Shown: positions 1-64,000 of the stretch, piece after piece
How positions within the stretch are numbered: position 1 is the first letter of the stretch
How the letters are laid out: each line of letters starts with the position of its first letter
Origin: Kribbella turkmenica
GTDB taxonomy: Bacteria > Actinomycetota > Actinomycetes > Propionibacteriales > Kribbellaceae
Length of the DNA: 64,000 nt
Assembly: GCF_004348725.1 (NCBI RefSeq)
Contig: NZ_SMKR01000008.1
Span: 1-64,000 of the forward strand
Direction: 5' to 3'
Made by a program: the position numbers and the translations under genes
Notes under the pieces: generated by a model
What the model saw: the letters and a program-made list of their open reading frames with translations, nothing else
Told to the model about the DNA's origin: nothing
The model's database searches: none

Positions 1-2
1 CA

Positions 3-155
3 CCGTTCTTCACCGCGCTGGACAGCTGGGTGAACCTGAACCTGGTGGAGACGCGGACGTTTCCCGGCGGCGTGGTCCTGACCAGGTACGAGACAAGACC
101 AGCGGCAAGATGCTTCGGCTCCGGGAGCCCTTGCGCGAGTCCGGTGGACGGGTGA
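3..155 (+). CDS. 3' end of a gene, probably RibD/DHFR-like reductase family (partial)
   Basis: An open frame runs in from the left edge and stops at 153-155. Its visible part includes LNLVETRTFPGGVVLTRYE, which resembles the last beta strands of RibD C-terminal/dihydrofolate-reductase-family proteins (LVETRTF followed by GVVLLRY). About 18 residues follow that do not look like the family, so the natural stop may have been lost. The family call rests on a short tail only. The rest of the gene lies outside the window. Confidence 0.4.
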   Translation, partial: PFFTALDSWVNLNLVETRTFPGGVVLTRYETRPAARCFGSGSPCASPVDG

Positions 156-233
156 GGTGGCGGCCGAAAGTCTCGCTGCCCCTGGACGCCGACGGCGGCT
201 CGGCGCACACTCCCTGGCATCGTGTAAGGGGTC

Positions 234-279
234 GACGCGGGCATCGACCTCAGGCTCCCGAGGCCTCGACGCCCGCGTC
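234..279. other. Inverted repeat in a gene-free stretch
   Basis: Arms GACGCGGGC (234-242) and GCCCGCGTC (271-279) flank a 28-nt loop that itself contains a shorter CCTC/GAGG stem. It lies between the end of the partial gene and the end of the SnoaL-like gene, so a bidirectional terminator is possible, but there is no T tract. Nothing else was recognised between 156 and 370. Confidence 0.35.
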
Positions 280-371
280 ACGACACCCGACAGCGCCGCG
301 CAGATGGCAGCTGCATGGTTCCGCGCTCGATTCGTTGCCACGGTCGTGCCCATATCGGCCAGCGGGCGCTC

Positions 372-409
372 TTTGGCATGAGCGCGCGGAATGCGGCAAG
401 TGCGTGCGG
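372..409 (+). repeat. Cassette-region repeat, copy 1
   Basis: Contains ATGAGCGCGCGGAATGCGG followed by CAAGTGCGTGCGG. It matches the second half of the shared repeat (GGCATGAGCGCGCGGA, then CGCGGCA). It lies just beyond the stop of the SnoaL-like gene, on the left border of the array. Confidence 0.6.
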
Positions 410-441
410 TTACCCCGCTGCCGTCGAGAGAGCTGGCATGG

Positions 442-885
442 TCAGGGCACCATTCCGAGCCGGGCGGCGACCCCGGTCGCGTCGAAGTACGACCGCTCCT
501 CGATGATCAGACCGTCGGGTGCGAGCCGCCAGAAGGTGCCCGACTCGAAGGAAATTGCTTGAGCCGTCGCGGGCAGCTCACCGCCCGGCATCTCCAGTGG
601 CCCGGCATTGACCCCGCTCACTCCCAGCTCGACGGCGACCCGGTCGCCGACCGCGATGGCAGGGCGAAGCTGCCGCCACTGCATGTCGGGGAACGCACGC
701 AGGACGCTCTTCTGCACGTTCTCGATGGCCCCCCGGCCCTTCGAGGGTTCCGGAAAGAACGGGTCGTAGATCACGCCGTCCTCGGCGAAGAGTGCGACCC
801 ACGCGTCCATGTCGCGGGCGTTGAAGGTGTCCACGTATCGGCGTGCCAGTTCCTCTCCCGTGGCTGCCAGGTGATCCTGCGTCAT
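442..885 (-). CDS. SnoaL-like / NTF2-fold protein
   Basis: The product is 147 aa, the usual size for SnoaL-like polyketide-cyclase-fold proteins. The N-terminal pattern LARRYVDTFNARDMDAWVAL, then DPFFPEP and KGRGAI, is the typical alpha helix and first strands of this NTF2-like fold. Members range from cyclases and isomerases to non-catalytic stress proteins, so no substrate is assigned. The ATG at 885 follows a GGAG with normal spacing and is preferred over an upstream in-frame ATG at 996. The gene diverges from a LuxR-type regulator at 990 across about 100 bp, which suggests the regulator may control it. Confidence 0.75.
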   Translation of the reverse strand: MTQDHLAATGEELARRYVDTFNARDMDAWVALFAEDGVIYDPFFPEPSKGRGAIENVQKSVLRAFPDMQWRQLRPAIAVGDRVAVELGVSGVNAGPLEMPGGELPATAQAISFESGTFWRLAPDGLIIEERSYFDATGVAARLGMVP

Positions 886-989
886 GATCGGCTCCGCTCG
901 TTCGTTGTGGTTGGTTCCTGATGGCCAGCGAACTCCAGCGCCGAGCGGTCCGCCATGCCATGATTCTGGTATCGGGGAGAGGAGGCGGC

Positions 990-2165
990 GTGCCACAGGT
1001 CAGGATCACAGCCGCCGGACGCCACGCAGAACAGGCGGCGCTGGCACGCATCCGTCGGTTGTCGTGTGCCGGCCTCGATGTCGCCGCGTTCGTCAACCAG
1101 ATGAACCCGATTGTGACCCAACGGGTCAGCAATGGAACGGCGACCATCGACAGCCCGTTCTGGTTCACGATCGACCCCGAGTCGCACCTCGTCACGAGCA
1201 TCTACGGCGAGGGCTGTGACATCGATCCGGGCGACTACATGCGGTGGGAGCTTCTCACCGACGACTTCATCAAGACCGCGGACGTCGTGCACAGCCCGCG
1301 CGGCGTCCTGACGTTGCACGAAGCCACGGGTGGCCATCCCGAGCGCAGCCCGATCTACGTCGAAGTCATGATTCCCCATGGCATGGCGCAAGAGCTCCTT
1401 GTCGCGCTGCGATCCGCCAACGGTGAGAACTGGGGTACGACGCGCCTGAATCGTGCACCGGGTGACCCGATGTTCTCGGAGCACGAAATCAGCTTCATGG
1501 CGGCCGCCGCGCCCTTGATCGCCGAGGGGGTCCGTCGGGGGCTGCTCGTCGGGGAGGCCACCGAACCGGAGCGACTGGACGCACCCGGACTGGTCGTCCT
1601 GACGGTCGGCGGCGAAGTGGAGTCAATGAGCCCTGGTGCGGAGGAATGGTTCTCGTTCCTGCCTGACGACGACGGCTGCCAGGACGGTGTGCCAACGAGT
1701 GTTCTCGCGGCCGCGGCCGCGGCGCTGCGAGAGGCCGAGGGCAGCGGCGCCGGGGGCGTCTCGGCGGTTCGGGTACCGATGACGAACGGACGCTGGGCCG
1801 ACGTCCAGGGTGCGGTCACAGGCGCAAACAAGGACTCGAAAGTCACGGTGATCATCCAGCAGGCTCACCCCAACCGCATCGCTCCACTGCTGATGTCGAT
1901 CTACGGCCTGACCGTGAGGGAACAGGAGGTGACCCAGCTAATCCTGCGGGGAGGATCCACCACCGATCTCGCTCACGCACTGTCGCTGTCCCCGCACACT
2001 GTGCAGCAGCACCTCAAGAGCATCTTCGAGAAGACCGCCGTCAACAGCCGCGGCGAACTGATCGCCAAGATCTACTTCGACTGCTACGACCTGCGCACCC
2101 ACGACAACCGTGACCGGATACAGGCCGAGCAGCCCATCCGCGGTGGCCCGAAGGTTTCCGCCTGA
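990..2165 (+). CDS. LuxR-family transcriptional regulator
   Basis: A 391-aa regulator with a C-terminal LuxR/FixJ helix-turn-helix at about residues 310-370 (GLTVREQEVTQLILRGGST, then LSLSPHTVQQHLKSIFEK). The remaining 300 residues show no receiver or Walker motif; a GAF/PAS-like sensory region is plausible but was not identified by motif. The GTG at 990 has GGAGG at 981-985; in-frame ATGs at 921 and 960 lack a clear ribosome site. The gene diverges from the SnoaL-like gene at 885. A copy of the region repeat starts about 13 nt after its stop. Confidence 0.75.
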   Translation: MPQVRITAAGRHAEQAALARIRRLSCAGLDVAAFVNQMNPIVTQRVSNGTATIDSPFWFTIDPESHLVTSIYGEGCDIDPGDYMRWELLTDDFIKTADVVHSPRGVLTLHEATGGHPERSPIYVEVMIPHGMAQELLVALRSANGENWGTTRLNRAPGDPMFSEHEISFMAAAAPLIAEGVRRGLLVGEATEPERLDAPGLVVLTVGGEVESMSPGAEEWFSFLPDDDGCQDGVPTSVLAAAAAALREAEGSGAGGVSAVRVPMTNGRWADVQGAVTGANKDSKVTVIIQQAHPNRIAPLLMSIYGLTVREQEVTQLILRGGSTTDLAHALSLSPHTVQQHLKSIFEKTAVNSRGELIAKIYFDCYDLRTHDNRDRIQAEQPIRGGPKVSA

Positions 2166-2177
2166 AGCACCGCGCGC

Positions 2178-2220
2178 GACCATCGGCACGAACGCGCGGA
2201 ACGCGGCAGATCCGTGCGAA
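2178..2220 (+). repeat. Cassette-region repeat, copy 2
   Basis: This near-complete copy reads CATCGGCACGAACGCGCGG followed by AACGCGGCAGATCCGTGCG. It lies 13 nt after the LuxR stop and 23 nt before the stop of the convergent gene ending at 2243. It is one of the best copies for a consensus. Confidence 0.7.
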
Positions 2221-2242
2221 CCGGGCGGGCCGCTCGGGTCAG

Positions 2243-2953
2243 TCAGCCGAGCGCCGCCGACGTACGCCCTGTGGAGTGGCAAACGGGGCACTGGAAGATG
2301 CCGAAAAGGTCCAGCAGCTGTTTGGCAACCTGCGGTCGCCGGTGGGTGGTTGCAAGGTCGTAGGCACGTGCCTCGCTACCTGTGAGCTGGCCTGGGTCGC
2401 ATGGCGCAACCGTCGTCTGTCCCACGGAACCGTCGCCGAACTGCTTGACGTGCGCGGCCGAGGTTTCGAAGCCGATGACGAGTTGCTCGTCGCAGCCGGG
2501 GCACGCGAATTCCAGCTCCTGATCCGCTAGGGCGTCTAGGCGCGTCGCCCATACAGAACCGCTTTCGGTTGCGAGGACGGCTTGTGCTCGGTAGATGAAG
2601 TCGGTGTCGTCGGCGGCAAGCGGCACCAGTCCCTCGGCCACTTCACGCAGCGTCCGGATCGTGTCGGCGTACCGGGTCCGAACGGCCGCTGGCTCCTCTG
2701 GGCCGTCGGTTGATGCCACGATGCAGGTGGCCAGAAAGAGGGGCTCGACGAAGCCGGACGGATCCTGGCGTGCCGCCAAGTCTGCCAGCCGGGGCAGCGC
2801 GGCGTAGCTGGCGCTGTAAACCGTGCCTTGGTGACAAAGCCGCGACCATAGTTCGTCCCAGATGGTGCGATCTTGCGTGTCGCCACGTCTAAGGAGCGCT
2901 TCGACGGGCCCGGCCGTGCCGTAGGCATCTCGAAGTGAGGTCCAACTCGTCAT
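2243..2953 (-). CDS. Unrecognised protein with two CxxC motifs
   Basis: A 236-aa protein of no function I can name. It begins MTSWTSLRDAYGTA, has a helix-rich middle, and carries two CxxC pairs in its C-terminal half (CPGC near residue 155 and CPVC near residue 223) that could form one split zinc-ribbon site. The ATG at 2953 is chosen because AGGA lies nine bases upstream; the ATG at 2962 overlaps that site. The gene occupies the module between repeat copies 2 and 3 and points against the neighbouring genes. Confidence 0.6.
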   Translation of the reverse strand: MTSWTSLRDAYGTAGPVEALLRRGDTQDRTIWDELWSRLCHQGTVYSASYAALPRLADLAARQDPSGFVEPLFLATCIVASTDGPEEPAAVRTRYADTIRTLREVAEGLVPLAADDTDFIYRAQAVLATESGSVWATRLDALADQELEFACPGCDEQLVIGFETSAAHVKQFGDGSVGQTTVAPCDPGQLTGSEARAYDLATTHRRPQVAKQLLDLFGIFQCPVCHSTGRTSAALG

Positions 2954-3014
2954 GCGGATCATCCTGACAGCGACTCGCCTCGCCCGACACCACACGCCGG
3001 CGAGGAGACGTCCT

Positions 3015-3060
3015 GAATTCGGCAGTTGACAGCGCGGATCGCGGCATGAGCGGACGGATA
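3015..3060 (+). repeat. Cassette-region repeat, copy 3
   Basis: Reads TTCGGCAGTTGACAGCGCGG, then ATCGCGGCATGAGCGGACGG. It carries both halves of the repeat, with the CGGCAGTTGA variant of the first box. It lies between the start of the gene at 2953 and the divergent methyltransferase start at 3150. Confidence 0.65.
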
Positions 3061-3149
3061 CTCCACGGGAAAAGCGGTGGTGACTGATTTGCCCTACTGA
3101 TGTACTGGCGTGCCACCGTGGGTCTGCCAAGTTGACGGAGGTGGTCGTT

Positions 3150-3905
3150 GTGACGGGCTATGACGCGCTTGCCGAGGTGTACGAGTGGCTTATCTCGGAC
3201 GCGAAGTTGACTCCCGCCGAGTTCGCGGCGGCGTTCGATGACGTCATCGGTCTGCTTCCGCCAAACGCTCACGTTCTCGATAGCTCATGCGGTACCGGGC
3301 AACTGGCTGTAGGTCTCGCTGGTCTCGGCATGCAGGTTGTCGCGAGCGACGCCAGCGCAGTGATGATTCGTCGGACTGAAAAGCTGGCTGTGGAGCTAGC
3401 TGCATCTTTACGGACAGTTCGAGCCGGCTGGCACGAGTTGCCCGACCATTTCGACGACGCCAGCTTCGACATGGTGTTCTGCGTCGGCAACTCCTTGCAC
3501 CATGCCGAGGGCGCGAGCGGCAGGTTGGCCGCACTGGAGTCGATGTCACGCCTACTGCGTCCTGGAGGACGCTTGGTTCTCACCTCCCGGACTTGGGAAC
3601 TCGTGCGCGCTGGCGGCTCCCGGCTGGACATCCGTGACCAACTGGTCCGCCGAAATGGCCGCGATGCCCTCGTCATATATCGCTGGGAGATTGCGCCGCA
3701 CTGGGAGCAGGAGCACCACATCGAGATTGCTGTCGCGCGAGTCGACGCGGATGGGTCGGTCCTTGTCCGCTCGGAACTGTTGTCGTGCTGGCCCTACCGA
3801 TACGACGAACTCGGTTCTGAGTTGCACAGCGTCGGACTAAGGGTCGAGAAGAGCACGTTCGACCCGGAGGTCGAGGGTTACATGGTGATCGCGACCAAGG
3901 CGTAG
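3150..3905 (+). CDS. Class I SAM-dependent methyltransferase
   Basis: A 251-aa methyltransferase. Motif I is VLDSSCGTGQLAVGLAGLG at about residues 45-63, the acidic end of the next strand is VVASDAS, and the post-motif II/III region is DMVFCVGNSLHH followed by LLRPGGRLVLTSR. The substrate cannot be read from the sequence. GTG at 3150 is taken as the start because GGAGG at 3136-3140 gives nine-base spacing; the upstream TTG at 3132 would place that site inside the gene. It is the only gene between repeat copies 3 and 4. Confidence 0.8.
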   Translation: MTGYDALAEVYEWLISDAKLTPAEFAAAFDDVIGLLPPNAHVLDSSCGTGQLAVGLAGLGMQVVASDASAVMIRRTEKLAVELAASLRTVRAGWHELPDHFDDASFDMVFCVGNSLHHAEGASGRLAALESMSRLLRPGGRLVLTSRTWELVRAGGSRLDIRDQLVRRNGRDALVIYRWEIAPHWEQEHHIEIAVARVDADGSVLVRSELLSCWPYRYDELGSELHSVGLRVEKSTFDPEVEGYMVIATKA

Positions 3906-3961
3906 GCACCGGCATGTAGTTACGCCAGGCCAGGCCGCGGTCACCGCCACCTTCGCGCACG

Positions 3962-4003
3962 CTCATCGGCTGAGCGGACGAGCGGACGAGCGGACGAGCG
4001 CCG
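3962..4003 (+). repeat. Cassette-region repeat copy 4 with GAGCGGAC tandem expansion
   Basis: CTCATCGGCTGAGCG is the start of the shared repeat. It is followed by 3.6 perfect copies of the 8-bp unit GAGCGGAC (3972-4000) in place of the usual second half. The tandem run looks like slippage within the repeat. From 4004 to 4147 nothing coding is apparent. Confidence 0.6.
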
Positions 4004-4147
4004 TACCCTCGGTTTCCTAGACGAGGGTGTCAACCATCAGGTGGCACCGAACCGTCAAGCATCAACTGGCAGACGACATGACACGGTGCGAGGAGCAAGT
4101 GTCCTCCGACGGTTGATGCGTGACACTCGTCCGCCACGTGATGTGCG

Positions 4148-4185
4148 ACAGTCGGAAGCCCGGATCGCGGCAGATCCGGAAGTTG
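4148..4185 (+). repeat. Cassette-region repeat, copy 5
   Basis: Core CGGATCGCGGCAGATCCGG (4161-4179) is a perfect CGGATC/GATCCG hairpin with a 6-nt GCGGCA loop, preceded by ACAGTCGGAAG. It lies about 105 bp upstream of the next start codon. Confidence 0.65.
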
Positions 4186-4290
4186 CTGCCTTGGTCCGAT
4201 GGGTTGAGGTTCGGTCTTGGATCTTGTAAATCATCGGCGTGCCTGTCATGCCAGGCTGGACAGTCCGGGAGCGTTGAGAACGGGAGCGAC

Positions 4291-4710
4291 ATGCTGGAAG
4301 ATCTGCACGCGGAGATTGCCCGACAGGGCGGGTATGACGATGGATCTGGACCGGAGCCTGTTGTCAGTCTGGAGCTGTTCTTCGACGGGAACGAAGATCC
4401 TGCATCGATTGGTTGCAACCTGTCGGACCACCCTGGCCCTGCGCGGTTCTACGAGGTTCTGAGCGCGATGCGGGACCGCCCCGAGGTTCACAGCGTCTGG
4501 GTAGGTGTCTCCGAGGTGATGGACCCAGACGATTGGCCCTTCAGCGATCACGTGTACGTCGTCACCACGGCCTCGCCGACCGATGTCGGGTCGTGGGCAG
4601 TCGCGCTCAGTCCGAACGCGCCAGGGGACGATTGGTGGAACGGTGCACCTCCGCTACAGCAGGTCGAAGTCCCACCTGACTCCCGCCTCGTTACTCTCTG
4701 GTGGGATTGA
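4291..4710 (+). CDS. Unrecognised small acidic protein
   Basis: A 139-aa acidic, Trp-rich protein with no signal peptide or membrane segment. It begins MLEDLHAEIARQGG, has SLELFFDGNED near residue 30, and ends in a PPLQQVEVPP...LVTLWWD tail. The size and composition suit a cytoplasmic immunity or stress protein, but I do not recognise the family. The ATG at 4291 follows GGGAG with good spacing. It is the only gene between repeat copies 5 and 6. Confidence 0.55.
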   Translation: MLEDLHAEIARQGGYDDGSGPEPVVSLELFFDGNEDPASIGCNLSDHPGPARFYEVLSAMRDRPEVHSVWVGVSEVMDPDDWPFSDHVYVVTTASPTDVGSWAVALSPNAPGDDWWNGAPPLQQVEVPPDSRLVTLWWD

Positions 4711-4841
4711 GCCAAGGTATGAGGTGCTCGCTGACCTCGGCGTGATCGTGCGCGTCGCAGCAGATCCTGCAGAACGAACCACGATTCTCGCGGCCAGCTC
4801 GCCGAAACGATCGAAGGAGTCGACACTCGCCCCGGAGCACT

Positions 4842-4880
4842 GACATCGGCAGTTGAGCGCACTGTCGGCGGCAAATCCAG
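4842..4880 (+). repeat. Cassette-region repeat, copy 6 (diverged)
   Basis: GACATCGGCAGTTGAGCGC is a clear first half. The second half is only approximate (CTGTCGGCGGCAAATCC). It lies 132 bp after the preceding stop and ends about 37 bp before the next start. Confidence 0.55.
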
Positions 4881-4916
4881 ACGTGACGCGTGCACCGATT
4901 GGGCAGGATCGGCTAG

Positions 4917-5291
4917 GTGCTGATCAAGGTACTGACGGTTCATGACGACGAACCGGCGATCGTGGAATGTGAGACGCCGGTGGGCAATCTGACAGCGCGG
5001 TGGCGGGGTGAGGAGCTTCCAAGCGCTGACGAGACCCACGATGTGGAGGTGGAGACTGTCGGCCCCCTGGTCTGGGGCGAGAACCTTAAGGTCTCCGCCG
5101 GATTTGCGCGAACAGAGGATGAGACGTCATTGATCGGCCTGGTCGAGGACGTCGAGGGTGCTGTAGTCACGCTACGAGTGAGCGACTCCATCCTTCTTCT
5201 TGAGGCAGATGGGGAACCGCCCCTTGGCGTTCTCGGCAAGATGGCCTCGGTGCGACCGCGTGAGTTCGAACTTTGGCCAACAGGTATCTGA
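4917..5291 (+). CDS. Unrecognised small beta-rich protein
   Basis: A 124-aa protein starting with GTG (VLIKVLTVHDDEP). It is acidic and made of alternating hydrophobic strands (AIVECETPVGNLTARWRGEE and later GAVVTLRVSDSILLLE), which suggests a small beta barrel or immunity-protein-like fold. No family recognised. GGCAGGA at about 4903 gives a suitable ribosome site. Its stop is nine bases before repeat copy 7, the tightest gene-repeat spacing in the region. Confidence 0.55.
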   Translation: MLIKVLTVHDDEPAIVECETPVGNLTARWRGEELPSADETHDVEVETVGPLVWGENLKVSAGFARTEDETSLIGLVEDVEGAVVTLRVSDSILLLEADGEPPLGVLGKMASVRPREFELWPTGI

Positions 5292-5299
5292 GCACGCCC

Positions 5300-5340
5300 T
5301 GACATCGGCATGAGCGCGCGCGGACAGCGGCATGAGAGGA
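5300..5340 (+). repeat. Cassette-region repeat, copy 7
   Basis: TGACATCGGCATGAGCGCG is followed by CGCGGACAGCGGCATGAGAGG. The first half is perfect and the CGGCATGAG box occurs twice. It directly follows the stop at 5291. Confidence 0.65.
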
Positions 5341-5400
5341 CGTGACGGATCGCCCCCGGGGTGGTTGTGCCAACGTCAGCCAATCCATGATGCTTCCGGC

Positions 5401-5916
5401 ATGAGCGACGAACTACCGCGGTTTCCATACCACCCCGACCCTGTCGCCACGGGATCTGTTGTTGAATCTGCGGAGGTGTGCGAGCGATGCGGTAAGGCTC
5501 GTGGGTTCGTGTACGCCGGCCCGGTGTACGCCGTCGAGGAGGTCGAGTTCCTCTGTCCGTGGTGCATTGCGGATGGGAGCGCTGCCGATCAGTTCGATGC
5601 GGACTTCACGACGGCGGATGGCGCGCCGAGTGACGTACCGGCGGCGGTCCTGGAGGAGATCGTGCGTCGGACTCCGGGCTTCGCGGGGTGGCAGCAGGAA
5701 CGCTGGATGTTCCACTGCGCCGACGGCGCGGAGTTCCTCGGTCGAGCTGGCTGGGAAGAGGTGTCAGCGTTGCCTGGCGCGGTGGAGTCGCTCCGCTTGG
5801 ACGGAGGTTGGGACGACGCGGCGATGCGGAACCTTAGTGCTGACGGAGACCTGACGGGTTACCTCTTCCGTTGTCGCCATTGCGGGCTTGGGCTGGCGTA
5901 CGCGGACTGCACGTAG
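5401..5916 (+). CDS. CbrC / UPF0167 family protein
   Basis: A 171-aa protein with the hallmarks of CbrC/UPF0167: LPRFPYHPDPVATGS at the N terminus, CERCGKARGFVYAGPVYA, CPWCIADGSAA, and a final CRHCG pair. The conserved Cys pairs suggest metal binding. In E. coli, cbrC is linked to colicin E2 tolerance, but the biochemical role is unknown. The ATG at 5401 gives the canonical N terminus; the ribosome site is weak. It lies alone between repeat copies 7 and 8. Confidence 0.8.
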   Translation: MSDELPRFPYHPDPVATGSVVESAEVCERCGKARGFVYAGPVYAVEEVEFLCPWCIADGSAADQFDADFTTADGAPSDVPAAVLEEIVRRTPGFAGWQQERWMFHCADGAEFLGRAGWEEVSALPGAVESLRLDGGWDDAAMRNLSADGDLTGYLFRCRHCGLGLAYADCT

Positions 5917-5991
5917 TGCAGCCTGCTCCCCTGAGCTGGCTTGCCGTCGGCTTCGACGGTGGCTCCGGTGGGCAGCGCATCCAAGCGTCAC

Positions 5992-6038
5992 CTCACATCG
6001 GCAGTTCCGAGCTTCACGATCAGCGGCAGATGAGGGCG
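5992..6038 (+). repeat. Cassette-region repeat, copy 8 (diverged)
   Basis: TCACATCGGCAGTTCCGAGC followed by TTCACGATCAGCGGCAGATG. Both boxes are recognisable with an altered middle. It ends about 7 nt before the stop of the minus-strand ankyrin gene. Confidence 0.5.
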
Positions 6039-6044
6039 TTGGAT

Positions 6045-6362
6045 CTACGCTTCCCGCGCAGGGAAGGCTTCCATCAGAGAGACCGCAAGCCAGTGGCCAC
6101 CGAGCAAAGCCATGTGGAGAGCAGAGCCCACCCCGCCGCCTACAGGCGATGCAAGTGGATCTGCGCCTCGGGCGAGGAGGTACGCCGTGACGTCGACGTG
6201 AAGCGGTTCGCCGGTCTGAGTGTGTCCATCGATTTCGACATCGACCGCGTGCTGGAGCAAGGTCAGACCGCCATCGATCTCTTCGACGTCGACACCGCCA
6301 TCGAGCAGCTCCCGCAGCCTCGGCAGGTCCTCGTTCTCGACGGCAAGATGTGCAGGTGTCAT
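6045..6362 (-). CDS. Small ankyrin-repeat protein
   Basis: A 105-aa protein with about three ankyrin-type units: TPAHLAVENEDLPRLRELLD, then GLTLLQHAVDVEID, then VTAYLLARGADPLA and ALHMALLGGHWLAVSLME. Such units mediate protein-protein contacts; no enzymatic motif is present. An AGGAAGGG site precedes the ATG at 6362. It occupies the module between repeat copies 8 and 9 and points left. Confidence 0.7.
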   Translation of the reverse strand: MTPAHLAVENEDLPRLRELLDGGVDVEEIDGGLTLLQHAVDVEIDGHTQTGEPLHVDVTAYLLARGADPLASPVGGGVGSALHMALLGGHWLAVSLMEAFPAREA

Positions 6363-6439
6363 AACCCTTCCTCAGGTTGGCGCCGAAGTGGTATCTGCCT
6401 AACACACTTGGACGACGTTCGCCGCGGTAGTCGCGGCCT

Positions 6440-6478
6440 TGTCGGACGCCTCTGTCCCGATCGCGGCAGATCCGTGCG
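6440..6478 (+). repeat. Cassette-region repeat, copy 9
   Basis: TTGTCGGACGCCTCTG then CCGATCGCGGCAGATCCGTG. The second half is intact and the first is diverged. It lies between the ankyrin gene start and the stop of the next minus-strand gene. Confidence 0.6.
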
Positions 6479-6494
6479 TCGCACTGGCAAAGGC

Positions 6495-6917
6495 CTACCT
6501 GCGACGGAAGAACCATCGTCGGGGCGAGGACGCATGAGCCGGCGCTGAGACTACTGCTGGGATGCCTGCCGGTGAGTAGACCTCTTCCTGCTCCTGGTCG
6601 TACAGGACGATTCCGCGACGTCTGGCGACCTCGGTGCAGTACGGGATCGACTCGCTCAGCGAACGTAGGCCAAGCGAGAAGACAAACAGCGGCCCGGAGG
6701 CGTTGGCGATCAGCGGACCATCCGCCCACGGAGAGTCCTCGCTCCGGTCTTCTGTGATGTCGGGCCACCGAGCAAGCAACTCCTCGACGTAGCCACGGAT
6801 CGCGTCTGTCGGTGGGTCGTCCTCGCTAACCGAGGACTCCAACTCCTCGAAAATCCGCGCAGCGTCGTCGGCGCTGGCCGGCACCGGCCCATCCCAAGCC
6901 ACCAGAACCCATGACAT
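6495..6917 (-). CDS. Unrecognised protein of the MSYDLxVWxG-like actinobacterial type
   Basis: A 140-aa acidic protein beginning MSWVLVAWDGPVPASADDAA. This resembles a widespread uncharacterised actinobacterial group that starts MSYDLAVWEG; the resemblance is from memory and not verified. No motif, signal or membrane segment is visible. The start at 6917 is chosen from that N-terminal pattern; ATG at 6941 is an alternative, and neither has a strong ribosome site. It lies between repeat copies 9 and 10. Confidence 0.5.
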   Translation of the reverse strand: MSWVLVAWDGPVPASADDAARIFEELESSVSEDDPPTDAIRGYVEELLARWPDITEDRSEDSPWADGPLIANASGPLFVFSLGLRSLSESIPYCTEVARRRGIVLYDQEQEEVYSPAGIPAVVSAPAHASSPRRWFFRRR

Positions 6918-6957
6918 GACCAAGCATGCTAGAGCATCCATCGTGAACCGGCCTCGA

Positions 6958-6991
6958 CCCGGTATGAGCGCGCGGAACGCGGCAGAAGCGG
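6958..6991 (+). repeat. Cassette-region repeat, copy 10
   Basis: GGTATGAGCGCGCGGAACGC followed by GGCAGAAGCGGG. The first box is lost apart from GGTATGAG and the second half is intact. It is positioned between the minus-strand gene at 6917 and the macro-domain pseudogene at 7019. Confidence 0.65.
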
Positions 6992-7018
6992 GCGTTCTGA
7001 GCGTCGTAGCATCGGGCC

Positions 7019-7623
7019 ATGAGCGATGATCGTGAGCGGCCCACGCTCCTCTTGGTCGACCTCGATAAGTCACTTGCCGACACTGGCGAACAGCCTTCGC
7101 TGAGTGGTCCGCGCGTGTGAAGGTCAGCACTGCACCCATCGACTCGGTCCTTGGTGAAGTCGACGCCGTCATCACCGCCGGCAACAGCTACGGCGAGATG
7201 AGCGGAGGGGTCGATCGCGCGGTCGCCGCAGCACTCCCCGGGGTCCAGCGCGCCGTCTGGGCACACATGGCAGAGCGCCACCTCGGCTACCAGCCGGTCG
7301 GAACCGCTGATGTGGTGCCGACGGGATACGACAAATGTCGTTGGCTCGTGTACGCGCCGACCATGCGCGTCCCAAGGCCGTTAACGCATGGTCGCGATAT
7401 CGCCGTGCACGACGCGTTCTGGGCGGAGTTGGTGGCGATCAGCAGACACAACGCGAACAGTGAGGCCGACCGGATCTCCGCCGTGGCCTGCCCGGGCTTC
7501 GGCACTGGTTACGGTTAAGTTCGCCCGGAGCGTGCAGCGGAACTGATGGCGACCGCCTACCGCTTCTGGCTTGCCCCGGCCGGAGTCCGGATCGCAGCAC
7601 GAGAAGCACTCCTGCAGAGCTGA
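7019..7623 (+). pseudogene. Macro-domain (ADP-ribose-binding) protein, frameshift plus nonsense
   Basis: Conceptual translation gives a macro domain: VDAVITAGNSYGEMSGGVDRA, then APTMRVP and ACPGFGTGYG. Two lesions are visible. First, a one-base loss at about 7082-7084: the N-terminal frame from ATG 7019 (MSDDRERPTLLLVDLDKS) reaches a stop at 7118, whereas shifting one base restores W-R-T-A-F-A-E-W-S-A-R-V-K straight into the domain. Second, TAA at 7516-7518 right after GTGYG, beyond which the same frame continues VRPERAAELMATAYRFW to a stop at 7621. Macro domains bind or hydrolyse ADP-ribose conjugates. The intact downstream frame could at best give a truncated 133-aa protein from GTG 7117. 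Confidence 0.7.
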
Positions 7624-7643
7624 GGACCTGCCAACACACAACC

Positions 7644-7682
7644 GCTGATCGGCTGACAGCACCGGATCGCGGCAGATCCGGT
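7644..7682 (+). repeat. Cassette-region repeat, copy 11
   Basis: CTGATCGGCTGACAGCAC then CGGATCGCGGCAGATCCGG. Both halves are present and the second is the perfect 6-bp-arm hairpin also seen in copy 5. It lies 20 bp after the macro pseudogene. It is the last clear copy in the window. Confidence 0.65.
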
Positions 7683-7832
7683 AAACGGCTGATTCACCCG
7701 ACACTGTGGCACTTCCGTCAACGCGTGCCGCAGTACCGACGCTCCTACTCGCCGCCATCGCAACGACCCACACCCCTCGCGGCGTAACAGCAAATTGCCG
7801 TCCGCGGCGTGCTCGACAGGTGCCGCCCACAG

Positions 7833-8265
7833 TCAAACTCCCCGCGAACCATTGCTGATCTGGTCGCATGGCCCACGGGTGAGCTCGTCGATCACCGCGA
7901 CCCCGGCAGAATCGACTTCGAGCCGTCCATCACCACCGCTTTCGGGAAGCTGGGCCTCGACCGCAGCGACGATGTCGGGGAACCGGTCGCTGATGTCGTT
8001 GCGGTTGCGGGTCCACAGCCGCGCCTTCGCACCGCGCACCACGGCGACGCGCTAGTTGACTGAACTCTTCAGCGGTGTTCACCCGCTGCTGCAGCGGTCC
8101 GAAGTCCATCCGCTCATCGGCGGCAGCAAGGGGCATGGGTACCACTCCGAGGACCAAATCCTCGGCCAGCTGATCGAGGACGGGATCGAATCCTGCCGGA
8201 TCACGGATCTCAGAACGGTCCCCTTGCACGTTTGCGCCAGAAGGCTTGGCTCGGAAGCGCCGCAA
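7833..8265 (-). pseudogene. Decayed fragment, possibly from an ATP-dependent DNA ligase
   Basis: On the minus strand, GAKARLWTRNRNDISDRFPD followed by IVAAVEAQLP resembles the nucleotidyltransferase core of ATP-dependent (LigC/LigD-type) ligases (SRNGNDLTDRFPEI). A neighbouring frame reads RMDFGPLQQRV, like ligase motif FGALQRR, but it comes before the first fragment instead of after it. No start, no lysine active-site motif and several frame breaks are present. The rest of 7683-8440 shows no convincing gene. Confidence 0.3.
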
Positions 8266-8440
8266 GCCCGACTCAGTTGGTCGGTTCCCTATGGCGGTGC
8301 AGGCAGAATCGGTGGGCTGGCAACGCGGTCAGTCTCGACAGCGCGCTATGTCGAGAGACGGAGTCTGGCGATCGTCGCCCGCGGCGGGCCAAGTATCTGT
8401 CGATCGAGTCTGAATCGATGCCGTGGGGTCGAGGCGAGCG

Positions 8441-8929
8441 TCACTCGCCTCGGACGCCGTCGATGCGTTCACGGATGATGTCTGCGTGGCCGTTGTGGCG
8501 GGCGTATTCCTGGAGCACCTTGAGCACGTAAACCCGCACCGGGTACTTCCCGGACGGCCCGAGTGCCGACAGGTCGTCGTACCGGCCGAGGATGGCGTCG
8601 GCCTCGGCCCGCTCGTCGCCCCAGCGTGCCATTGAGTCGCCCACCATCGAGGCGTCGAGACGCTCGATGTCGGCATCCTCGTCATCATCTGTGTAGACGA
8701 AACCAGTGTTTCGTCCGCTCAGTTCGTTGACGAGGTAGTCCCGCTCGATCTCGGTGAGGTGCCGGACCAATCCGAGCAGCGTCAGGGACGACGGTGGAGC
8801 CGACGCCGTAACAAGCTGTGCCGCGGTCAGGCCCTCGCACTTGGCGGCCAGCGCATCCCGGTGGAACGCCAGCCAGCCGAGCACAGCTCCGGTCTCATCA
8901 AGCGCCTCAGGCTCCGGTGACCTCTCCAT
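8441..8929 (-). CDS. DUF664 / DinB-superfamily protein
   Basis: A 162-aa protein with the actinobacterial DUF664 signature: LGWLAFHRDALAAKCEGL near the N terminus, TLLGLVRHLTEIERDYLVNE in the middle and VLQEYARHNGHADIIRERIDG at the end. The first helix (HRDA) and the two histidine motifs (RHLTEIE; EYARHNGHAD) are the expected metal ligands of the DinB four-helix bundle. Members include mycothiol- or bacillithiol-dependent enzymes, but no reaction is assigned. The ATG at 8929 gives a typical length; the upstream extension is unlike the family. Confidence 0.8.
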   Translation of the reverse strand: MERSPEPEALDETGAVLGWLAFHRDALAAKCEGLTAAQLVTASAPPSSLTLLGLVRHLTEIERDYLVNELSGRNTGFVYTDDDEDADIERLDASMVGDSMARWGDERAEADAILGRYDDLSALGPSGKYPVRVYVLKVLQEYARHNGHADIIRERIDGVRGE

Positions 8930-9165
8930 CGGCCCATTGTGTACGCCACCCGGGTACGAAGCCATCAGTCGAGCGAATCTGGCCAATCCGCCGACCACCC
9001 CGACTCCGAGGCCGCGCGCTTGCCCGCGCCGAGCCGTTCCATACAACGACGCATCCTGCCGAAATTCATGGTCGTCGCGCGATTTCTGCTGCGTACACGG
9101 TTCTGACGACGGCTGGCTGCCCCCTGAGATGGTGTAAGTCCGTGGCCTACTCGACGCGCTCAGGG

Positions 9166-9620
9166 GTGGTGATGTCGAAGAACGGATCCGGCAAGCGGCC
9201 GACTCTCGACCTCCACGTCCACCGCGTCGTCGGCGAAGGCGACGGCTTCCGAGTGATGCCCTGCTCTGGCAACCCTACGACGAACTGCCTGACGTCGTAA
9301 GCGCCAACATCTGGACTCCGAACACCAAGAAGGGACGAACAAAACTCGACGACGCCTACCGGTGGTCAGGTCGTGATCGAGACCCTCTTAGACGCGCGTT
9401 CTTCCTGCGTTGCGACCTCAGCCTTGCCCGGCGGGTTCCAGGCACGGACGACCTGGCGTACTTCCCGCTGCCGGCCTACACCATGAACGACTACGAGCGC
9501 CGCCTTCGAGGACTATCCCTTCCCGCGCGCGACCGGGAGCCGCTCCCTCATACTTGGCTGAGGGACACAGTGGGTGTTCGCGGCGTGCGTGAGCCGGCAC
9601 CCCGGGGCGCTCTGAGGTAG
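9166..9620 (+). pseudogene. Frameshifted unrecognised ORF
   Basis: Two frames read on from each other: KRPTLDLHVHRVVGEGDGFR up to about 9250, then from 9255 DALLWQPYDELPDVVSANIW, followed by about 100 further residues (RRAFFLRCDLSLARRVPGTD and AYFPLPAYTMNDYERR) to a stop at 9618. The second part has normal protein-like composition, which suggests a single gene broken near 9254. I do not recognise the family. Its 3' end overlaps the opposite gene ending at 9548. Confidence 0.35.
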
Positions 9621-10150
9621 GCGTTGACCTCGGGGAGGAGTTCGGTCAGTGGGCGGTGCATGTCGAGTTGGAGGTAATTGTCCGCGGGACGTTGGATACT
9701 GTCCCAGGCTTCGCGGTACAGCGCCTCCCCGTCCGTCGGCTGGTCGCCGAGGTCGGGCGGGGGGAGGTTCACGCTGCGGCGGTGGGTTCTGAGGCGTGGG
9801 CGGTGGGCGAGCCGCTCGTCGAGGAGTCCCAGGTCATGGATCCGGCACTCGATGTACCGGTAGCTCGCGTCGTACGCCCGGGCGATTTCCATGCCCTCGT
9901 TGAGGATCCTCGGCCAGAAGCACGGGCTGTCCATGACCACGGGACGGCCTTGGCCGAGGATTTGACGAGCCAGCGCGTACATGACCTCGTACGCCGCCTT
10001 GGCGCTGCCGGCGAGGTCGACACCCGCGTCGAGGACGGCGGACTTGATGACGTCGTAGTCGACGGCCACCGCACCGAAGTTGTCGACGACGTGGGCGGCG
10101 ACGGTCGACTTTCCAGACCCTGGAACACCCGACATCTGCAGCAGGAACAT
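9548..10150 (-). CDS. P-loop AAA-family ATPase / kinase
   Basis: A 200-aa single-domain P-loop protein: MFLLQMSGVPGSGKSTVAAH is a Walker A at residues 8-16, followed by VAVDYDVIKSAVLD as the switch aspartate region. It resembles small AAA_33/zeta-toxin-like kinases that phosphorylate small molecules. DSPCFWPRILNEGMEIA fits the lid/substrate region. The C-terminal 20 residues (RAPRGAGSRTPRT) are basic and low-complexity and overlap the broken ORF on the other strand. The substrate is unknown. Confidence 0.75.
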   Translation of the reverse strand: MFLLQMSGVPGSGKSTVAAHVVDNFGAVAVDYDVIKSAVLDAGVDLAGSAKAAYEVMYALARQILGQGRPVVMDSPCFWPRILNEGMEIARAYDASYRYIECRIHDLGLLDERLAHRPRLRTHRRSVNLPPPDLGDQPTDGEALYREAWDSIQRPADNYLQLDMHRPLTELLPEVNAYLRAPRGAGSRTPRTPTVSLSQV

Positions 10151-10194
10151 CGATTCACCACCCTAACAGCGCGATAGCGGTCAACGGCCGGCGT

Positions 10195-10320
10195 CTAGTG
10201 CGAGGCCGGTGTGTGGAGCGACTTGCGACCGTACTTCTGCATCGTGATCCCGGAGATCACCTCGGCGACGAGGCGCGGGCGCACCAGCTGCGGCGCCGGT
10301 ACCTCACCCTGATCCCGGAG
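10195..10320 (-). pseudogene. 3' remnant of an unrecognised gene
   Basis: A minus-strand frame ending at 10195 reads APQLVRPRLVAEVISG, then ITMQKYGRKSLHTP. It looks like a real protein tail but has no start or upstream continuation. 10321-10440 shows nothing else. Confidence 0.25.
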
Positions 10321-10440
10321 GCGATGCCGGCCCGCGGAACAGCCGGACGGCGGCCCCGAACTTCCGGACCGCCGCCCAGGGCCGACGAGCTGACCGGCCG
10401 CTGCCGCGCCTGAGTCGCAGGCGCAGGCGGCCGGCTCAGG

Positions 10441-12135
10441 TCAGTGGCGGGTCACCGCCGCGTACGCGTCGACGATGCCGTGACCGTAGAAACCGTTGAA
10501 GTTCCGCGTGCCCTCGCAGAGCGCGTTGAACTCCTCCGACCGCCCTTCGTTGGTGTAGGTCTGCAGCGGCGGGTTCGGGCATGCCCGGGGCTGCGCGGTG
10601 TCCATCAGGATCCGGCCGACCTTGTCCGGGTTCATCCCGAAATCGCGACCCTTCTTCTTGCCGTACTCGCTCACGATGAGCGCGGCCACACCGGTCGCGT
10701 GCGGCGAGGCCATCGACGTACCTTGCAGCACGTAGTAGTACCCGCACTTGGTGAAGTCCGTGACGCCCGCCGGGCACGCCTTCTGCGCACCGGCCGCGAG
10801 CCCGGACGGGGTGATGTTGCCGGCCGCATCGACCAGACCGGCGGCCTGCAGGGCGTTCACCGGGTACGTCGACAGGATCAGGTTCTCGTTCGTCCGGAAC
10901 TGCGGCGTACCGAAGTAGTCGCGGAACCAGCCACCCGGTGCGGACACCTCGATCTGCTCGAGGCCGTAGTTCGAGTAGTCGGCCTTCTTCGTCGACGGAC
11001 CGAGCGCCGACACCCCGATCACGTGCGGGCCCTCGATCGGCAGGTCGAAGCAGGTCGCGTTGTCGATCTCCCGCGGGTACGCCGTGTTCGGCGGGAAGTC
11101 GGGGCTGCTGACGTCGGTCCGCGGCTTGCCGAGGTCCTCGTGGTTGTTGCCGAGCGAACCGACGAGCGTGACGCCCTTCTTGTGCGCGTAGTTCAGCGCC
11201 CGGGTCATCGCCCGGATGATGGTGCGCTGCTCGGCCTGCGCCTCCGGGCTGTCGGCCGGGTTGTTGATGCAGTTGTACAGCCACGGGTCGACGTAGAAGG
11301 ACATGTTGACCACGTCGAGCCCGACGTCACCGGCGTACGTCAGGGCGTCCGTGACCGGGCCGAGGAACACGTAGCCGCTGTCCTGGCCGCCGCGAATCTG
11401 CACCAGCGTCACGTTCGGCGCGACACCGGAGACACCGAGGCCGTTGACCGCGGCACCGATCGTGCCGGCCACGTGGGTGCCGTGGCCGCTGTCGTCCCAG
11501 CCGACCGGGTCGACACAACCGCGGAACTCGCAGACACCGTCGATCTCCGGGATGTCCGGGGCGAAGTTGCGGGACAGCTTCCAGTCGAAGTTCGGCGCGA
11601 TGTCCGGGTTGCGGGCGTCGATGCCGGAGTCGAGCACGCCGACCTTCACCGACTTCTTGCCCGGCTGGACCGTCCGTGCGAGGTCGGAGCGGACCATCCG
11701 CAGACCCCACAGCTGCGCGTCGAGCGGGTCCATGCCGACGGACTTCTTCGCGGCCCGGCCCTTGCCGGTGCCACCGTTCTCGTGCTCGACGGTCTTACGC
11801 TGCTTCAGTTGCGGTACGGCGCCGATCGGCCGGCTGCGCGCCGCACCCTCGACCGCGCTGGACGCCGACACGCGGGTGACGAAACCGGACGCGGCCGCGC
11901 GCACGGTCAGCGTGCCCAGGTGTGCGTTCTCCTTGACCACTTCACCGCCGGCGGCCTTGACCGCTGCGATGGCCTGGTTGCGGTCCGCGCCTACCTCGAG
12001 CAGAACGAGGTACTCGGTGTTTCCCCCAGTAACTGCCGTAGCCCCGGCACCGGCTGTGGCCGGCACCGCGAGCGTCGCGGCGATCAGGGCGAACGCCCCG
12101 GTCACCGCGAACAGACTTCTCCGAACGTCTCTCAC
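10441..12135 (-). CDS. Secreted S8-family serine peptidase (subtilase)
   Basis: A 564-aa subtilisin-like protease. A Sec signal peptide covers about residues 1-30, ending in an AxA site. An I9-like propeptide follows (YLVLLEVGADRNQAIAAVKA). The catalytic triad is visible: Asp169 in VGVLDSGID, His218 in GHGTHVAG and Ser474 in GTSMASPHATGVA; the oxyanion Asn is in GSLGNN near residue 330. The paired Cys residues around 202-207 suit an extracellular protein. Secreted subtilases degrade extracellular protein. GGAG lies upstream of the ATG at 12135. The gene stands alone with no linked regulator. Confidence 0.92.
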   Translation of the reverse strand: MRDVRRSLFAVTGAFALIAATLAVPATAGAGATAVTGGNTEYLVLLEVGADRNQAIAAVKAAGGEVVKENAHLGTLTVRAAASGFVTRVSASSAVEGAARSRPIGAVPQLKQRKTVEHENGGTGKGRAAKKSVGMDPLDAQLWGLRMVRSDLARTVQPGKKSVKVGVLDSGIDARNPDIAPNFDWKLSRNFAPDIPEIDGVCEFRGCVDPVGWDDSGHGTHVAGTIGAAVNGLGVSGVAPNVTLVQIRGGQDSGYVFLGPVTDALTYAGDVGLDVVNMSFYVDPWLYNCINNPADSPEAQAEQRTIIRAMTRALNYAHKKGVTLVGSLGNNHEDLGKPRTDVSSPDFPPNTAYPREIDNATCFDLPIEGPHVIGVSALGPSTKKADYSNYGLEQIEVSAPGGWFRDYFGTPQFRTNENLILSTYPVNALQAAGLVDAAGNITPSGLAAGAQKACPAGVTDFTKCGYYYVLQGTSMASPHATGVAALIVSEYGKKKGRDFGMNPDKVGRILMDTAQPRACPNPPLQTYTNEGRSEEFNALCEGTRNFNGFYGHGIVDAYAAVTRH

Positions 12136-12375
12136 GAGCGGATCCCCTCCTGGAGAGTGAGTGTGACGGGCTCACGGTAGGTCCGGGCGCGCCGACCGAG
12201 AAGGGGACGACGTTGTCAGGTTTCCCCGGAGGACTCGCGGTCGGTGTGTGCTTGGTCAGCACAACCGGTCTCCGGTGCGGGCTCTCGCGGGGGTGGAGGC
12301 GCGGCCTTGGGTCGGGCTCGAGGTGGCCGCGGGTGCGGGCAGTGGTGGCGATCGACTCGAGGCGCTGCTTCGACC

Positions 12376-12450
12376 CGAAAATGCGCGTACAGCCCGTCCT
12401 TGCTCACGCCGGCCTCGTCCGCGAGCCGACCGTTGGTGACGGCACGGTCG
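12376..12450 (-). pseudogene. TetR helix-turn-helix remnant
   Basis: In the gap between the subtilase and doxX, the minus strand encodes NGRLADEAGVSKDGLYAHFR, the second half of a TetR-type DNA-binding domain, and then runs into non-TetR sequence. No start or ligand domain remains. The rest of 12136-12479 has no recognisable content. Confidence 0.4.
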
Positions 12451-12479
12451 TGCGAACAAGGGGGAGGGTCACAGGTGCG

Positions 12480-12827
12480 TCAGTGATAGCTGAGGTTGGT
12501 GACCAGGGCGGCCACCGAGGCGGTGAAGAACAGCGTCCAGGCGGCCAGCTGGAAGTCGTGGGCCCTGAGGTGCGCGAACAGCGCGCCGACGAAGTAGAGG
12601 ACCAGGCCGGCCGCGGCGAGGACGCCGAGCGGCGGAGCGACCAGTCCCGCGAGCAGGCCGGTGGCGCCGGCGCCGAGGAGGGCACCCAGCGGACGCATCC
12701 AGGAGTGCGGCACCTTGAGGCGGTCGGCCTCGGACTTGGGGTAGCTGTGGCCGACGAAGTTCGCGATGGCCGCCGCACCGGTGAGGGTCGCGGCGAGGAG
12801 CGTGGCTGTCAGGTACGCGGCGTACAT
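12480..12827 (-). CDS. DoxX-like membrane protein
   Basis: A 115-aa protein with four hydrophobic segments (TATLLAATLTGAAAIANFVG, LGALLGAGATGLLAGL, LGVLAAAGLVLYFVGALF, LFFTASVAALVTNLS) and the AHLRAHD loop typical of DoxX-like proteins. DoxX-family members are often tied to redox stress, but the activity is not defined. ATG at 12827 follows GGAG. Directly upstream is a TGTCAC-N16-CGTC promoter of ECF41 type, so the neighbouring sigma factor is the likely activator. Confidence 0.8.
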   Translation of the reverse strand: MYAAYLTATLLAATLTGAAAIANFVGHSYPKSEADRLKVPHSWMRPLGALLGAGATGLLAGLVAPPLGVLAAAGLVLYFVGALFAHLRAHDFQLAAWTLFFTASVAALVTNLSYH

Positions 12828-12864
12828 CGGGCTCCGATCCGTGAGTGATTGTTGGCGCCTCACG

Positions 12865-12891
12865 GACGAGACAGCTCGAGGAAGCGTGACA
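12865..12891 (-). promoter_or_regulatory. ECF41-type promoter for doxX
   Basis: On the minus strand TGTCACG (12891-12885) is followed after exactly 16 bases by CGTC (12868-12865), the -35/-10 pattern known for ECF41 sigma factors. It lies 37 bp before the doxX ATG and just after the end of the ECF41 gene. Confidence 0.75.
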
Positions 12892-12911
12892 GCCGGGTGG
12901 AGTGAGTCAGG

Positions 12912-13766
12912 TCACGGCAGTACGCCGTTGAGCTTCGCTGGGTTGCTGACGACATGGATCGTGGCGACCGCGCCGTCGACCAGATGAAGCGTGGCCGCGA
13001 TGACCGGCATGGTGCCCGAGTAGATGACGACGCCGGGGGCTCCGTTGAGCAGACGCAGTACGACGTGTGAGCCGGCAGGGCGGCGTTGGGAGAGCAGGAG
13101 GATCGCCTGGGCGACGTACTGCGGGCCGCGGATGGGCCTGCGGGGAGCGCCGGTGAGGCCGCCGCCGTCGCTGATCAGGGTGACGTCCGGAGCGAGGATC
13201 TCCATCAACGCCTTCAGGTCTCCGCCCAGGCAGGCTTCGAGGAAGCGCTCGGTGGCTTGTCGCTGCGTCGCCGGATCCGTGTCGTACTTGCGCCGCCGGC
13301 CGGCGACCGCGGTCCGGGCTCGACGCGCCACCTGACGGACGTCGTCGTCGCGCCGGCCGAGGATGCTCGCGATCTCGGTGAGGTGGTAGCCGAAGGCCTC
13401 GTTGAGGACGAACACCGCGCGCTCGATGGGCGCCAACGCCTCCAGAACCAGGAGCATCGCGGTCGAGACGGAGTCCGCGCGGACGACGTCGTCGGCTGCG
13501 TCGGCGGTGGTGAGCATCGGCTCCGGCAGCCACGGTCCGACGTAGGACTCGCGTCGTACCGCGGCGCTGCGAAGGCGGTCGATCGCCAAGCGGGTGGCGA
13601 CCTTGACGAGGTAGGCCTCCGGGTCCTCGACCGTGGCGGTGTCGACGCGGCTCCAGCGGACCCAGGTGTCCTGGACGACGTCCTCCGCGTCGGTGACGCT
13701 GCCGAGGATGCGATAGGCGACGCCGTACAGGAGGCCGCGGTGTTCGGTGAACTGGGCGAGGGTCAC
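12912..13766 (-). CDS. ECF41 (SigJ-like) sigma factor with SnoaL-like C-terminal domain
   Basis: A 284-aa sigma factor. Region 2 is FTEHRGLLYGVAYRILGS followed by TDAEDVVQDTWVRW (residues 6-40). Region 4 is about 105-155 (LAPIERAVFVLNEAFGYHL, then EIASILGR). The C-terminal SnoaL-like extension (about 170-284) carries SDGGG, as in ECF41, where this domain replaces an anti-sigma factor. The GTG at 13766 overlaps the upstream tetR stop by four bases (GTGA), so translation is likely coupled. The target is probably the doxX promoter at 12865-12891. Confidence 0.9.
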   Translation of the reverse strand: MTLAQFTEHRGLLYGVAYRILGSVTDAEDVVQDTWVRWSRVDTATVEDPEAYLVKVATRLAIDRLRSAAVRRESYVGPWLPEPMLTTADAADDVVRADSVSTAMLLVLEALAPIERAVFVLNEAFGYHLTEIASILGRRDDDVRQVARRARTAVAGRRRKYDTDPATQRQATERFLEACLGGDLKALMEILAPDVTLISDGGGLTGAPRRPIRGPQYVAQAILLLSQRRPAGSHVVLRLLNGAPGVVIYSGTMPVIAATLHLVDGAVATIHVVSNPAKLNGVLP

Positions 13767-14440
13767 CGCGGCAGACCGTTGAGGTCGGCCATCAGGGCCA
13801 TGTGGTGGTCGAAGTAGTCAGCGCGGTCCGCGATCAGGTCGTCGAGACGGCCGAACACCTCGAAGTTCAGCAACCCGTAAAGCTGCGTCCAGGCGACCAG
13901 GACGCGGTCCAGTCGTTCCTCCGCGAGATCGCCCGAACGCTGGTCGATCAGGCGACGCAGGTCGGCACGCACCGGTGCAGGCAGCGGATGTGGCCGGACC
14001 GGTTCGTTGCTGTCGACAACGATGTCGACGAGCAGGAGGATGACCTTGGCCGCCGGCTCGACCGTGTCCTGCGGGGCGGCATAGCCGGGAACGGGCGCGC
14101 CGTAGAGCAGGCCGTACTCGGCGGGATGCGCGAGCGCCCAGCTGCGTACGCCGCGGCAGACGGCCAGCCAGCGCCCGCGCAGGTCGTCCCGCGGGACGGC
14201 GGCTTCCGCCACGGTGGCCGCGTCGGCGAGGGCGTCGTACGCGTCGATGATCAGCGCGGTCAGCAAGGCGTCGCGGCTCGGGAAGTAGCGGTAGAGCGCC
14301 GAGGCGACGATGTCCAGGTCGCGGGCCACCGCGCGCAGAGAGAGGTTGGCGCCGTCCGTGGCGAGGTGCCGGCGGGCGACGTCCTTGATCTCCTGGCTCA
14401 TCTCCGAGCGGACCCGGGCGCGCAGGGACGGTGCGGACAT
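13763..14440 (-). CDS. TetR-family transcriptional repressor
   Basis: A 225-aa TetR regulator. The HTH is at about 20-60: SLRAVARDLDIVASALYRYF followed by PSRDALLTALI. The ligand domain resembles the WHG/TetR_C_13-like group (AHPAEYGLLYGAPVPGY). It diverges from the epimerase gene at 14498 across 57 bp containing a perfect palindrome, the likely operator, and overlaps the ECF41 gene downstream, which would put the sigma factor under its control. ATG 14440 is chosen; an in-frame ATG nine codons upstream overlaps the operator. Confidence 0.87.
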   Translation of the reverse strand: MSAPSLRARVRSEMSQEIKDVARRHLATDGANLSLRAVARDLDIVASALYRYFPSRDALLTALIIDAYDALADAATVAEAAVPRDDLRGRWLAVCRGVRSWALAHPAEYGLLYGAPVPGYAAPQDTVEPAAKVILLLVDIVVDSNEPVRPHPLPAPVRADLRRLIDQRSGDLAEERLDRVLVAWTQLYGLLNFEVFGRLDDLIADRADYFDHHMALMADLNGLPR

Positions 14441-14465
14441 AGCGTCAGTGTACAGTGAACTCATC

Positions 14466-14480
14466 CGAGAACACTGTTCT
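14466..14480. promoter_or_regulatory. TetR operator candidate
   Basis: GAGAACACTGTTCTC is a perfect palindrome (7-bp arms about one base). A related half-site, AGTGTACAGTGAAC, lies just left at about 14446-14459. Both are in the divergent tetR/epimerase promoter region. Confidence 0.6.
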
Positions 14481-14497
14481 CCCGAAGGGGTGTCCAC

Positions 14498-15439
14498 ATG
14501 TCCCTGCACGTCATCGTCGGAGCCGGTCCGGTCGGATCGGCCACAGCGCGTCCCCTCGCCGCCCGCGGTGAGCAGGTCCGCCTCGTCACGCGCTCCGGCC
14601 GTCCGCCGCTGTCCACGAGCGGGAATGGCATCGAGTGTGTCGCGGCGGATGCGAGTGACGGCGAGGAGCTGGCCCGGCTGACGGCAGGGGCGGTGGCGTT
14701 GTACTCGTGCGCGGGCCCCGCCTACCACCGGTGGGTCACGGATTGGCCGCCGTTGGGTGCGGGACTGGTCCGCGCCGCCGAGGTCAGCGGAGCGGTGCTG
14801 GTGACGACCGGCAACCTCTACGGGTACGGCGAGGTGGACGGCCCGATCACCGAGGTCGCGCCGCTGCGGCCGAACTCGGTCAAGGGACGAGTACGGGCGA
14901 AGCTGTGGGAGGACGCGCTCGCGGCGCACGAGGCCGGGCGGATCAGGACGGCCGAGGTGCGCGGTTCGGACTACCTGGGCGCGCACGCGGTGTCGCCGTT
15001 CAGTGTGATGGTGTTGCCGAAGGTGATCGCCGGCGGTCGCGGGACGGCGCCGGCCGACCTGGACGCGCCGCACAGCTGGACGTACGTCGGTGACGTCGCC
15101 CGCACGCTGGTCGCGGTCGCGGCGGACGAGACGGCCTGGGGCCGGCCTTGGCATGTGCCCACTCCCCCGCCGGTCGCGATCCGCGAACTCGCCACCCGGG
15201 CAGCTCGACTGGCCGGAGCGCCGGCCGCCAGGGTCGCCAGCATGCCGCGGTTCGCGCTGCGGCTGGCGGGGTTGGTCAATCCGGCGGCCCGCGAGATGGT
15301 CGAGACGCAGTACCAGTGGCAGCGGCCGTTCGTGGTCGACTCGAAGGCGGCGACAGTTGCCTTTGGCATCGATCCGGTGGCGACCGAGGACGCGCTGAGC
15401 GAGACCGTCGAGGGAGTACGCGCCGGGACAGCCGGGTGA
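14498..15439 (+). CDS. NAD-dependent epimerase/dehydratase family protein
   Basis: A 313-aa extended-SDR-type protein. Its Rossmann motif is VIVGAGPVGSATARPLAARG at the N terminus. YGYGEVDGPITE near residue 108 and the later RGSDYLGA follow the order seen in NAD-epimerase-like proteins, but the canonical YxxxK is not obvious. The substrate is unknown. Epimerase/oxidoreductase genes are known companions of ECF41 sigma factors, which fits its place beside tetR-ECF41-doxX. The ATG at 14498 follows an AAGG-type site. Confidence 0.8.
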   Translation: MSLHVIVGAGPVGSATARPLAARGEQVRLVTRSGRPPLSTSGNGIECVAADASDGEELARLTAGAVALYSCAGPAYHRWVTDWPPLGAGLVRAAEVSGAVLVTTGNLYGYGEVDGPITEVAPLRPNSVKGRVRAKLWEDALAAHEAGRIRTAEVRGSDYLGAHAVSPFSVMVLPKVIAGGRGTAPADLDAPHSWTYVGDVARTLVAVAADETAWGRPWHVPTPPPVAIRELATRAARLAGAPAARVASMPRFALRLAGLVNPAAREMVETQYQWQRPFVVDSKAATVAFGIDPVATEDALSETVEGVRAGTAG

Positions 15440-15507
15440 CCGGTCGCCTTGGCGGTGTGCCCTAGGCTGTGCGTCTCGACGGGGTGCCGCCGATGGGAAG
15501 GGCTGGG

Positions 15508-16230
15508 ATGGGTTCGAAGAGACCGCGGCGCTGGTTGCGGCGGCTGGTGGTCACAGTGGTGATCCTGGGGTGCCTGGCCGTGGCCGCCGACCGGGCGGCC
15601 GCGTGGGTGGCCGAGGACCGGCTGGCGACGATGGCGGCCGACGAGGCGGCGGAGTACGACGTCCGGGCCGCGGACACCAGCGTGGAGATCGGCGGGTTCG
15701 GGTTCCTGCCGCAGGTGGCCCGGGAGGAGTTCTCGACGGTCACGCTGACGATGCTTCGGCCGACGTTCTCGTCGGTCCCGGCCGAGGACCTCGTCGTCAC
15801 GATGAACCGGGTGCACGTCCCGCGCGCGCTGATGACGGGCGGCTCCGGTGCGGCGGTCACGATCGAGGCGACCGAGCTGAAGCTCCGGTTGTCGCCGGCC
15901 GAGTTGACCAAGCTCGCGGCGCGGGCGACGAATCTGGACGACCTCCACCTGAGCATCGTCGACGGCCGGTTGCATGCGAAGCTGTCGGTCCGCGGCCAGG
16001 AAGTCGACGCGACGCTCAGCCCGACGGTCGAGGAGGGCCGTATCGTCCTCGCGGTCGACCAACTCTCCGACTCGATCCCGTCCGTCGTCCGCACGACCGT
16101 CTCCCGGCTGCTCGCCCGCGGAATCACTCTCCCGGAGATGCCGTTCGGCGCCTCGCTCAAGCAGGTCGCGGTCGAGGGCAGCTCCGTCGTCCTGGTGGCG
16201 ACCGCCGACGATCTCACCTTCGCCGGCTGA
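15508..16230 (+). CDS. LmeA-like phospholipid-binding protein (DUF2993)
   Basis: A 240-aa protein with an N-terminal basic stretch and one hydrophobic segment (WLRRLVVTVVILGCLAVAAD) that anchors or exports it. The DUF2993 repeats follow: IGGFGFLPQVAREEFSTVTL, then VHVPRALM, and later ATADDLTFAG at the end. In mycobacteria LmeA binds phospholipid and supports lipomannan elongation; that role is known for the family, not shown here. ATG 15508 has AAGGG upstream; GTG 15469 and ATG 15493 are alternatives. Its last 17 bases overlap the convergent AraC gene. Confidence 0.82.
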   Translation: MGSKRPRRWLRRLVVTVVILGCLAVAADRAAAWVAEDRLATMAADEAAEYDVRAADTSVEIGGFGFLPQVAREEFSTVTLTMLRPTFSSVPAEDLVVTMNRVHVPRALMTGGSGAAVTIEATELKLRLSPAELTKLAARATNLDDLHLSIVDGRLHAKLSVRGQEVDATLSPTVEEGRIVLAVDQLSDSIPSVVRTTVSRLLARGITLPEMPFGASLKQVAVEGSSVVLVATADDLTFAG

Positions 16231-17173
16231 GGGTACTGCGCAGTTCGACCGGCGGCACGCCGTACGCCGCGCGGAAGAGGCGGCTGAAGTGGGCCGGCGT
16301 GGTGAAACCCCACCGGGCGGCGACGGCCCCGACCGGAACGGCGGCCAGCGACGGATCGAGCAGATCGCGACGGCAGCGTTCCAGCCGCCGTCGACGGATC
16401 GACTCCACGACGGTCGTCTGCTCGCCCTCGAACAGCTTGTGCAGGTAGCGCACGGAGATGTACATCGCCGCGGCAATGCTGCGCGGTGACAGGGCCGGAT
16501 CGCCGAGGTGCGCATCGATGAAGGCGTGGATCCGGAGCAGCAGCGCCCGCCGGCGCGACTCGGGCGGAACGACAGCACCTCCCCCCGCCCGGTCGGCCAG
16601 CAGGACCGACAGCAGATCCACCAACGCCGTGCCGAGCCGTGCACCGTCACCGGAGTCGAGGCGGCCCGGAAGCTGCAGCGCCAGCGAGGACACGAGTCCA
16701 GCGAGACCGTCGTCACCAGGCTGGCGGACACCGGTCAGTGCGGCGAGCTCGTCCGCCGGCAACGGCAGCACCGTCCGCGGGAACGCCACCGCAACCAGAC
16801 CGGCGGCCGGGGTGTTCGCCCAAACACAAGGGCGGGACAGGTCGACCAGAGTGAAATCGCCGGGTGCGCAGAGGGCCTCGCGACCACGGTGCGCGATCAG
16901 CCCGTGGCCACGCGCCTGGACGTCGATCTTGTACAGCTCCGGATCCGAGGTGCTGATGTGCGTGTGCCGACGCGTCGCCCGCATCGTCGCACCGGTCGAC
17001 AACTCGACCACCCGCACCGGACCCAGGTCGCCGACGCGCAGTCGGTCGCGGCCGTCCAGCGGCGTCGGCGGCAACGCCAGCTCGAGGCGCGTGAGTTTGT
17101 CGGCGACCACCTGGTGCCAGTAGTCGGCCCGAGCGTTCACCGGCTGGTCGTCAGCCCTGAACACGTCGCTCAT
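16214..17173 (-). CDS. AraC-family transcriptional regulator
   Basis: A 319-aa regulator with an N-terminal AraC-binding-like domain (DYWHQVVADKLTRLELALP at about 15-35) and a C-terminal double HTH at about 215-315: HAFIDAHLGDPALSPRSIAA, YISVRYLHKLFEG, and the second HTH GFTTPAHFSRLFRAAYG. It resembles the group with an AraC_binding_2 domain. ATG 17173 is chosen from domain alignment. It diverges from the O-methyltransferase at 17276, its likely target. Confidence 0.88.
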   Translation of the reverse strand: MSDVFRADDQPVNARADYWHQVVADKLTRLELALPPTPLDGRDRLRVGDLGPVRVVELSTGATMRATRRHTHISTSDPELYKIDVQARGHGLIAHRGREALCAPGDFTLVDLSRPCVWANTPAAGLVAVAFPRTVLPLPADELAALTGVRQPGDDGLAGLVSSLALQLPGRLDSGDGARLGTALVDLLSVLLADRAGGGAVVPPESRRRALLLRIHAFIDAHLGDPALSPRSIAAAMYISVRYLHKLFEGEQTTVVESIRRRRLERCRRDLLDPSLAAVPVGAVAARWGFTTPAHFSRLFRAAYGVPPVELRSTLSRRR

Positions 17174-17275
17174 CCGGTCACGGTAACCAAGCGCCCCGAC
17201 GGAGTACACGGATTCTCACCAGCTGTGCACTCGTAGTCATGTCGCGCCCGCGTCACCCCGTGTCAGCGTCGGCGG

Positions 17276-18283
17276 ATGACCATCAGAGACGAACTGCTCT
17301 TCGGCGCGACCGTGACCAAGGTCGTCACCGCGGCCGCCGAGCTCAACCTGGCCGACCGCCTGGCCGACGGACCCAGGTCGAGCGCCGACCTGTCCCGGCA
17401 GACCGCGACCGACCACAAGTCGCTCTACCGGCTCCTCCGGACCTTGGCCGGACTCGGCTTCGTCCAGCAGAGCGACACCGACGAGTTCAAGCTGACCGAG
17501 GCGGGCGAGAGCCTCCGCAGCGACACCGACGACTCGATCCACGCGCTGGCCACCATGCTGTGGGGCAAGGAGGCGTGGGTGAGCTGGGGTGAACTCGTCG
17601 CCGCGGTCCGCACCGGCGAGGCCGGCTGGAGCCAGGCCCACGGGATGTCGTGGATCGACTTCTACAGCCGCCACCCGGAGGCGTCGGCCACCTTCAACAA
17701 GGCGATGTCGCACCATTCCCGCGACGCTGCCCCCGGCCTGGTCGAGGCCGTCCGGCCGGCACGCTTCGACAGCATCGTGGACGTCGGCGGCGGCGACGGC
17801 ACGCTGATGGCGGAGCTGCTGCACGTCGAACCCACGCTGCAGGGCATCGTGTTCGACCTGCCTTCGGGGCTCGACGACGCTGCGGCGACGCTGACGGCAC
17901 GAGGTGTAGCCGATCGATGCCACCTGCAGCCGGGCGACTTCTTCGACGCCGTGCCCGCGGACGCTGACGCCTACCTGCTCAAGCAGATCCTGCACGACTG
18001 GGACGACGACGCCGCCGTCCAAATCCTCACCAGCTGCCGAACGGCGATGGCATCGGACGCCCGCCTGCTGATCCTCGAGCGCATGCTCTCCGAGGTCGTC
18101 GGCCGCGAGGACACGCCGACGCTCTTGATCGACATGCACATGCTGGTCGTGACGGGCGGGCGCGAGCGCACCGAGGCCGAGTTCCGGCACCTCCTCGGGC
18201 GGGCCGGCTTGACGATGACCGAGGTGAGCAAGGCGCTGCCGCCGTACGGCTACCACCTCATCGAAGCGGCGCCCGCGCAGTAG
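17276..18283 (+). CDS. O-methyltransferase (plant-type/hydroxyindole OMT family)
   Basis: A 335-aa SAM-dependent O-methyltransferase. The N-terminal winged-helix dimerisation domain covers about 10-90 (KVVTAAAELNLADRLADG, KSLYRLLRTLAGLGFV). The SAM motif is VDVGGGDGTLMAELL at about 166-180, followed by DAYLLKQILHDWDDD, which contains the catalytic HDW histidine of this family. Substrates are usually phenolic or polyketide hydroxyls. The AraC gene divergent at 17173 probably controls it. No biosynthetic cluster surrounds it. Confidence 0.88.
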   Translation: MTIRDELLFGATVTKVVTAAAELNLADRLADGPRSSADLSRQTATDHKSLYRLLRTLAGLGFVQQSDTDEFKLTEAGESLRSDTDDSIHALATMLWGKEAWVSWGELVAAVRTGEAGWSQAHGMSWIDFYSRHPEASATFNKAMSHHSRDAAPGLVEAVRPARFDSIVDVGGGDGTLMAELLHVEPTLQGIVFDLPSGLDDAAATLTARGVADRCHLQPGDFFDAVPADADAYLLKQILHDWDDDAAVQILTSCRTAMASDARLLILERMLSEVVGREDTPTLLIDMHMLVVTGGRERTEAEFRHLLGRAGLTMTEVSKALPPYGYHLIEAAPAQ

Positions 18284-18338
18284 GTGGACCAGCGATGCCT
18301 GCCTCAGTTCGTGGTGGAGCCTTGGGTTGCGATGGCTC

Positions 18339-18361
18339 GCGATATATCGTCGACGTATCGC
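18339..18361. promoter_or_regulatory. PadR operator candidate
   Basis: GCGATA (18339-18344) and TATCGC (18356-18361) form an 11-bp-spaced inverted repeat, and CGATATATCG (18340-18349) is a perfect palindrome inside it. It lies about 30 bp before the padR start, suggesting autoregulation. Confidence 0.55.
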
Positions 18362-18388
18362 ATCTTCACCTGAGGGACGGTGGTCGGG

Positions 18389-19063
18389 ATGACCGGATCG
18401 ACGTACGCCGCGGGGTGGCCCTGGCAGCACCTCGCACGGCACTGTTCAGCCTTCGACGACATCAAGGAAGAGTTGCGCGCCGCGATGTCCGGCGGCCGCC
18501 GGACCCACCACGGGCAGCACCCGTTCGGGGCGCACTGGGGGATGTTCGGCGGGCAGATGTTCGGGCCGCCGTGGGGAGCGCCGCCGCGCTGGCGCGGCCC
18601 GAAGGCACGCCGCGGCGACGTCCGCGCGGCGATCCTGGCCGTGCTCGCCGAGCAGCCGATGAACGGGTACCAGATCATCCAGGAGATCGCCGAGCGCAGC
18701 GGCGGCGTGTGGAAACCGAGCCCGGGCTCGATCTACCCGACCCTGCAGCAGCTCGAGGACGAGGGCCTGGTCACCGCCGACGCCGCGGTCGGCCGCCGGA
18801 CGTTCACGCTGACCGACGAGGGCCGTACGTACGTCGCCGAGCACGCCGACGAGGTGTCCGCGCCGTGGGCGGCGATGAGCGCGCCGGCCGACGACGACGA
18901 GAACGGGCTGAAGCCGCTGCTCGGGCAGGTCGCGACGGCGATGTGGCAGATCCTCGCGACCGGTACGCCGGAGCAGCAGGCGCGAGCCAAGGACGCGGTC
19001 GCCGACCTCCGCCGCAGGCTGTACGGCATCCTCGCCGACGACGACCAGCAGGACCGGTCATGA
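18389..19063 (+). CDS. PadR-family transcriptional regulator
   Basis: A 224-aa regulator. After a Gly/His/Met-rich N-terminal region (about 1-70, with HHGQHPFGAHWGMFGG, possibly metal-binding) comes the PadR winged helix: RRGDVRAAILAVLAEQPMNG, YQIIQEIAERSGG, and WKPSPGSIYPTLQQLEDEGL. The C-terminal helix probably dimerises. The ATG at 18389 is one of several possible starts (GTG 18380, ATG 18485). It overlaps the DUF1707 gene by four bases (ATGA), so the two form an operon. Confidence 0.85.
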   Translation: MTGSTYAAGWPWQHLARHCSAFDDIKEELRAAMSGGRRTHHGQHPFGAHWGMFGGQMFGPPWGAPPRWRGPKARRGDVRAAILAVLAEQPMNGYQIIQEIAERSGGVWKPSPGSIYPTLQQLEDEGLVTADAAVGRRTFTLTDEGRTYVAEHADEVSAPWAAMSAPADDDENGLKPLLGQVATAMWQILATGTPEQQARAKDAVADLRRRLYGILADDDQQDRS

Positions 19064-19503
19064 GCTCGAACCTCCCGGAGCGCCACGGCCCGGTCCGGAT
19101 CGGCGACGCCGAACGCGACCAGGCCGTGGCGATGCTCAGCGACCACTTCGTCGCCGGCCGGCTGACCCAGGACGAGTTCGAGGACCGCAGCGACCAGGCC
19201 ACCCGGGCCCGGTACGCCGGTGACCTCGACCTGCTGTTCGACGACCTCCCGGACCCGGCCGAGCTGCAACTCGCCCGGAGCCCGTGGTCGCCGCCCGGCA
19301 AGGCCGCCGGCAGGCCGCCGCGGCAACGGCAGCGGCAGGGTCCGCCGCCGTTCGTGATGCTGGCGCCGATCCTGATGATCGGACTCGTCGTCACGTCGAT
19401 CGCGCTGACCGCGCCGTGGCTGCTGTGGGGGCTGTTCTGGATCGCGCTGTTCAGCGGGGCGCACCGCCACCACCACGGCTGGCAGCACCATCACCGCCGC
19501 TGA
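19060..19503 (+). CDS. DUF1707 / SHOCT-type membrane protein
   Basis: A 147-aa protein. The N-terminal DUF1707 domain (RIGDAERDQAVAMLSDHFVA, then GRLTQDEFEDRSDQATRA) is followed by a proline-rich linker and one or two membrane segments (FVMLAPILMIGLVVTSIALT; WLLWGLFWIALFSGA), ending in a His-rich tail (HRHHHGWQHHHRR) that could bind metal. The overlap with padR (ATGA) and that protein's own His/Met-rich start suggest the pair respond to the same signal. Its tail overlaps the convergent VOC gene by 13 bp. Confidence 0.82.
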   Translation: MSSNLPERHGPVRIGDAERDQAVAMLSDHFVAGRLTQDEFEDRSDQATRARYAGDLDLLFDDLPDPAELQLARSPWSPPGKAAGRPPRQRQRQGPPPFVMLAPILMIGLVVTSIALTAPWLLWGLFWIALFSGAHRHHHGWQHHHRR

Positions 19504-19889
19504 CGTCCTCGCTGCCGCGGGATCTCCTGCGCGAACTCCACCACGAACCCGTCGGGGTCGGCCACATGCACCGTCCGGTGTCCCCACGGACGGTCGGCCG
19601 GCCCGCTGAGCACGGTCACGCCCTGGGCCGCGAGGCGCTCGGCGCACGCGTCGACGTCCTCGACGACCAGCACGATCTCCGCCGCCGGCCCGGGCGTGAC
19701 CGGCCGCCCGGTCAGCCACTCGGCCCGTCGCCGCTCGTACAGCGCGAACCGCGTCCCGGCCGTCCCGAATTCCGCGTAGCCCGCGTCGGTGAACTTGTAC
19801 GGCAGCCCGAGCACGTCCCGGTAGAACCCGACCGACGCGTCGAGGTCGTCGACGTACAAGATCACGTAACCGATCTCCACGATCCCCAT
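19491..19889 (-). CDS. VOC (glyoxalase/bleomycin-resistance) family protein
   Basis: A 132-aa protein with two beta-alpha-beta-beta-beta units: VILYVDDLDASVGFYRDVLG at residues 9-28 and EIVLVVEDVDACAERLAAQG in the second half, ending PWGHRTVHVADPDGFVVEF. The family includes glyoxalase I, dioxygenases and antibiotic-binding proteins; the substrate is not readable. Its start is close to that of the next plus-strand gene. Confidence 0.85.
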   Translation of the reverse strand: MGIVEIGYVILYVDDLDASVGFYRDVLGLPYKFTDAGYAEFGTAGTRFALYERRRAEWLTGRPVTPGPAAEIVLVVEDVDACAERLAAQGVTVLSGPADRPWGHRTVHVADPDGFVVEFAQEIPRQRGRQRR

Positions 19890-19936
19890 TGTCGGTGCGG
19901 CGCCCTAGTCTCGGCGGTGAGGGAGAGGAGAACGGG

Positions 19937-20302
19937 GTGTACGAGGGCGCAGTGATCCTGGAAAGCCTCCGGGTGGGCACCGAGCTGACCAGGATTCCGC
20001 TCGTGGTGCGCAAGATCAGCCGCTACGACGTCAGCAGTGCGACGACCGGCCGGCCGCAGGTGTGGTCGGTGCTGGAATTCGAGGTCGAGGACTGGCACGC
20101 CGAGACGCTGTCCAGGGAGCTGGCCTCCACGCTGGACGCGCCGGGGTGGTACGCCGACTTCCACAACGCCATGGAGATCTTCGTGGTGTTCCCGGGGCGC
20201 GTGTTCCGGTACGCCCGCGGCGACGCGGCGGCCAGGGCGGACGCCCAGGCGTTCGGGCGGGAACTGGGCATCCCCGAGCCGCAACTGGATTGGACCGAGT
20301 AG
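19937..20302 (+). CDS. Unrecognised protein
   Basis: A 121-aa soluble protein beginning VYEGAVILESLRVGTELTRI. It has a mixed alpha/beta composition with a central EVEDWHAETLSRELA and WYADFHNAMEIFVVFPGRVF. No function recognised. The GTG at 19937 follows GGAGAA. It diverges from the VOC gene and precedes a reductase/PhzF pair. Confidence 0.65.
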   Translation: MYEGAVILESLRVGTELTRIPLVVRKISRYDVSSATTGRPQVWSVLEFEVEDWHAETLSRELASTLDAPGWYADFHNAMEIFVVFPGRVFRYARGDAAARADAQAFGRELGIPEPQLDWTE

Positions 20303-20365
20303 CCATGTCAAGGCCGGTGCCACGGCTCCGACCGACAGGTGCGAGCACAATCTGAGGAGACGATC

Positions 20366-20995
20366 ATGGCGAAGGTTCGGGTCCACAACTACACGATCAC
20401 GCTGGACGGTTTCGGTGCCGGCGTGAACCAGCGAGCGGACGCGCCGTTCGGGGACAACGTGGACGGTCTGCACGACTGGATGTTCGCGGCGCAGGAGGAC
20501 AAGGCCGCCGGCGGGGGCGGGATCGACGCGGAGCGGGTCGGCCGGTGGGAGGAGGGCATCGGCGCGACGATCATGGGGCGGAACATGTTCGGCCCGGTGC
20601 GCGGCCCCTGGGAGGACGAGTCGTGGTCCGGCTGGTGGGGTGACAACCCGCCGTACCACCACGACGTCTTCGTGCACACCCACTATCCGCGGGCGCCGAT
20701 CCCGCTGGAGGGCGGGACGACGTTCCACCTCACCGACGAGCCGGTCGAGACCGTGCTCGACCGGGCGATGAAGGCCGCCAACGGCCAGGACGTGATCATC
20801 GCCGGTGGCGCCGCGACCATCCAGCAGTACCTGCGGGCCGGCCTGATCGACGAGCTGTACCTCGTCCAGGTCCCGCTGCTGGCCGGCGCCGGCGAGCGAC
20901 TGTTCGACAACGTCGCCGACGCCCTGCTGAACTACCAGGTGACCGAGATGGTCAGCTCCCCCACCGCCACCCACCTCACCTTGAGGCGCCGATGA
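20366..20995 (+). CDS. RibD-C / dihydrofolate-reductase-like reductase
   Basis: A 209-aa protein of the bacterial bifunctional deaminase-reductase C-terminal family: HNYTITLDGFGAG at the N terminus, GATIMGRNMFG near 70, and DVIIAGGAATIQQYLRAGLI followed by DELYLVQVPLLAGAGERLF at the C terminus. These proteins bind NADPH in a DHFR-like fold; most lack a known substrate. The ATG at 20366 follows GAGGAG. It overlaps the phzF-like gene by four bases (ATGA), so they are co-translated. Confidence 0.83.
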   Translation: MAKVRVHNYTITLDGFGAGVNQRADAPFGDNVDGLHDWMFAAQEDKAAGGGGIDAERVGRWEEGIGATIMGRNMFGPVRGPWEDESWSGWWGDNPPYHHDVFVHTHYPRAPIPLEGGTTFHLTDEPVETVLDRAMKAANGQDVIIAGGAATIQQYLRAGLIDELYLVQVPLLAGAGERLFDNVADALLNYQVTEMVSSPTATHLTLRRR

Positions 20996-21810
20996 CCGAG
21001 ATCCTGCGCTACACCGCCTTCACCACCGACCCGGCCGGCGGCAACCCGGCCGGGGTCGTGCTCGACGCGACCGGCCTGGACGACGCCGCGATGCAGGCGA
21101 TCACCGCCGAGCTCGGCTACTCGGAAACCGCGTTCGTGACCGGGAAGTACGCGGTGCGGTACTTCTCCCCCAGGGCAGAGGTCCCGTTCTGCGGGCACGC
21201 CACCGTGGCCACCGCGGTGGCGCTCGCGGAGCGGATCGGCCCGGGCGAGCTGGTCTTCTCCACCCAGGCCGGGGAGGTGCCGGTCTCTGTGGACGAAGAG
21301 CTGCGGGCGACGCTGACCAGCGTCGAGCCGTACGTCGAGGAGGTTACCGACGTCAGCCAGGTGCTCGACATCCTCGGCTGGCGCGCCGACCAGCTCGATC
21401 CCGCCCTGCCACCGGCGATCGCGTACGCCGGTGCACGCCACCTCGTCCTGAGTACGTCGACCCGGCAACGGCTCGCGGACCTCGAGTACGACTTCGACCG
21501 CCTGCTGGCGTACATGCTCGAGCGCGATCTCACCACGTTGCAACTGGTCTGGCGTGAGTCCGCGACCACGTTCCACGTCCGGGACCCGTTCCCGGTCGGC
21601 GGCGTGGTCGAGGATCCGGCGACCGGTGCGGCGGCGGCCGCGTTCGGCGCCTACCTGCGGGAGCTCGGCGCCGTCGACGCCCCGGTCACGCTCACGCTGC
21701 ACCAGGGTCACGACCTCGGCCGGCCGAGCCTGATCCGGGTCGAGCTGCGCGCCGAGGACACCAGGGTCCGGGTGAGCGGTCACGCCGTACCGATCACGGA
21801 ACCCGGGTGA
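20992..21810 (+). CDS. PhzF-family isomerase/epimerase
   Basis: A 272-aa protein of the PhzF fold: YTAFTTDPAGGNPAGVVLDA at residues 7-26, SETAFVTG with the catalytic Glu, RYFSPRAEVPFCGHATVATA, and DPATGAAAAAFGAYL at the C-terminal half. PhzF itself isomerises a phenazine precursor; most homologues have unknown substrates and no phenazine genes are near. It overlaps the upstream reductase (ATGA). Its last 17 bases overlap the convergent lipoate ligase gene. Confidence 0.87.
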   Translation: MTEILRYTAFTTDPAGGNPAGVVLDATGLDDAAMQAITAELGYSETAFVTGKYAVRYFSPRAEVPFCGHATVATAVALAERIGPGELVFSTQAGEVPVSVDEELRATLTSVEPYVEEVTDVSQVLDILGWRADQLDPALPPAIAYAGARHLVLSTSTRQRLADLEYDFDRLLAYMLERDLTTLQLVWRESATTFHVRDPFPVGGVVEDPATGAAAAAFGAYLRELGAVDAPVTLTLHQGHDLGRPSLIRVELRAEDTRVRVSGHAVPITEPG

Positions 21811-22849
21811 GCCAGTCCTCGGTGCCGAACTTCGTGCGCACGCGGTCCTCGGCCAGGTCGACGGTCGCCGGGTCGATCGTGCCGGGCTTGAGGCCGTAGC
21901 GGTTCGCGAACGAGCCGACCATCCGGTCGATCACCTCGGCCCGGTCGAGACCGGTCTGGCTGCGGAGCGGGTCCACCCGCTTGTTGGCGCTCGTCGTGCC
22001 CTTGTCGGACAGCTTCTCGCGGCCGATCCGCAGGACCTCGACCATCTTCGCGGCGTCCATGTCGTAGGCCATCGTGACGTGGTGCAGGACGGCACCGCCG
22101 GCCAGCCGCTTCTGCGCGGCGCCGGCGATCTTGCCCGCCGGCGAGGTGATGTCGTTGATCGGCTGGTACGTCGCCGCGATCCCGAGATCGTTGAGCGCGC
22201 CGATCACCCAGTCGTCGAGGAACGCGTACGACTCGACGAACGACAACCCGGAGACCAGTGACTCGGGCACGTAGAGCGAGTACGTGATGGTGTTCCCCGG
22301 CTCGACGAACATGGCTCCGCCGCCGCTGATCCGGCGGACCACGGTGACGTCGTTCCTGGCGGCACCGGCCAGGTCGACCTCGTTGCTCAGCGACTGGAAG
22401 CTGCCGATGATGACCGAGTTCGACGCCCACTCCCAGACGCGCAGCGTCGGCGGCCGCTCACCGGTCCCGACCTGCTCGGTCAGCACCTCGTCGAGCGCCA
22501 TCTGCACTGCCGGCTCCCGCGGTACGTCGTGCACGAACTCCCACTCGTGGTCGCGCCAGCCGGTCGCTCCGGTCAACGCCCGGCGGACGGCGACCGCCAC
22601 CGCGTCGGGCGAGAACCCGAGCATCTCGACGCCGTCACCCAGTACGCCGCGGACCCGAGCGGCCACCTGGGCCGCCGCGGTCGCCACCGGCAGTCCCGCG
22701 AGCGCACCGTTGATCCGCTCGAGCGCGTCGTCCGGCTCCAGGAAGAAGTCCCCGCTGATCTGCGCCCGGCGGACGTGCTCGCCGACGACGTCCAGGTCCG
22801 CGACGACCAGCTTCCCACCGGGCACCTTGTACTCACCATGCATGGTCAT
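21794..22849 (-). CDS. Lipoate--protein ligase (LplA-like)
   Basis: A 351-aa ligase. The biotin/lipoate transferase core carries LRVWEWASNSVIIGSFQS, the RRISGGGAMFVEPGNTITYS motif and the lysine of SPAGKIAGAAQKRL. The accessory lipoate-ligase domain seems to be at the N terminus (KLVVADLDVVGEHVRRAQIS, DDALERINGALAGLP). It attaches lipoate to E2 and GcvH domains. ATG 22849 or the in-frame ATG 22843 may be the start. No lipA is linked. Confidence 0.85.
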   Translation of the reverse strand: MTMHGEYKVPGGKLVVADLDVVGEHVRRAQISGDFFLEPDDALERINGALAGLPVATAAAQVAARVRGVLGDGVEMLGFSPDAVAVAVRRALTGATGWRDHEWEFVHDVPREPAVQMALDEVLTEQVGTGERPPTLRVWEWASNSVIIGSFQSLSNEVDLAGAARNDVTVVRRISGGGAMFVEPGNTITYSLYVPESLVSGLSFVESYAFLDDWVIGALNDLGIAATYQPINDITSPAGKIAGAAQKRLAGGAVLHHVTMAYDMDAAKMVEVLRIGREKLSDKGTTSANKRVDPLRSQTGLDRAEVIDRMVGSFANRYGLKPGTIDPATVDLAEDRVRTKFGTEDWLTRVP

Positions 22850-22936
22850 TGACAACTCGATCGGCGCGGCCGATGTTCCCGGTGCTTCCCTCGGCGAAGT
22901 GATCCGCCTACCCTCACGCTCATGGGGGAAATGAGT

Positions 22937-23554
22937 ATGAACAAGGCGATCCACGCCGCCTTCCGGCGGGATCTGCAGCGATTCGTCGACGCATTCGAGC
23001 GGTTTCCGGCGGGGGATCGGCGGCGGGCCGCGCAACTGGCGACGGCCTGGGCCAACTTCGACGCGCAACTGACGAACCATCACGAAGGTGAGCACGAGAT
23101 CGCCTGGCCGGCGTTGCAGTCGGTCGGTGTCGGTCCCGACGTTCTCACCCAGATGGATGCCGAGCACGACACCATGGCCGCGGCTCTGACGGCGGCCCGG
23201 AGTGCACTCGCGACCCTGAGCCGGACAGCGAGTGCGGAGGACGCGGCGGCCGCGCTGACCGCGATGCGGGAGCTGCAGCGGGTCACGGTGCTGCACCTGG
23301 ATCACGAGGAGGCCGAGATCGAGCCGTTGTACCTGGAGAACAAGGACTCCGACGCGATGAAGGCGATGGGCAGGCAGTTCGCCAAGGTCAGCCCGGCGCA
23401 GGGCGGCACGTTCTTCGCCTGGGTCACCGACGGCGCCGGCCCGGAGGAGCTGACCGCGGTCACCAGCACCGTCCCGAAGCCGGTCTTCACCGTGATCACC
23501 GGGCTGTTCGGCCGCACCTACCGCAAGACGGTCGCGCCGGTCTGGCGCTCCTGA
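22937..23554 (+). CDS. Hemerythrin-like HHE-domain protein
   Basis: A 205-aa helical protein with the hemerythrin metal ligands: HAAFRRDLQRF, NHHEGEHEIAWPAL, MDAEHDTMAAAL, and VLHLDHEEAEIEPLYLE. Together these can bind a di-iron centre for oxygen, nitric oxide or iron handling. ATG 22937 has GGGGGAA at normal distance; ATGs at 22922 and 22931 are also possible. It diverges from the lipoate ligase. Confidence 0.85.
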   Translation: MNKAIHAAFRRDLQRFVDAFERFPAGDRRRAAQLATAWANFDAQLTNHHEGEHEIAWPALQSVGVGPDVLTQMDAEHDTMAAALTAARSALATLSRTASAEDAAAALTAMRELQRVTVLHLDHEEAEIEPLYLENKDSDAMKAMGRQFAKVSPAQGGTFFAWVTDGAGPEELTAVTSTVPKPVFTVITGLFGRTYRKTVAPVWRS

Positions 23555-24121
23555 TCACTCGGCCGGGGTGAGCGCGCCGGCGACGTGCAGGAGGCGGTGG
23601 CGGACCTCGTGGATCTCGCCGTTGCCGTCGACCTCGCGGAGCAGGCCGCGTTCGTCGTACACGCTGATCAGCGGGACGGTCTGGTCGGAGTACACCTGCA
23701 GCCGGCGCCGGATCACGTCCTCGGTGTCGTCGGAGCGGTGCTCGGTCTCGGCCCGGCGGAGCAGCCGCCGGACCAGGTGCTCGTGGTCGACGCGGAGGAC
23801 GACGACCGCGTCGACGCCGCGGATCTCGTCCAGCACGGCGACCTGGTCGAGGGTGCGCGGGTAGCCGTCCAGGAGGAAGCCCGGGCGGCAGTCGTCGGCG
23901 GCCAGGCGCTCGCGGACCATCGCGTTGGTGACCTCGTCCGGGACGTACTCGCCGGCGTCCAGGTAGCGCTGGGCGGTCCGTCCCAGGTCGGTCCCGGCGG
24001 CGACCTGGGCCCGGAAGATGTCGCCGGTCGAGATGACCGGCACGCCGAGACGGCCGGCGAGGTGCTCGGCGTGGGTTCCCTTGCCGGCACCGGGTGGGCC
24101 CATCAGGACGACGGTCGTCAC
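23555..24121 (-). CDS. adk: Adenylate kinase-like nucleoside monophosphate kinase
   Basis: A 188-aa adenylate kinase: P-loop MGPPGAGKGTHAEHLAGRL, NMP-binding STGDIFRAQVAAGTDLGRTA, GFLLDGYPRTLDQVAVLDEI, and the LID arginine region RAETEHRSDDTEDVIRRRL. The length fits the short-LID type. It converts ATP and AMP to two ADP. Actinobacterial housekeeping adk normally sits by secY in the ribosomal cluster; this one does not, so it may be a second copy. GTG 24121 has GGAG upstream. Confidence 0.87.
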   Translation of the reverse strand: MTTVVLMGPPGAGKGTHAEHLAGRLGVPVISTGDIFRAQVAAGTDLGRTAQRYLDAGEYVPDEVTNAMVRERLAADDCRPGFLLDGYPRTLDQVAVLDEIRGVDAVVVLRVDHEHLVRRLLRRAETEHRSDDTEDVIRRRLQVYSDQTVPLISVYDERGLLREVDGNGEIHEVRHRLLHVAGALTPAE

Positions 24122-24220
24122 GGTCTGAGCTCCTGACTCTCGGTAAGTTTCAACAGAGTAGGAGAACTTCCGCGCCGGCGGTACGGCGTACATCACCTCA
24201 TCGCCGGGGCTTCGGTCACA

Positions 24221-24646
24221 TCACTGGGTACGTCTCTGATTCCCTGCGTGCTGCGGATCGGAGACGTGCCGCTGGTCGACCGGATCCCAGGTGGACAGGC
24301 AGAACGGGTGCCCGGCCGGGTCCGCGAAGACCAGGCAGTGGTCGTCGTTCGGCTGGTGGGCGTACCGGGTGGCACCCGCGGCGAGCACCCGCGCCCCGGT
24401 CGCGGCGAGGTCGTCGACGGTGAAGTCGAGGTGCATCTGGATCGGTGTCGCCGGATCCGGCCAGGTCGGCGGGACGTAGGCCGGATCGGTCTGGAAGTCG
24501 ATCCGCCCGTTCGGCCCGGTGACGGTCGCCCAGACCGGGTCGACGTACACGATCGTCCCGCCGGTGATTTCGGCGTAGAACCGCGCCAGCTCGGTGGCGT
24601 CGGGGCAGTTGAGCGTCGGCGAGGCGAGCCGGATCCGGTCGGACAC
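24221..24646 (-). CDS. VOC family protein
   Basis: A 141-aa glyoxalase-fold protein: ASPTLNCPDATELARFYAEI in the first unit, MHLDFTVDDLAATGARVLAA in the second, then DPAGHPFCLSTWD. This arrangement matches the actinobacterial glyoxalase_6-type group. Substrate unknown. The next gene upstream (YciI-like) ends three bases before this ATG, so the two form an operon. Confidence 0.83.
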   Translation of the reverse strand: MSDRIRLASPTLNCPDATELARFYAEITGGTIVYVDPVWATVTGPNGRIDFQTDPAYVPPTWPDPATPIQMHLDFTVDDLAATGARVLAAGATRYAHQPNDDHCLVFADPAGHPFCLSTWDPVDQRHVSDPQHAGNQRRTQ

Positions 24647-24648
24647 GT

Positions 24649-25032
24649 CTACGCCACCGGCCGGAGCTCGATCGTGTCACCCGGACCGGCGAACTTGGCC
24701 GCGATCTCCTCGGCGCGCTCCCGGGTGGCGAAGTCGAACACGAAGAACCCGGCCAACTGCTCCTTCGCCTCGGCATACAGGCCGTCCGTGCCTACCAGCC
24801 GCCCGCCCGGCCACTTCCCTCCCCAGCGGTAGACGCGCGACGAGGCCGGGTCGTCCAAAGCCTCCGCGGTCAGGAACTCCCCCGACGCCTGCAGCTCGGC
24901 GAGCAGCTCGTCGAACTCCTTGTACATCTGCTGCCGCTGGTCGACCGGAATCGTCCGCCCCACCTCGGTGTGGTCGACCGTTGGGTGGCCCCACGGCCGC
25001 GGGTTCGAGTGGATCAAGATCACGTACTTCAC
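24649..25032 (-). CDS. YciI-like (YCII-related) protein
   Basis: A 127-aa protein: MKYVILIHSNPRPWGH start, EFDELLAELQASGEFLTAEAL, GLYAEAKEQLAGFFVFDFAT, ending GDTIELRPVA. This is the YCII ferredoxin-like fold, often linked to sigma factor and VOC genes in actinobacteria; a catalytic role is not established. AGGAGG lies just before the ATG. Confidence 0.83.
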   Translation of the reverse strand: MKYVILIHSNPRPWGHPTVDHTEVGRTIPVDQRQQMYKEFDELLAELQASGEFLTAEALDDPASSRVYRWGGKWPGGRLVGTDGLYAEAKEQLAGFFVFDFATRERAEEIAAKFAGPGDTIELRPVA

Positions 25033-25206
25033 AACGTCCTCCTGTGCTGTGTGCCGCTCTAGGCAGGAGACGTCGGACTCCCGGCGTCACGCTCGACATT
25101 CTGCCGCGAGGTGACCCCGGACACACCGGTCACACCGCCCCCTCGGGGTCCGTCAGAGGAATGAGGGTCCGGGGAGAAGGGGCCCCGCGGACGAGTGGAG
25201 GACGTT

Positions 25207-25992
25207 GTGAGCACCATGCTGGTGACTGGCGGGACCGGAACGCTCGGGCGACAGGTCGTGCCCTTGGTGCGGGCGGCCGGTTGGAAGGTCCGGGTGCTGA
25301 GCCGGCACGCGAAGGACCGCGGCGACGGGGTCGAGTACGTCGCGGCGGACCTGTTGCAGGATGACAGACTCGACGCCGCGGTGGCAGGTGTCGACGTGAT
25401 GATGCATCTGGCCGGCGGCCCCAAGGGCGACGACGTCGGAACGCGGAATCTGGTCCGGGCGGCGGAGCGGGCCGGGGTCAAGCACCTGGTGCACATCTCC
25501 GTGACCGCGGTGGACCAGTTGCCGCTCGGCTACTTCAAGGCGAAGCTCGGCGCCGAGCAGGCCGTACGGGCGTCGTCGGTGCCGTGGACCGTCGTCCGGG
25601 CGGCGCAGTTCCACGACTTCACGTTGAAGACCGTGCAGGCGATGGCGAAGCTGCCGGTGCTGCCCGTTCCCGGCGGGCTGCGGCTCCAGCCGGTGGACGC
25701 CCGCGACGTGGCCGAGCGGTTGGTCGAGCTCGCGCTGGGAGAGCCGGCCGGTCTGGTGCCGGACCTGGTCGGACCGAAGGTCTACAGCCTCGGCGAACTG
25801 GCCCGCGGCTACCTGCAGGCGACCGGCAAGCGCCGGCTGTCGATCCCGGTCCGGGTGCCCGGCAAGGCCGGCAAGGTGTACCGGGCCGGTGGCAACCTGA
25901 CGCTCAGCGGCGCCGACGTCGGCACCCGCACCTGGGAGGCCTTCCTGGCGGCGCAGACCGAGAGGGCTTCCGCCACGGCGCTCGAGAGGTGA
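25207..25992 (+). CDS. NmrA/SDR-type NAD(P)H-binding protein
   Basis: A 261-aa atypical short-chain dehydrogenase: [20 protein letters not shown] at the start is the NAD(P)-binding Rossmann motif, and [20 protein letters not shown] followed by [10 protein letters not shown] gives the YxxxK-like region. Close to the NmrA/DUF2867-like group of oxidoreductases. GTG 25207 is taken as the start because GGAGG is eight bases upstream. The LAL regulator begins 11 bases after its stop. Confidence 0.82.
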
Positions 25993-26002
25993 TGCTTGCC
26001 TC

Positions 26003-28684
26003 ATGGCGATGGTGGGGCGCCGGGGGGAACTGCGAGCGCTGCGCAGGTGGGTGGACCAGGCTCGTGCGGGGCGCGGGCGGCTGGTCCTGTGCACCGGCGA
26101 GGCAGGAATCGGCAAGACCCGGCTGGCGCAAGAGGCCGCCGGTGTCGCCCTCGCGCAGGGAGCAGCCGTCGCCTGGGGCCGCTGCGTCGAGACCGACGGT
26201 GCGCCGGCCTACTGGCCGTGGCGGCAGGTACTGCGCTCCCTCGACCTCGACGCTGACCGGGTGCTCGCCGGCGACGACCGCTTCACGCTCTTCGAGGAAG
26301 TCACCGACCAGGTACGCCGGGCAGCCGGCGACCGTGGCCTGGTCGTCGTCCTGGACGACGTCCACCGTGGTGACGACCCGTCCCTCCTGGTCCTGCGCCA
26401 CCTCGCCGGTCACCTCACCACCCTGCCGGTCCTGATCCTCGCCACCGCCCGCGACACCACCCGCCTGGGCGACCTGTCCGCGGCCGAACGCCTCGAACTG
26501 CCCGCCCTGACCGCGGCGCAGGTCGCCGAACAGTTGTCATTAGCAACCAATGATCCGGGGCTGACGGCAACCGTCCACGACGTCACCGGCGGCAATCCGC
26601 TGTTCGTCCGTGAACTGACCCGGGCGATCGCCGACGGATCCTGGCGGCCCGACCAGCCGCCGCCGCGCTCGGTCCGGGACATCGTCCGCGGCCGGCTCGA
26701 CCGGGCCTCGGACGGCTGCCGCCGGCTGGTCCAGGCGGCGGCGATCGTCGGCCGCGACTTCCGCCTCCGGACGGTGGCCGCAACGCTGGACCGATCGGTC
26801 GAGGACTGCCTGCCCCTGGTGGACGAGGCGGCCGACCTGGGCTTCGTCGAGCGTGTCGAGGACTTCCGGTTCGTGCACGCGCTCACCCGGGACGCCGTCG
26901 AAGCCTCGCTGACGACGGCGGAGCGGACCAGACTCCATCAGGCGGTGGCGACCGCGCTCGAGGACGAGCCGGACGAGCAACTGGCCACGATCGCCGGTCA
27001 CCACGCGTTCCTCGCGCAGCACGGCGACGGTACGACGGCCCGGACGTGGATGGTCCGGGCTGCCGAGGACGCCGTCCGGCGACTGGCGTACGAGGAAGGG
27101 GTCCGGCTGTACCGGCAGGCGCTGACGACACGGCCGATCGCCGCGCGGGAGTGGTGCGAGATCTCGATCGCGCTGGGCAGGGCGGCGTACCTGGCGGGAG
27201 ATCTGCACGGATGTTGTGCCGCGGCCGTCGAGGCGGCCGCGGCGGCGCAGAGTCCCGGGCAGGCGGCCGAGGCGGCGCTGATCCTCGAGGCGATGCCCGA
27301 CCCGACGATCAACGCGACGGCGAAGCGTCTGTGTGAAGACGCGCTTGCCCAGGAGCTCGAACCCGCGCTGCGCGCGCGATTGCTCGCCTTGCGCAGCCAT
27401 CTCGCCTTCTACGACGGGGAACAGTCGAGGCTGGACGCACTCAGTTCCGAGGCGCTGACACTGGCGCGGGACTCAGCGGACGACCGCGCCCTCGCTGACG
27501 CCCTGCGGGCTCGGCAGGAGGCTTGTCCGGGCCCCGCCGGTCGCGCCGAGCGGCTGGAGCTCGCCGCCGAGATGCTGGAGCTCGCCAGGCGGACCAGCGA
27601 TCCGCGCGCGGAGATGTGGGGCGAGATCTGGCGGCTCGACGCACTGATCGAGAGCGGTCGCCTGGCTGCGGCGGCCGAGGAACTTCCCCGCCTCCACGTC
27701 GCCGTCGACCGGCTCGGCGGACCGGTCGCCGCCTGGCACCACGACCGGATCGCCGCCTGTGTCGCCCAGGCCCGCGGCCTGTACGCCGAGGCCGCGGCGC
27801 TCGGCCGGCGCGGATTCGACCGGATGCGGCCGATCGAGCAGGCACCGGCGACCGGGGCGTACTTCGCGCTGCAGCTCGCCCTGGCCGGACATGCCGGCGT
27901 CACCGACGAGATGCGGCAGTTCGCCGAGCAGCCGTTCCAGCCACCGCCGCGGTTCGTCACGCTGTCGCTGCTGTCCCGGGCCCAGCTGCAGCTCTGTACG
28001 AACTCACCCGAGCTCGCGGCGGCGTCGTACCGGCAGGCGGGTCCGATCGACTCGTGGTCGTTGCCGGCGTTCTTCGTGCTGCCGGCCTATGTCTACGCGG
28101 CCCTGGCGTGCTGCGGCCTCGGCCGGTACGACGACCTCGCCGTCCTGCTGGAACGGCTGCAACCGTTCCGTGGAGAGCATGCCGTCGGCAACGGTGTCGC
28201 CTACATGGGCCCGGCCGAGCTGGCGATCGGCCGGACCGCGGCGGCGCTTGGCCGGCTGGACACTGCGGTCGAGGACCTGTCGACGGCGGTCGGCCAGGCC
28301 GAGAGCGCCGGAGCTACCGGATTCGTCGCCGAGGCGCAGTATCACCTGGCCTGCACTCTGTTCACCCGCGACCGACCGGGTGACCGCGACCGGGCCGGAC
28401 CGCTCGCGACCGAGGCCGCGCGGTTGGCCGACGCCCTCGGCATGACCGCGTACACCGAACGCACAGGCCTGCTGGCGGCCCGGTTGAACGGCGGCGAGAC
28501 GCACGGGTTGAGCACCCGCGAACTGGAGGTCGCCGGGCTGGTCGCCGAAGGACTGACCAACCGGCAGATCGCCGGCCGGCTGGTGATCTCGGAGCGCACC
28601 GCGCAGAACCACGTCCAGCACATCCTCACCAAGCTCGGCTTCACCACCCGCAGCCAGATCGCGGCCTGGTCCAGTCGCCGATGA
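26003..28684 (+). CDS. LAL-type (large ATP-binding LuxR) transcriptional regulator
   Basis: An 893-aa regulator. An N-terminal AAA domain carries Walker [10 protein letters not shown] at 32-40 and Walker [10 protein letters not shown] at 113-121. A long helical TPR-like middle follows ([19 protein letters not shown], many Ala-rich repeats). A C-terminal LuxR HTH ends the protein: [40 protein letters not shown]. Such proteins act as ATP-dependent activators of catabolic or biosynthetic genes. It follows the SDR gene by 11 bp and may be co-transcribed. Confidence 0.9.
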
Positions 28685-28770
28685 GTACCCCGGATGAGTG
28701 ATCTGGCGGATTCCGGGTCGCCGCCCGATCCCTAGCGTGACGGCTGAAGGCACTCATCGAAGGAGGAATC

Positions 28771-29064
28771 ATGCAGTGGATCGCAGTCGCCACCCCGCCG
28801 TTCGCGGCGATCGAGCAGTTCGACCAGGTGCTGGACCAACTCGGCGAGACACAGGTCGAGGGCTTGCAGGCGCGGTACCTCGGGACGACGGCCGACGGGC
28901 TCCGCGTGGTCACGCTCTGGGAGACCAAGGAGCACGCCGACCGGTTCTTCGCCGACCGCCTCGGCCCGGTGCTGGCCAAGGTTCTCGGCCCTGAACCGGC
29001 CGGCCGGCCGGAGATCCTCGGCATCGAGGTCGCCCGGAGCTACACCCGCCAACCGGCCGGCTGA
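28771..29064 (+). CDS. Small protein, ABM/Dabb-like
   Basis: A 97-aa protein: MQWIAVATPPFAAIEQFDQV, GLQARYLGTTADGLRVVTLW, ETKEHADRFFADRLGPVLAK. The ferredoxin-like dimeric alpha-beta barrel pattern (strand, helix, RVVTLWETKEHADRF) is similar to antibiotic-monooxygenase-like small proteins. Function unknown. A strong GGAGG precedes the ATG. Its last codons overlap the convergent DUF3800 gene by 25 bp. Confidence 0.65.
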   Translation: MQWIAVATPPFAAIEQFDQVLDQLGETQVEGLQARYLGTTADGLRVVTLWETKEHADRFFADRLGPVLAKVLGPEPAGRPEILGIEVARSYTRQPAG

Positions 29065-29984
29065 TCACATCCGGTGGGCGGGTCGAGGGAGGGTGGCCCG
29101 CCCACCAGGTACGGCCGGAGCAAGCGGCTCGGTCGCTTGTGCAGCCGACGCGCGATACCGGCCAGCAGATCGGCCACCTGCACGCGCGGATCGTGTCGCG
29201 AGTCGACCTGAGTCACGGTCAGCAGCGGCGGGGGCGCCGGGAACGCTGCCCCGGCCAGGTACGTGCGCAGTCTGGCGAGCCGGTGCCGGGTCAGCGCACT
29301 CTGCTCGTCGTGCACGACCGCCACCGACCGGTGGCCGGCGCTCCAGAACAACGCGGTCTCGGCCAGTGCGGGCACCATCGGCTCGAGCGGGGGCGGAATC
29401 GCCGGATCGTCGTCGATCAACCGCAGCAGGACGGCTTCCACGTGTGCACGCGTCACCTCCCGCAGTGCGGGGACGCCGGCCGGCACCGTCTCGAAGAAGC
29501 GGTCGATCGATCCGTTGTCGAGCAGTTTGAGCCGCTTGGTCCGCGTCATCGCGACGAACGCGTCCAGGAACGCCGTCCGGCCCGGTGCCCGGTACACGTC
29601 GAGCGCGGCGGCGTAGTGATCGCGGTCCAGGCTGAGGCCGGCGCCGTACGACGGTTCGGCGACGAGCAACTCGATCACCCGGCGGGCGAGGTACCAGGTC
29701 TTGTCGATGACGTGGACGTGCGCCCGGCCGCATAGGGCGGTCAGGAACCACTCGAGCTCGAGCCGCTGCTCGGGCCGCAGCAGCAGGTTGGACTTGTACT
29801 CGGTGGATCCGCGGCGCCGCAACGACGACCGGAGGACGGCGACCACCTCGGCGGCCTCCGGTACGGCGAGATCCACGCCCGCGTGGGTGATCACCGGCGA
29901 TCCGGGGTCCAGGAGGTTGCTCCCGGAGAATCCCGACTCGTCACAGGCGATCTCGATCCACGCCCGCGTCGGCAGGGTGTGCAT
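29040..29984 (-). CDS. DUF3800-like protein
   Basis: A 314-aa protein with the DUF3800 hallmarks: IACDESGFSG near the N terminus and DPRVQVADLLAGIARR near the C terminus. The acidic residues DES and QxADLxAG form the predicted RNase-H-like active site in this family, but its function is unproven; some members lie in defence loci. ATG 29984 has GGAGC upstream. It stands alone here with no neighbouring nuclease or helicase gene. Confidence 0.75.
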   Translation of the reverse strand: MHTLPTRAWIEIACDESGFSGSNLLDPGSPVITHAGVDLAVPEAAEVVAVLRSSLRRRGSTEYKSNLLLRPEQRLELEWFLTALCGRAHVHVIDKTWYLARRVIELLVAEPSYGAGLSLDRDHYAAALDVYRAPGRTAFLDAFVAMTRTKRLKLLDNGSIDRFFETVPAGVPALREVTRAHVEAVLLRLIDDDPAIPPPLEPMVPALAETALFWSAGHRSVAVVHDEQSALTRHRLARLRTYLAGAAFPAPPPLLTVTQVDSRHDPRVQVADLLAGIARRLHKRPSRLLRPYLVGGPPSLDPPTGCDQPAGWRV

Positions 29985-30179
29985 GATGAGCTCCAAAGGC
30001 CGAAAGGGCTGCACGCTGACGAGGCCCGTCGGGGGTGACGGGCGTGATCCGGCGAGGTGTCGCGGACTCAGTGAGCGGCAGCGGCCTTCGGAGACATGCG
30101 TCCCATGATCGGCGATCCGGGGGCGGACGCACCAGGGATTTGTGGGCCACCGACCGGCCGCGGAACTGCCGGCGGCTCC

Positions 30180-30196
30180 GTCCCGCCTGGCGGGAC
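30180..30196. promoter_or_regulatory. Perfect 17-bp inverted repeat
   Basis: GTCCCGCCTGGCGGGAC has 8-bp arms about a single T. It lies about 98 bp upstream of the lyase start and could be an operator or short hairpin. The remainder of 29985-30179 shows no gene. Confidence 0.4.
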
Positions 30197-30213
30197 ATCA
30201 GGCCCGGTTCCTC

Positions 30214-30227
30214 GGTAAGCGCTTGCC
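30214..30227. promoter_or_regulatory. LacI-type operator candidate
   Basis: GGTAAGCGCTTGCC contains the AAGCGCTT palindrome typical of LacI/GalR-family operators. It lies 66 bp before the polysaccharide lyase start. The cognate regulator is not in the window. Confidence 0.5.
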
Positions 30228-30293
30228 CGACGGTAGTTGCCCGCCCAGACTGAGCGACACATTCCGGACCACCGCCCCGATCTGGAGGACAAC

Positions 30294-31724
30294 ATGCATC
30301 GCCGAACCTTCCTGACCACCGTCGGCGTCGGCCTCGCCACCACCGGCGTCGTCGTCCCACCCGCCCACTCGTCCGCCACCAACCGTGCCCGGGCCGTCCG
30401 GGCACGCACGCTCGACGAGCTCCGGCGCGCGATCGCGGCCGCCGGACCGGGTGACGAGATCGTGCTCGCCAACGGGACGTACGCCGTACCGGACGGCCGG
30501 ACGATCGCGATCCAGGGCAAGCGCGGTACCGCCGACGCACCGATCACCGTGCGCGCCGAGTCGATCGGCGGGGTGACGCTGACCGGCAGCCGAGGGTTCG
30601 TGTTCGGCGACTCGTCGTACGTGACGGTGAGCGGGTTCGACCTGCGGCAGCGGACGACGTTCGAGGTACCGACGAGCTGCCACCACGTCCGGATCAGCCG
30701 GAACGACTTCCAGCTGGCCGATGTCGAAGGGCTGCACTGGCTGATGATCCGCGGCGACCACGCGACCGTCGAACGCAACCACTTCCACGGCAGGTCCACC
30801 CTCGGCGTCTTCCTCGGCGTGGAGGGACCCAGGTCCGACACGATGGCGCGCGGCGTCCGGATCAGCCGGAACCACTTCTCCGACCACACCTTCGCCGGCG
30901 ACAACGGCGGCGAGCCGATCCGGCTCGGTCTGAGCGGCCGGTCGCTCAGCGACGCGGGCGCGATCGTCGAGTACAACCTGTTCGAACGCGTCGACGGCGA
31001 CCCGGAGGCGATCTCGGTGAAGTCGTCCGGCAACACCATCCGGTACAACACCATTCGCGACAGCCTCGGCGGGATCGTGCTGCGGCACGGCAACCGGTCC
31101 CGGGTCGAGGGCAACCACCTCCTTGCCGGAAGCAACGGAATCCGGATTTACGGCAACGACCATATGATCGTCAACAACTACCTCGAGCGGATCGGCGGCT
31201 CGGGGGTCGTGCTCGGCAGCGGGAACGTGCAGGACCACAAGCCCGAGGACTCGCCGGAGAGCCGCCGCGGCAACGACGCGCCGGACCGGGTGACGATCGC
31301 GCTGAACACGATCCTGTCCTGCGGTACGGCGATCAGCGGGGAGTCCCAGCGGACGCTGCCTCCCCGCGAGTGCACGATCGCCGACAACCTTCTGGTCGGC
31401 GACGCGGGCAGGGTCCTGGTGTCGATGCCGTACCTGCAGGGCATCAGCTGGTCCGGCAACCTCTGCTGGGGCGCCGCCGCCGACGGCAACATCCCCGGTG
31501 GGTTCAGCCGGAAGGACCCGCAGCTCACCACCGGCTCCGACGGCGTCCGTCGGCTCAGCTCCGGCAGCCCGGCGATCAACGCGGCGAGCAGGACCTATGC
31601 GAACGTCACCCGCGACGTCGACGGACACCCGCGCACCGGCCGGGCGGACGTCGGCGCCGACGAGTACAGCCCGTCCGCCCCGCTCAACCGCCCCCTCACC
31701 CCGGCGGACGTCGGGCCGCGATGA
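30294..31724 (+). CDS. PL6-family polysaccharide lyase (chondroitinase-B-like), Tat-exported
   Basis: A 476-aa right-handed beta-helix protein. An N-terminal twin-arginine signal (MHRRTFLTTVGVGLATTGVV) suggests Tat export. The parallel-coil repeats are obvious (HHVRISRNDFQ, ATVERNHFHG, VRISRNHFSDH, NTIRYNTIRDS). The PL6 catalytic pair appears as the Lys in SVKSSGNTIRYN and the Arg in GGIVLRHGNRSRVEGN. PL6 lyases cleave alginate or chondroitin/dermatan by beta elimination. GGAGG precedes the ATG. A LacI-type operator upstream fits carbohydrate control. Confidence 0.87.
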   Translation: MHRRTFLTTVGVGLATTGVVVPPAHSSATNRARAVRARTLDELRRAIAAAGPGDEIVLANGTYAVPDGRTIAIQGKRGTADAPITVRAESIGGVTLTGSRGFVFGDSSYVTVSGFDLRQRTTFEVPTSCHHVRISRNDFQLADVEGLHWLMIRGDHATVERNHFHGRSTLGVFLGVEGPRSDTMARGVRISRNHFSDHTFAGDNGGEPIRLGLSGRSLSDAGAIVEYNLFERVDGDPEAISVKSSGNTIRYNTIRDSLGGIVLRHGNRSRVEGNHLLAGSNGIRIYGNDHMIVNNYLERIGGSGVVLGSGNVQDHKPEDSPESRRGNDAPDRVTIALNTILSCGTAISGESQRTLPPRECTIADNLLVGDAGRVLVSMPYLQGISWSGNLCWGAAADGNIPGGFSRKDPQLTTGSDGVRRLSSGSPAINAASRTYANVTRDVDGHPRTGRADVGADEYSPSAPLNRPLTPADVGPR

Positions 31725-31782
31725 GTTTTCCCCGGCCCGCTCGTCTCATCCTGGGTAAGGTCGAGCGAGCCGGAGGTTTCTG

Positions 31783-32325
31783 ATGGCGAAAGTGCTGTAC
31801 TCGGTGACGATGTCGGTGGACGGGTTCATCACCGGACCGGACGGCGACATGCAGTGGATGCGGCCGTACCTGGGCCCGAACCCGGAGATCGAGGAGCTGG
31901 TCCCGCGGATCGGGTCGCTGCTGATCGGCCGCCGGTCGCACGACGGCGACGACCCGCACAAGGGCGACGAAGGCGAGGGCAAGGCGTTCGGCGGCGGCTG
32001 GGACGGACCGATGTTCGTGGTCACCCACCGCCCGCCGACGGATCCCGAACCTGGAGTCACGTACGTCGACGACTTCGCCGAGGCGCTCGCGCTGGCGAAG
32101 GAGGCGGCCGGTGACAACTACGTCAACGTGATCGGCGCCAGCATCGCCAAGCAGTGCGTCGAAGCGGGCCAGCTCGACGAGGTCCTGCTCTGCTACGCAC
32201 CGGTCATGCTCGGCGACGGCACCAGGCTCTTCGATCATCCGGGCGGCCGCACGGTCCGCCTCGAGCGCTTGAGCCTGACGGAGAACCCGCTGGCCTCGAA
32301 CCTGCGGTTCGCGGTCACCCGTTAG
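31783..32325 (+). CDS. RibD-C / dihydrofolate-reductase-like reductase
   Basis: A 180-aa reductase-fold protein: VLYSVTMSVDGFITGPDGDM at the start, GSLLIGRRSH, GPMFVVTHRPP, and YVNVIGASIAKQCVEAGQLD followed by EVLLCYAPVMLGDGTRLF. Same family as the protein at 20366 but a separate subgroup. Substrate unknown. The final four bases overlap the convergent YciI-like gene. Confidence 0.83.
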   Translation: MAKVLYSVTMSVDGFITGPDGDMQWMRPYLGPNPEIEELVPRIGSLLIGRRSHDGDDPHKGDEGEGKAFGGGWDGPMFVVTHRPPTDPEPGVTYVDDFAEALALAKEAAGDNYVNVIGASIAKQCVEAGQLDEVLLCYAPVMLGDGTRLFDHPGGRTVRLERLSLTENPLASNLRFAVTR

Positions 32326-32636
32326 AGATCGAACGCGGTCGTGCGCATGACCGCGCGGATCTCCACCGATCGGCCGGGCGTGCGGGTGTCCGGGAGGAGG
32401 TACGCCAGCTCGATCGCGCGGGCCGGCGTTTCCACGTCGATCAGGTAGTAGGCGTCGATCGGGGTTGCGCGGACACGGCCGGGAACCGTGACCGCCAGCT
32501 CCGGATCGGCCAGCAGCTCACCGCCGACCAGCTCGCCGGCCTCGTGGGCCGTGTGCTCGAACACGTCGCGGCTCAGGTCGGCGTACGGTTCGCCCCGGCC
32601 GGTGTCGTCACCCTGCAGGATCAGCAAGAACTTCAT
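32322..32636 (-). CDS. YciI-like protein
   Basis: A 104-aa YCII-type protein: MKFLLILQGDDTGRGEPYAD, GELVGGELLADPELAVTV, AYYLIDVETPARAIELAYLL. The shape matches actinobacterial YCII proteins often paired with ECF sigma factors. Catalytic activity unproven. A GAGGAG site precedes the ATG. Confidence 0.8.
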   Translation of the reverse strand: MKFLLILQGDDTGRGEPYADLSRDVFEHTAHEAGELVGGELLADPELAVTVPGRVRATPIDAYYLIDVETPARAIELAYLLPDTRTPGRSVEIRAVMRTTAFDL

Positions 32637-32695
32637 GGCGCGCTCCTCTCACTGGTACGACGGAGCAAGGGCCGTGGTTTTGACATGGTGAGCGA

Positions 32696-32968
32696 ATGTT
32701 CGCGCGAACCGAGCGGCTGGGCCTGCGCCGCTTCACCGTCGCGGATGCCGAGGAGATCAGCCAGCACGAGAACCTCAGGCAGCCCGAGGCCGGGTTCACG
32801 GGGTCACCGGCGTTCCAAGACGAGGGAAACGCGACCGAGGCCGTCCGCGGGCTCCTCGAACGCGTCGGCTTCCGCCGGGAGGGGCTGCGGCCGGCCACCT
32901 CGTGGTTCAGGGGCGAGTGGACCGACGACCTTCTGTCCGGCCGGCGCCGCACCGACTACCTCAGCTGA
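32696..32968 (+). pseudogene. GNAT acetyltransferase with internal deletions
   Basis: The 90-codon frame starts as a RimJ-type GNAT (RTERLGLRRFTVADAEEISQ) and ends as one (LERVGFRREGLRPATSWFRG, EWTDDLL), but the acetyl-CoA site is gone: only EGNATEAVRGLL of the central helix remains, joined directly to the C-terminal ERVGFRREG. Full-length members are about 170 aa, so roughly 80 residues are lost in frame. A functional enzyme is unlikely. Its 3' end overlaps the convergent methyltransferase by 8 bp. Confidence 0.7.
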
Positions 32969-33728
32969 CCGCCTTCGCGGCCCACGCTCTCGCCGTCAGC
33001 CGGATCGAGCCGTCAGCCTCGATCGGCAGCCGTGCCCGGACCGCCTCCCGCAGGACCTCCTGATCCGGCTCGGGCAGGCTGCGCAGGTACGCCGGCGCGA
33101 CCCCCTGCCCGCCGAGGAACGGCCCCCAGTAGTCGTCGAACGAGGCGAACTCCGTCGGTACGACGATCTCGCGCGTGCCGGCCGCGGTGAATCCGGCCTC
33201 GGCGAACAGCTCCTCGAGACCCTCCGCCGTGCAGAACGCGAACCGCCTTCCCTCGTCGTGCTCGCGGTCCTGCGGCCGCACCTCGATCATCGCGTCGAAG
33301 AAGTGCCGCATCAGGTGCATGCCGTCGGCGTAGTCCCAGACGTAGACCGCGACCGTCGAACCGATCTCACGCATCCGGCGCAGCGCCTCGACCCGTTCCG
33401 GGACGAAGTTGAGCACCAGGCCGGCGACGACCGCGTCGTACGGGCCGTCCGGAAGCTCGGCCGCGGACCTGACCTCGAAGCTCGCGCGGTCGTCGTCGAC
33501 CGTCCGGCGGGCGTAGCCCACGAACCCCTCCGACGGGTCCACACCGAGCACCGACGCCGGGTCCGCCGTACGCAGGATCGTGCTGGTCAGAGCACCCGTA
33601 CCGCAGCCGACGTCGAGCCAGCGCAGACCGGGCGGCCGGTCCAGCCAGCCGACGAACTCCGCCGCGACCAGCCGGCTCCACCGCCCCACGTACGACTCGT
33701 AGATCTCACCGGTCGACCATTCGCTCAT
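32961..33728 (-). CDS. Class I SAM-dependent methyltransferase
   Basis: A 255-aa methyltransferase: WSTGEIYESYVGRWSRLVAA near the start, motif I LRWLDVGCGTGALTSTIL, VLGVDPSEGFVGYAR, then YDAVVAGLVLNFVPE and AVYVWDYADGMHLMRHFFDA. It resembles UbiE/methyltransferase_11-type proteins; the substrate is unknown. Confidence 0.85.
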   Translation of the reverse strand: MSEWSTGEIYESYVGRWSRLVAAEFVGWLDRPPGLRWLDVGCGTGALTSTILRTADPASVLGVDPSEGFVGYARRTVDDDRASFEVRSAAELPDGPYDAVVAGLVLNFVPERVEALRRMREIGSTVAVYVWDYADGMHLMRHFFDAMIEVRPQDREHDEGRRFAFCTAEGLEELFAEAGFTAAGTREIVVPTEFASFDDYWGPFLGGQGVAPAYLRSLPEPDQEVLREAVRARLPIEADGSIRLTARAWAAKAVS

Positions 33729-33737
33729 GCCCGCAGA

Positions 33738-33845
33738 CTAGACGTGAGTGGGCAGGAAGACACCTGTCAGTTCCTCGGCCGTCCGCCACAGCCGGGCGTT
33801 GGCCTCGGGGTCCAGGGAGCGCTTGGGCGGGTCGGCGTCGAGATC
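33738..33845 (-). pseudogene. 3' remnant of an SDR oxidoreductase
   Basis: The minus strand ends PPKRSLDPEANARLWRTAEE then LTGVFLPTHV and a stop at 33738. This is the typical tail of classical SDR oxidoreductases (LWxxSEELTGV). There is no upstream body; the sequence runs into a TetR tail on the other strand. Confidence 0.55.
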
Positions 33846-34049
33846 GCCTCCCGCTTCATCTCCAACGCCAGCATGCTCGCCGGCGCCATCTGGACCCACT
33901 CACACCCCACCCCCGCCATCCAGGCCGCCTACGAAGCCGACCCCACGCTCACCGCCATCCGGCTCGACTTCGAACCCTCCTTCCGCGACTCCCTCACCAC
34001 CCTCCTCCACGGGCTTCTCCCGCGCCGAAATCAGACCTGCTTGGTGTAG
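33826..34049 (+). pseudogene. 3' remnant of a TetR-family regulator
   Basis: The plus strand reads GVEIASRFISNASMLAGAIW, THSHPTPAIQAAYEADPTLT, LDFEPSFRDSLTTLLHGLLP and a stop at 34047. This matches the ligand-domain end of a TetR regulator without its HTH. It overlaps the SDR remnant head to head, consistent with a deletion that removed the middle of an SDR/tetR pair. Confidence 0.55.
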
Positions 34050-34507
34050 CGGTGGCAGGGGACCGGGAGGGTGCCGTGGTCGGCGGAGGCCGGGTAGTCG
34101 AAGGCGCCGGTGTCGGTCCAGCCGCTGCGTTCGTAGAAGCGGCGGGCCCGGGCGTTGCCGGTGGCGACCGCGAGCCAGGCCTCGGCGTGGCCGTTCGCCT
34201 TCACCTGGCGCTCGGCCTCGGCGAGGAGCACGCCGGCGATCCCAGAGCCACGGTGGTCGCGGGAGACATACACCTGCTCGACCTCGTCCCCGACCACCAT
34301 CACGAAGCCGGCAACCTCGTCACCGACGACCGCCACGGTGGTGTCGCCGACGCGCTCGGCGGCCCGGGTCCAGAACGACTCCTTGGTCCGGATCGCGACC
34401 AGTTCGTCCGGCACGTGACCGAGGTGCCCGTCGCCCCACCCGGCGTACCAGATGGCGGCGACGGCCTCGGCGTCCGCGGGCACGGCTGGGCGGGAGGAAG
34501 CTGTCAT
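34031..34507 (-). CDS. GNAT-family N-acetyltransferase
   Basis: A 158-aa acetyltransferase with an intact acetyl-CoA motif: VEQVYVSRDHRGSGIAGVLL then AEAERQVKANG, and NARARRFYERSGWTDTG as motif B. Substrate unknown. The ATG at 34507 overlaps the doxX stop by four bases, so it is the third gene of an ECF41-doxX-GNAT operon. Its 3' end overlaps the TetR remnant by 19 bp. Confidence 0.85.
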   Translation of the reverse strand: MTASSRPAVPADAEAVAAIWYAGWGDGHLGHVPDELVAIRTKESFWTRAAERVGDTTVAVVGDEVAGFVMVVGDEVEQVYVSRDHRGSGIAGVLLAEAERQVKANGHAEAWLAVATGNARARRFYERSGWTDTGAFDYPASADHGTLPVPCHRYTKQV

Positions 34508-34863
34508 GCAGTCAGGGTAAGCACCAAGGAGGCACTCGCCGCCCCGAGGAACACGATGGCGAGCCCGAACTGCGCCGTGTAGTCGGACGCTCGGACATGC
34601 GTGAACAAAGCGCAGACGAAGAACAGCACCAGCCCGGTCGCGGCAGCGGCCACCAGCCACGGCACGCCGAGCAGCAACCCCGCCAGGAGACCGGCCGCCC
34701 CGGCCGTCTTCAGCGTGCCAATGGGGAACGTCAGCCAGGACTCCGGGACGTCGGCCTTCGCCATCCCCGGCAGGATCGCCTTCCAGTGCAGCAGGGCGGC
34801 GATCCCGGAGAACGCGTTCATGGCGACGGTCACCGCCACGACGACAACGACGGTGGTGGTCAT
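34504..34863 (-). CDS. DoxX-like membrane protein
   Basis: A 119-aa protein with four membrane segments (TTTVVVVVAVTVAMNAFSGI, TAGAAGLLAGLLLGVPWLV, AAATGLVLFFVCALFTHV, FGLAIVFLGAASASLVLTL) and the THVRASD loop shared with the DoxX-like protein at 12480. The two are paralogues sharing a gene context with ECF41 factors. One base separates it from the sigma factor stop. Confidence 0.82.
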   Translation of the reverse strand: MTTTVVVVVAVTVAMNAFSGIAALLHWKAILPGMAKADVPESWLTFPIGTLKTAGAAGLLAGLLLGVPWLVAAAATGLVLFFVCALFTHVRASDYTAQFGLAIVFLGAASASLVLTLTA

Positions 34864-34864
34864 C

Positions 34865-35725
34865 TCAGTCCACCTCGACGCGCGCCAGTTTGTCCGGGTT
34901 GGTGATCGCGTAGATGCCGGTCACCTGGTCGTCCTCGACGTCCAGCACGATCACGGCGAACGGTGTCTCACCCGACAGCAGCAGCGCGGACGGGTCGCCG
35001 TTGACGGTTCGGTAGCGGATGCCGAGGGACGCCACCGGGTGGCGGAGGCGGTCGCCGATGATCAGCCGCCCGATCCGGTCGCGCCCCAGGATCGGGTGCA
35101 GGCCGGCGGCCCGCGCCTTCCCACCACCGTCGGCCCAGAGCGTGACGTCCGGCGCGAGCACGTCCATCAACGCGTTCAGATCCCCGCCCACCACGGCATC
35201 GATGAACCGCTGGGTCACCTCCTGCTGCACGCCCGGATCCGCGGGGAAACGTGGTCGCCGCGCCCGGACGTGTTCCCGCGCCCGGTGGGCCAGCTGCCGC
35301 ACCGCGGCGGGCGTGCGGCCGACGATCTCGGCGATCTCCGGATGCGCGTACCCGAACACCTCGTGCAGCACGAAGACTGCCCGCTCCAACGGCGTCAACG
35401 TCTCCAGAACGACGAGGACGGCGAGCGACACCGCCTCCGCCCGCTCGACCGGGTCGGCCGGCGTGATCACCGGTTCCGGCAGCCACGGACCGACGTACTC
35501 CTCCTTGCGCCGGTTGATCGTCGTCCGCCGGGCCACCGCCGCGTTCACCGCGATGCGCACGACGTACGCCCGTGGATTCTCGACTCCGGACCGGTTCGAC
35601 CAGGCCAGCCAGGTCTCCTGCAGGACGTCTTCGGTGTCCGCGACGCTGCCGAGGATGTTGTAGACGATCGAGAACAGCAGTTCCCGATGCCCGACGAACA
35701 CCTCGGTCGCCGCGTCCGGACTCAT
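34865..35725 (-). CDS. ECF41 (SigJ-like) sigma factor with SnoaL-like C-terminal domain
   Basis: A 286-aa sigma factor: region 2 FVGHRELLFSIVYNILGSVA, DTEDVLQETWLAWSNR; region 4 LTPLERAVFVLHEVFGYAHP, EIAEIVGRTPAAVRQLAHRA; C-terminal SnoaL-like domain with WADGGGKARAAG, the exact ECF41 DGGGK signature. Its paralogue at 12912 has DGGGL instead. ATG 35725 is chosen; GTG 35743 is possible. A TGTCACA lies upstream, suggesting autoregulation. It leads an operon with doxX and a GNAT gene. Confidence 0.9.
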   Translation of the reverse strand: MSPDAATEVFVGHRELLFSIVYNILGSVADTEDVLQETWLAWSNRSGVENPRAYVVRIAVNAAVARRTTINRRKEEYVGPWLPEPVITPADPVERAEAVSLAVLVVLETLTPLERAVFVLHEVFGYAHPEIAEIVGRTPAAVRQLAHRAREHVRARRPRFPADPGVQQEVTQRFIDAVVGGDLNALMDVLAPDVTLWADGGGKARAAGLHPILGRDRIGRLIIGDRLRHPVASLGIRYRTVNGDPSALLLSGETPFAVIVLDVEDDQVTGIYAITNPDKLARVEVD

Positions 35726-35752
35726 CTCATCGTGTGCTCCCACACCCGCTAG

Positions 35753-35779
35753 GAGTCGTTCGGGCGCCGAAGTGTGACA
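35753..35779 (-). promoter_or_regulatory. Candidate ECF41 promoter for the sigma operon
   Basis: TGTCACA (35779-35773, minus strand) is a perfect ECF41 -35. At the normal 16-base spacing the -10 is ACTC and at 14 bases CGAC, so the -10 is imperfect. It overlaps the stretch just after the metH stop. Confidence 0.45.
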
Positions 35780-35781
35780 TC

Positions 35782-39387
<3,606 letters not shown>

Positions 39388-39396
39388 CTGCCGTCA

Positions 39397-39417
39397 CCTC
39401 CAGAAAATCTCCGGAGG
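39397..39417 (-). promoter_or_regulatory. metH Shine-Dalgarno and anti-Shine-Dalgarno hairpin
   Basis: On the minus strand CCTCC (39417-39413) can pair with the metH ribosome site GGAGG (39401-39397) across an 11-base A/T-rich loop. The CCTC overlaps the 3' strand of the riboswitch pseudoknot, so ligand binding could free the ribosome site. Confidence 0.55.
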
Positions 39418-39486
39418 CGCCCTTGCAGTCGGAACCCGGGTCGAGCGTGGCGGACCAGAGAGTCCGTTGCAGCGCCTCTCGACCTG
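39414..39486 (-). ncRNA. SAH (S-adenosylhomocysteine) riboswitch of metH
   Basis: The minus-strand leader has P1 GGTCGAG pairing with CTCGACC, then the conserved GAGGCGCTGCAACG, a P2 hairpin CGGAC/GTCCG, GCCACGCTCGACC, and finally CAAGGGCGCC. The 3' GCGCCTC (39420-39414) pairs with GAGGCGC (39480-39474) to close the pseudoknot. This is the architecture of SAH riboswitches, known to activate SAH recycling and methionine synthase genes. No other gene is seen between 39388 and 39636. Confidence 0.8.
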
Positions 39487-39636
39487 GCCGCACCATGTTA
39501 GCGGCGTCACACGCCGATCACCGGGGCAGCGCCCACTTACTGAGACAGCTGTTCAGTAGGTGGACGAAATGGCCCATGAGATCACCTGCCGAATGGACCA
39601 CCGTCGAGGTGGCGAGGATCACCTAGCCTGAGCGCT

Positions 39637-40482
39637 GTGAGGATCTTTGTCGCCGGCGTTTCCGGTGCGATCGGGCGCCTGCTCGTGCCACTCCTGCTCG
39701 CCGCCGGTCACGAGGTCACCGCGCTCACCAGACGTGACCCGGCAGCCCTGCGCGACCGCGGCGTGACAGCGGTCGCCGGGGACGTGTACGACGCGGACTC
39801 GCTGCGCGGCGTGGTCGCGGCGGCCCGGCCGGACATCGTGATGCACCAGCTGACCGACCTGAGTACGCGCGACTTCGCAGGCAACCTGCGGATCCGCCGG
39901 GTGGGCACCCGGAACCTGGTCGACGCCGCTCTCGCCGCCGGCGTACGCCGGGTGATCTCACAGAGCATCTCGTGGGCCTACGAGCCGGGCGACGAACCGG
40001 CCGACGAGGTGACGCCGCTGGATCTTGCCGCACCCGACGACAACCGCCGTGCGTCGGTCGAGGCGGTGGCGCGGCTCGAGGAGATCACCGCGGAGGCCCC
40101 GGAGTGGGTGGTGCTGCGGTACGGGATGCTCTACGGCCCGGGCACCTGGTACACCAGAGGCGGGCTGATGGCCGAGGCCGGCAACCTGCCGTCCGGGCCG
40201 GACCTCACCAGCTTCCTCCACGTCGAGGACGCCGCGATCGCCGCGGTCCAGGCGCTCGGCTGGCCGACCGGACCGGTCAACGTCGTCGACGACGATCCGG
40301 CGCCGGCTGCCACCTGGGCACCCGTCTTCGCCGAGTCCGTCGGCGCCGCCACTCCCCCGCCGGCCGGATCCGCTCGCACGGCGTGGGCTCGTGGCGCCTC
40401 GAACGACTACGCCCGTACCCGGCTAGCGTGGATGCCGACCTACCCCAGTTGGCGTACCGGCTTCTTCGGTCGCCCGGGCTGA
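39637..40482 (+). CDS. NAD-dependent epimerase/dehydratase (extended SDR)
   Basis: A 281-aa protein starting with GTG: VRIFVAGVSGAIGRLLVPLL contains the GxxGxxG motif, followed by DVYDADSLRGVVAAARPDIV and RVISQSISWAYEPGD; the later VVLRYGMLYGPGTWYTRGGL is typical of this group. The substrate is not known. It starts about 150 bp upstream of the metH leader on the other strand. Confidence 0.82.
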   Translation: MRIFVAGVSGAIGRLLVPLLLAAGHEVTALTRRDPAALRDRGVTAVAGDVYDADSLRGVVAAARPDIVMHQLTDLSTRDFAGNLRIRRVGTRNLVDAALAAGVRRVISQSISWAYEPGDEPADEVTPLDLAAPDDNRRASVEAVARLEEITAEAPEWVVLRYGMLYGPGTWYTRGGLMAEAGNLPSGPDLTSFLHVEDAAIAAVQALGWPTGPVNVVDDDPAPAATWAPVFAESVGAATPPPAGSARTAWARGASNDYARTRLAWMPTYPSWRTGFFGRPG

Positions 40483-40483
40483 C

Positions 40484-40650
40484 AGGAGAGCGCAGGCGAC
40501 GACGCCGAGCACGATGGTCGCGAGGCGGGACGCGCCGAGCGTCGCACGCGGACCGAGGGCTGTGGTCAGCGGTCCGCCGAGGGCGGCGCCGAGCGGGGAA
40601 GCCGTCAGCCGAACCGAACTGCGGGCGGCGAGGACGGCGGCCAGGTGCTG
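40484..40650 (-). pseudogene. MFS transporter remnant
   Basis: The minus strand reads HLAAVLAARSSVRLTASPLG, AALGGPLTTALGPRATLGAS, LATIVLGVVACALLSARAT, the last two membrane helices of a major-facilitator transporter. The plus strand just right reads LTLGAAYVLGFFS, another short hydrophobic tail. No full gene remains between 40483 and 40789. Confidence 0.45.
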
Positions 40651-40704
40651 CGCTCACGCTAGGCGCGGCGTACGTCCTGGGGTTCTTCTCCTGACCGAAG
40701 ACAG

Positions 40705-40754
40705 CGATCGGGCCCGGGCGCTCCGGAGGGGGTAGGAGGCGCCGGGCCCGATCG
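40705..40754 (-). terminator. Hairpin terminator after the HtrA-like gene
   Basis: CGATCGGGCCCGG (40705-40717) and CCGGGCCCGATCG (40742-40754) are 13-bp perfect arms. It lies 36 bp past the stop of the minus-strand protease gene. Confidence 0.65.
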
Positions 40755-40789
40755 GTTTCGGTCCGCTGCAGCGGGGGTGGCGCCGGGTG

Positions 40790-42277
40790 TCAGCGGACCG
40801 GGCCGGTGATGAGTTCGATGGTTGCCTTGTGCTGCTGTCCTGATTGGTCGGCCCAGCCCACCTCGACCTTGTCGCCGGGGTGCTGCTCGTCCAGCAGTTG
40901 CGACAGGGTGCCGGGCGAGTCGACCGGCTCGCCGGCGAAGGAGGTGATCACGTCCCCGGCCTCGATGCCGGCGTCGTCGGCCTTGCCGTTGCCGAGGACG
41001 TCGCCGACGACCGCGCCGGTCGTGCCCGCGTTCGGCAGGACCGAGACTCCGAGCATCGCCGACTCGCCGATGTGTACGGTGTCGGAGGCCTTGCCGGCCT
41101 CGATCTGGTCGGCGATCTTCATCGCCTGGTTGATCGGGATCGCGAAACCTTGCGGGTCGGCCTGTCCCTGGCCGTTCCCCGACCCGCCACCGTTGCCGAA
41201 GCCCGGTCCGAACCCGGGACCACCGTTCTGCCCGTTCCCGTCGCCGTACGCCGTGCCGGCCGCCGGCGACGCCGTGGCCGACGCCGAGGCGAGCGCCGTG
41301 GTCGCCGAGGTGGCCGTGCTCGCGGCCGCCGAGGTGGCCGTGCTCGCCGCCGCTGATATGGGCGCGCTCGCGGCCGCCTGCCCCGGCCGTCCGCTGCCGC
41401 CGTTGTTGCCGGCAGACCCGGCCGTGTCGACGGCGATCACCTCGCCGGACGCGTTCGCCAGCGGCCCGCCGGAGTCACCGGCCCGGATGTCGGCGCTGGT
41501 CGCGATCAGGTTGCTCAGGTTCTCCGGGTTCTGCCCGTTCGCGTCGGTCGCGGTGATCGACTGGTTCAGCGCGGTCACCTCACCGGGCGCGTAGCTCGGC
41601 GTCCCGCCGACCCCGCCGGCGTTGCCGATCCCGACCACCTGGTCGCCGACCGCGACCTTGTCCGATTCGCCGATCTTCGCGGTCTGCAACCCGGACGCGT
41701 CCGTCAGCTTGAGGACGGCGATGTCGTGGTCCTTGTTGTACCCGACCACACTCGCGGTGTACGTCCTGCCGTTGCCGACGTCCGTCACCGAGATCGAGGT
41801 CGCCCCCTCGATCACGTGGTGGTTCGTCAGCACCTCACCGTCGGAGGTCAGCACGATCCCGGTGCCGGCGGCTTTCGCGCCCTCGTACCCGAGCACGGTG
41901 TTCACGTTCACCAGCCCGGGTGACACCTCGGCCGCCACGGCCGCCGGGTCGAACGCGTGCTGGGCGAGCTGCGACCCGTTGGCCGCCCGCTGATCGATGC
42001 CCCAGGCAAGCGAACCGGCGACCAGCGCGGCCGCGAGGCCGAGCGCGCCGGCACCGAGCAGCCGGTTACGCTTCCGCGGCGGCTTCTGCGGTCCGCCGTA
42101 CGGCGGATACCCCGGGTGGTGAGGCATCTGCGGGTACTGCTGCGGGCCGGTGGGGTACCAGTACCCCGGGTGCTGCTGCGGATTAGGCCCCTGGTTCCCG
42201 AAGCCCTGCTGACCGGCGCCCTGCTGCTCCGCGCCGCCGCTCTGTCCAGCTCCCTGCCGTCCCGCGTCGTCGTTCAT
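40790..42277 (-). CDS. HtrA/DegP-like trypsin-fold protease with PDZ domain
   Basis: A 495-aa membrane-anchored protease. The cytoplasmic N terminus (1-70) is Gln/Gly/Pro-rich; a membrane segment covers about 72-94. The catalytic triad is His154 (TNHHVI), Asp185 (DHDIAVLKL) and Ser269 (GDSGGP). A low-complexity linker rich in Ala/Ser/Thr then Gly/Asn (about 286-373) interrupts the protease domain before GFAIPINQAMKIADQIEAG, and a PDZ domain (about 395-490) ends the protein. Such proteases handle misfolded envelope proteins. ATG 42277 gives the usual start. Confidence 0.92.
   Translation of the reverse strand: MNDDAGRQGAGQSGGAEQQGAGQQGFGNQGPNPQQHPGYWYPTGPQQYPQMPHHPGYPPYGGPQKPPRKRNRLLGAGALGLAAALVAGSLAWGIDQRAANGSQLAQHAFDPAAVAAEVSPGLVNVNTVLGYEGAKAAGTGIVLTSDGEVLTNHHVIEGATSISVTDVGNGRTYTASVVGYNKDHDIAVLKLTDASGLQTAKIGESDKVAVGDQVVGIGNAGGVGGTPSYAPGEVTALNQSITATDANGQNPENLSNLIATSADIRAGDSGGPLANASGEVIAVDTAGSAGNNGGSGRPGQAAASAPISAAASTATSAAASTATSATTALASASATASPAAGTAYGDGNGQNGGPGFGPGFGNGGGSGNGQGQADPQGFAIPINQAMKIADQIEAGKASDTVHIGESAMLGVSVLPNAGTTGAVVGDVLGNGKADDAGIEAGDVITSFAGEPVDSPGTLSQLLDEQHPGDKVEVGWADQSGQQHKATIELITGPVR
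41307..41354. repeat. 24-bp tandem duplication in the HtrA linker
   Basis: Two 24-bp units (41307-41330 and 41331-41354) begin GAGGTGGCCGTGCTCGC and differ at one or two positions. They encode repeated SAAASTAT in the linker, giving an indel-prone site. Confidence 0.7.
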
Positions 42278-42410
42278 CCCGGTGCCCTCCTCGGCCAGAC
42301 CCGGCCTCAGCCTGTTCCTTCTGGCTTCGAGTAGAGCGCGCGAGACTGAGAACTCCTTCGGGTGAACCAATGAGTTGGCTGAGAATCGATCGTGTCCTGC
42401 GCCACACCGG

Positions 42411-42876
42411 TCAGCCGGCCAGCAGCCGCCGGACCGCCTCGACGACCGCGTGGCGACGGGCCGCGCGGCCCGGCACGGCGGCGCCGTACTCCGGGTTCAT
42501 CGAGGACCAGCTGGTGGCGACACTCTGGAGCAGTGCGAGCAGCTCGGCCGGGCTGAAATCTCCCGGTACGACGCCGGACCGCTGAGCCCGCCGCAGGTCG
42601 GCGAGCCGGCTCTCGTTGACCGCGACGATCGCCGCCAGCGCGGCACCCTCGGGCCGCTCCAGGCGGTACCAGACGTTGAGCCGCTGGTGCTCGGGATGCT
42701 TCTCGAAGTAGTCGAAGACCCGGGCCGCGTACTCGGGGAGGTCGGTGGTGTCGAAGCCGACGTCGGCCAGGTACCGCTCGACGGCGGCCGTGTAGACCGC
42801 GTCGAACAGTCCGTCCTTGCTGCCGAAGTACGCGTACAGCATCGCCTTGTTGCAGCCCGCCAGGTCGGCGATCCGG
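42411..42876 (-). pseudogene. 5'-truncated TetR-family regulator
   Basis: The frame ends normally at 42411 (AVVEAVRRLLAG) and reads back through LYAYFGSKDGLFDAVYTAAV and RIADLAGCNKAM, the HTH recognition helix. At about 42877 it stops matching TetR: the first 25-30 residues are missing and the DNA continues as an epoxide hydrolase on the other strand. Only an internal ATG at 42842 could start it, and that would leave no DNA-binding helix. Confidence 0.65.
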
Positions 42877-43278
42877 GCGCTGGCCTACGGGCTGGTCGAC
42901 TCGCCGGCCGGGCAACTCGCCTGGATCATGGACAAGTTCCGCGCCTGGACCTACCCGGCCGAGACCCTGCCCGAGGAACTCATCGGCCGGGACCGGCTGC
43001 TCACCAACGCGATGATCTACTGGCTCACCGGGACGGCGGGTTCGGCGGCGTAGGCCGGGTACGCGCAGCAGCCGGCGTGGGGCGAGACCACGGAGAACTC
43101 CGGTGTGCCGACGGCCGCGCTGATCCTGGCCCACGACGTCAGCATCCGCCGGTACGCCGAGCGCGAGCACACCATCACCCGCTGGACCGACGTGGACCAC
43201 GGCGGTCACTTCGCGGCGCTCGAGGAGCCGGAGCTGCTGGTCGGCGACGTCCGCGAGTTCTTCCGGACGCTGCGCTGA
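42877..43278 (+). pseudogene. 5'-truncated epoxide hydrolase with internal stop
   Basis: From 42877 the plus strand reads ALAYGLVDSPAGQLAWIMDK, FRAWTYPAETLPEELIGRDR, LLTNAMIYWLTGTAGSAA, then TAG at 43051-43053, then AGYAQQPAWGETTENSGVPT and WTDVDHGGHFAALEEPELLV to a stop at 43276. This is the C-terminal half of an alpha/beta-hydrolase epoxide hydrolase (DHGGHFAALE holds the catalytic His). The nucleophile half is absent, so it is inactive. Confidence 0.7.
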
Positions 43279-43280
43279 GG

Positions 43281-44189
43281 TCAGCGGCGGGGTGGGATCC
43301 GGGTGCGGGTGAGGTCGGCGGCGACGACGATCTCCCCGGCGAACTCCTCGGCCGCCTCGTCGTGGAACGCCTGCGGATCCAGGTACCGCTGGGAGAAGTG
43401 CGTGAGCACCAGTTTGCGAACGCCGCACTCTCGGGCCACTCGGGCGGCCTGGCGAGCGGTCAGATGGCCGAAGCGGCCGGCCAGCTCGGTCTCGGTCGAG
43501 AGGTAGGTGGACTCGATCACCAGCAGGTCGGCCTGGTCGGCGAGCCGCAGGACGTTCTCGCAGAGCCGGGTGTCCATCACGAACGCGAAGCGCTGACCCG
43601 GCCGGGGTTCGCTGACCTGCTCGATGGTCACGGCCCGGCCGTCGATCTCGATCACGCCCGCCTGTTGGAGTTTCCCGATCGCCGGCCCGGCCACGCCGTA
43701 CTCCGAGAGCTCGTCCGGGAGCATCCGGCGGCCGTCCGGCTCGATCAGTTGGTAGCCGAAGGACTCGATCGGGTGCTCGAGGCGACGGGCCCACAGCTGG
43801 CCGAACGACCCGACCGACAGCAAGCCGTCGTCCTCGACCGGCTCCTCCAGCAACGTGGCCCGCTCGTAGAACGAAGCGGCGTGCCGCAGGCGGGTGAAGT
43901 AGGTCTGCCCGGACGCCGGGTAGTGCGCCCGGACCGGATGCGGTACGTCGTCCAGCGACAGCCGCTGCACGATCCCCGGGACACCGAGGCAGTGGTCGCC
44001 GTGGAAGTGCGTGACGCAGAGCCGGGTGATCGCGCCGGCCGGGACACCGGCGTACAGCATCTGCCGCTGGGTGCCTTCGCCCGGATCGAAGAGGAACCCT
44101 TCGGTGTCCCAGCGCAGGAAGTAGCCGTTCTGGGTGCGCTCGCGCGACGGGACCTGGCTTCCGGTGCCCAGCACAACCAGTTCGCGCAC
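43281..44189 (-). CDS. rnz: Ribonuclease Z
   Basis: A 302-aa metallo-beta-lactamase-fold RNase [21 protein letters not shown] at the start, the zinc motif HFHGDH at 61-66, [10 protein letters not shown] with a metal Asp, and LTHFSQRY near the C terminus. It trims tRNA precursors at the 3' end. The gene ends three bases after the adjacent epoxide hydrolase stop on the other strand. Confidence 0.93.
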
Positions 44190-44202
44190 CCGCCAACAGT
44201 AG

Positions 44203-46460
44203 CTAACGCAGTGCGTTCCGGAACGCGGACAGAAACCGCCCGACCTCCGCGGACTCCCAGATCAGGGGCGGCCGGATCTTGAGGACTCCCCCGCTCGGCC
44301 CGGTCGTTCCGACGAGGACGCCGTGCTCCCGCAACCGCTCGGCAAAACCACCGGCGTCCGGCAACTCGACGCCGACCATGAGTCCCTGTCCACGGACCTC
44401 TGGAACGAGTTCCTGCAGACCGGCTCGCAACTCGGCCCCCACCTGGCCGCAGCGCTCGACCAGGCCGGTCTGCTCGATCACGTCCAGCACGGTCAGCGCC
44501 GCGACGCACGAGACCGGGTTGCCGCCGAACGTGCTGAAGTACTCGTCCACCTCGACGAATGCCTCGGCGATCTCCCGCCGGGTGACCAGTGCCGCCACCG
44601 GATGACCGTTGCCCATCGGCTTGCCCAGGGTGACGAAGTCCGGCGTCAGCCCGAAGTCCTGGAACCGCCACAGGTTCCGCCCGCCGCGCCCGAACCCGGC
44701 CTGCACCTCGTCCGCCAGGAACAGCCCGCCCGCGGCCCGCGCCTCCTCCTGCAGACCGAGCATGAACGCGTCGGTCGGCGTGAGGATGCCCGCACTGCTG
44801 AAGATCGTGTCGACCGCGAGCAACGCCAGGTCGTGCCCGGCCCGCCGCAGGACGGCCCGTGCGGCCCGGACCCGTTCCATCGCGGCGATTCCGTCGTCGC
44901 TCGCGGACCGCGGTGCCTCGAAGACTGCGACATGCGCCGGGCGCCTGTCGGCCGGATAGTGTTCGTCGAGAACGCCGCGGTCGCCTCGCTCACGCCGTGG
45001 TACGAGAGGTCGGCGACGATCGCTCCGCCGCGCCCGGCGACGACTCGCGCCATCCGCCAGGCCAGGTCGTTGGCCTCACTCCCGGAGTTGGCGAACACGC
45101 ACGTGTCCAGCCCGTCCGGCATCGACGCCGTCAGCCGTTCCGCCAGCTCGACGACGTTCGGATGCAGGTAGCGCGAGTTCAGGTTGAGTACGGCGGCCTG
45201 CCGCGAGATCGCCTGGACGACGGCCGGATGCGCGTGCCCGACGACCGGAACGTTGTTGTAGGCATCGAGGTACCGGCGACCGTCCGCGGTGTGGATCCAG
45301 GCACCTTCGGCCCGGACCACCTGCAGCGGCGACCGGTAGAACAGCGGTGACAGCTGCCCGCCGAGCGCGGACTGCCGCCGAGGCAGCAGCGTGGGATCGG
45401 CCGTCTGCGCGGAGTCGACGCGGGAGGTGCCGCACAGCCGGTGGAAACGCTCGGCGAGGTCGGCCGGCGGGAGCTCCGCGAGTGCGTCCAGGATGAGCCA
45501 ACTACCGGCCACAAGGCTGGTCAGGTACTCCTCGTTGTCCGGGTAGAGCGGCGCCCGCCAGGCCGAGATGAGCACGCTCGCCGTGGACCGGGCGAGGACG
45601 AGCTCGCCGATCAGCGCGACCTCCGCGGGCTCGAGCGGGAGCACCCGCTGGTACCCGTCGAGGAACCGGCCGGCGTCACCCCAGAGGTCGTCCGACGCAC
45701 GCAGCAGCGAGGTCAGGCTGATCGCGAGCTCGGCGACCCGGGCGGTGTGGTGCATGTCGCCGAAGTCGATCACTCCGGTGATGCCGCCGTCCCGCAGCAG
45801 CACGTTGCTCAACGTCACGTCGCCGTGCAGCACGTACCCGGGCAGCTCGCGGGTCGCGGCGTCGAGGCCTTCGAAGCGATCCAGGAGCCGGCGCATGGGT
45901 CCGCGGCGATGCTCGTCCGGCAGCCGGTCGGCGTACGGCCGGAGGGTGGCGACGATCCGAGGATCCCAGTCGAGCCGGCGGTACGCCGCTGAATGGCCGA
46001 ATCCCTGCAGCGCACGCGTCATCCGCGCGCTCACCGCGCCGAAGCCGGCCGCGAACCAGTCCGGGAGCGGGGTCAGGTCGGCGACGTCGCCGGGCATCAC
46101 CGTCATCACCCGGACCAGGTGCGTACGCCCGTCCTCCGCCGCGACCGTGACGACGGACCGCCCGTCGAGGCTGGTCAGCACGCGAGGGATCGGGAGCTCC
46201 GGGTCGACCGCCTCGACGTGGTGCATCGCGGCGCTCTCCATCGCGATCTGCTCCGGGTCGTCACCTGAGTTCGACACCTTGACCACGAGTCGCCGGCCGT
46301 CCGGCGCGACCGCGAGGAAGTTCCGGTCCCGTTCGCTGCGCAGGTCCGAGACGTCGGCGTCGATCCCGTATTCCGCCCGCAGCAGCCGGGTGGCCGCGAC
46401 CAGGCCGACCGCGGGCGGATCCTCCAGCATGCTCGGCGTCCGCTCGGGGGTGGTGTGCAC
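44203..46460 (-). pseudogene. Phosphotransferase-class III aminotransferase fusion, frameshifted
   Basis: The gene begins with an APH-like phosphotransferase (about 1-330: ADVSDLRSERDRNFLAVAPD, VLHGDVTLSNVLL, ITGVIDFGDM, the HxD and D metal motifs), followed by a class III PLP aminotransferase (AYNNVPVVGHAHPAVVQAIS, VFANSGSEANDLAWRMARV). Near 44934-44941 the frame breaks: the first frame goes off into RRMSQSSRHRG, while a one-base shift restores AHVAVFEAPRSASDD and then AMERVRAARAVLRR, FLADEVQAGFGRGG, TLGKPMGNGHPVAAL with the PLP lysine, to a stop at 44203. GTG 46460 has AGGAG upstream. Either a pseudogene or a sequence error; related fusions exist in actinobacteria. Confidence 0.75.
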
Positions 46461-46787
46461 CGCAACTCCTCTGCTCAAGGCGCTCCGAACTCCAACGGCG
46501 CCGCTTCCCCGGTGTACTCCGACGCGCGAATCGGGCGGTCACGGCCTGGATGGACGACATCGGCGAGGTTACGCAGCTCCGCCGGGCGGCTCCAGATCGC
46601 GAGCTGCCGACACCTCCAGCAGCTTCCGGCGGCGGCCGACATGGCCGAAGCCGAACAGCACCCGGTCGACGCCGCGCTCCACGAGCAGCACGGAGCAGAA
46701 CGCCGGATTCCCTGGCTCGACGCCAGCGAGCAGTCGTTCGACAGGGGTATGACCGAGGGCATGCGGTCTCCAGAGGAGGTGGAACAG
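46461..46787. other. Gene-free stretch
   Basis: Between the start of the phosphotransferase-aminotransferase gene and the terminator at 46788 I see no convincing coding signal in either strand. Short open frames exist but have no recognisable composition or start. Confidence 0.4.
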
Positions 46788-46830
46788 CAGTGCCCCGCGG
46801 ATCTATGAGCACGCCTCGCGCGGGGCACTG
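46788..46830 (-). terminator. Hairpin terminator after the tldD/tldE operon
   Basis: CAGTGCCCCGCG (46788-46799) pairs with CGCGGGGCACTG (46819-46830), a 12-bp perfect stem, just past the stop of the minus-strand pmbA-like gene. Confidence 0.6.
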
Positions 46831-46835
46831 CTGGA

Positions 46836-48161
46836 TCAGGGGAGGACGAGCGGACCGGCGTCGATCAGCAACGACGGCACGACCACGCTGTCCATGAAGG
46901 TGGTGTCGCCGCATTCCCGGGTGTTGCCGACGGCAAGAACCGCGTTGAGCACGTCGTCCATCCGGAAGGTGAAGCGGACCTGCGGGTGCCAGGCGACGAG
47001 CTCGCCGCTGTCCGCCCAGTAGGTGCCGTCCCGGGTCGTTCCGGTGACCAGGGTCTGCTTCGGGTGCAGCGAGCGCAGGTAGTCGAGCCGGTTCACCACC
47101 AGTCCGCTGCCGCACTCGGCGAGCAGGTCCTCGTCGGAGATGTCACCCGGAGCGAGCAGCAGGTTCGACGGACTCGGGTCGCCGCCGAATCGCCAGCCGT
47201 CCGGGGCCGCGTGGCCGGTCGGCACGCCGCCGGTGACGGCCGCGCGGCGACGGTCGGAGACGACGCCGGTGAGCACACCACGGTCGATCAGCCGGGTGTG
47301 CCGGCGTACGTTGCCCTCGGCATCGAAACCGCTCGGGAGCCCGGCCGCGTCGGCACCGTCGTCGACCAGGGTGATCAGGTCGCTGACGACCTTCTCCCCG
47401 AGCTGTCCGGCCACCGCCGACCGCCCGGTGGCGTAGCCGGTCGCGCCGAGGACGAAGTGCCCGTAGGTCGCCATCAGCGTGACGACGGCCTGTGGTCTGA
47501 GCAGCACCCGGCAGGGACCGTGGTGCGCCTCGCGGGCGGGCAACGGCGTCAACGCCGCACGGAGCTTCGCCGGGATGTCGTCGACCGGAACCTTGTCCGC
47601 GTCCCGGTGCATGTGCCGCACGCTGACCGAGTTGTCCCCCTTCTTGGCGATCGCCTGGATGGCCGCCTTCGTCAGCGTCTCCGCCCGGAACAACCCGTGA
47701 GAGTCCGCGACCACACGATCCAGTACGTCGTACCTGATCGCCCCACCCACCGTGGTCGACGAGTCGAGCCCGTCCCGAACGGTCCTGAACCACCGATGCC
47801 GATCCCCCGGCCCGGCTTCGAGCACCGAGGTGGCCGCCGCGACCTGTGGTGTCTCCGCGCAGTGATCCACGGGTGCCGGGGAGGTGGCTGCGGGCCCCGG
47901 TGGAAGGTCGGCGAGGGCGGCGTCGAGACGGTCGGCCAACGCCTGCACCGCGGCGGGTTCCAGGGTTTCCAGGGAGCCGGCGACGGAGCGGCCGTTGCGG
48001 GTGGTGCGGACGCGCACGCGGAGGCGGCGTTCGCTGTGCTGCGCTGTGACCTCGGACTCGGCGAAGCGGAGCAGATCGGCCTGCTCGCCGAGGACGTCGA
48101 GCCGGGTGCCGGCGCCGAGAATCTCCAGCGCCCGCTCGACCTGCGACTGTTCGATGCTCAT
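46836..48161 (-). CDS. pmbA: TldE/PmbA-family metalloprotease subunit
   Basis: A 441-aa protein of the TldD/PmbA family without the HExxxH motif, as in TldE: FAESEVTAQHSERRLRVRVR, CRVLLRPQAVVTLMATYGHF, GTTRDGTYWADSGELVAWHP, ending VGNTRECGDTTFMDSVVVPS. With TldD it forms a heterodimer that processes unfolded or RiPP peptides (microcin B17, CcdA). Its start overlaps the tldD stop by four bases, so the pair is co-translated. No RiPP precursor was seen nearby. Confidence 0.85.
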   Translation of the reverse strand: MSIEQSQVERALEILGAGTRLDVLGEQADLLRFAESEVTAQHSERRLRVRVRTTRNGRSVAGSLETLEPAAVQALADRLDAALADLPPGPAATSPAPVDHCAETPQVAAATSVLEAGPGDRHRWFRTVRDGLDSSTTVGGAIRYDVLDRVVADSHGLFRAETLTKAAIQAIAKKGDNSVSVRHMHRDADKVPVDDIPAKLRAALTPLPAREAHHGPCRVLLRPQAVVTLMATYGHFVLGATGYATGRSAVAGQLGEKVVSDLITLVDDGADAAGLPSGFDAEGNVRRHTRLIDRGVLTGVVSDRRRAAVTGGVPTGHAAPDGWRFGGDPSPSNLLLAPGDISDEDLLAECGSGLVVNRLDYLRSLHPKQTLVTGTTRDGTYWADSGELVAWHPQVRFTFRMDDVLNAVLAVGNTRECGDTTFMDSVVVPSLLIDAGPLVLP

Positions 48162-49627
48162 CGCCCCACCTGCACGTTCTGGAAGCGACCGGGGACGGTC
48201 CCGTGACCGACGTGGGCGACCTGCAGCGGCTCACCCTTGTTGCAGGACGGGACGCCGTGCACCTTCCACTCGTCCGGTCCACCGAGGGCGTCGAGGCTGG
48301 CCCAGAACTGCGGCGTGACACTTTGGTACGTGCAGTTCTTCAGCAGCCGCCCGACCTTGCCGTCGCGGATCTCCCAGCCGACCTCGGTGCCGAAGCGGAA
48401 GTTCATCCGCTGGTCGTCGATCGAGAAGCCGCGGTTGGTGTCGACCAGGATGCCGCGCTTGGTGCCGGCGATCATCTCGGCCAGCGACGAGTCGCCGGGC
48501 TCCAGGCAGATGTTCGTCATCCGCACCAGCGGCAGCCGCTGCCAGCCGTCGGCCTTGGCCTGGCCGGTCGATTCGAGCCCCAGCGCACCGGCGGACTCGC
48601 GACCGGACATGTAGCCGAGGAAGATGCCGTCCTTGACCAGTTGCGTCCGCTGCGCCGGCACGCCCTCGTCGTCGTACCCGAAGGATCCGAGGGCGCCGGG
48701 GATGGTGGCGTCGGCGTACGCCGAGACGAGGTCCGAGCCCCAGCGGAAGGTGCCCCGGCGTTCCGGGGTGGCGTAGGTGCCGCCGGCCAGGCTGACCTCG
48801 GTGCCGAGGGCCCGGTCGGCCTCCATCGGGTGGCCGGCGCACTCGTGCAGCACCATCGCCAATTGGTTGCTCCCGGCAATCAGTGTGGTGATTTCGTCCG
48901 GGCACTGCGGCGCGGACAGCAGGGCGACCGCCTCGGCGGCGATCCGGGCCGCCTCGCGGTCCAGCCCGAGGGAGATCACGTGCTCGTAGCCCGCGGAGGC
49001 GAAATCGCCGCGCTGGCCGCGGATCTGCCGCGGCACGCCCTGCGGGAAGGACCGGCGCTGCAGGTCGTCACCGTCGCCGGCGTTGACCATCAGGCCGCCG
49101 CCGCTCTCGGTCAGGGTCTGCTCGATCAGCGCGCCCTCGGTGTTCGCGAACACCTTCTCGTCGCGGTAGAAGTCCATCGACGCCTCGATCTGCTGGACCA
49201 GCGGACCGGCGGTGGACGCTTCCTTGACGGTGGCGGCGAGCAGGTCGACCTTGCTGGACAGCGGCACCGTGAACGGGTCGACCTGCATCGGTGAGCACCA
49301 GGTGTCGCGGGTGGTCACCGGCGAGCCGAGTGAGACCCGGCCGCCGCCTCCGGCCGCGCGGGCCTGGCCGACCGCCTGGGCGACCACCGCGTCGAGCCCG
49401 CGCCGGTCCAGCCGGTGGGTGGCGGCGAAACCCCACTGGCCTCCGATCAGCACCCGCAGTCCGAGGCCGGTCGAGTCGTCGTACCCGACCTCGCCGGGGC
49501 CGTCGAGCTCGACCAGCACCTGCTCGTGCGTCCGCCGGACGACCCGGACGTCGCCGTACTGCACCTGCGTGGGCAGGAGGCCGAGCACCGCCTCGGCGGT
49601 ATCGCGCATCGCCGGTGAACCAGACAC
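48158..49627 (-). CDS. tldD: TldD-family metalloprotease catalytic subunit
   Basis: A 489-aa protein with the TldD zinc motif HECAGH at 261-266 (MVLHECAGHPMEADRALG), IPGALGSFGYDDEGVPAQRT, GTKRGILVDTNRGFSIDDQR and the C-terminal GVPSCNKGEPLQVAHVGHG, supplying the third ligand region. It is the active subunit of the TldD/TldE complex. GTG 49627 has GGAGG seven bases upstream; ATG 49609 is an alternative. It is the first gene of the two-gene operon. Confidence 0.87.
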   Translation of the reverse strand: MSGSPAMRDTAEAVLGLLPTQVQYGDVRVVRRTHEQVLVELDGPGEVGYDDSTGLGLRVLIGGQWGFAATHRLDRRGLDAVVAQAVGQARAAGGGGRVSLGSPVTTRDTWCSPMQVDPFTVPLSSKVDLLAATVKEASTAGPLVQQIEASMDFYRDEKVFANTEGALIEQTLTESGGGLMVNAGDGDDLQRRSFPQGVPRQIRGQRGDFASAGYEHVISLGLDREAARIAAEAVALLSAPQCPDEITTLIAGSNQLAMVLHECAGHPMEADRALGTEVSLAGGTYATPERRGTFRWGSDLVSAYADATIPGALGSFGYDDEGVPAQRTQLVKDGIFLGYMSGRESAGALGLESTGQAKADGWQRLPLVRMTNICLEPGDSSLAEMIAGTKRGILVDTNRGFSIDDQRMNFRFGTEVGWEIRDGKVGRLLKNCTYQSVTPQFWASLDALGGPDEWKVHGVPSCNKGEPLQVAHVGHGTVPGRFQNVQVGR

Positions 49628-49724
49628 TTCAGGACCTCCGATACAGAAGGGAACGGGCGCCTCGGTGCAGTACTGTAGCAGATACTACGAGATATTGAGA
49701 AGACGTCACGTTTGCTACAAACAA

Positions 49725-49756
49725 CTCCGGCCCCACGCAACGCCGTGGGGCCGGAG
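49725..49756 (-). terminator. Rho-independent terminator of the membrane-protein pair
   Basis: CTCCGGCCCCACG (49725-49737) and CGTGGGGCCGGAG (49744-49756) form a 13-bp stem with a 6-nt loop. On the minus strand it is followed by TTGTTTGTAG. Confidence 0.75.
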
Positions 49757-49774
49757 GTCAAGCAGGGAAAAGAT

Positions 49775-49993
49775 TCAGCGGCGCTTGGGACGGACGTCGA
49801 TCGCCAGGCTGATCGCGAACCCGACCACGATCGCGACCCCGCCGAGCAGGGTCAGCGCGGTGTCGCCGAGCGCGCCGGTGGCCATCGCCACCAACGTGAC
49901 ACAGAGTGCGAGCACGACCGCGACGGCGATCTTCCAGTCGTCGCCGATGATGAAGTCGTACCAGAACTGCGCGAAGGCCTTGAGGAACTTCAC
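49775..49993 (-). CDS. Small two-helix membrane protein
   Basis: A 72-aa protein from GTG 49993, with GGAGG eight bases upstream: VKFLKAFAQFWYDFIIGDDW, IAVAVVLALCVTLVAMATGA, LTLLGGVAIVVGFAISLAID. Two membrane segments, an acidic-aromatic start and a basic tail. It overlaps the preceding membrane protein stop by four bases, so it is co-translated and is probably an accessory subunit. Confidence 0.7.
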   Translation of the reverse strand: MKFLKAFAQFWYDFIIGDDWKIAVAVVLALCVTLVAMATGALGDTALTLLGGVAIVVGFAISLAIDVRPKRR

Positions 49994-50784
49994 TTCTTCA
50001 CCTCCACCGCAACCTCGGGGGCGGTCGCTGCGGACGCCGGCGTCCGCAGCACCGCGACGAAGATCCGGCTGAGCACGAGCCACGCGACCAGCAGGACCAG
50101 GATCATCAGGTCGTGACCCGGCCAGTCGATGCTCTCCCGGCCCGCGCGGAAGATGCCCAGACCCTCCACCGCCCAGTAGGTGCCGAACGACGCGAGCAGC
50201 AGGCCGACGCCGTACTTGAGCAGGTTCTCGTTGATCATCGACAGCGGGCGGCGCAGGGCGATTGCGACCCCGAGGACGATCACCACGGCCGCGATCGCGC
50301 CCATCGCCGCGCCGGGGATGTTGCCCGCGTTCAGGCCGAAGGTCAGCACGATGAACACGACCTCCATGCCTTCGAGGAACACGCCCTTGAAGGACACCAT
50401 GAAGGCGAACAGATCCAGGCCGGTCTTCGTCTCGCCGGCGGCCTTGGCGGCCGCGACCTCCTCCCGGTAGATCGCGTCCTCGTCGTGGATCGCCTTGCGT
50501 CCCGACGATCTGAGGATCGCCTTGCGCAACCACTGCAGGCCGAAGATCAGCAGCAGGCCGCCGATCGCGAGTTGCAGCGCCGACTCCGGCAGCCAGTTCG
50601 CCAGTGCGTACCCGGCCGCCACGGTGACCACCGCGAGCGCGCCGAGCGCCGCGAAGGTACCGGCCAGCGCCGACCGCCAGCTCCGGGTGTACCCCATCGC
50701 CATCACGATCGTGGTCGCTTCCACCATCTCCACGAAACACGCGACGAACGTCGCGATGATCAACCCCCAGGTTGCCGCATCCAT
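49990..50784 (-). CDS. COG4280-like integral membrane protein
   Basis: A 264-aa protein with about seven membrane helices in two similar halves. The first half has FVACFVEMVEATTIVMAMGY, the second FKGVFLEGMEVVFIVLTFGL; an acidic Glu-rich motif is repeated in each, as expected of an internal duplication. A long cytosolic loop between them is charged (GRKAIHDEDAIYREEVAAAK). It looks like a cation transporter of the COG4280 type but lacks FTR1's REGxE and GDT1's ExGDK. The substrate is unknown. GAGGAAG precedes the ATG. Confidence 0.65.
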   Translation of the reverse strand: MDAATWGLIIATFVACFVEMVEATTIVMAMGYTRSWRSALAGTFAALGALAVVTVAAGYALANWLPESALQLAIGGLLLIFGLQWLRKAILRSSGRKAIHDEDAIYREEVAAAKAAGETKTGLDLFAFMVSFKGVFLEGMEVVFIVLTFGLNAGNIPGAAMGAIAAVVIVLGVAIALRRPLSMINENLLKYGVGLLLASFGTYWAVEGLGIFRAGRESIDWPGHDLMILVLLVAWLVLSRIFVAVLRTPASAATAPEVAVEVKK

Positions 50785-50825
50785 CAGTCACTTCCTCATC
50801 TTGGATGAAACATATGCTGCACGAA

Positions 50826-50855
50826 ACGATAGTTACTACGTCACGATGGTGTCAA
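50826..50855 (-). promoter_or_regulatory. Sigma-70-like promoter for the membrane-protein pair
   Basis: Minus-strand TTGACA (50855-50850) and TATCGT (50831-50826) are 18 bases apart, 42 bp before the ATG at 50784. Confidence 0.55.
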
Positions 50856-50898
50856 CGGCGTCCACGAACGGCTGCGGACGCCCGGGTGAGGGCATGCG

Positions 50899-50930
50899 GG
50901 AGCACCCGAGGTGGTCGCCTCGGGTGCTCC
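50899..50930 (-). terminator. Hairpin terminator of the importer operon
   Basis: GGAGCACCCGAGG (50899-50911) and CCTCGGGTGCTCC (50918-50930), a perfect 13-bp stem with a 6-nt loop, lie 10 bp after the last stop of the minus-strand operon. Confidence 0.7.
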
Positions 50931-50940
50931 GGCGCAGGGG

Positions 50941-51912
50941 TCAGCTCAGCGCGGCCACCAGCGTGCTCGCGGAGATGTTGCCGCCGCAGGACACCACCGC
51001 GACGCGTTCGCCTTCCAGCTCGGTACGCCGGGCCCGCGCCGCGGCGAACGCCATCGCGGCGGATCCTTCGATCAACTGGTGCTCGGTGTCGATCACCATC
51101 CGCAGCGCGGCGCTGATCGCGTCCTCACTCACCAGCACCCAGTCGTCCACCAGTTCCCGGCACAGGTCGAAGGTGATGCTGCCCGGCTCGACACTGCCCG
51201 CCGTACCGTCGGACAACGTGTCCTGCGCGTCGACCAGGACGATCTCGCCGGAGCGCACGGACGCGGCCATCGCGTCGTCGCGGACCGGCGAGGCGCCGTA
51301 CACGCGGATGCCGGGCAGGTGCCTCTTGAGCACCGCCGCGATCCCGCTGACCAGCCCACCGCCGCCGACCGCGACGACGACAGCGTCGAGCGGCTCGGCC
51401 AGTTGCTCGAGGATCTCCACCGCCACCGTGCCCTGCCCGGCGATGACGTCCGGGTCGTTGTACGGCGGCACGTAGGTCAGGTCGTGCTCGGCGGCGTACG
51501 CCCGGGCCTTCGGTTCGAGCACGCCGGAATCGTTGCCCTCGGCATGAAGATCGAGGCCGAGCCGGCGGAGCGCGGCGACCTTGCTCGGCGACGCGTTCTC
51601 CGGCAGGTAGATCAGCCCGCGGCCGCCGAGGGTCGCCAGCGCGTTGCCGACGCCGAGACCGTGGTTGCCGGTCGAGGCCGTGACCACGCCGCGCTCGCGC
51701 TGCTCGTCGGTCAGCGTCAGGATCTTCGCCATCGAACCACGGGCCTTGAACGAGCCGGTGCGCTGGAGGTGCTCGGACTTCACCAGCACCTCCGCCCCGA
51801 GCTCGTCGCTGAACGCGCCGAACCGGACGAGCGGCGTCGGCGGCAAGTGCTCGCGCAGCTTCGGTGCGACCTGTTCGGACCGCTCGGCGACTTCCGCTGG
51901 GGTCAAGGTCAT
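50941..51912 (-). CDS. PLP-dependent serine/threonine dehydratase-like enzyme
   Basis: A 323-aa fold-type II PLP enzyme: TGSFKARGSMAKILTL contains the PLP lysine (SFKARG), STGNHGLGVGNALATLG the phosphate-side Asn, and VVVAVGGGGLVSGIAAVLKR the glycine-rich phosphate loop. No ACT domain, so it is the short, unregulated (catabolic) type that deaminates threonine or serine; a racemase role is also possible. It is last in the importer operon, 10 bp after the ATPase gene, which is unusual company. Confidence 0.85.
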   Translation of the reverse strand: MTLTPAEVAERSEQVAPKLREHLPPTPLVRFGAFSDELGAEVLVKSEHLQRTGSFKARGSMAKILTLTDEQRERGVVTASTGNHGLGVGNALATLGGRGLIYLPENASPSKVAALRRLGLDLHAEGNDSGVLEPKARAYAAEHDLTYVPPYNDPDVIAGQGTVAVEILEQLAEPLDAVVVAVGGGGLVSGIAAVLKRHLPGIRVYGASPVRDDAMAASVRSGEIVLVDAQDTLSDGTAGSVEPGSITFDLCRELVDDWVLVSEDAISAALRMVIDTEHQLIEGSAAMAFAAARARRTELEGERVAVVSCGGNISASTLVAALS

Positions 51913-51922
51913 GCAGTACTCC

Positions 51923-52732
51923 CTATCCGGCTGCGACCGCGAGCTGGGTCCGGAGCCCGGCGCGCAGTGGGATACACATCGGTTTGCCGCTGACCGGGTG
52001 CGGGACGACCTTCGACTCCACCCCGAACACGTCGCGGATGATGTCGCAGGTGAACACATCCTCCGGCGTGCCCTGGGTGACCAGGCTGCCGGACCTCATC
52101 ACGAACACGTGGTCGGCGTACTCCGCGGCCATGTTGAAGTCGTGCAGCACCATCGCGACCGTCTTGCCCTGCTCCTGGTTGAGCTGGTGCAGCAGGTCGA
52201 GCACCTCGAGCTGGTACGCGACGTCCAGGTACGTCGTCGGCTCGTCGAGCAGGATCAGGTCCGTGCCCTGGGCCAGGCACAGCGCGATCCACACCCGCTG
52301 GCGCTGGCCGCCGGAGAGCTGATCCACGTGCTGGTGCCGCAGTTCCGCCGTACTGGTGACCTCCATCGCCCACTCGACGGCCTCCTTGTCGGCCGCGCTG
52401 GGCACCTTGAGCGAGGCGCGGTGCGGGTGCCGGCCGAACCAGACCAGGTCCTCGACCGAGATCGACTCGGGCGTGACCAGGACCTGCGGCAGGATCGCGA
52501 GCAGCCGGGCCACCTCCTTGGTCGGGGTCTCCTGGATCGACTTCCCGTCCAGGATCACACTTCCCTGCTGCGGGGGCAGCAACCGGGCCAGGGCCCGCAG
52601 CGCGGTGCTCTTGCCCGAACCGTTGGGACCGATCAGCACGCTGACCTTCCCGTCCGGGATGGTCAGGGTGAGATCCCTGGCGATGACGCGCTGGTCATAG
52701 GCGAGCTGGACGCCCTGTGCCTGCAGACGCAT
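51923..52732 (-). CDS. FecE-type ABC transporter ATPase (iron-siderophore)
   Basis: A 269-aa ATPase: Walker A LIGPNGSGKSTALRALARLL, Q-loop LAILPQVLVTP, signature DQLSGGQRQRVWIALCLAQG, Walker B LILLDEPTTYLD and switch His in VLHDFNMAAEYADHV. The TYLD ending is characteristic of the FhuC/FecE/FepC metallophore importers. It energises the two FecCD permeases upstream. The ATG at 52732 is 10 bp after the preceding permease gene stop. Confidence 0.92.
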   Translation of the reverse strand: MRLQAQGVQLAYDQRVIARDLTLTIPDGKVSVLIGPNGSGKSTALRALARLLPPQQGSVILDGKSIQETPTKEVARLLAILPQVLVTPESISVEDLVWFGRHPHRASLKVPSAADKEAVEWAMEVTSTAELRHQHVDQLSGGQRQRVWIALCLAQGTDLILLDEPTTYLDVAYQLEVLDLLHQLNQEQGKTVAMVLHDFNMAAEYADHVFVMRSGSLVTQGTPEDVFTCDIIRDVFGVESKVVPHPVSGKPMCIPLRAGLRTQLAVAAG

Positions 52733-52742
52733 GGCGGTTCTC

Positions 52743-53768
52743 CTACTTTCCGGTCTTCACGAGCAGGTAGAGGAAGTACGGTCCGCCGACGACCGCTGTC
52801 ACCAGCCCGGCGGGAATCTCGAGCGGCGGGGCGAGGCCGCGGCCGAGCATGTCGGCGAAGATCATCAGCAGGACGCCGAACAGCGCGGCGGCCGGGATCG
52901 ACGCGACGTGCTTGCCGCCGAACACCCGGCGGGCCATGTGCGGGGCGATCAGGCCGACGAAGCCGATCGTGCCGGACACCGCGACCGCCGCCGCGGCCAG
53001 CGCGACCGCGAAGAGGAGCAGCAGCCGCCGGGTCCGCTCGACCGGCTCGCCCAGCCCGGCGGCGAGATCGTCACCGAGCCCGAGGACGTCGAGCCTGCGG
53101 CTCCAGACCACGATCAGCGGGACCAGGACGAGCACCCACGGCAGGATCTCCAGCACCGAGCTCATCGACCGGCCGAACAGGCTGCCGGTCAACCAGATCA
53201 GTGCCGCGCTGACGTCGAGCGGATTGCGGACGAGCAGGAACCGGATGCCCGCCTCGAAGGCCGCGCTCACCGCGATTCCGACGAGCGCGATCCGGACCGG
53301 GGTGGCACCGCGGCGGTAGGCGAGCAGGTAGACCAGCGCGGCGGCCGCCAGACCGCCGGCGAACGCCGCGGGTACGACGGCGACCACCGGCATCCCGGGG
53401 ATCGCGAGCAGCAACAGCATGCCCGCGAACCCGGCGCCCTTGGTGACCCCGACGACGTCGGGTGCGGCCAGCGGGTTGCGGATCACCCCCTGCATCACCG
53501 CGCCGGACACTCCCAGCGCGATCCCGACCAGCCAGGCCAGCAGGACCCGCGGCAGCTGGAACTGCACGACGATCTGCGCGGCCTGGTCGCCGGTGTTGCC
53601 GATCACGGCGTTGAACACGTCGGTCATCGACACGTCGGTCGCGCCGACGCTGAGACTGTAGAAGCTCAGCACGACCGCGAGCACGCCGAGCGACCCCATC
53701 AGGATTCCGGGATACCGCTGCGCCAACGACGTACGCCGTACATGCTGAGCCACGATCGCCGCACTCAT
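52743..53768 (-). CDS. FecCD-family ABC permease
   Basis: A 341-aa permease with about ten membrane helices and the family signatures VQFQLPRVLLAWLVGIALGV, GVSGAVMQGVIRNPLAAPDV, and GTIGFVGLIAPHMARRVFG. It pairs with the second permease as a heterodimer for ferric-siderophore uptake. ATG 53768 overlaps the short ORF before it by four bases. Confidence 0.92.
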   Translation of the reverse strand: MSAAIVAQHVRRTSLAQRYPGILMGSLGVLAVVLSFYSLSVGATDVSMTDVFNAVIGNTGDQAAQIVVQFQLPRVLLAWLVGIALGVSGAVMQGVIRNPLAAPDVVGVTKGAGFAGMLLLLAIPGMPVVAVVPAAFAGGLAAAALVYLLAYRRGATPVRIALVGIAVSAAFEAGIRFLLVRNPLDVSAALIWLTGSLFGRSMSSVLEILPWVLVLVPLIVVWSRRLDVLGLGDDLAAGLGEPVERTRRLLLLFAVALAAAAVAVSGTIGFVGLIAPHMARRVFGGKHVASIPAAALFGVLLMIFADMLGRGLAPPLEIPAGLVTAVVGGPYFLYLLVKTGK

Positions 53769-53824
53769 CGCAGTCCTCGCTTCGCTGCGGGCGCCGATGA
53801 GCAGGACTCACTGTGCTCGTTCAT
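53765..53824 (-). CDS. 19-residue leader/linker ORF between the two permeases
   Basis: ATG (53824-53822) overlaps the stop of the preceding permease (ATGA), and its own TGA (53767-53765) overlaps the ATG of the next (ATGA). The peptide MNEHSESCSSAPAAKRGLR is short and has no known counterpart. Its codons carry GAGGA for the next permease. It may simply carry ribosomes between the two genes. Confidence 0.4.
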   Translation of the reverse strand: MNEHSESCSSAPAAKRGLR

Positions 53825-54876
53825 GAGGTCACCTTCTGTCGACGGGCCAGGTAGACGAAGATCGGCGCTCCGATCAGCGCGGTGACCACACCGGCGGGTA
53901 CTTCGAACGGCGGTTTGACGTACCGGGACGAGATGTCGGCGTACAGCACCAGCGCGCCACCGCCGATCGAGCACAGCGGCAGCAGCACCGTGTAGCTGGA
54001 GCCGACCAGCCGGCGCAGGATGTGCGGCACGACCAGCCCGATGAACGCGACCGGACCGGCCACCGACACGGCCGCGCCGCACAGCACGATCACCAGCGCG
54101 GAGCCCGTCATCCGGGTCCGTTCGACGTTCTGGCCGAGACCGCGGGCCATGTCGTCACCGAGGGCCAGCAGATTCAGCGACCGGGCCATCGCGAACGCGC
54201 CGATCAACCCCAGCACCAGCCACGGCAGCAGGTTGCGGATGTCCTGCCAGCCGGCGAAGTTCACCCCGCCGACCAGCCAGAACAGCACGCTGTCGGTCGA
54301 GTTCTCGTCGAAGATGATCAGCACCTGGGTCAGCGAGATCAGCAGGCTGCTCGCCGTCACGCCGGCCAGCGCGAGCCGGACCGGACTGACCCGGCCCCGG
54401 CCGGACCCGGCGAGCAGCATCACCGAGACCCCCGCCGCGGCCGCGCCGCCGAAGGCGAGCAGGATCGTCGGCGCCCCCGACAGCGACGGCACCACGGTGA
54501 TCGCCAGAACGACGACGAAGACCGCGCCGGCATTCACGCCCATGATCTCCGGCGCAGCCAGCGGGTTCGCGGCGACCGCCTGCATCAGCGCCCCGGCCAC
54601 CGCCAGGGCGGCGCCGACGCACAGCGCCAGCACCACCCGCGGCAGCCGGATCGACTGGATGATCAGCTCGTCGGGTTCATCGGCCCGGACGATTGCCCCC
54701 GGCAACCGGGAGAGCGAGATCTGCTGACTCCCGATCGACAGGCCCCACACCACGCCGGCGACGACCAGGACCAGCAGCGCCAGGCTCACCCAGGTGACCC
54801 GCTGCTTGCTGGTGACGATCTTCGGGCGCTGGTGGACGGCCTCCTGGGCCGGCTGGGCCGCAGTGTCCACGGACAT
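53821..54876 (-). CDS. FecCD-family ABC permease
   Basis: A 351-aa permease: long N-terminal tail, then about ten helices with SIRLPRVVLALCVGAALAVA, GALMQAVAANPLAAPEIMGV, and GPVAFIGLVVPHILRRLVG. It is the partner of the permease at 52743. The gene follows the binding-protein gene by 7 bp. Confidence 0.92.
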   Translation of the reverse strand: MSVDTAAQPAQEAVHQRPKIVTSKQRVTWVSLALLVLVVAGVVWGLSIGSQQISLSRLPGAIVRADEPDELIIQSIRLPRVVLALCVGAALAVAGALMQAVAANPLAAPEIMGVNAGAVFVVVLAITVVPSLSGAPTILLAFGGAAAAGVSVMLLAGSGRGRVSPVRLALAGVTASSLLISLTQVLIIFDENSTDSVLFWLVGGVNFAGWQDIRNLLPWLVLGLIGAFAMARSLNLLALGDDMARGLGQNVERTRMTGSALVIVLCGAAVSVAGPVAFIGLVVPHILRRLVGSSYTVLLPLCSIGGGALVLYADISSRYVKPPFEVPAGVVTALIGAPIFVYLARRQKVTS

Positions 54877-54883
54877 GCTCGGG

Positions 54884-55903
54884 TCACTTCCCGTAGAGGA
54901 GCTCGACGGCTTCCTGGGCGACGACCTCGGCGGCGATCAGGCCTCGCGACCGGGACCACTCGTTCGGGTCGACGTCGAAGGTCGTGTTGTTCTTCACCGC
55001 CGGGATCTCCCTCCACAGCGGGCTCTTCGCCCAGGTGTCGCGCAGCGTCGGACCCTCGTTCGGGGCGATGAACATGACGTCCGGCTTGGTGGCGACCAGG
55101 GTCTCCAGGGTCAGCGAGACCGAGGCCTCCCCGGAGTCGTCCGGCAGCGGCGACCGGATGCCGATGACCTCCAGGACACCCGGGGTGTAGGCCTTGGCCG
55201 GGAAGCCGGTGAAGCCCTTGTCCGAGGCGCGCACGAACAGCGCCGTGCGGCTCTCGTCCGCGGGCGCCTTGGCCTTCAGGTCCGCCATCACCTTCGCGTG
55301 CTCGGTCAGCCGGGTCTTCATCTCGTCGCACTTGTCCAACGCGATGGCGGTGGACATCTCACTGTCCAGCACCTGCTGGTAGTTGCCGTTCAGACTGGCG
55401 AACGCGATCGTCGGCGCGATCTTCGACAGCTGGGCGTAGATCGCCTTGTGCCGGCCGCTGTCGGCGACGATCAGGTCCGGCTTGAGCGCGGTGATCACCT
55501 GGATGTTCGGGGTGGCCCGCAGGCCGACCGACTTGTACTCGCCGACCTTGTCGCGCAGGGCGGGGATGATCCGCTCCGGCTGGCCGTCGTCGGCGACCCC
55601 GACCGGCGACATGCCCACCGCGACCAGGGCGTCGACGAAGGAGTACTCCAGCGCCACCACCTTGGCCGGGCTGCCGCTGATCGTGGTGGTGCCCAGGTCG
55701 TGCTTCACGGTGCGGGCCGGTTTGCCGCACTGGTCGAGGTTGACGTCCGGGCTGACGCCTTCGGCGGCCGCGGCGCGGTCGGCGTTCGGCGCCGCACCGG
55801 TCGACGGCGAGGAGGCGGCACCGCAGCCGGCCAGGACGGCCGCGGTGACGGTCAGGGCGAGGACGGCGACAGCACGCCGTACCTTCGTGGCGGAGTGGGA
55901 CAT
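54884..55903 (-). CDS. Fe3+-siderophore substrate-binding lipoprotein
   Basis: A 339-aa FecB/FhuD-type binding protein. An N-terminal signal with lipobox VLAGCG (Cys near residue 27) marks it as a lipoprotein. Binding-fold sequences follow: VVALEYSFVDALVAVGMSPV, SVGLRATPNIQVITALKPDL and IVADSGRHKAIYAQLSKIAP, ending LIAAEVVAQEAVELLYGK. It delivers ferric siderophore to the FecCD/FecE importer. ATG 55903 has GAGGAG upstream. It is the first of the import genes, after the chimeric cupin. Confidence 0.92.
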   Translation of the reverse strand: MSHSATKVRRAVAVLALTVTAAVLAGCGAASSPSTGAAPNADRAAAAEGVSPDVNLDQCGKPARTVKHDLGTTTISGSPAKVVALEYSFVDALVAVGMSPVGVADDGQPERIIPALRDKVGEYKSVGLRATPNIQVITALKPDLIVADSGRHKAIYAQLSKIAPTIAFASLNGNYQQVLDSEMSTAIALDKCDEMKTRLTEHAKVMADLKAKAPADESRTALFVRASDKGFTGFPAKAYTPGVLEVIGIRSPLPDDSGEASVSLTLETLVATKPDVMFIAPNEGPTLRDTWAKSPLWREIPAVKNNTTFDVDPNEWSRSRGLIAAEVVAQEAVELLYGK

Positions 55904-55931
55904 GGCACGTGCTCCTCGGAATGAAGCTGGG

Positions 55932-57014
55932 TCATCGGATACCGGCGAGTGCTTGCGCCGGGCCGGGGACGTCGGGACGGTCGTCCGGACCGGGACCGTC
56001 GTACAGGTTCCAGGGCGCCAGTTGGTAGCTGTTCGCACACGGCAGGCCCGGGGTGAGGCGGTACGTGCCAGTGGTCAGATCGACCAGGCTGGACACGATG
56101 GTGGCGTAGCGGTCGAGCTCGTGCCGGCGCGGGTCGACGTGCTGGCAGACGGCGTCGGGGTGGCCGAAGTGGTCGCTCATCGTGTCCTGCACGATCTTCG
56201 CGACCGCCTCGTCGGAGGTACCGTCGCGGCGGACCCGGTGGAGGCCCTCCTCGACGCGCGGCACCCGGTAGAGCGAGTCCACCGAGAACGGCTGATAGCT
56301 GTCCTCGATTTGTGGGGGGACGAAGGCCTGGAAGTGGTTGCCGTGCACCAGCAACCCGTCGGTCGGGTACATCCAGGCGTTCCGCCCGGGGGTGGTCTCG
56401 ACGTCGATGGCGACACCGTCCCGGTGGGTGAGCAGAAGATTGCTGGACAGCGACTGCCGGGCGCCGAAGATCGCCTTCAGGGCCTCGTGGAAGTCCCAGC
56501 TCTCCAGCACCTTGCGGCGGACGAACGCGCCGGGAACACCGAGCCCGGTGCCGAAACCGGCGCCGAGGCCGTTCGCGCCGTAGTGGTCCCGGCAGAGCTG
56601 GATCTTGGTGAAGGTGTCCTCGTACCCGGTCTGGTTGCCGTCGTCGTCGACGTAGATCATCGCGCCGGAGATGTTGAAGAACGTGATCATCTCGGTGCAG
56701 TCCTCCGGCACCCGCAGGGTGTGGATCTCCCCCGGCGGCTCGTACACGAACGATCCGGTCTCGGCCACCCAGTCGTGCTCGTCGTACTGCCACTTGCCCT
56801 TGATCACGTAGCCGAACACCGCGCTCGGGTGGCGATGCCGGGACACGATGCCGGACCGGGTCACCTTGAGCAGGTTGCACCACTGCCCGGTGATCGTGTT
56901 CAGCATCAGCGGCCGGAACCACACGTCCGGCGCCTGCGGCACCCACAACCGGTCGTCCTCGGGGACCGCCGGTACGGCGATCTCCGCGGGCACTCCTGCC
57001 GAAACCGGGATCAT
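55932..57014 (-). CDS. Chimeric ORF: dioxygenase-type cupin joined to the tail of a C45 acyltransferase
   Basis: A 360-aa ORF made of two unrelated pieces. Residues 1 to about 150 are a 2,4'-dihydroxyacetophenone-dioxygenase-like cupin: LWVPQAPDVWFRPLMLN, SRHRHPSAVFGYVIKGKWQY (metal His60, His62), YEPPGEIHTLRV (His98), DTFTKIQLCRDHYGANGLGA. From about 155 it becomes the C-terminal two thirds of a C45 peptidase/acyl-CoA:6-APA acyltransferase: GVPGAFVRRKVLESWDFHEA, SLSSNLLLTHRDGVAIDVET, AWMYPTDGLLVHGNHFQAF. The catalytic Cys of C45 enzymes lies in the missing part, so only the cupin could be active. The join is in frame and the gene keeps its operon position, 28 bp before the binding protein. 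Confidence 0.7.
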   Translation of the reverse strand: MIPVSAGVPAEIAVPAVPEDDRLWVPQAPDVWFRPLMLNTITGQWCNLLKVTRSGIVSRHRHPSAVFGYVIKGKWQYDEHDWVAETGSFVYEPPGEIHTLRVPEDCTEMITFFNISGAMIYVDDDGNQTGYEDTFTKIQLCRDHYGANGLGAGFGTGLGVPGAFVRRKVLESWDFHEALKAIFGARQSLSSNLLLTHRDGVAIDVETTPGRNAWMYPTDGLLVHGNHFQAFVPPQIEDSYQPFSVDSLYRVPRVEEGLHRVRRDGTSDEAVAKIVQDTMSDHFGHPDAVCQHVDPRRHELDRYATIVSSLVDLTTGTYRLTPGLPCANSYQLAPWNLYDGPGPDDRPDVPGPAQALAGIR

Positions 57015-57024
57015 CGAAGCTCCT

Positions 57025-57738
57025 TCACATGCTCTGGTAGCCGCCGTCCACGGGCAGGACGGCGCCGGTGACGAACCCGGCGTCCGGGCCGGCCAGGAAG
57101 GCGATCGCACCGGCGACCTCCTCGGCCGTGCCCCAGCGGGCCATCGGTGTACGGGACAGGATCCGGCCGGCGGCGACCGGATCGGCTTGCAGCGCGGCCG
57201 TGAGCTCGGTGGCGATCCAGCCGGGCGCGACCGCGTTCACCCGGATGCCGTCGGCCGCCCAGGCGACCGCGAGCGACTTGGTGAGCTGGACGACGCCGCC
57301 CTTGCTGGCGCTGTAGGCCGGGACGAGCGGACCACCGAAGTAGCTCAGCATCGAGGCCAGGTTGACGACGCAGCCGCGGCTGGCGGCGAGCAGGTCGTGC
57401 GCCGCCTCGGCCGCGCGCATCGCGCCGGTCAGGCTGATCTCGACGACCTCCCGGAACACCTCGGTCCGGTGCTCGTCGCCCCGCCGGATGACGCCGGCGG
57501 CGTTCACCAGGACGTCGAGGCGGTCGAGCGAGCCGATCAGGTCCTCGAGGGCGTTCGGTTCCCGGAGGTCGAGCTCGTGCACCCGTGCGGACCGCCTGAG
57601 CTCGGGTGCGGCGGTCGAGGAGCCCAGGCCGGCCGCGACCACCGAAGCGCCGTCGGTGACGAGCCGGAGGGCGGTGGCCGCGCCGATACCGCTCGTACCT
57701 CCGACGACGAGCGCGGTCCGGCCGGGGTCCGGAGTCAT
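57025..57738 (-). CDS. SDR-family oxidoreductase
   Basis: A 237-aa classical SDR: ALVVGGTSGIGAATALRLVT, DVLVNAAGVIRR (NAG), catalytic tetrad in NLASMLSYFGGPLVPAYSAS then KGGVVQL (Ser, Tyr, Lys), and NAVAPGWIATELT, GAVLPVDGG. It reduces or oxidises a hydroxyl or keto group with NAD(P)H; the substrate is unknown. It starts the operon; the chimeric cupin follows after 10 bp. ATG 57738 has AGGA upstream (57747 is an alternative). Confidence 0.87.
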   Translation of the reverse strand: MTPDPGRTALVVGGTSGIGAATALRLVTDGASVVAAGLGSSTAAPELRRSARVHELDLREPNALEDLIGSLDRLDVLVNAAGVIRRGDEHRTEVFREVVEISLTGAMRAAEAAHDLLAASRGCVVNLASMLSYFGGPLVPAYSASKGGVVQLTKSLAVAWAADGIRVNAVAPGWIATELTAALQADPVAAGRILSRTPMARWGTAEEVAGAIAFLAGPDAGFVTGAVLPVDGGYQSM

Positions 57739-57780
57739 GTCCGGCATCCTGCACCGGCGGACGGGTCAGGACAACGAGAA

Positions 57781-57815
57781 CCCGGACGGCGGATAGGGGT
57801 CATCCGTCGTCCGGG
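57781..57815 (-). terminator. Hairpin terminator of the tandem membrane-protein genes
   Basis: CCCGGACGGCGGAT (57781-57794) pairs with ATCCGTCGTCCGGG (57802-57815), one G-U, loop of 7. It lies after the stop at 57838 on the minus strand. Confidence 0.65.
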
Positions 57816-57837
57816 TCTGGGGAGGGGTCCCGTCCGA

Positions 57838-58503
57838 TCAGACGGTGTGGTCGCCGCTGGTGTCGATGCGGCGGTGGTAGCGCTGCCCCGCCTTGCCGCC
57901 GGCCACGGCCGCGAGCAGCGTGATCAGCAGAGCCAGGCCGATCGCGATCAGCCCACCGGCGGTGAGGGTCTCGTCGGCAAGCGGGACCGACGGCAGTTCC
58001 ACCCGGGTCAGGACGTCGTACTGCGAGCCGGCCAGCGCGGCGATCGCCGCGACCACCAGCGTCACCAGTACGCCGATCATCCAGACGCCGAAGCCCTGCC
58101 GCCCACCGTCGAAGCGGGCGAGCCGGCCGGCGACGTACCCGCCGTTGTAGTAGGCGATCGCCAAAATGAGCAGCAGGGCCGCGCTGGACACGATGCCGAT
58201 CGTGCCCGCCTCCGCCTCGGCCGCGTTCCAGTCGATCGTCACCGCGTAGTCGACCGCTGCCGCCACCGCGCCGACGATCCCGGTGAGCAGCGCGATCAGG
58301 CCGACCGCGACCAGCCAGCCGAAGAACGCGGCCCCGCCTTTGAAGCCGCGGTACGCCGGGTCCACCTCGTCGGCGACCGAGGTCTTCACGCGGGCCCGGT
58401 GCAGCGGCCGGGTGATCCGCCGGTTGGTCGTGTCCGGCTCGTCGGCGGTGGTGCTGCCGTCGAGCCGCTGTGTGTCTGTGTCGTCCCGGTACTGCTGGAC
58501 CAT
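57838..58503 (-). CDS. Four-helix membrane protein, tandem paralogue 1
   Basis: A 221-aa protein with a charged cytoplasmic N terminus (about 60 aa) and four membrane segments: FKGGAAFFGWLVAVGLIALL, IGIVSSAALLLILAIAYYNG, WMIGVLVTLVVAAIAAL, GLIAIGLALLITLLAAVAGG. The core GYVAGRLARFDGGRQGFGVW is nearly identical to that of the next gene upstream. No function recognised. GAGGAG precedes the ATG. Confidence 0.75.
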   Translation of the reverse strand: MVQQYRDDTDTQRLDGSTTADEPDTTNRRITRPLHRARVKTSVADEVDPAYRGFKGGAAFFGWLVAVGLIALLTGIVGAVAAAVDYAVTIDWNAAEAEAGTIGIVSSAALLLILAIAYYNGGYVAGRLARFDGGRQGFGVWMIGVLVTLVVAAIAALAGSQYDVLTRVELPSVPLADETLTAGGLIAIGLALLITLLAAVAGGKAGQRYHRRIDTSGDHTV

Positions 58504-58592
58504 GTCAGTTCTCCTCACGAGACAGCCCCCGTGTCGTTTCTCCGGTACCCGAAGGGACGGCTGGCTATGCGTGGGGAGGCGGTGACCGACGG

Positions 58593-59300
58593 TCAGTCGA
58601 GCAGGCGGTCGATCTTGTCGTGGTAGCGCCGGCCGGCCATCCCGCCGACGATCGAGAACAGCAGGGTGAGGACGACCAGGGCGGCGGCCGCGACGATGCC
58701 ACCCGTGGTGATCGTGTCGGTCGCCAGTGGCACGTCCGGCCGGTTCACCTCGTCGACCAGGTCGTACTGGTTGTTCAGCAGCGCGGCGACACCGGCCGCG
58801 AGCACGGAGAACAGGAAAGCGAACATCCACACGCCGAAGCCGTTGCGGCCCCCGTCGAAGCGGGCCAGCCGTCCGGCGACGTACCCGCCGAAGTAGAAGG
58901 CCAGGGTCAGCGTGAGTACGGCGACCGCCGCGGCGGTGATGCCCGCGGCGCCGGGCTGGGCCTCGGCGTCGGCCCGGGTGTAGTCCAGGATCTCCGCCGT
59001 ACCGAGGGCCGCGGCCGCGACGGCGAGCGAGAGGACGACGAACATGGCCATCGAGATCAGCCAGCCGAAGAACGCGGCGCCGAACTTGAAGCCGCGGTAG
59101 GCCAGCAGGTCCGGGTCGACCTCGGGCTGGACGGGGGCGGGCGGCTGGTCCGGGATGATCGTGACGTTGCTCATCGCCCGGTGCGCCGCCGCCCGCGCCT
59201 CCTCGTACCGCTGGGTGCTGGTCGTGTCGGCGTCGTCAGGCACCTGCATGGTGGTGACAGGCTGCGTCGCGGTGGCGGTGTCGCCGTACTGCTGGACCAT
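58593..59300 (-). CDS. Four-helix membrane protein, tandem paralogue 2
   Basis: A 235-aa protein with the same design as its neighbour: start MVQQYGDT, acidic N-terminal tail, then YRGFKFGAAFFGWLISMAMF, GGYVAGRLARFDGGRNGFGV, VWMFAFLFSVLAAGVAALL, ending GGMAGRRYHDKIDRLLD. The shared MVQQY start and RFDGGRxGFGVW core show a tandem duplication. The 89-bp gap suggests a common transcript. Confidence 0.75.
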   Translation of the reverse strand: MVQQYGDTATATQPVTTMQVPDDADTTSTQRYEEARAAAHRAMSNVTIIPDQPPAPVQPEVDPDLLAYRGFKFGAAFFGWLISMAMFVVLSLAVAAAALGTAEILDYTRADAEAQPGAAGITAAAVAVLTLTLAFYFGGYVAGRLARFDGGRNGFGVWMFAFLFSVLAAGVAALLNNQYDLVDEVNRPDVPLATDTITTGGIVAAAALVVLTLLFSIVGGMAGRRYHDKIDRLLD

Positions 59301-59377
59301 TCCGCTTCTCCTCACTGGTCAGCTCCGCGCGGTCCCTACCCGCCCGGCTGGTGTTCGACACGGTTGGGGGCAGGGAT

Positions 59378-60916
59378 TTAACCGGCCTCTGGCGCAGGAT
59401 CACCGACCGTTACCGGATAGCGGCGCGGAGTGAACACCAGGGGCCCGGCCGGCCGGGGCACGGTGCGGGTCTGCGACGAGCCGATCACCAAGAGGCAGCG
59501 CATGTCAACCGTCTCCGGCGCCAGCTCGCCGAGCGTTGTGACGGTAATCGCTTCCTCCGGCCCGCCCACGTCGCGGCCGACGACGACCGGCGTACCGGGG
59601 GAGCGGTGCTCGAGCAACAGGTCCCGGGTGGCGGCGACCTGCCACGTGCGGGACTTCGAGGCCGGGTTGTAGATCGCGATCGCCAGGTCGGCCGCGGCGG
59701 CCGCGGACAGCCGCTTCGCGATCACGTCCCACGGCTTGAGCCGGTCCGACAGCGACAGGACGCAGTAGTCGTGGCCGAGCGGTGCTCCGACGCGGCTGGC
59801 GACCGCCTGGGCCGCGGTCATCCCGGGCAGCACGCGAACGGCGATGTCGGCGTACTCGGGCTCGGACGCGACCTCGGTGACCGCGCTGGCCATCGCGAAC
59901 ACGCCCGGGTCGCCCGACGACACCACGACGACGCGGGAGCCCTTCCGGGCGAGGTCGAGGGCGAACGCGGCCCGCTCGGACTCGACCCGGTTGTCCGAGC
60001 CGTGCTTGCGCTGCCGCGCCCGGTCCGGCAGCCGGTCGACGTACGGACCGTAGCCGATCAGGTCGTCGGCACTCGCGATCGCGGCCCGGACCTCGGGCGT
60101 CATCCACTCCGGTCCGGCCGGCCCGAGGCCGACGACGGTGACCGAGCCCTCCGCTTCGGTCCGGGGCGCCGGCACGGTGAACGTGGTGTTGATCGGGCTG
60201 GGGAGCAGTGCGAGCGAGAAGTACGGGACCTCGTCCGGATCCACCTCGGTCAGCGGAGCCGTCCGCTGCGTGTCGGTCGTCGCGCGTTCGACGTACCAGG
60301 CCTCGTCCGCTCGCCCGGCGAGCTCGAACGCCTCCCGCACTCCTGCGAACGTCCGCCCGAGCTTCATCACCGCGGCCGCGTCCGTGTGCCGCAGCCGGTC
60401 CGCGAGCACGTCGGGCGGCAGCGTGCCGGGCAGCACGGTCAGGATCTCGTCCCGCTCGCACAGCGGCCGGCCCAGTACGGCGGCCGCCGCGCTGACCGAC
60501 GTGACACCGGGGACCACCTCACACGGGTACCGGTCCGCCAGCCGCTTGTGCATGTGCATGTAGGACCCGTAGAACAGCGGATCGCCTTCGGCCAGGACGA
60601 CGACGTCCCGGCCGGCGTCGAGATGCGCTGCGAGCCGGGCGGCGCAGTCGGTGTAGAAATCGTCCATCGCGCCCTGGTAGCCGCCGGGGTGGTCGGTCGT
60701 CTCCGTGGTCAGCGGGTAGACCAGGTGCTCCTCGACCTGCCCCTCGGTCAGGTACGGTGCCGCGACCGAGCGGGCGATGCTGCGGCCGTGCCGGGCGCTG
60801 TGGAACGCGATCACGTCCGCCGCGCCGATCAGCCGGGCCGCCTTGACCGTCACCAGTTCCGGGTCGCCGGGGCCGAGACCGACTCCCCACAGCCGCCCGG
60901 TCGTCCGCGCGGTCAC
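59378..60916 (-). CDS. cobIJ: CobI-CobJ fusion: precorrin-2 C20- and precorrin-3B C17-methyltransferase
   Basis: A 512-aa bifunctional tetrapyrrole methylase. Residues 1 to about 240 are Cob[61 protein letters not shown]. From about 255 it is Cob[61 protein letters not shown]. It performs two SAM-dependent methylations in aerobic cobalamin synthesis. The GTG start overlaps the cobH stop (GTGA), so the genes are co-translated. Confidence 0.93.
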
Positions 60917-61548
60917 TCGGCCTCGCTCGCGATCGCGTTGACGGCGGCCGCAGTGATCGCGCTGCCGCCGCGGCGGCCCTGGACGACCAGATACTCCAGG
61001 CCGAGGGCGTTCGCCGCCAGTGCGTCCTTGGACTCGGCCGCGCCGATGAACCCGACCGGGATGCCGAGGATCGCGGCCGGCCGCGGTGCGCCCCCGGCGA
61101 TCACCTCCAGCAGCCGGAAGAGCGTGGTCGGCGCATTGCCGATGGCAACCACCGAACCTTCGAGGTGGTCGTGCCACAGGTCGACGGCGGCGGCGCTGCG
61201 CGTGGTCCGCAGGCGTTCCGCGAGCGCGGCGGTCCGCGGATCCGGCAACGTGCAGATCACCTGGTTGTCCGCGGGCAGGCGCTTGCGGGTGACGCCGGAG
61301 GCCACCATCTGCGCGTCACACAGGATCGGCGCTCCGTCCTGCAGCGCGGCGCGCGCGGTCTTCACCACGGCCGGGGAGTACCGGAGGTCCGCGACCAGAT
61401 CGGTCATGCCGCAGGCGTGGATCATCCGTACGGCGACCTGCGCGACGTCGGCCGGAAGACTCGCGAGGCCGGCCGCGGCCTCGGCCCGGATCGTCGCGAA
61501 CGAACGCCGGTAGATCTCGGCGCCGTCCTTCACGTACTCGTGGTTCAC
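60913..61548 (-). CDS. cobH: Precorrin-8X methylmutase
   Basis: A 211-aa CobH/Cbi[40 protein letters not shown] with the catalytic His, [19 protein letters not shown], and [35 protein letters not shown]. It moves the C11 methyl to C12 to make hydrogenobyrinate. The GTG start overlaps the cobG stop by four bases. Confidence 0.94.
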
Positions 61549-62657
61549 CGCAACCCCATCCGCTCGCCGTCGATCACATACCCGTTGCCCACGGCAAGCA
61601 CATCGACGAACTCGCCGGCCGGCTTCCCGCACCGGCGGTCGCACCCGGACCAGTGCACCGGCTGTCCGTGCCTGGGCAGCCGGGGTGTCACCCGCCGTGC
61701 GTCCGCCCGGACGTCCGCCAGCGCCTGCGCGCACCCGGGCCGACCCGCACACGCTGTCACACCGTTCCAGGGCGAGTCCGGCTTTGTGACCAACCCAACC
61801 CCGTCCAGCCGCTCGGCCGGGTCGGACCGCACGCGCAGGACCATCGACCGCCACGGCGTGAGCCGGATCTCGTCGGCGACGTCCGCGACGACAGCTGCCT
61901 GCTCCTGGCCGAGACTGCCCAGCGGGACGGTCACCACCAGCGCATCGTCCCCGTGCCGGCCGGCGTCGACGGTCGTCGTTGCGGTCGGCACCTCCACGGT
62001 CGGCTCCAGTCCGAGCCGGTCGAGGATCCGCGCCTCGCCGTCCGGGACCTCCGCGATCCGCCACTCTTGCCCGGAGCGGACCTTCAGGAACGCCTTGGCC
62101 GCCGCGATCATCACGTCGGCCGCGTCGCTCCACGTCACCCGCACGCCCGACGAGCCCAGCGTCAGGACCGCCTCGCGATCGTCCAGCGCCCGGACCAGCA
62201 CGTCCGCCCGCACGCCGGCCAGATCACCCCGTCCGTCGTCCAGCGCGAACAGGAACCGCCCGGGCAGCTCCGCGAGCTTCCGGCGGGCGCACAGGGCATG
62301 GTCGACCGCGGTGGCCACCGGCAGAACGTCGTACCGGCTGTCGCTGTCCAGTCCGGACAGTGGTGACGCGAGGATGTTCCGCACGCGATCGTGGGTGATC
62401 GAGGGCAGGAGTCCCGCGTCGTACAGCCGCTGTGACAGCTCCCGCGGTCCGTCCCCTGTGAGTCCCCTGACCTGAACGTTCCCGCGCGAAGTCAGCTCCA
62501 GCCGCCCGTCCCCGAGCTCGTCGGCCGCCTGCCGCAGTACGTCGAACTGCGCCACCGTCAGCAGCCCACCCGGCAGCCGCACCCGAGCCAGCCCGCCGTC
62601 GGCCGCCTTGTGCACCGCCAGCACGCCGGGGCATCGGTCCGTCTCAGTCCTGACCAC
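61545..62657 (-). CDS. cobG: Precorrin-3B synthase
   Basis: A 370-aa CobG: a nitrite/sulfite-reductase-like half-barrel with [20 protein letters not shown] and [20 protein letters not shown]; the 4Fe-4S/siroheme cysteines sit in [19 protein letters not shown] and [13 protein letters not shown]. It uses O2 to make precorrin-3B, so this is the aerobic route. GTG 62657 begins [20 protein letters not shown]; no strong ribosome site. Confidence 0.9.
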
Positions 62658-62687
62658 AGCCGAGATGCTACGGCCCAGTCTCGCGAA

Positions 62688-62720
62688 CGGCAGAATCATC
62701 TGTTTCGGGATCGTCTGCCG
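62688..62720. promoter_or_regulatory. Inverted repeat between cobG and marR
   Basis: CGGCAGA (62688-62694) and TCTGCCG (62714-62720) are perfect 7-bp arms spaced by 19 bp. They lie in the 91-bp divergent promoter region and may be the MarR operator. No B12-box or cobalamin riboswitch is apparent here. Confidence 0.45.
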
Positions 62721-62748
62721 AGGGATGATCTCGCGCTACGCTCGGCGC

Positions 62749-63249
62749 ATGGCGAAGACTCCTGCGCGGACCGTTCCTGATCTCACCGGGTACCTGACGC
62801 ACGCCGGGCACGTGCTCGAGACGCAGCTGTCCGCCGCCCTGGCCGAGGTCGGGCTGACACCGCGGATGCAGTGCGTGCTGCGGCACGCGCTGGACTCGGA
62901 GCGAACGCAGATCCAGATCGCCGAGCTGGCCTACATGGACAAGACCACGATGGTCGTCACCGTCGACGCGCTCGAGAAGGCCGGGTACGCCGAACGCAAA
63001 CCGTCGGCCACCGACCGCCGGGCCCGGTTCATCGCCGTCACCGAGGCCGGTGCGAAGATCGCGCACAAAGGCCAGCGGATCGTCGACCGGGTGCACGCCG
63101 AGGCCCTCGACGCGCTCGCCGCCGCGCAGCGAGAACCGTTCGTGGACGCCCTCGCCGAGCTCGTCGGCGGCCACCTGTCCACCCCGGTCGAGGCGCAGCC
63201 GGTACGCCGGGGCCGCCAGCGCACCTCGCTCCGTACCGCTGGGAGGTGA
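62749..63249 (+). CDS. MarR-family transcriptional regulator
   Basis: A 166-aa winged-helix regulator: LTHAGHVLETQLSAALAEVG, LTPRMQCVLRHALDSERTQI, QIAELAYMDKTTMVVTVDAL then EKAGYAERKPSATDRRARFI, the recognition helix and the D-x-R-R wing. It is divergent from cobG and may regulate cobalamin genes or an unrelated target. ATG 62749 is chosen from the fold; upstream in-frame codons are unlikely. 63250-63380 shows nothing. Confidence 0.87.
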   Translation: MAKTPARTVPDLTGYLTHAGHVLETQLSAALAEVGLTPRMQCVLRHALDSERTQIQIAELAYMDKTTMVVTVDALEKAGYAERKPSATDRRARFIAVTEAGAKIAHKGQRIVDRVHAEALDALAAAQREPFVDALAELVGGHLSTPVEAQPVRRGRQRTSLRTAGR

Positions 63250-63380
63250 TGGGTGCGCACGGTGCTGTCCGCGCCGCGTCACACGATCAGTTGCTGCCGG
63301 CCCAGCGACGGCACTGGTGCTCGGCGGTGAGGTTGACTCGTACGCGTAGACCGGACCTTGTGGCCCGAAGGTCAGTCGGG

Positions 63381-64000
63381 CTACTCCTTCGGCCGAGGTC
63401 GGAGCCCCGCCGGAGGCGGCTGGTCGGTCTTCCTGCGCAGCAGATAGGTGTCCATGATCCAGCCCTTGCGGTCACGGGCCTCGGCGCGGACCTTCTCGAT
63501 CTCGGCGGCTACCTCGCGCAGCGGACCCGAGATCAGGATCTCGTCCGGTGTCCCCAGGTAAGCGCCCCAGTAGATGTCCGCGTCCTGGTCGAGGTGTTCC
63601 GTGAACGCCGTCTGCGCGTCGAGCATCACGACCACGTCGTCAACGTCGTCCGGCCACCCCTTCGCCAGCCGGCGACCGGTGGTGATCTGCACCGGGCGAC
63701 CGACCTGGTTGAGACCGACCCGGTGCCGCGCCGCCAGCGTCGACACGCTGCTGATCCCCGGGATCACCTCGACCTCGAACGACAACTCACCCCGGGCCAG
63801 GATGTCGTCCAGGATCGCCAGTGTGCTGTCGTACAGCGCCGGGTCACCCCAGACCAGGAACGCCCCCACCTGGTCCTCACCCAGCTCCGACACGATCAGG
63901 TCCGCGCACACGTCCGCGCGGCGGCGACGCCAGTCGCCGACGGCTTCGACGTAGGCGCCGGCGGTGCGGTCGCGCTCGGGATCGCGGCCGACGACGACCC
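63381..64000 (-). CDS. cobF: Precorrin-6A synthase (deacetylating), partial
   Basis: A 206-codon fragment open to the right edge. The reading frame contains AFLVWGDPALYDSTLAILDD, FEVEVIPGISSVSTLAARHR, LNQVGRPVQITTGRRLAKG, YWGAYLGTPDEILISGPLRE, matching CobF, which methylates C1 and removes the acetyl group from precorrin-5. It ends RPRPKE at 63381. The N-terminal 40-60 residues lie beyond the window. Confidence 0.9.
   Translation of the reverse strand, partial: VVVGRDPERDRTAGAYVEAVGDWRRRRADVCADLIVSELGEDQVGAFLVWGDPALYDSTLAILDDILARGELSFEVEVIPGISSVSTLAARHRVGLNQVGRPVQITTGRRLAKGWPDDVDDVVVMLDAQTAFTEHLDQDADIYWGAYLGTPDEILISGPLREVAAEIEKVRAEARDRKGWIMDTYLLRRKTDQPPPAGLRPRPKE

Follow-up and report, generated by a model that had tools for sequence, protein, structure and literature searches.

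A repeat-bounded gene array at the start of the contig

The window (the whole 64-kb stretch of DNA analysed here) is the start of its contig and contains a series of small genes separated by short repeats between positions 364 and 7686. The repeats were located with a 27-bp PWM that had been refined on copies from other Kribbella genomes, at a threshold of at least 10 bits. This resulted in 17 matches, all of them within 364–7686 and all on the forward strand. Outside this segment the 64-kb window gave no match, and the reversed window used as a control gave one. Pattern scans of the repeats yielded 3 or 4 matches, a number reached in 0 of 100 shuffles. The PWM match at 4728 (14 bits) lies inside a cassette; it is doubtful and may be due to chance.

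The array opens with a doublet of putative recombination sites at 364–410 (units 364–390 and 384–410, forward strand as all sites; 16.4 and 26.2 bits). According to our cassette gene calling, the first cassette (442–2165) comprises a small gene on the reverse strand (442–885) and a regulator-like open reading frame on the forward strand (921–2165). The doublet at 2174–2220 (11.9 and 26.9 bits) forms the left border of a cassette (2206–3044) common to two other Kribbella genomes, G008 (88%) and G007 (85%), with unrelated flanks. It encodes a CxxC protein on the reverse strand (2243–2962). The next doublet (3010–3058, 10.8 and 27.6 bits) is followed by a class I methyltransferase gene on the forward strand (3132–3905; Pfam Methyltransf_25, 7.9e-17), with a homologous block in G036 (80%). 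Two IS481-type terminal repeats are located back to back, 21 bp apart. The first (4028–4078, read inward on the reverse strand, END PWM 53.6 bits) closes the left unit, and the second (4100–4150, forward, 68.0 bits) opens another unit. A site at 4158–4184 (29.0 bits) adjoins the latter.

In this second unit, two genes on the forward strand code for proteins of 139 aa (4291–4710) and 124 aa (4917–5291) that match no Pfam family; they are followed by doublets at 4837–4885 (21.8 and 16.0 bits) and 5296–5344 (24.9 and 28.2 bits), respectively. The sixth cassette gene (5401–5916, forward) encodes a UPF0167/CbrC-like protein (Pfam, 5.7e-56) and precedes a doublet with 25-bp spacing (5989–6040, 18.6 and 25.9 bits). 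Cassette 7 (6026–6466) carries an ankyrin-repeat gene on the reverse strand (6045–6362) and is common to G027 (89%) and G015 (86%). Between a single site (6454–6480, 25.4 bits) and a site at 6970–6996 (29.2 bits), the left unit of which is degenerate (at about 6950), lies an unknown gene without Pfam match (6495–6941, reverse). The ninth cassette is an interrupted macro-domain gene (7117–7518, forward; Pfam Macro, 2.9e-05), and the last site of the array is found at 7660–7686 (15.8 bits). Pfam thus confirmed the methyltransferase, the UPF0167/CbrC protein, the ankyrin and the macro domain named in the initial annotation, and left three proteins without a family. No RNA families were found in positions 1–9000. 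The contig begins inside a gene whose 3' part (1–225) is also present in locus L045 (99% identity over 97 bp to L045 1470–1566).

All eleven places at which the initial annotation had reported a repeat carry one in the forward orientation, ten of them as PWM matches and the one at 3962 as a degenerate half only. Its description as a degenerate repeat of 35–45 bp was right in that the repeat is real, but the basic unit is only about 28–30 bp long and usually occurs as two overlapping copies. The units of a doublet are mostly spaced by 20, 22 or 25 bp, in the window and beyond, and this accounts for the longer repeat seen at first. The parts CATCGGC-ATGAGCG and CAGTTGA belong to the left unit of the doublet. 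In several of the doublets between 364 and 6040, the second core is the core used. Dispersal over the genome in both orientations, as for REP or MITE elements, would have refuted the cassette reading. We rejected it, because the strong matches in the 7.4-Mb host genome are located at this array.

Site structure and point of exchange

The site (about 28–30 bp) is composed of short inverted arms flanking an asymmetric core, NNKCGGCA. Over 253 distinct units CGGCA is near-invariant and is preceded by G or T; the arms contain conserved C and G residues at symmetrical distances. The palindromic arms gave the early impression of a hairpin-based site. This was discarded since the arms do not covary: within a copy 3.60 of 7 pairs are complementary, compared with 3.73 (s.d. 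0.06) for arms dealt at random. Hence, nothing suggests a folded hairpin as the substrate.

Over all fetched arrays, 13.1% of the homology-block ends fall at most 10 bp from a core, versus 1.8% in shifted controls. The former value includes pairs with only the recombinase gene in common, which dilute it. Core-aligned pairs that have the right-hand cassette in common (n = 23) resemble each other beginning with the core, and their similarity before it is close to background. In pairs with the left-hand cassette in common (n = 14), the similarity extends to about 6 bp before the centre and declines after the core. The identity of shared blocks switches across the site core. As the pairs are few and some doublets are out of register, the exchange point can be placed only within about 8 bp. 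Judged from these alignments, the repeats are recombination sites with a central exchange; no recombination was observed.

Cassettes shared among Kribbella arrays

The segments 2206–3044, 6026–6466 and part of 3044–4170 of the window recur in other Kribbella beside different neighbours. Arrays that are unrelated in other respects have single cassettes in common, and their homology breaks off at the core; in L041, three consecutive cassettes are each common to a different genome. A strict pair of occupied and empty sites with both flanks conserved was not found among the fetched loci. Relatives that keep the gene order without the repeats, which would have contradicted cassette capture, were not encountered either.

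In 30 clusters of at least 4 sites across Kribbella arrays, 230 of 230 sites point in the direction of their cluster. The 175 cassettes have a median length of 776 bp, and exactly one gene was called in 109 of them by a simple procedure based on codon usage. Ninety cassette genes point with the sites and 109 against them. The combination of fixed repeats and freely oriented genes that had been noticed in the window was therefore borne out. The cargo consists of acetyltransferases, DinB/mycothiol transferases, glyoxalases, methyltransferases and unknown families, and arrays in other genera carry toxin-antitoxin modules. Two loci of one assembly (L084 and L085 in G012, on two contigs) have 19,980 identical bases, perhaps representing a chromosome-end repeat or an assembly duplicate.

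The array-borne tyrosine recombinase

A tyrosine recombinase of about 307–322 aa is located between two sites in K. pratensis. Of 38 Kribbella genomes, 4 carry it inside arrays, among them the three with the highest numbers of sites (45, 38 and 36; permutation p 0.0001), although this co-occurrence rests on four genomes only. The protein fulfils the criteria for a tyrosine recombinase, with a Phage_integrase domain (PF00589, 3.6e-24) and aligned R-K-H-R-H-Y residues. Outside Kribbella, most copies retain the full catalytic set. Within the genus, three of the four copies are broken or catalytically altered, and the one of K. antiqua has Asp in place of the nucleophilic Tyr; the recombinase of K. 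pratensis VKM Ac-2574 is intact. The genome of the window does not contain the recombinase. The initial annotation, which had noted that no integrase gene was visible, could not have seen it for this reason. The array in the window therefore probably depends on supply in trans, and genomes with sites but without recombinase need such a supply or past activity, which counts against the mechanism proposed below.

In a scan of 84,980 species the recombinase was found in Knoellia, Humibacillus, Terrabacter, Nocardioides, Actinopolymorpha and Nostocoides. Nearly all of these copies are surrounded by sites, with the exceptions of L141 (none) and L143 (one). The loci fetched by the recombinase, mostly from other genera and out of sample for the PWM, gave 118 matches of at least 14 bits versus 0 in the reversed control. 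An independent class-wide sample of 395 genomes, likewise out of sample, gave 115 such matches versus 3 in the control. Among the fetched homologues, all ten with at least 63% identity have sites, whereas none of the ten below 57% has more than stray single matches. In a midpoint-rooted tree, which is disturbed by degraded rows, the relatives without sites form one fully supported clade. In 20 of 22 loci, sites occur on either side of the gene, from which we infer that it is itself carried like a cassette. A site follows its stop codon at a distance of 2–21 bp in 12 of 22 loci, and in 158 of 175 cases the orientation of the sites is opposite to that of the gene.

It is conceivable that the sites are recombined by the XerC/XerD proteins of the host, as for the pdif modules of Acinetobacter, and that the array-borne recombinase is cargo only. 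The size of the site would fit a Xer-type site with arms of about 11 bp, XerC/D-like recombinases are present in all 11 genomes searched, and the array recombinase is often missing where sites are present. Nevertheless, we consider this explanation unlikely. In several bacterial families, the linkage to sites coincides with the limits of a single recombinase subfamily, and it is absent from the clade of relatives described above. Furthermore, the sites are one-way, unlike pdif sites, which are inversely oriented as far as the title of a study by Blackwell and Hall (2017, in the reference list of PMC6449649) indicates. That yet another tyrosine recombinase acts on the sites could also be envisaged.

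The integron-integrase model TIGR02249 scores the recombinase with 55.3 bits at a cut-off of 265. Its best model match is an Xer subfamily (117 bits, also below the cut-off of that model), and among solved structures XerD is the closest to it in sequence. By these comparisons it is an Xer-like tyrosine recombinase and not an IntI. An attC/IntI integron was rejected on these scores together with the missing complementarity and covariation of the arms and the central exchange. The same results render it hardly credible that the array is an ordinary integron remnant, i.e. attC sites without an integrase (CALIN). Such a remnant would have the same layout of one-way sites and single small genes, with GNAT, glyoxalase and toxin-antitoxin cargo, but neither the exchange in the centre of a site of about 28 bp nor the free direction of the genes agrees with it.

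The bulk of the recombinase's phage relatives are integrases of temperate phages of Arthrobacter and Gordonia. Among the matches listed, the best phage integrase has 46–47% identity over 93%. Phage Isolde has no matching sites near its int gene. The recombinase was not found in viral contigs, and plasmids gave only distant relatives (38–43%).

IS481-type ends around array-bearing units

Many Kribbella arrays are bounded by inverted repeats of about 50 bp starting with TGT (55 matches versus 0 in reversed sequence; the END PWM was refined on the same loci in which it was counted). Target duplications of about 15 bp are present at ten units and are exact in L042 (16 bp), L048, L049 and L095 (15 bp) and L054 (14 bp), and random pairs did not reach a duplication score of 9 in any of 20,000 trials. 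An element of 1.4 kb, L044, encodes an IS481-type transposase and has related ends and a 14/15 duplication. Some members of the IS481 family are known to have TGT...ACA ends and to duplicate about 15 bp of the target (PMC10045372). Loci related to the window fulfil this criterion; in the window itself the two ends alone are visible, without a duplication that could be compared. Tn7/Tn402-type ends were considered as well and dropped in favour of an IS481-like assignment on account of the duplications and the transposase match. Unlike IS481 elements, the array-bearing units carry cassettes, and no transposase was identified in them (the units were not exhaustively annotated). That whole units were transposed via these ends, with a transposase acting in trans, is inferred.

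The repeats might then be parts of IS481-type transposons or MITEs, and cassettes might be shared by transposition or homologous recombination only. The enclosure of so many Kribbella arrays between such ends and target duplications would suit this explanation. However, the ends flank whole units and not single cassettes, and the breaks fall in the site core. The large arrays L051, L052, L055 and L090 have no such ends nearby, and the arrays of other genera mostly lack them. We therefore regard transposition alone as very improbable.

A site followed by about 105 conserved bp closes many Kribbella arrays. We no longer interpret this tail as an attI beside the recombinase, because it does not adjoin the recombinase gene and is the array side of the IS481-type end.

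Proposed mechanism and comparison with known systems

Based on these results we consider it very probable that the window contains a gene-cassette array built by site-specific recombination with a dedicated Xer-like tyrosine recombinase. The sharing of modules with breakpoints at the core, the fixed sites with free genes and the presence of the recombinase in such arrays elsewhere lend support to the cassette capture proposed initially. A cassette would be delimited by copies of the site and usually contain one gene, which may point in either direction. Two sites would be cleaved in their cores by the recombinase and the strands exchanged, so that a cassette is excised as a circle or inserted at another site. 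The asymmetry of the core would keep all sites in one orientation and leave the genes free to point either way. The recombinase gene may itself move like a cassette, and many Kribbella arrays lie inside IS481-type-ended units that would have transposed as wholes. The sites, their orientation, the exchange of single cassettes at the core, the linkage of recombinase and sites and the target duplications are demonstrated at the sequence level. We infer that the recombinase acts as the catalyst, that the intermediate is circular and the substrate double-stranded, and that the IS481 transposase is provided in trans.

The analogy to integrons drawn in the initial annotation holds for the way in which the array works, but not for family membership. 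As in integrons, the cassettes mostly contain a single gene, the one-orientation criterion is met, a tyrosine recombinase is associated with the arrays, these are sometimes found on a transposon, and the cargo includes GNAT, glyoxalase, toxin-antitoxin and unknown genes. In contrast to integrons, the recombinase is Xer-like and scores far lower than the cut-off for IntI, its gene lies between sites, the site is short with central exchange and without arm covariation, and the genes point either way. The array resembles the pdif modules of Acinetobacter in that short Xer-type sites bound small gene modules. The pdif criterion of inversely oriented sites around a module is not met, as the array sites are all direct, and a dedicated recombinase travels with them, whereas pdif recombination is attributed to host XerC/XerD.

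We tend to view the array as part of a cassette-capture system of Actinomycetota that arose independently and possesses a recombinase subfamily of its own, a double-stranded site, a mobile recombinase cassette and arrays hitch-hiking on IS481-type transposition. Such a system would correspond to the integron in function without descending from IntI/attC. No earlier description was found in the open-access literature; one may nevertheless exist in a subscription journal, and novelty is graded cautiously for this reason. Integrons are described as essentially absent from Actinobacteria, in which no complete one was reported with IntegronFinder 2.0 (PMC9024848), so that it stays a question by what means actinomycetes of the soil reshuffle their small adaptive genes. 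One testable answer is a dedicated recombinase together with its defined site of about 28 bp, which also provides a marker for surveying cassette pools. The array appears to let genes swap between strains in bacteria thought to be without integrons, and constitutes an independent case for asking which integron features are essential.

Further features of recombinase-bearing loci

Two genomes of another family have tandem arrays of 17–19 near-identical 34-bp units, with one site per unit, in the vicinity of the recombinase (L177 14813–15396 and L183 12817–13451). In L179 (137–5955), and also in L176 and L135, the sites on the two sides of the recombinase are oppositely directed; the gene could thus be inverted rather than excised. 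Small co-directional genes, some of them encoding RHH or HicB domains, just follow the recombinase in L131 (10910–11499) and L132 (10948–11432) and are possibly a stabilising antitoxin-like pair. L103 (G007:C39:35765–41482) contains six consecutive tyrosine-recombinase domain matches on the same strand, an arrangement that recalls recombinase-trio elements.

Follow-up and report, generated by a model that had tools for sequence, protein, structure and literature searches.

A SAH-class riboswitch ahead of metH in Kribbella turkmenica, probably a translational ON switch whose pseudoknot strand doubles as an anti-Shine-Dalgarno

Introduction

Translational riboswitches of the general kind rely on two mutually exclusive structures, an aptamer and a hairpin that takes up the Shine-Dalgarno (SD) sequence. 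The question raised by the leader of metH in Kribbella turkmenica is whether one short RNA segment serves both structures there, and what SAH binding would then do to translation of the gene. The class of SAH riboswitches reportedly goes back to Weinberg et al. in 2007 and Wang et al. in 2008. A first-pass annotation of the 64,000-nucleotide stretch analysed here (the window) had placed a SAH-riboswitch pattern at 39388-39486, and had proposed that the 3′ pseudoknot strand GCGCCTC shares its CCTC with a CCTCC able to pair with the metH ribosome site GGAGG, so that SAH binding would release this site. We have analyzed this proposal by covariance-model searches, RNA folding and the comparison of leaders from related and distant genomes.

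Results

The metH leader carries a SAH riboswitch aptamer

The only Rfam match in the window was RF01057, the SAH riboswitch, at positions 39486-39408 of the minus strand, with a score of 39.1 bits, the gathering score being 37, and an E value of 0.00097 for the window. The match covers the model end to end (Table 1), and a genome-wide covariance-model search located RF01057 once in the whole source genome. The margin over the gathering score is 2 bits, and many relatives fall under the threshold. The pattern that the first-pass annotation had recognized in the sequence is thus recovered by the covariance model, and a coordinate check found the P1, P2 and P4 strands, the CCTCC and the GGAGG at the places described. 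The element is also present at the locus given, to which the strand, previously unstated, has to be added: both the aptamer and metH (39387 to 35782) are read from the minus strand. The start codon of metH is 20 bases past the 3′ end of the aptamer match, and the product carries all five Pfam domains of cobalamin-dependent methionine synthase, so that the aptamer is followed by a gene of SAH/methionine recycling, as expected of this class. The metH leader is a member of the SAH riboswitch class; from the class and from the anatomy of the leader we infer that SAH is its ligand and that SAH tips the balance between the structures described below.

Table 1. Features of the metH leader, in coordinates of the window; sequences are given as RNA of the minus strand, except for metH.
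Feature	Position	Strand	Basis or remark
SAH riboswitch aptamer, model positions 1-78 of 78, end to end	39408..39486	-	RF01057 match
P1 5′ strand AGGUCGA	39479..39485	-	RF01057 alignment, coordinates checked; P1 pairing across leaders
P4 (pseudoknot) 5′ strand GAGGCGC	39472..39478	-	pairing across leaders, duplex energy
P2 5′ strand CGGAC	39462..39466	-	RF01057 alignment, pairing across leaders
P2 3′ strand GUCCG	39451..39455	-	RF01057 alignment, pairing across leaders
C in CCA[C]GCUC, pairs with 39422; most proteobacterial members have G here	39447	-	leader comparison
P1 3′ strand UCGACCC	39438..39444	-	RF01057 alignment, coordinates checked
G in AA[G]GGCGCC, partner of 39447	39422	-	leader comparison
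P4 (pseudoknot) 3′ strand GCGCCUC	39414..39420	-	pairing across leaders, duplex energy
Anti-SD arm of hairpin H, CCUCCGGA	39410..39417	-	to 39419 in the MFE fold; 39414-39417 also in P4
Loop of hairpin H, GAUUU, 5 bases	39405..39409	-	between anti-SD and SD arms
SD arm of hairpin H, UCUGGAGG, pairs with the anti-SD arm	39397..39404	-	folding and comparison of leaders
metH Shine-Dalgarno GGAGG	39397..39401	-	ends 9 bases 5′ of AUG
metH, cobalamin-dependent methionine synthase, 1201 aa, ATG start	35782..39387	-	ORF and Pfam domains

A hairpin over the metH SD shares bases with the pseudoknot

The sharing of CCTC between the pseudoknot strand and the CCTCC opposite the metH GGAGG was borne out by the sequence. 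The proposed pairing of CCTCC with GGAGG also exists, but as first described it was too short: the hairpin, here called H, is formed by CCUCCGGA and UCUGGAGG, with 8 bp, one of them G-U, around a 5-base loop, and the pseudoknot-free MFE fold lengthens it to 10 bp (CGCCUCCGGA/UCUGGAGGUG). H buries the metH SD, and its 5′ arm overlaps P4 by 4 to 6 of the 7 bases of the P4 3′ strand (at the minimum CCUC, 39417-39414), so that in their full form the two structures are mutually exclusive. Formation of P4 leaves just four bases of this arm, CGGA, available for pairing, i.e., a residual hairpin of 4 bp. The energies estimated at the locus, -11.7 kcal/mol for H and -13.1 kcal/mol for the P4 duplex, ignore the loop cost of the pseudoknot, the ligand and co-transcriptional folding, and they indicate that neither fold dominates by far.

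The MFE fold of the leader, computed pseudoknot-free, had a z-score of -1.96, and 7 of 200 shuffles folded equally well. The short motif that had first drawn attention (CCTCC-N(3-14)-GGAGG) was rejected as evidence on its own, since 2.14 occurrences per window are expected by chance and 1 was observed; it proves nothing alone, and the comparison with relatives has to decide. As judged from that comparison, it is the place and the conservation of H, rather than the motif itself, that exceed chance.

Hairpin and pseudoknot are conserved together in actinobacterial leaders

The source genus, represented by 38 genomes, is the only genus of its family in the sample, and the genome samples at the level of genus, order and class overlap. 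RF01057 was matched at E 0.001 in 27 of the 38 genomes of the genus, in 41 of 245 of the order and in 42 of 394 of the class, whereas an exact pattern of the aptamer core was found in 37/38 and 58/394 genomes of the genus and the class, respectively. A true absence of the aptamer from part of the genus, which the 11 genomes without a RF01057 match might have suggested, was therefore discarded, and most of the misses are threshold losses. At wider distances, the core pattern was present in nearly all the genomes of one sampled genus (f7/g40, which we take to be Mycobacterium) and in none of the sampled genomes of another (f22/g55, probably Streptomyces). Plasmid records with metH gave partial matches only.

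For the comparison we assembled 85 actinobacterial leaders, L001-L080 drawn from these genome samples plus five from named genomes (Actinomycetospora, Micromonospora, Actinomadura, Actinocorallia and Mycolicibacterium), every one of which has the core and P4. The pattern used on the named genomes was too loose, and of the 80 loci that it listed we kept the 12 that on inspection looked like true riboswitches; RF01057 was matched in 10 of the 12 named genomes with such loci. A hairpin H of at least 5 bp adjoining P4, and starting at the last CC of GCGCC, was detected in 84 of the 85 leaders. A version of 6 bp or more that directly continues P4 was found in 82/85; among 8500 dinucleotide shuffles of the sequence downstream, the corresponding share was 8.6%. 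In 21 more leaders, held out from this set, drawn from the core-pattern matches in the genus and the class, and all ahead of metH, it was present in 21/21. The core pairs of H reached a probability above 0.5 in 82 of 84 leaders. The register of H was defined by the longest possible pairing, a choice that biases the inner positions towards being paired; the bases at its outer end are dictated by the SD.

Changes in one arm of H are met by changes in the other

The pairing in H is kept through changes of letter, as in CCUCCC/GGGAGG, CCUUCC/GGAAGG and CCUCCG/CGGAGG. Among the 85 leaders, position 4 of H was C-G in 62, U-A in 19, U-G in 3 and mismatched in 1; position 6 was C-G in 44, G-U in 29, G-C in 6, U-A in 2 and U-G in 1, i.e., a standard pair in 82/85, with mismatches in the rest. 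In the aptamer, each of the P4 pairs 1-7 was standard in 84 or 85 of the 85 leaders (pair 1: C-G 65, U-A 16, U-G 3, mismatch 1), pair 4 of P2 was A-U in 42, G-C in 27, G-U in 14, C-G in 1 and mismatched in 1, and P1 was paired at pairs 1-3 in 85/85 and at pair 4 in 67/85. The base that H position 4 has in common with P4 pair 7 changed from C to U in 22 leaders, giving a G-U pair in P4, and in 19 of these 22 the SD base had changed to A. Across these leaders, this is the pattern that two partners competing for one base should leave.

In a metH tree of 63 sequences, two deep clades each contain both the C-G and the U-A forms. For position 4 of H, the tree requires 3 changes in the anti-SD arm and 6 in the SD arm; for position 6, it requires 5 in each. 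Sign tests could draw on 2 independent pairs per position on well-supported branches, where at least 6 would be needed for p 0.05, so that the tree test of covariation is consistent with the pairing and never opposed to it, yet not significant alone. The arm-swap control was weak, with 5.3 of 6 Watson-Crick pairs for own arms versus 4.6 for swapped arms in 10 types.

Transcription signals around the leader

Action on transcription, with P4 set against a terminator in the manner of certain proteobacterial leaders of the class, would be an alternative to an effect on translation. In several proteobacterial leaders, L209, L215 and L229 among them, the P4 3′ strand does enter a long hairpin that has a T run behind it. 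However, a terminator scan of the metH leader found no terminator-like site in positions 39300-39700, and in the metH leaders compared it is the metH start codon, and not a T run, that closely follows H. Transcription termination was rejected for the metH leader on the first of these grounds, and we regard control of transcription here as very unlikely.

On the 5′ side, a sigma-70 promoter scan at the locus found none, and a weak -10-like TANNRT is located at most 18 nt 5′ of P1 in 27/27 leaders of the source genus. As a promoter, it is suggestive only, but by its place just 5′ of P1 the transcript may start directly before P1. A GTGACGCCRCTAACATG-like stretch directly 5′ of P1 (39487-39530, minus strand; L002-L027) is kept in many members of the genus and may hold the promoter -10.

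A pair of the putative binding pocket is flipped in Actinobacteria

The pair formed by positions 39447 and 39422 was CCA[C]...AA[G] in 85/85 actinobacterial leaders, whereas 62 of the 66 proteobacterial leaders that could be parsed had G...C at the same pair, one further leader being unparsed. Of the other four, three ahcY-type leaders (L258-L260) have C/G, and L210 is a misparse as judged by reading its sequence. Base 39422 is presumably equivalent to C46 of the crystal structure 3NPQ. With this presumed numbering, of the contacts G15, C16, A29 and C46 of 3NPQ, the UGC and the CCA are kept, and the equivalent of C46 is a G with its partner flipped. The change from G-C to C-G at this candidate SAH contact is possibly new, and marks a specific place in the binding pocket where the model can be probed.

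A real aptamer fold that has changed its ligand in Actinobacteria could leave such a contrast between the two groups, at a base that by the presumed numbering would be close to the SAH tail. Nevertheless, the downstream genes remain those of SAH recycling, metH and ahcY, the same flip is present in the three proteobacterial ahcY-type leaders, and a flip that preserves the pair is conservative, and we regard a changed ligand as very unlikely. The accessible portion of one paper reports C46 of 3NPQ as near to, or contacting, the amino acid tail of SAH (PMC7057144).

Genes downstream of the actinobacterial aptamers

A metH frame follows 80 of the 85 actinobacterial leaders, and H is present in all 80. 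At ahcY (L072 of genome G577, L068 of genome G251, and L084) the distance from aptamer to start codon is 98-174 bases, and H is either separated from the start codon by about 100 nt (L068, L072) or absent (L084, which precedes an ahcY-like frame at 174 bases and is the sole leader without an H of at least 5 bp). Read by eye, the SD freed in L072 would serve a short frame 5′ of ahcY, about 16 codons long, whose stop codon comes ahead of that gene. The genome of this leader has two SAH aptamers, one 5′ of metH and one 5′ of ahcY.

Two further leaders have other genes downstream. In Micromonospora endolithica (L093), where H is distant from the likely start codon, the aptamer is about 84 bases 5′ of a frame whose sequence motif resembles that of an adenosine deaminase; such an enzyme would dispose of the second product of SAH hydrolysis. 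In L078 (genome G274; ORF 658-1485, minus strand) the aptamer and the anti-SD hairpin are directly 5′ of a SAM-dependent methyltransferase (Pfam Methyltransf_11), which, in place of a recycling enzyme, is an odd target for a SAH ON switch.

Discussion

The computed class membership, the identity of the gene, and the two pairings with their shared bases and their conservation are the observations from which we infer the effect on translation, and they make it probable that the metH leader is a SAH-class riboswitch acting as a translational ON switch. The conservation of H over the SD, together with the lack of a terminator in the scan, makes this the best reading, and the ON switch that the first-pass annotation had put forward gains support from the comparison of sequences through the P4/H overlap, the cover of the SD, the paired changes and the terminator result. 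At low SAH, the P4 3′ strand GCGCCUC would be drawn into the hairpin CCUCCGGA-GAUUU-UCUGGAGG with the SD, and ribosome loading on metH would be blocked. With SAH bound, P1, P2 and P4 would be held together and CCUC retained in P4, which would reduce H to 4 bp and leave GGAGG free, 9 bases 5′ of AUG. SAH yields homocysteine, the substrate of MetH, and the additional MetH would remethylate the homocysteine derived from SAH. An ON switch fits this metabolism, and it fits the class behaviour as given in the accessible part of PMC7057144. Likewise very unlikely is a hairpin that constantly lowers metH translation while SAH has no switching role, for although the pseudoknot-free ensemble is predicted to consist mainly of structures with H, P4 and H are both conserved, the shared base included, and a constant hairpin would need no P4.

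We tentatively go one step further, to a reading that is plausible but falls somewhat short of probable: the actinobacterial leaders may form a distinct SAH subtype, in which P4 has been recoded as the anti-SD of metH, the SD co-evolves with it and the SAH-tail pair is flipped, possibly retuning affinity or specificity. If this is true, aptamer and expression platform would be one element. In either case, the translational ON switch offers a complete and testable model for the coupling of actinobacterial methionine synthase to SAH, in which a single strand of a leader of about 100 bases would serve both ligand sensing and ribosome access, and the paired changes of SD, anti-SD and P4 provide comparative evidence for the mechanism that is beyond the reach of a single sequence.

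Comparison with known systems

The metH leader shares with the RF01057 class P1, P2, the P4 pseudoknot, the conserved core, the SAH-recycling genes and the proposed ON logic. It departs from the consensus in P4, which is GAGCGC/GCGCUC in RF01057 and GAGGCGC/GCGCCUC in Actinobacteria, a recoding by which the 3′ strand doubles as anti-SD, and in the putative pocket pair, which is CCA[G]/AA[C] in the consensus and C/G in the metH leader, with the SD following directly.

In two proteobacterial orders the aptamer was found in 49/60 and 32/61 genomes. As in the metH leader, the P4 3′ strand of proteobacterial SAH riboswitches pairs downstream: in 50 of 59 parsed leaders (of 60) at least 3 of its first 6 bases do so in the MFE fold, as a raw count. 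The competition with an OFF hairpin is hence not unique to the metH locus. However, the proteobacterial partner varies, from T-tailed hairpins (L209, L215, L229) to the start codon (L204, L205; CGUUCAU/AUGAACG) and the SD side (L232-L235), whereas each of the 80 actinobacterial metH leaders uses the metH SD as the partner. In these folds, competition for the P4 strand looks general for the class, and the actinobacterial solution at metH looks uniform. The three T-tailed cases belong to tandem SAH riboswitches in the order of Paraburkholderia, the first of which has the T-tailed hairpin overlapping the P4 strand.

SAH riboswitches have already been published in Mycobacteriaceae (PMC3766115), and ahead of metH in Comamonadaceae (PMC4239095); in the accessible parts of these two papers, the descriptions do not include the expression platform. 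A literature search, with the founding papers of the class outside its coverage, found no paper naming both the SAH riboswitch and Kribbella. The aptamer class and its actinobacterial and metH occurrence are thus already known, and the uniform actinobacterial platform is possibly new. Upregulation of ahcY by a SAH riboswitch, i.e., ON behaviour, is stated in a secondary paper, as far as its accessible text goes (PMC7057144). By contrast, in the SAM-II, SAM-III and SAM/SAH types the ligand-bound fold directly occludes the SD, according to the accessible part of PMC10907184; those are OFF switches, whereas in the metH leader the ligand should free the SD.
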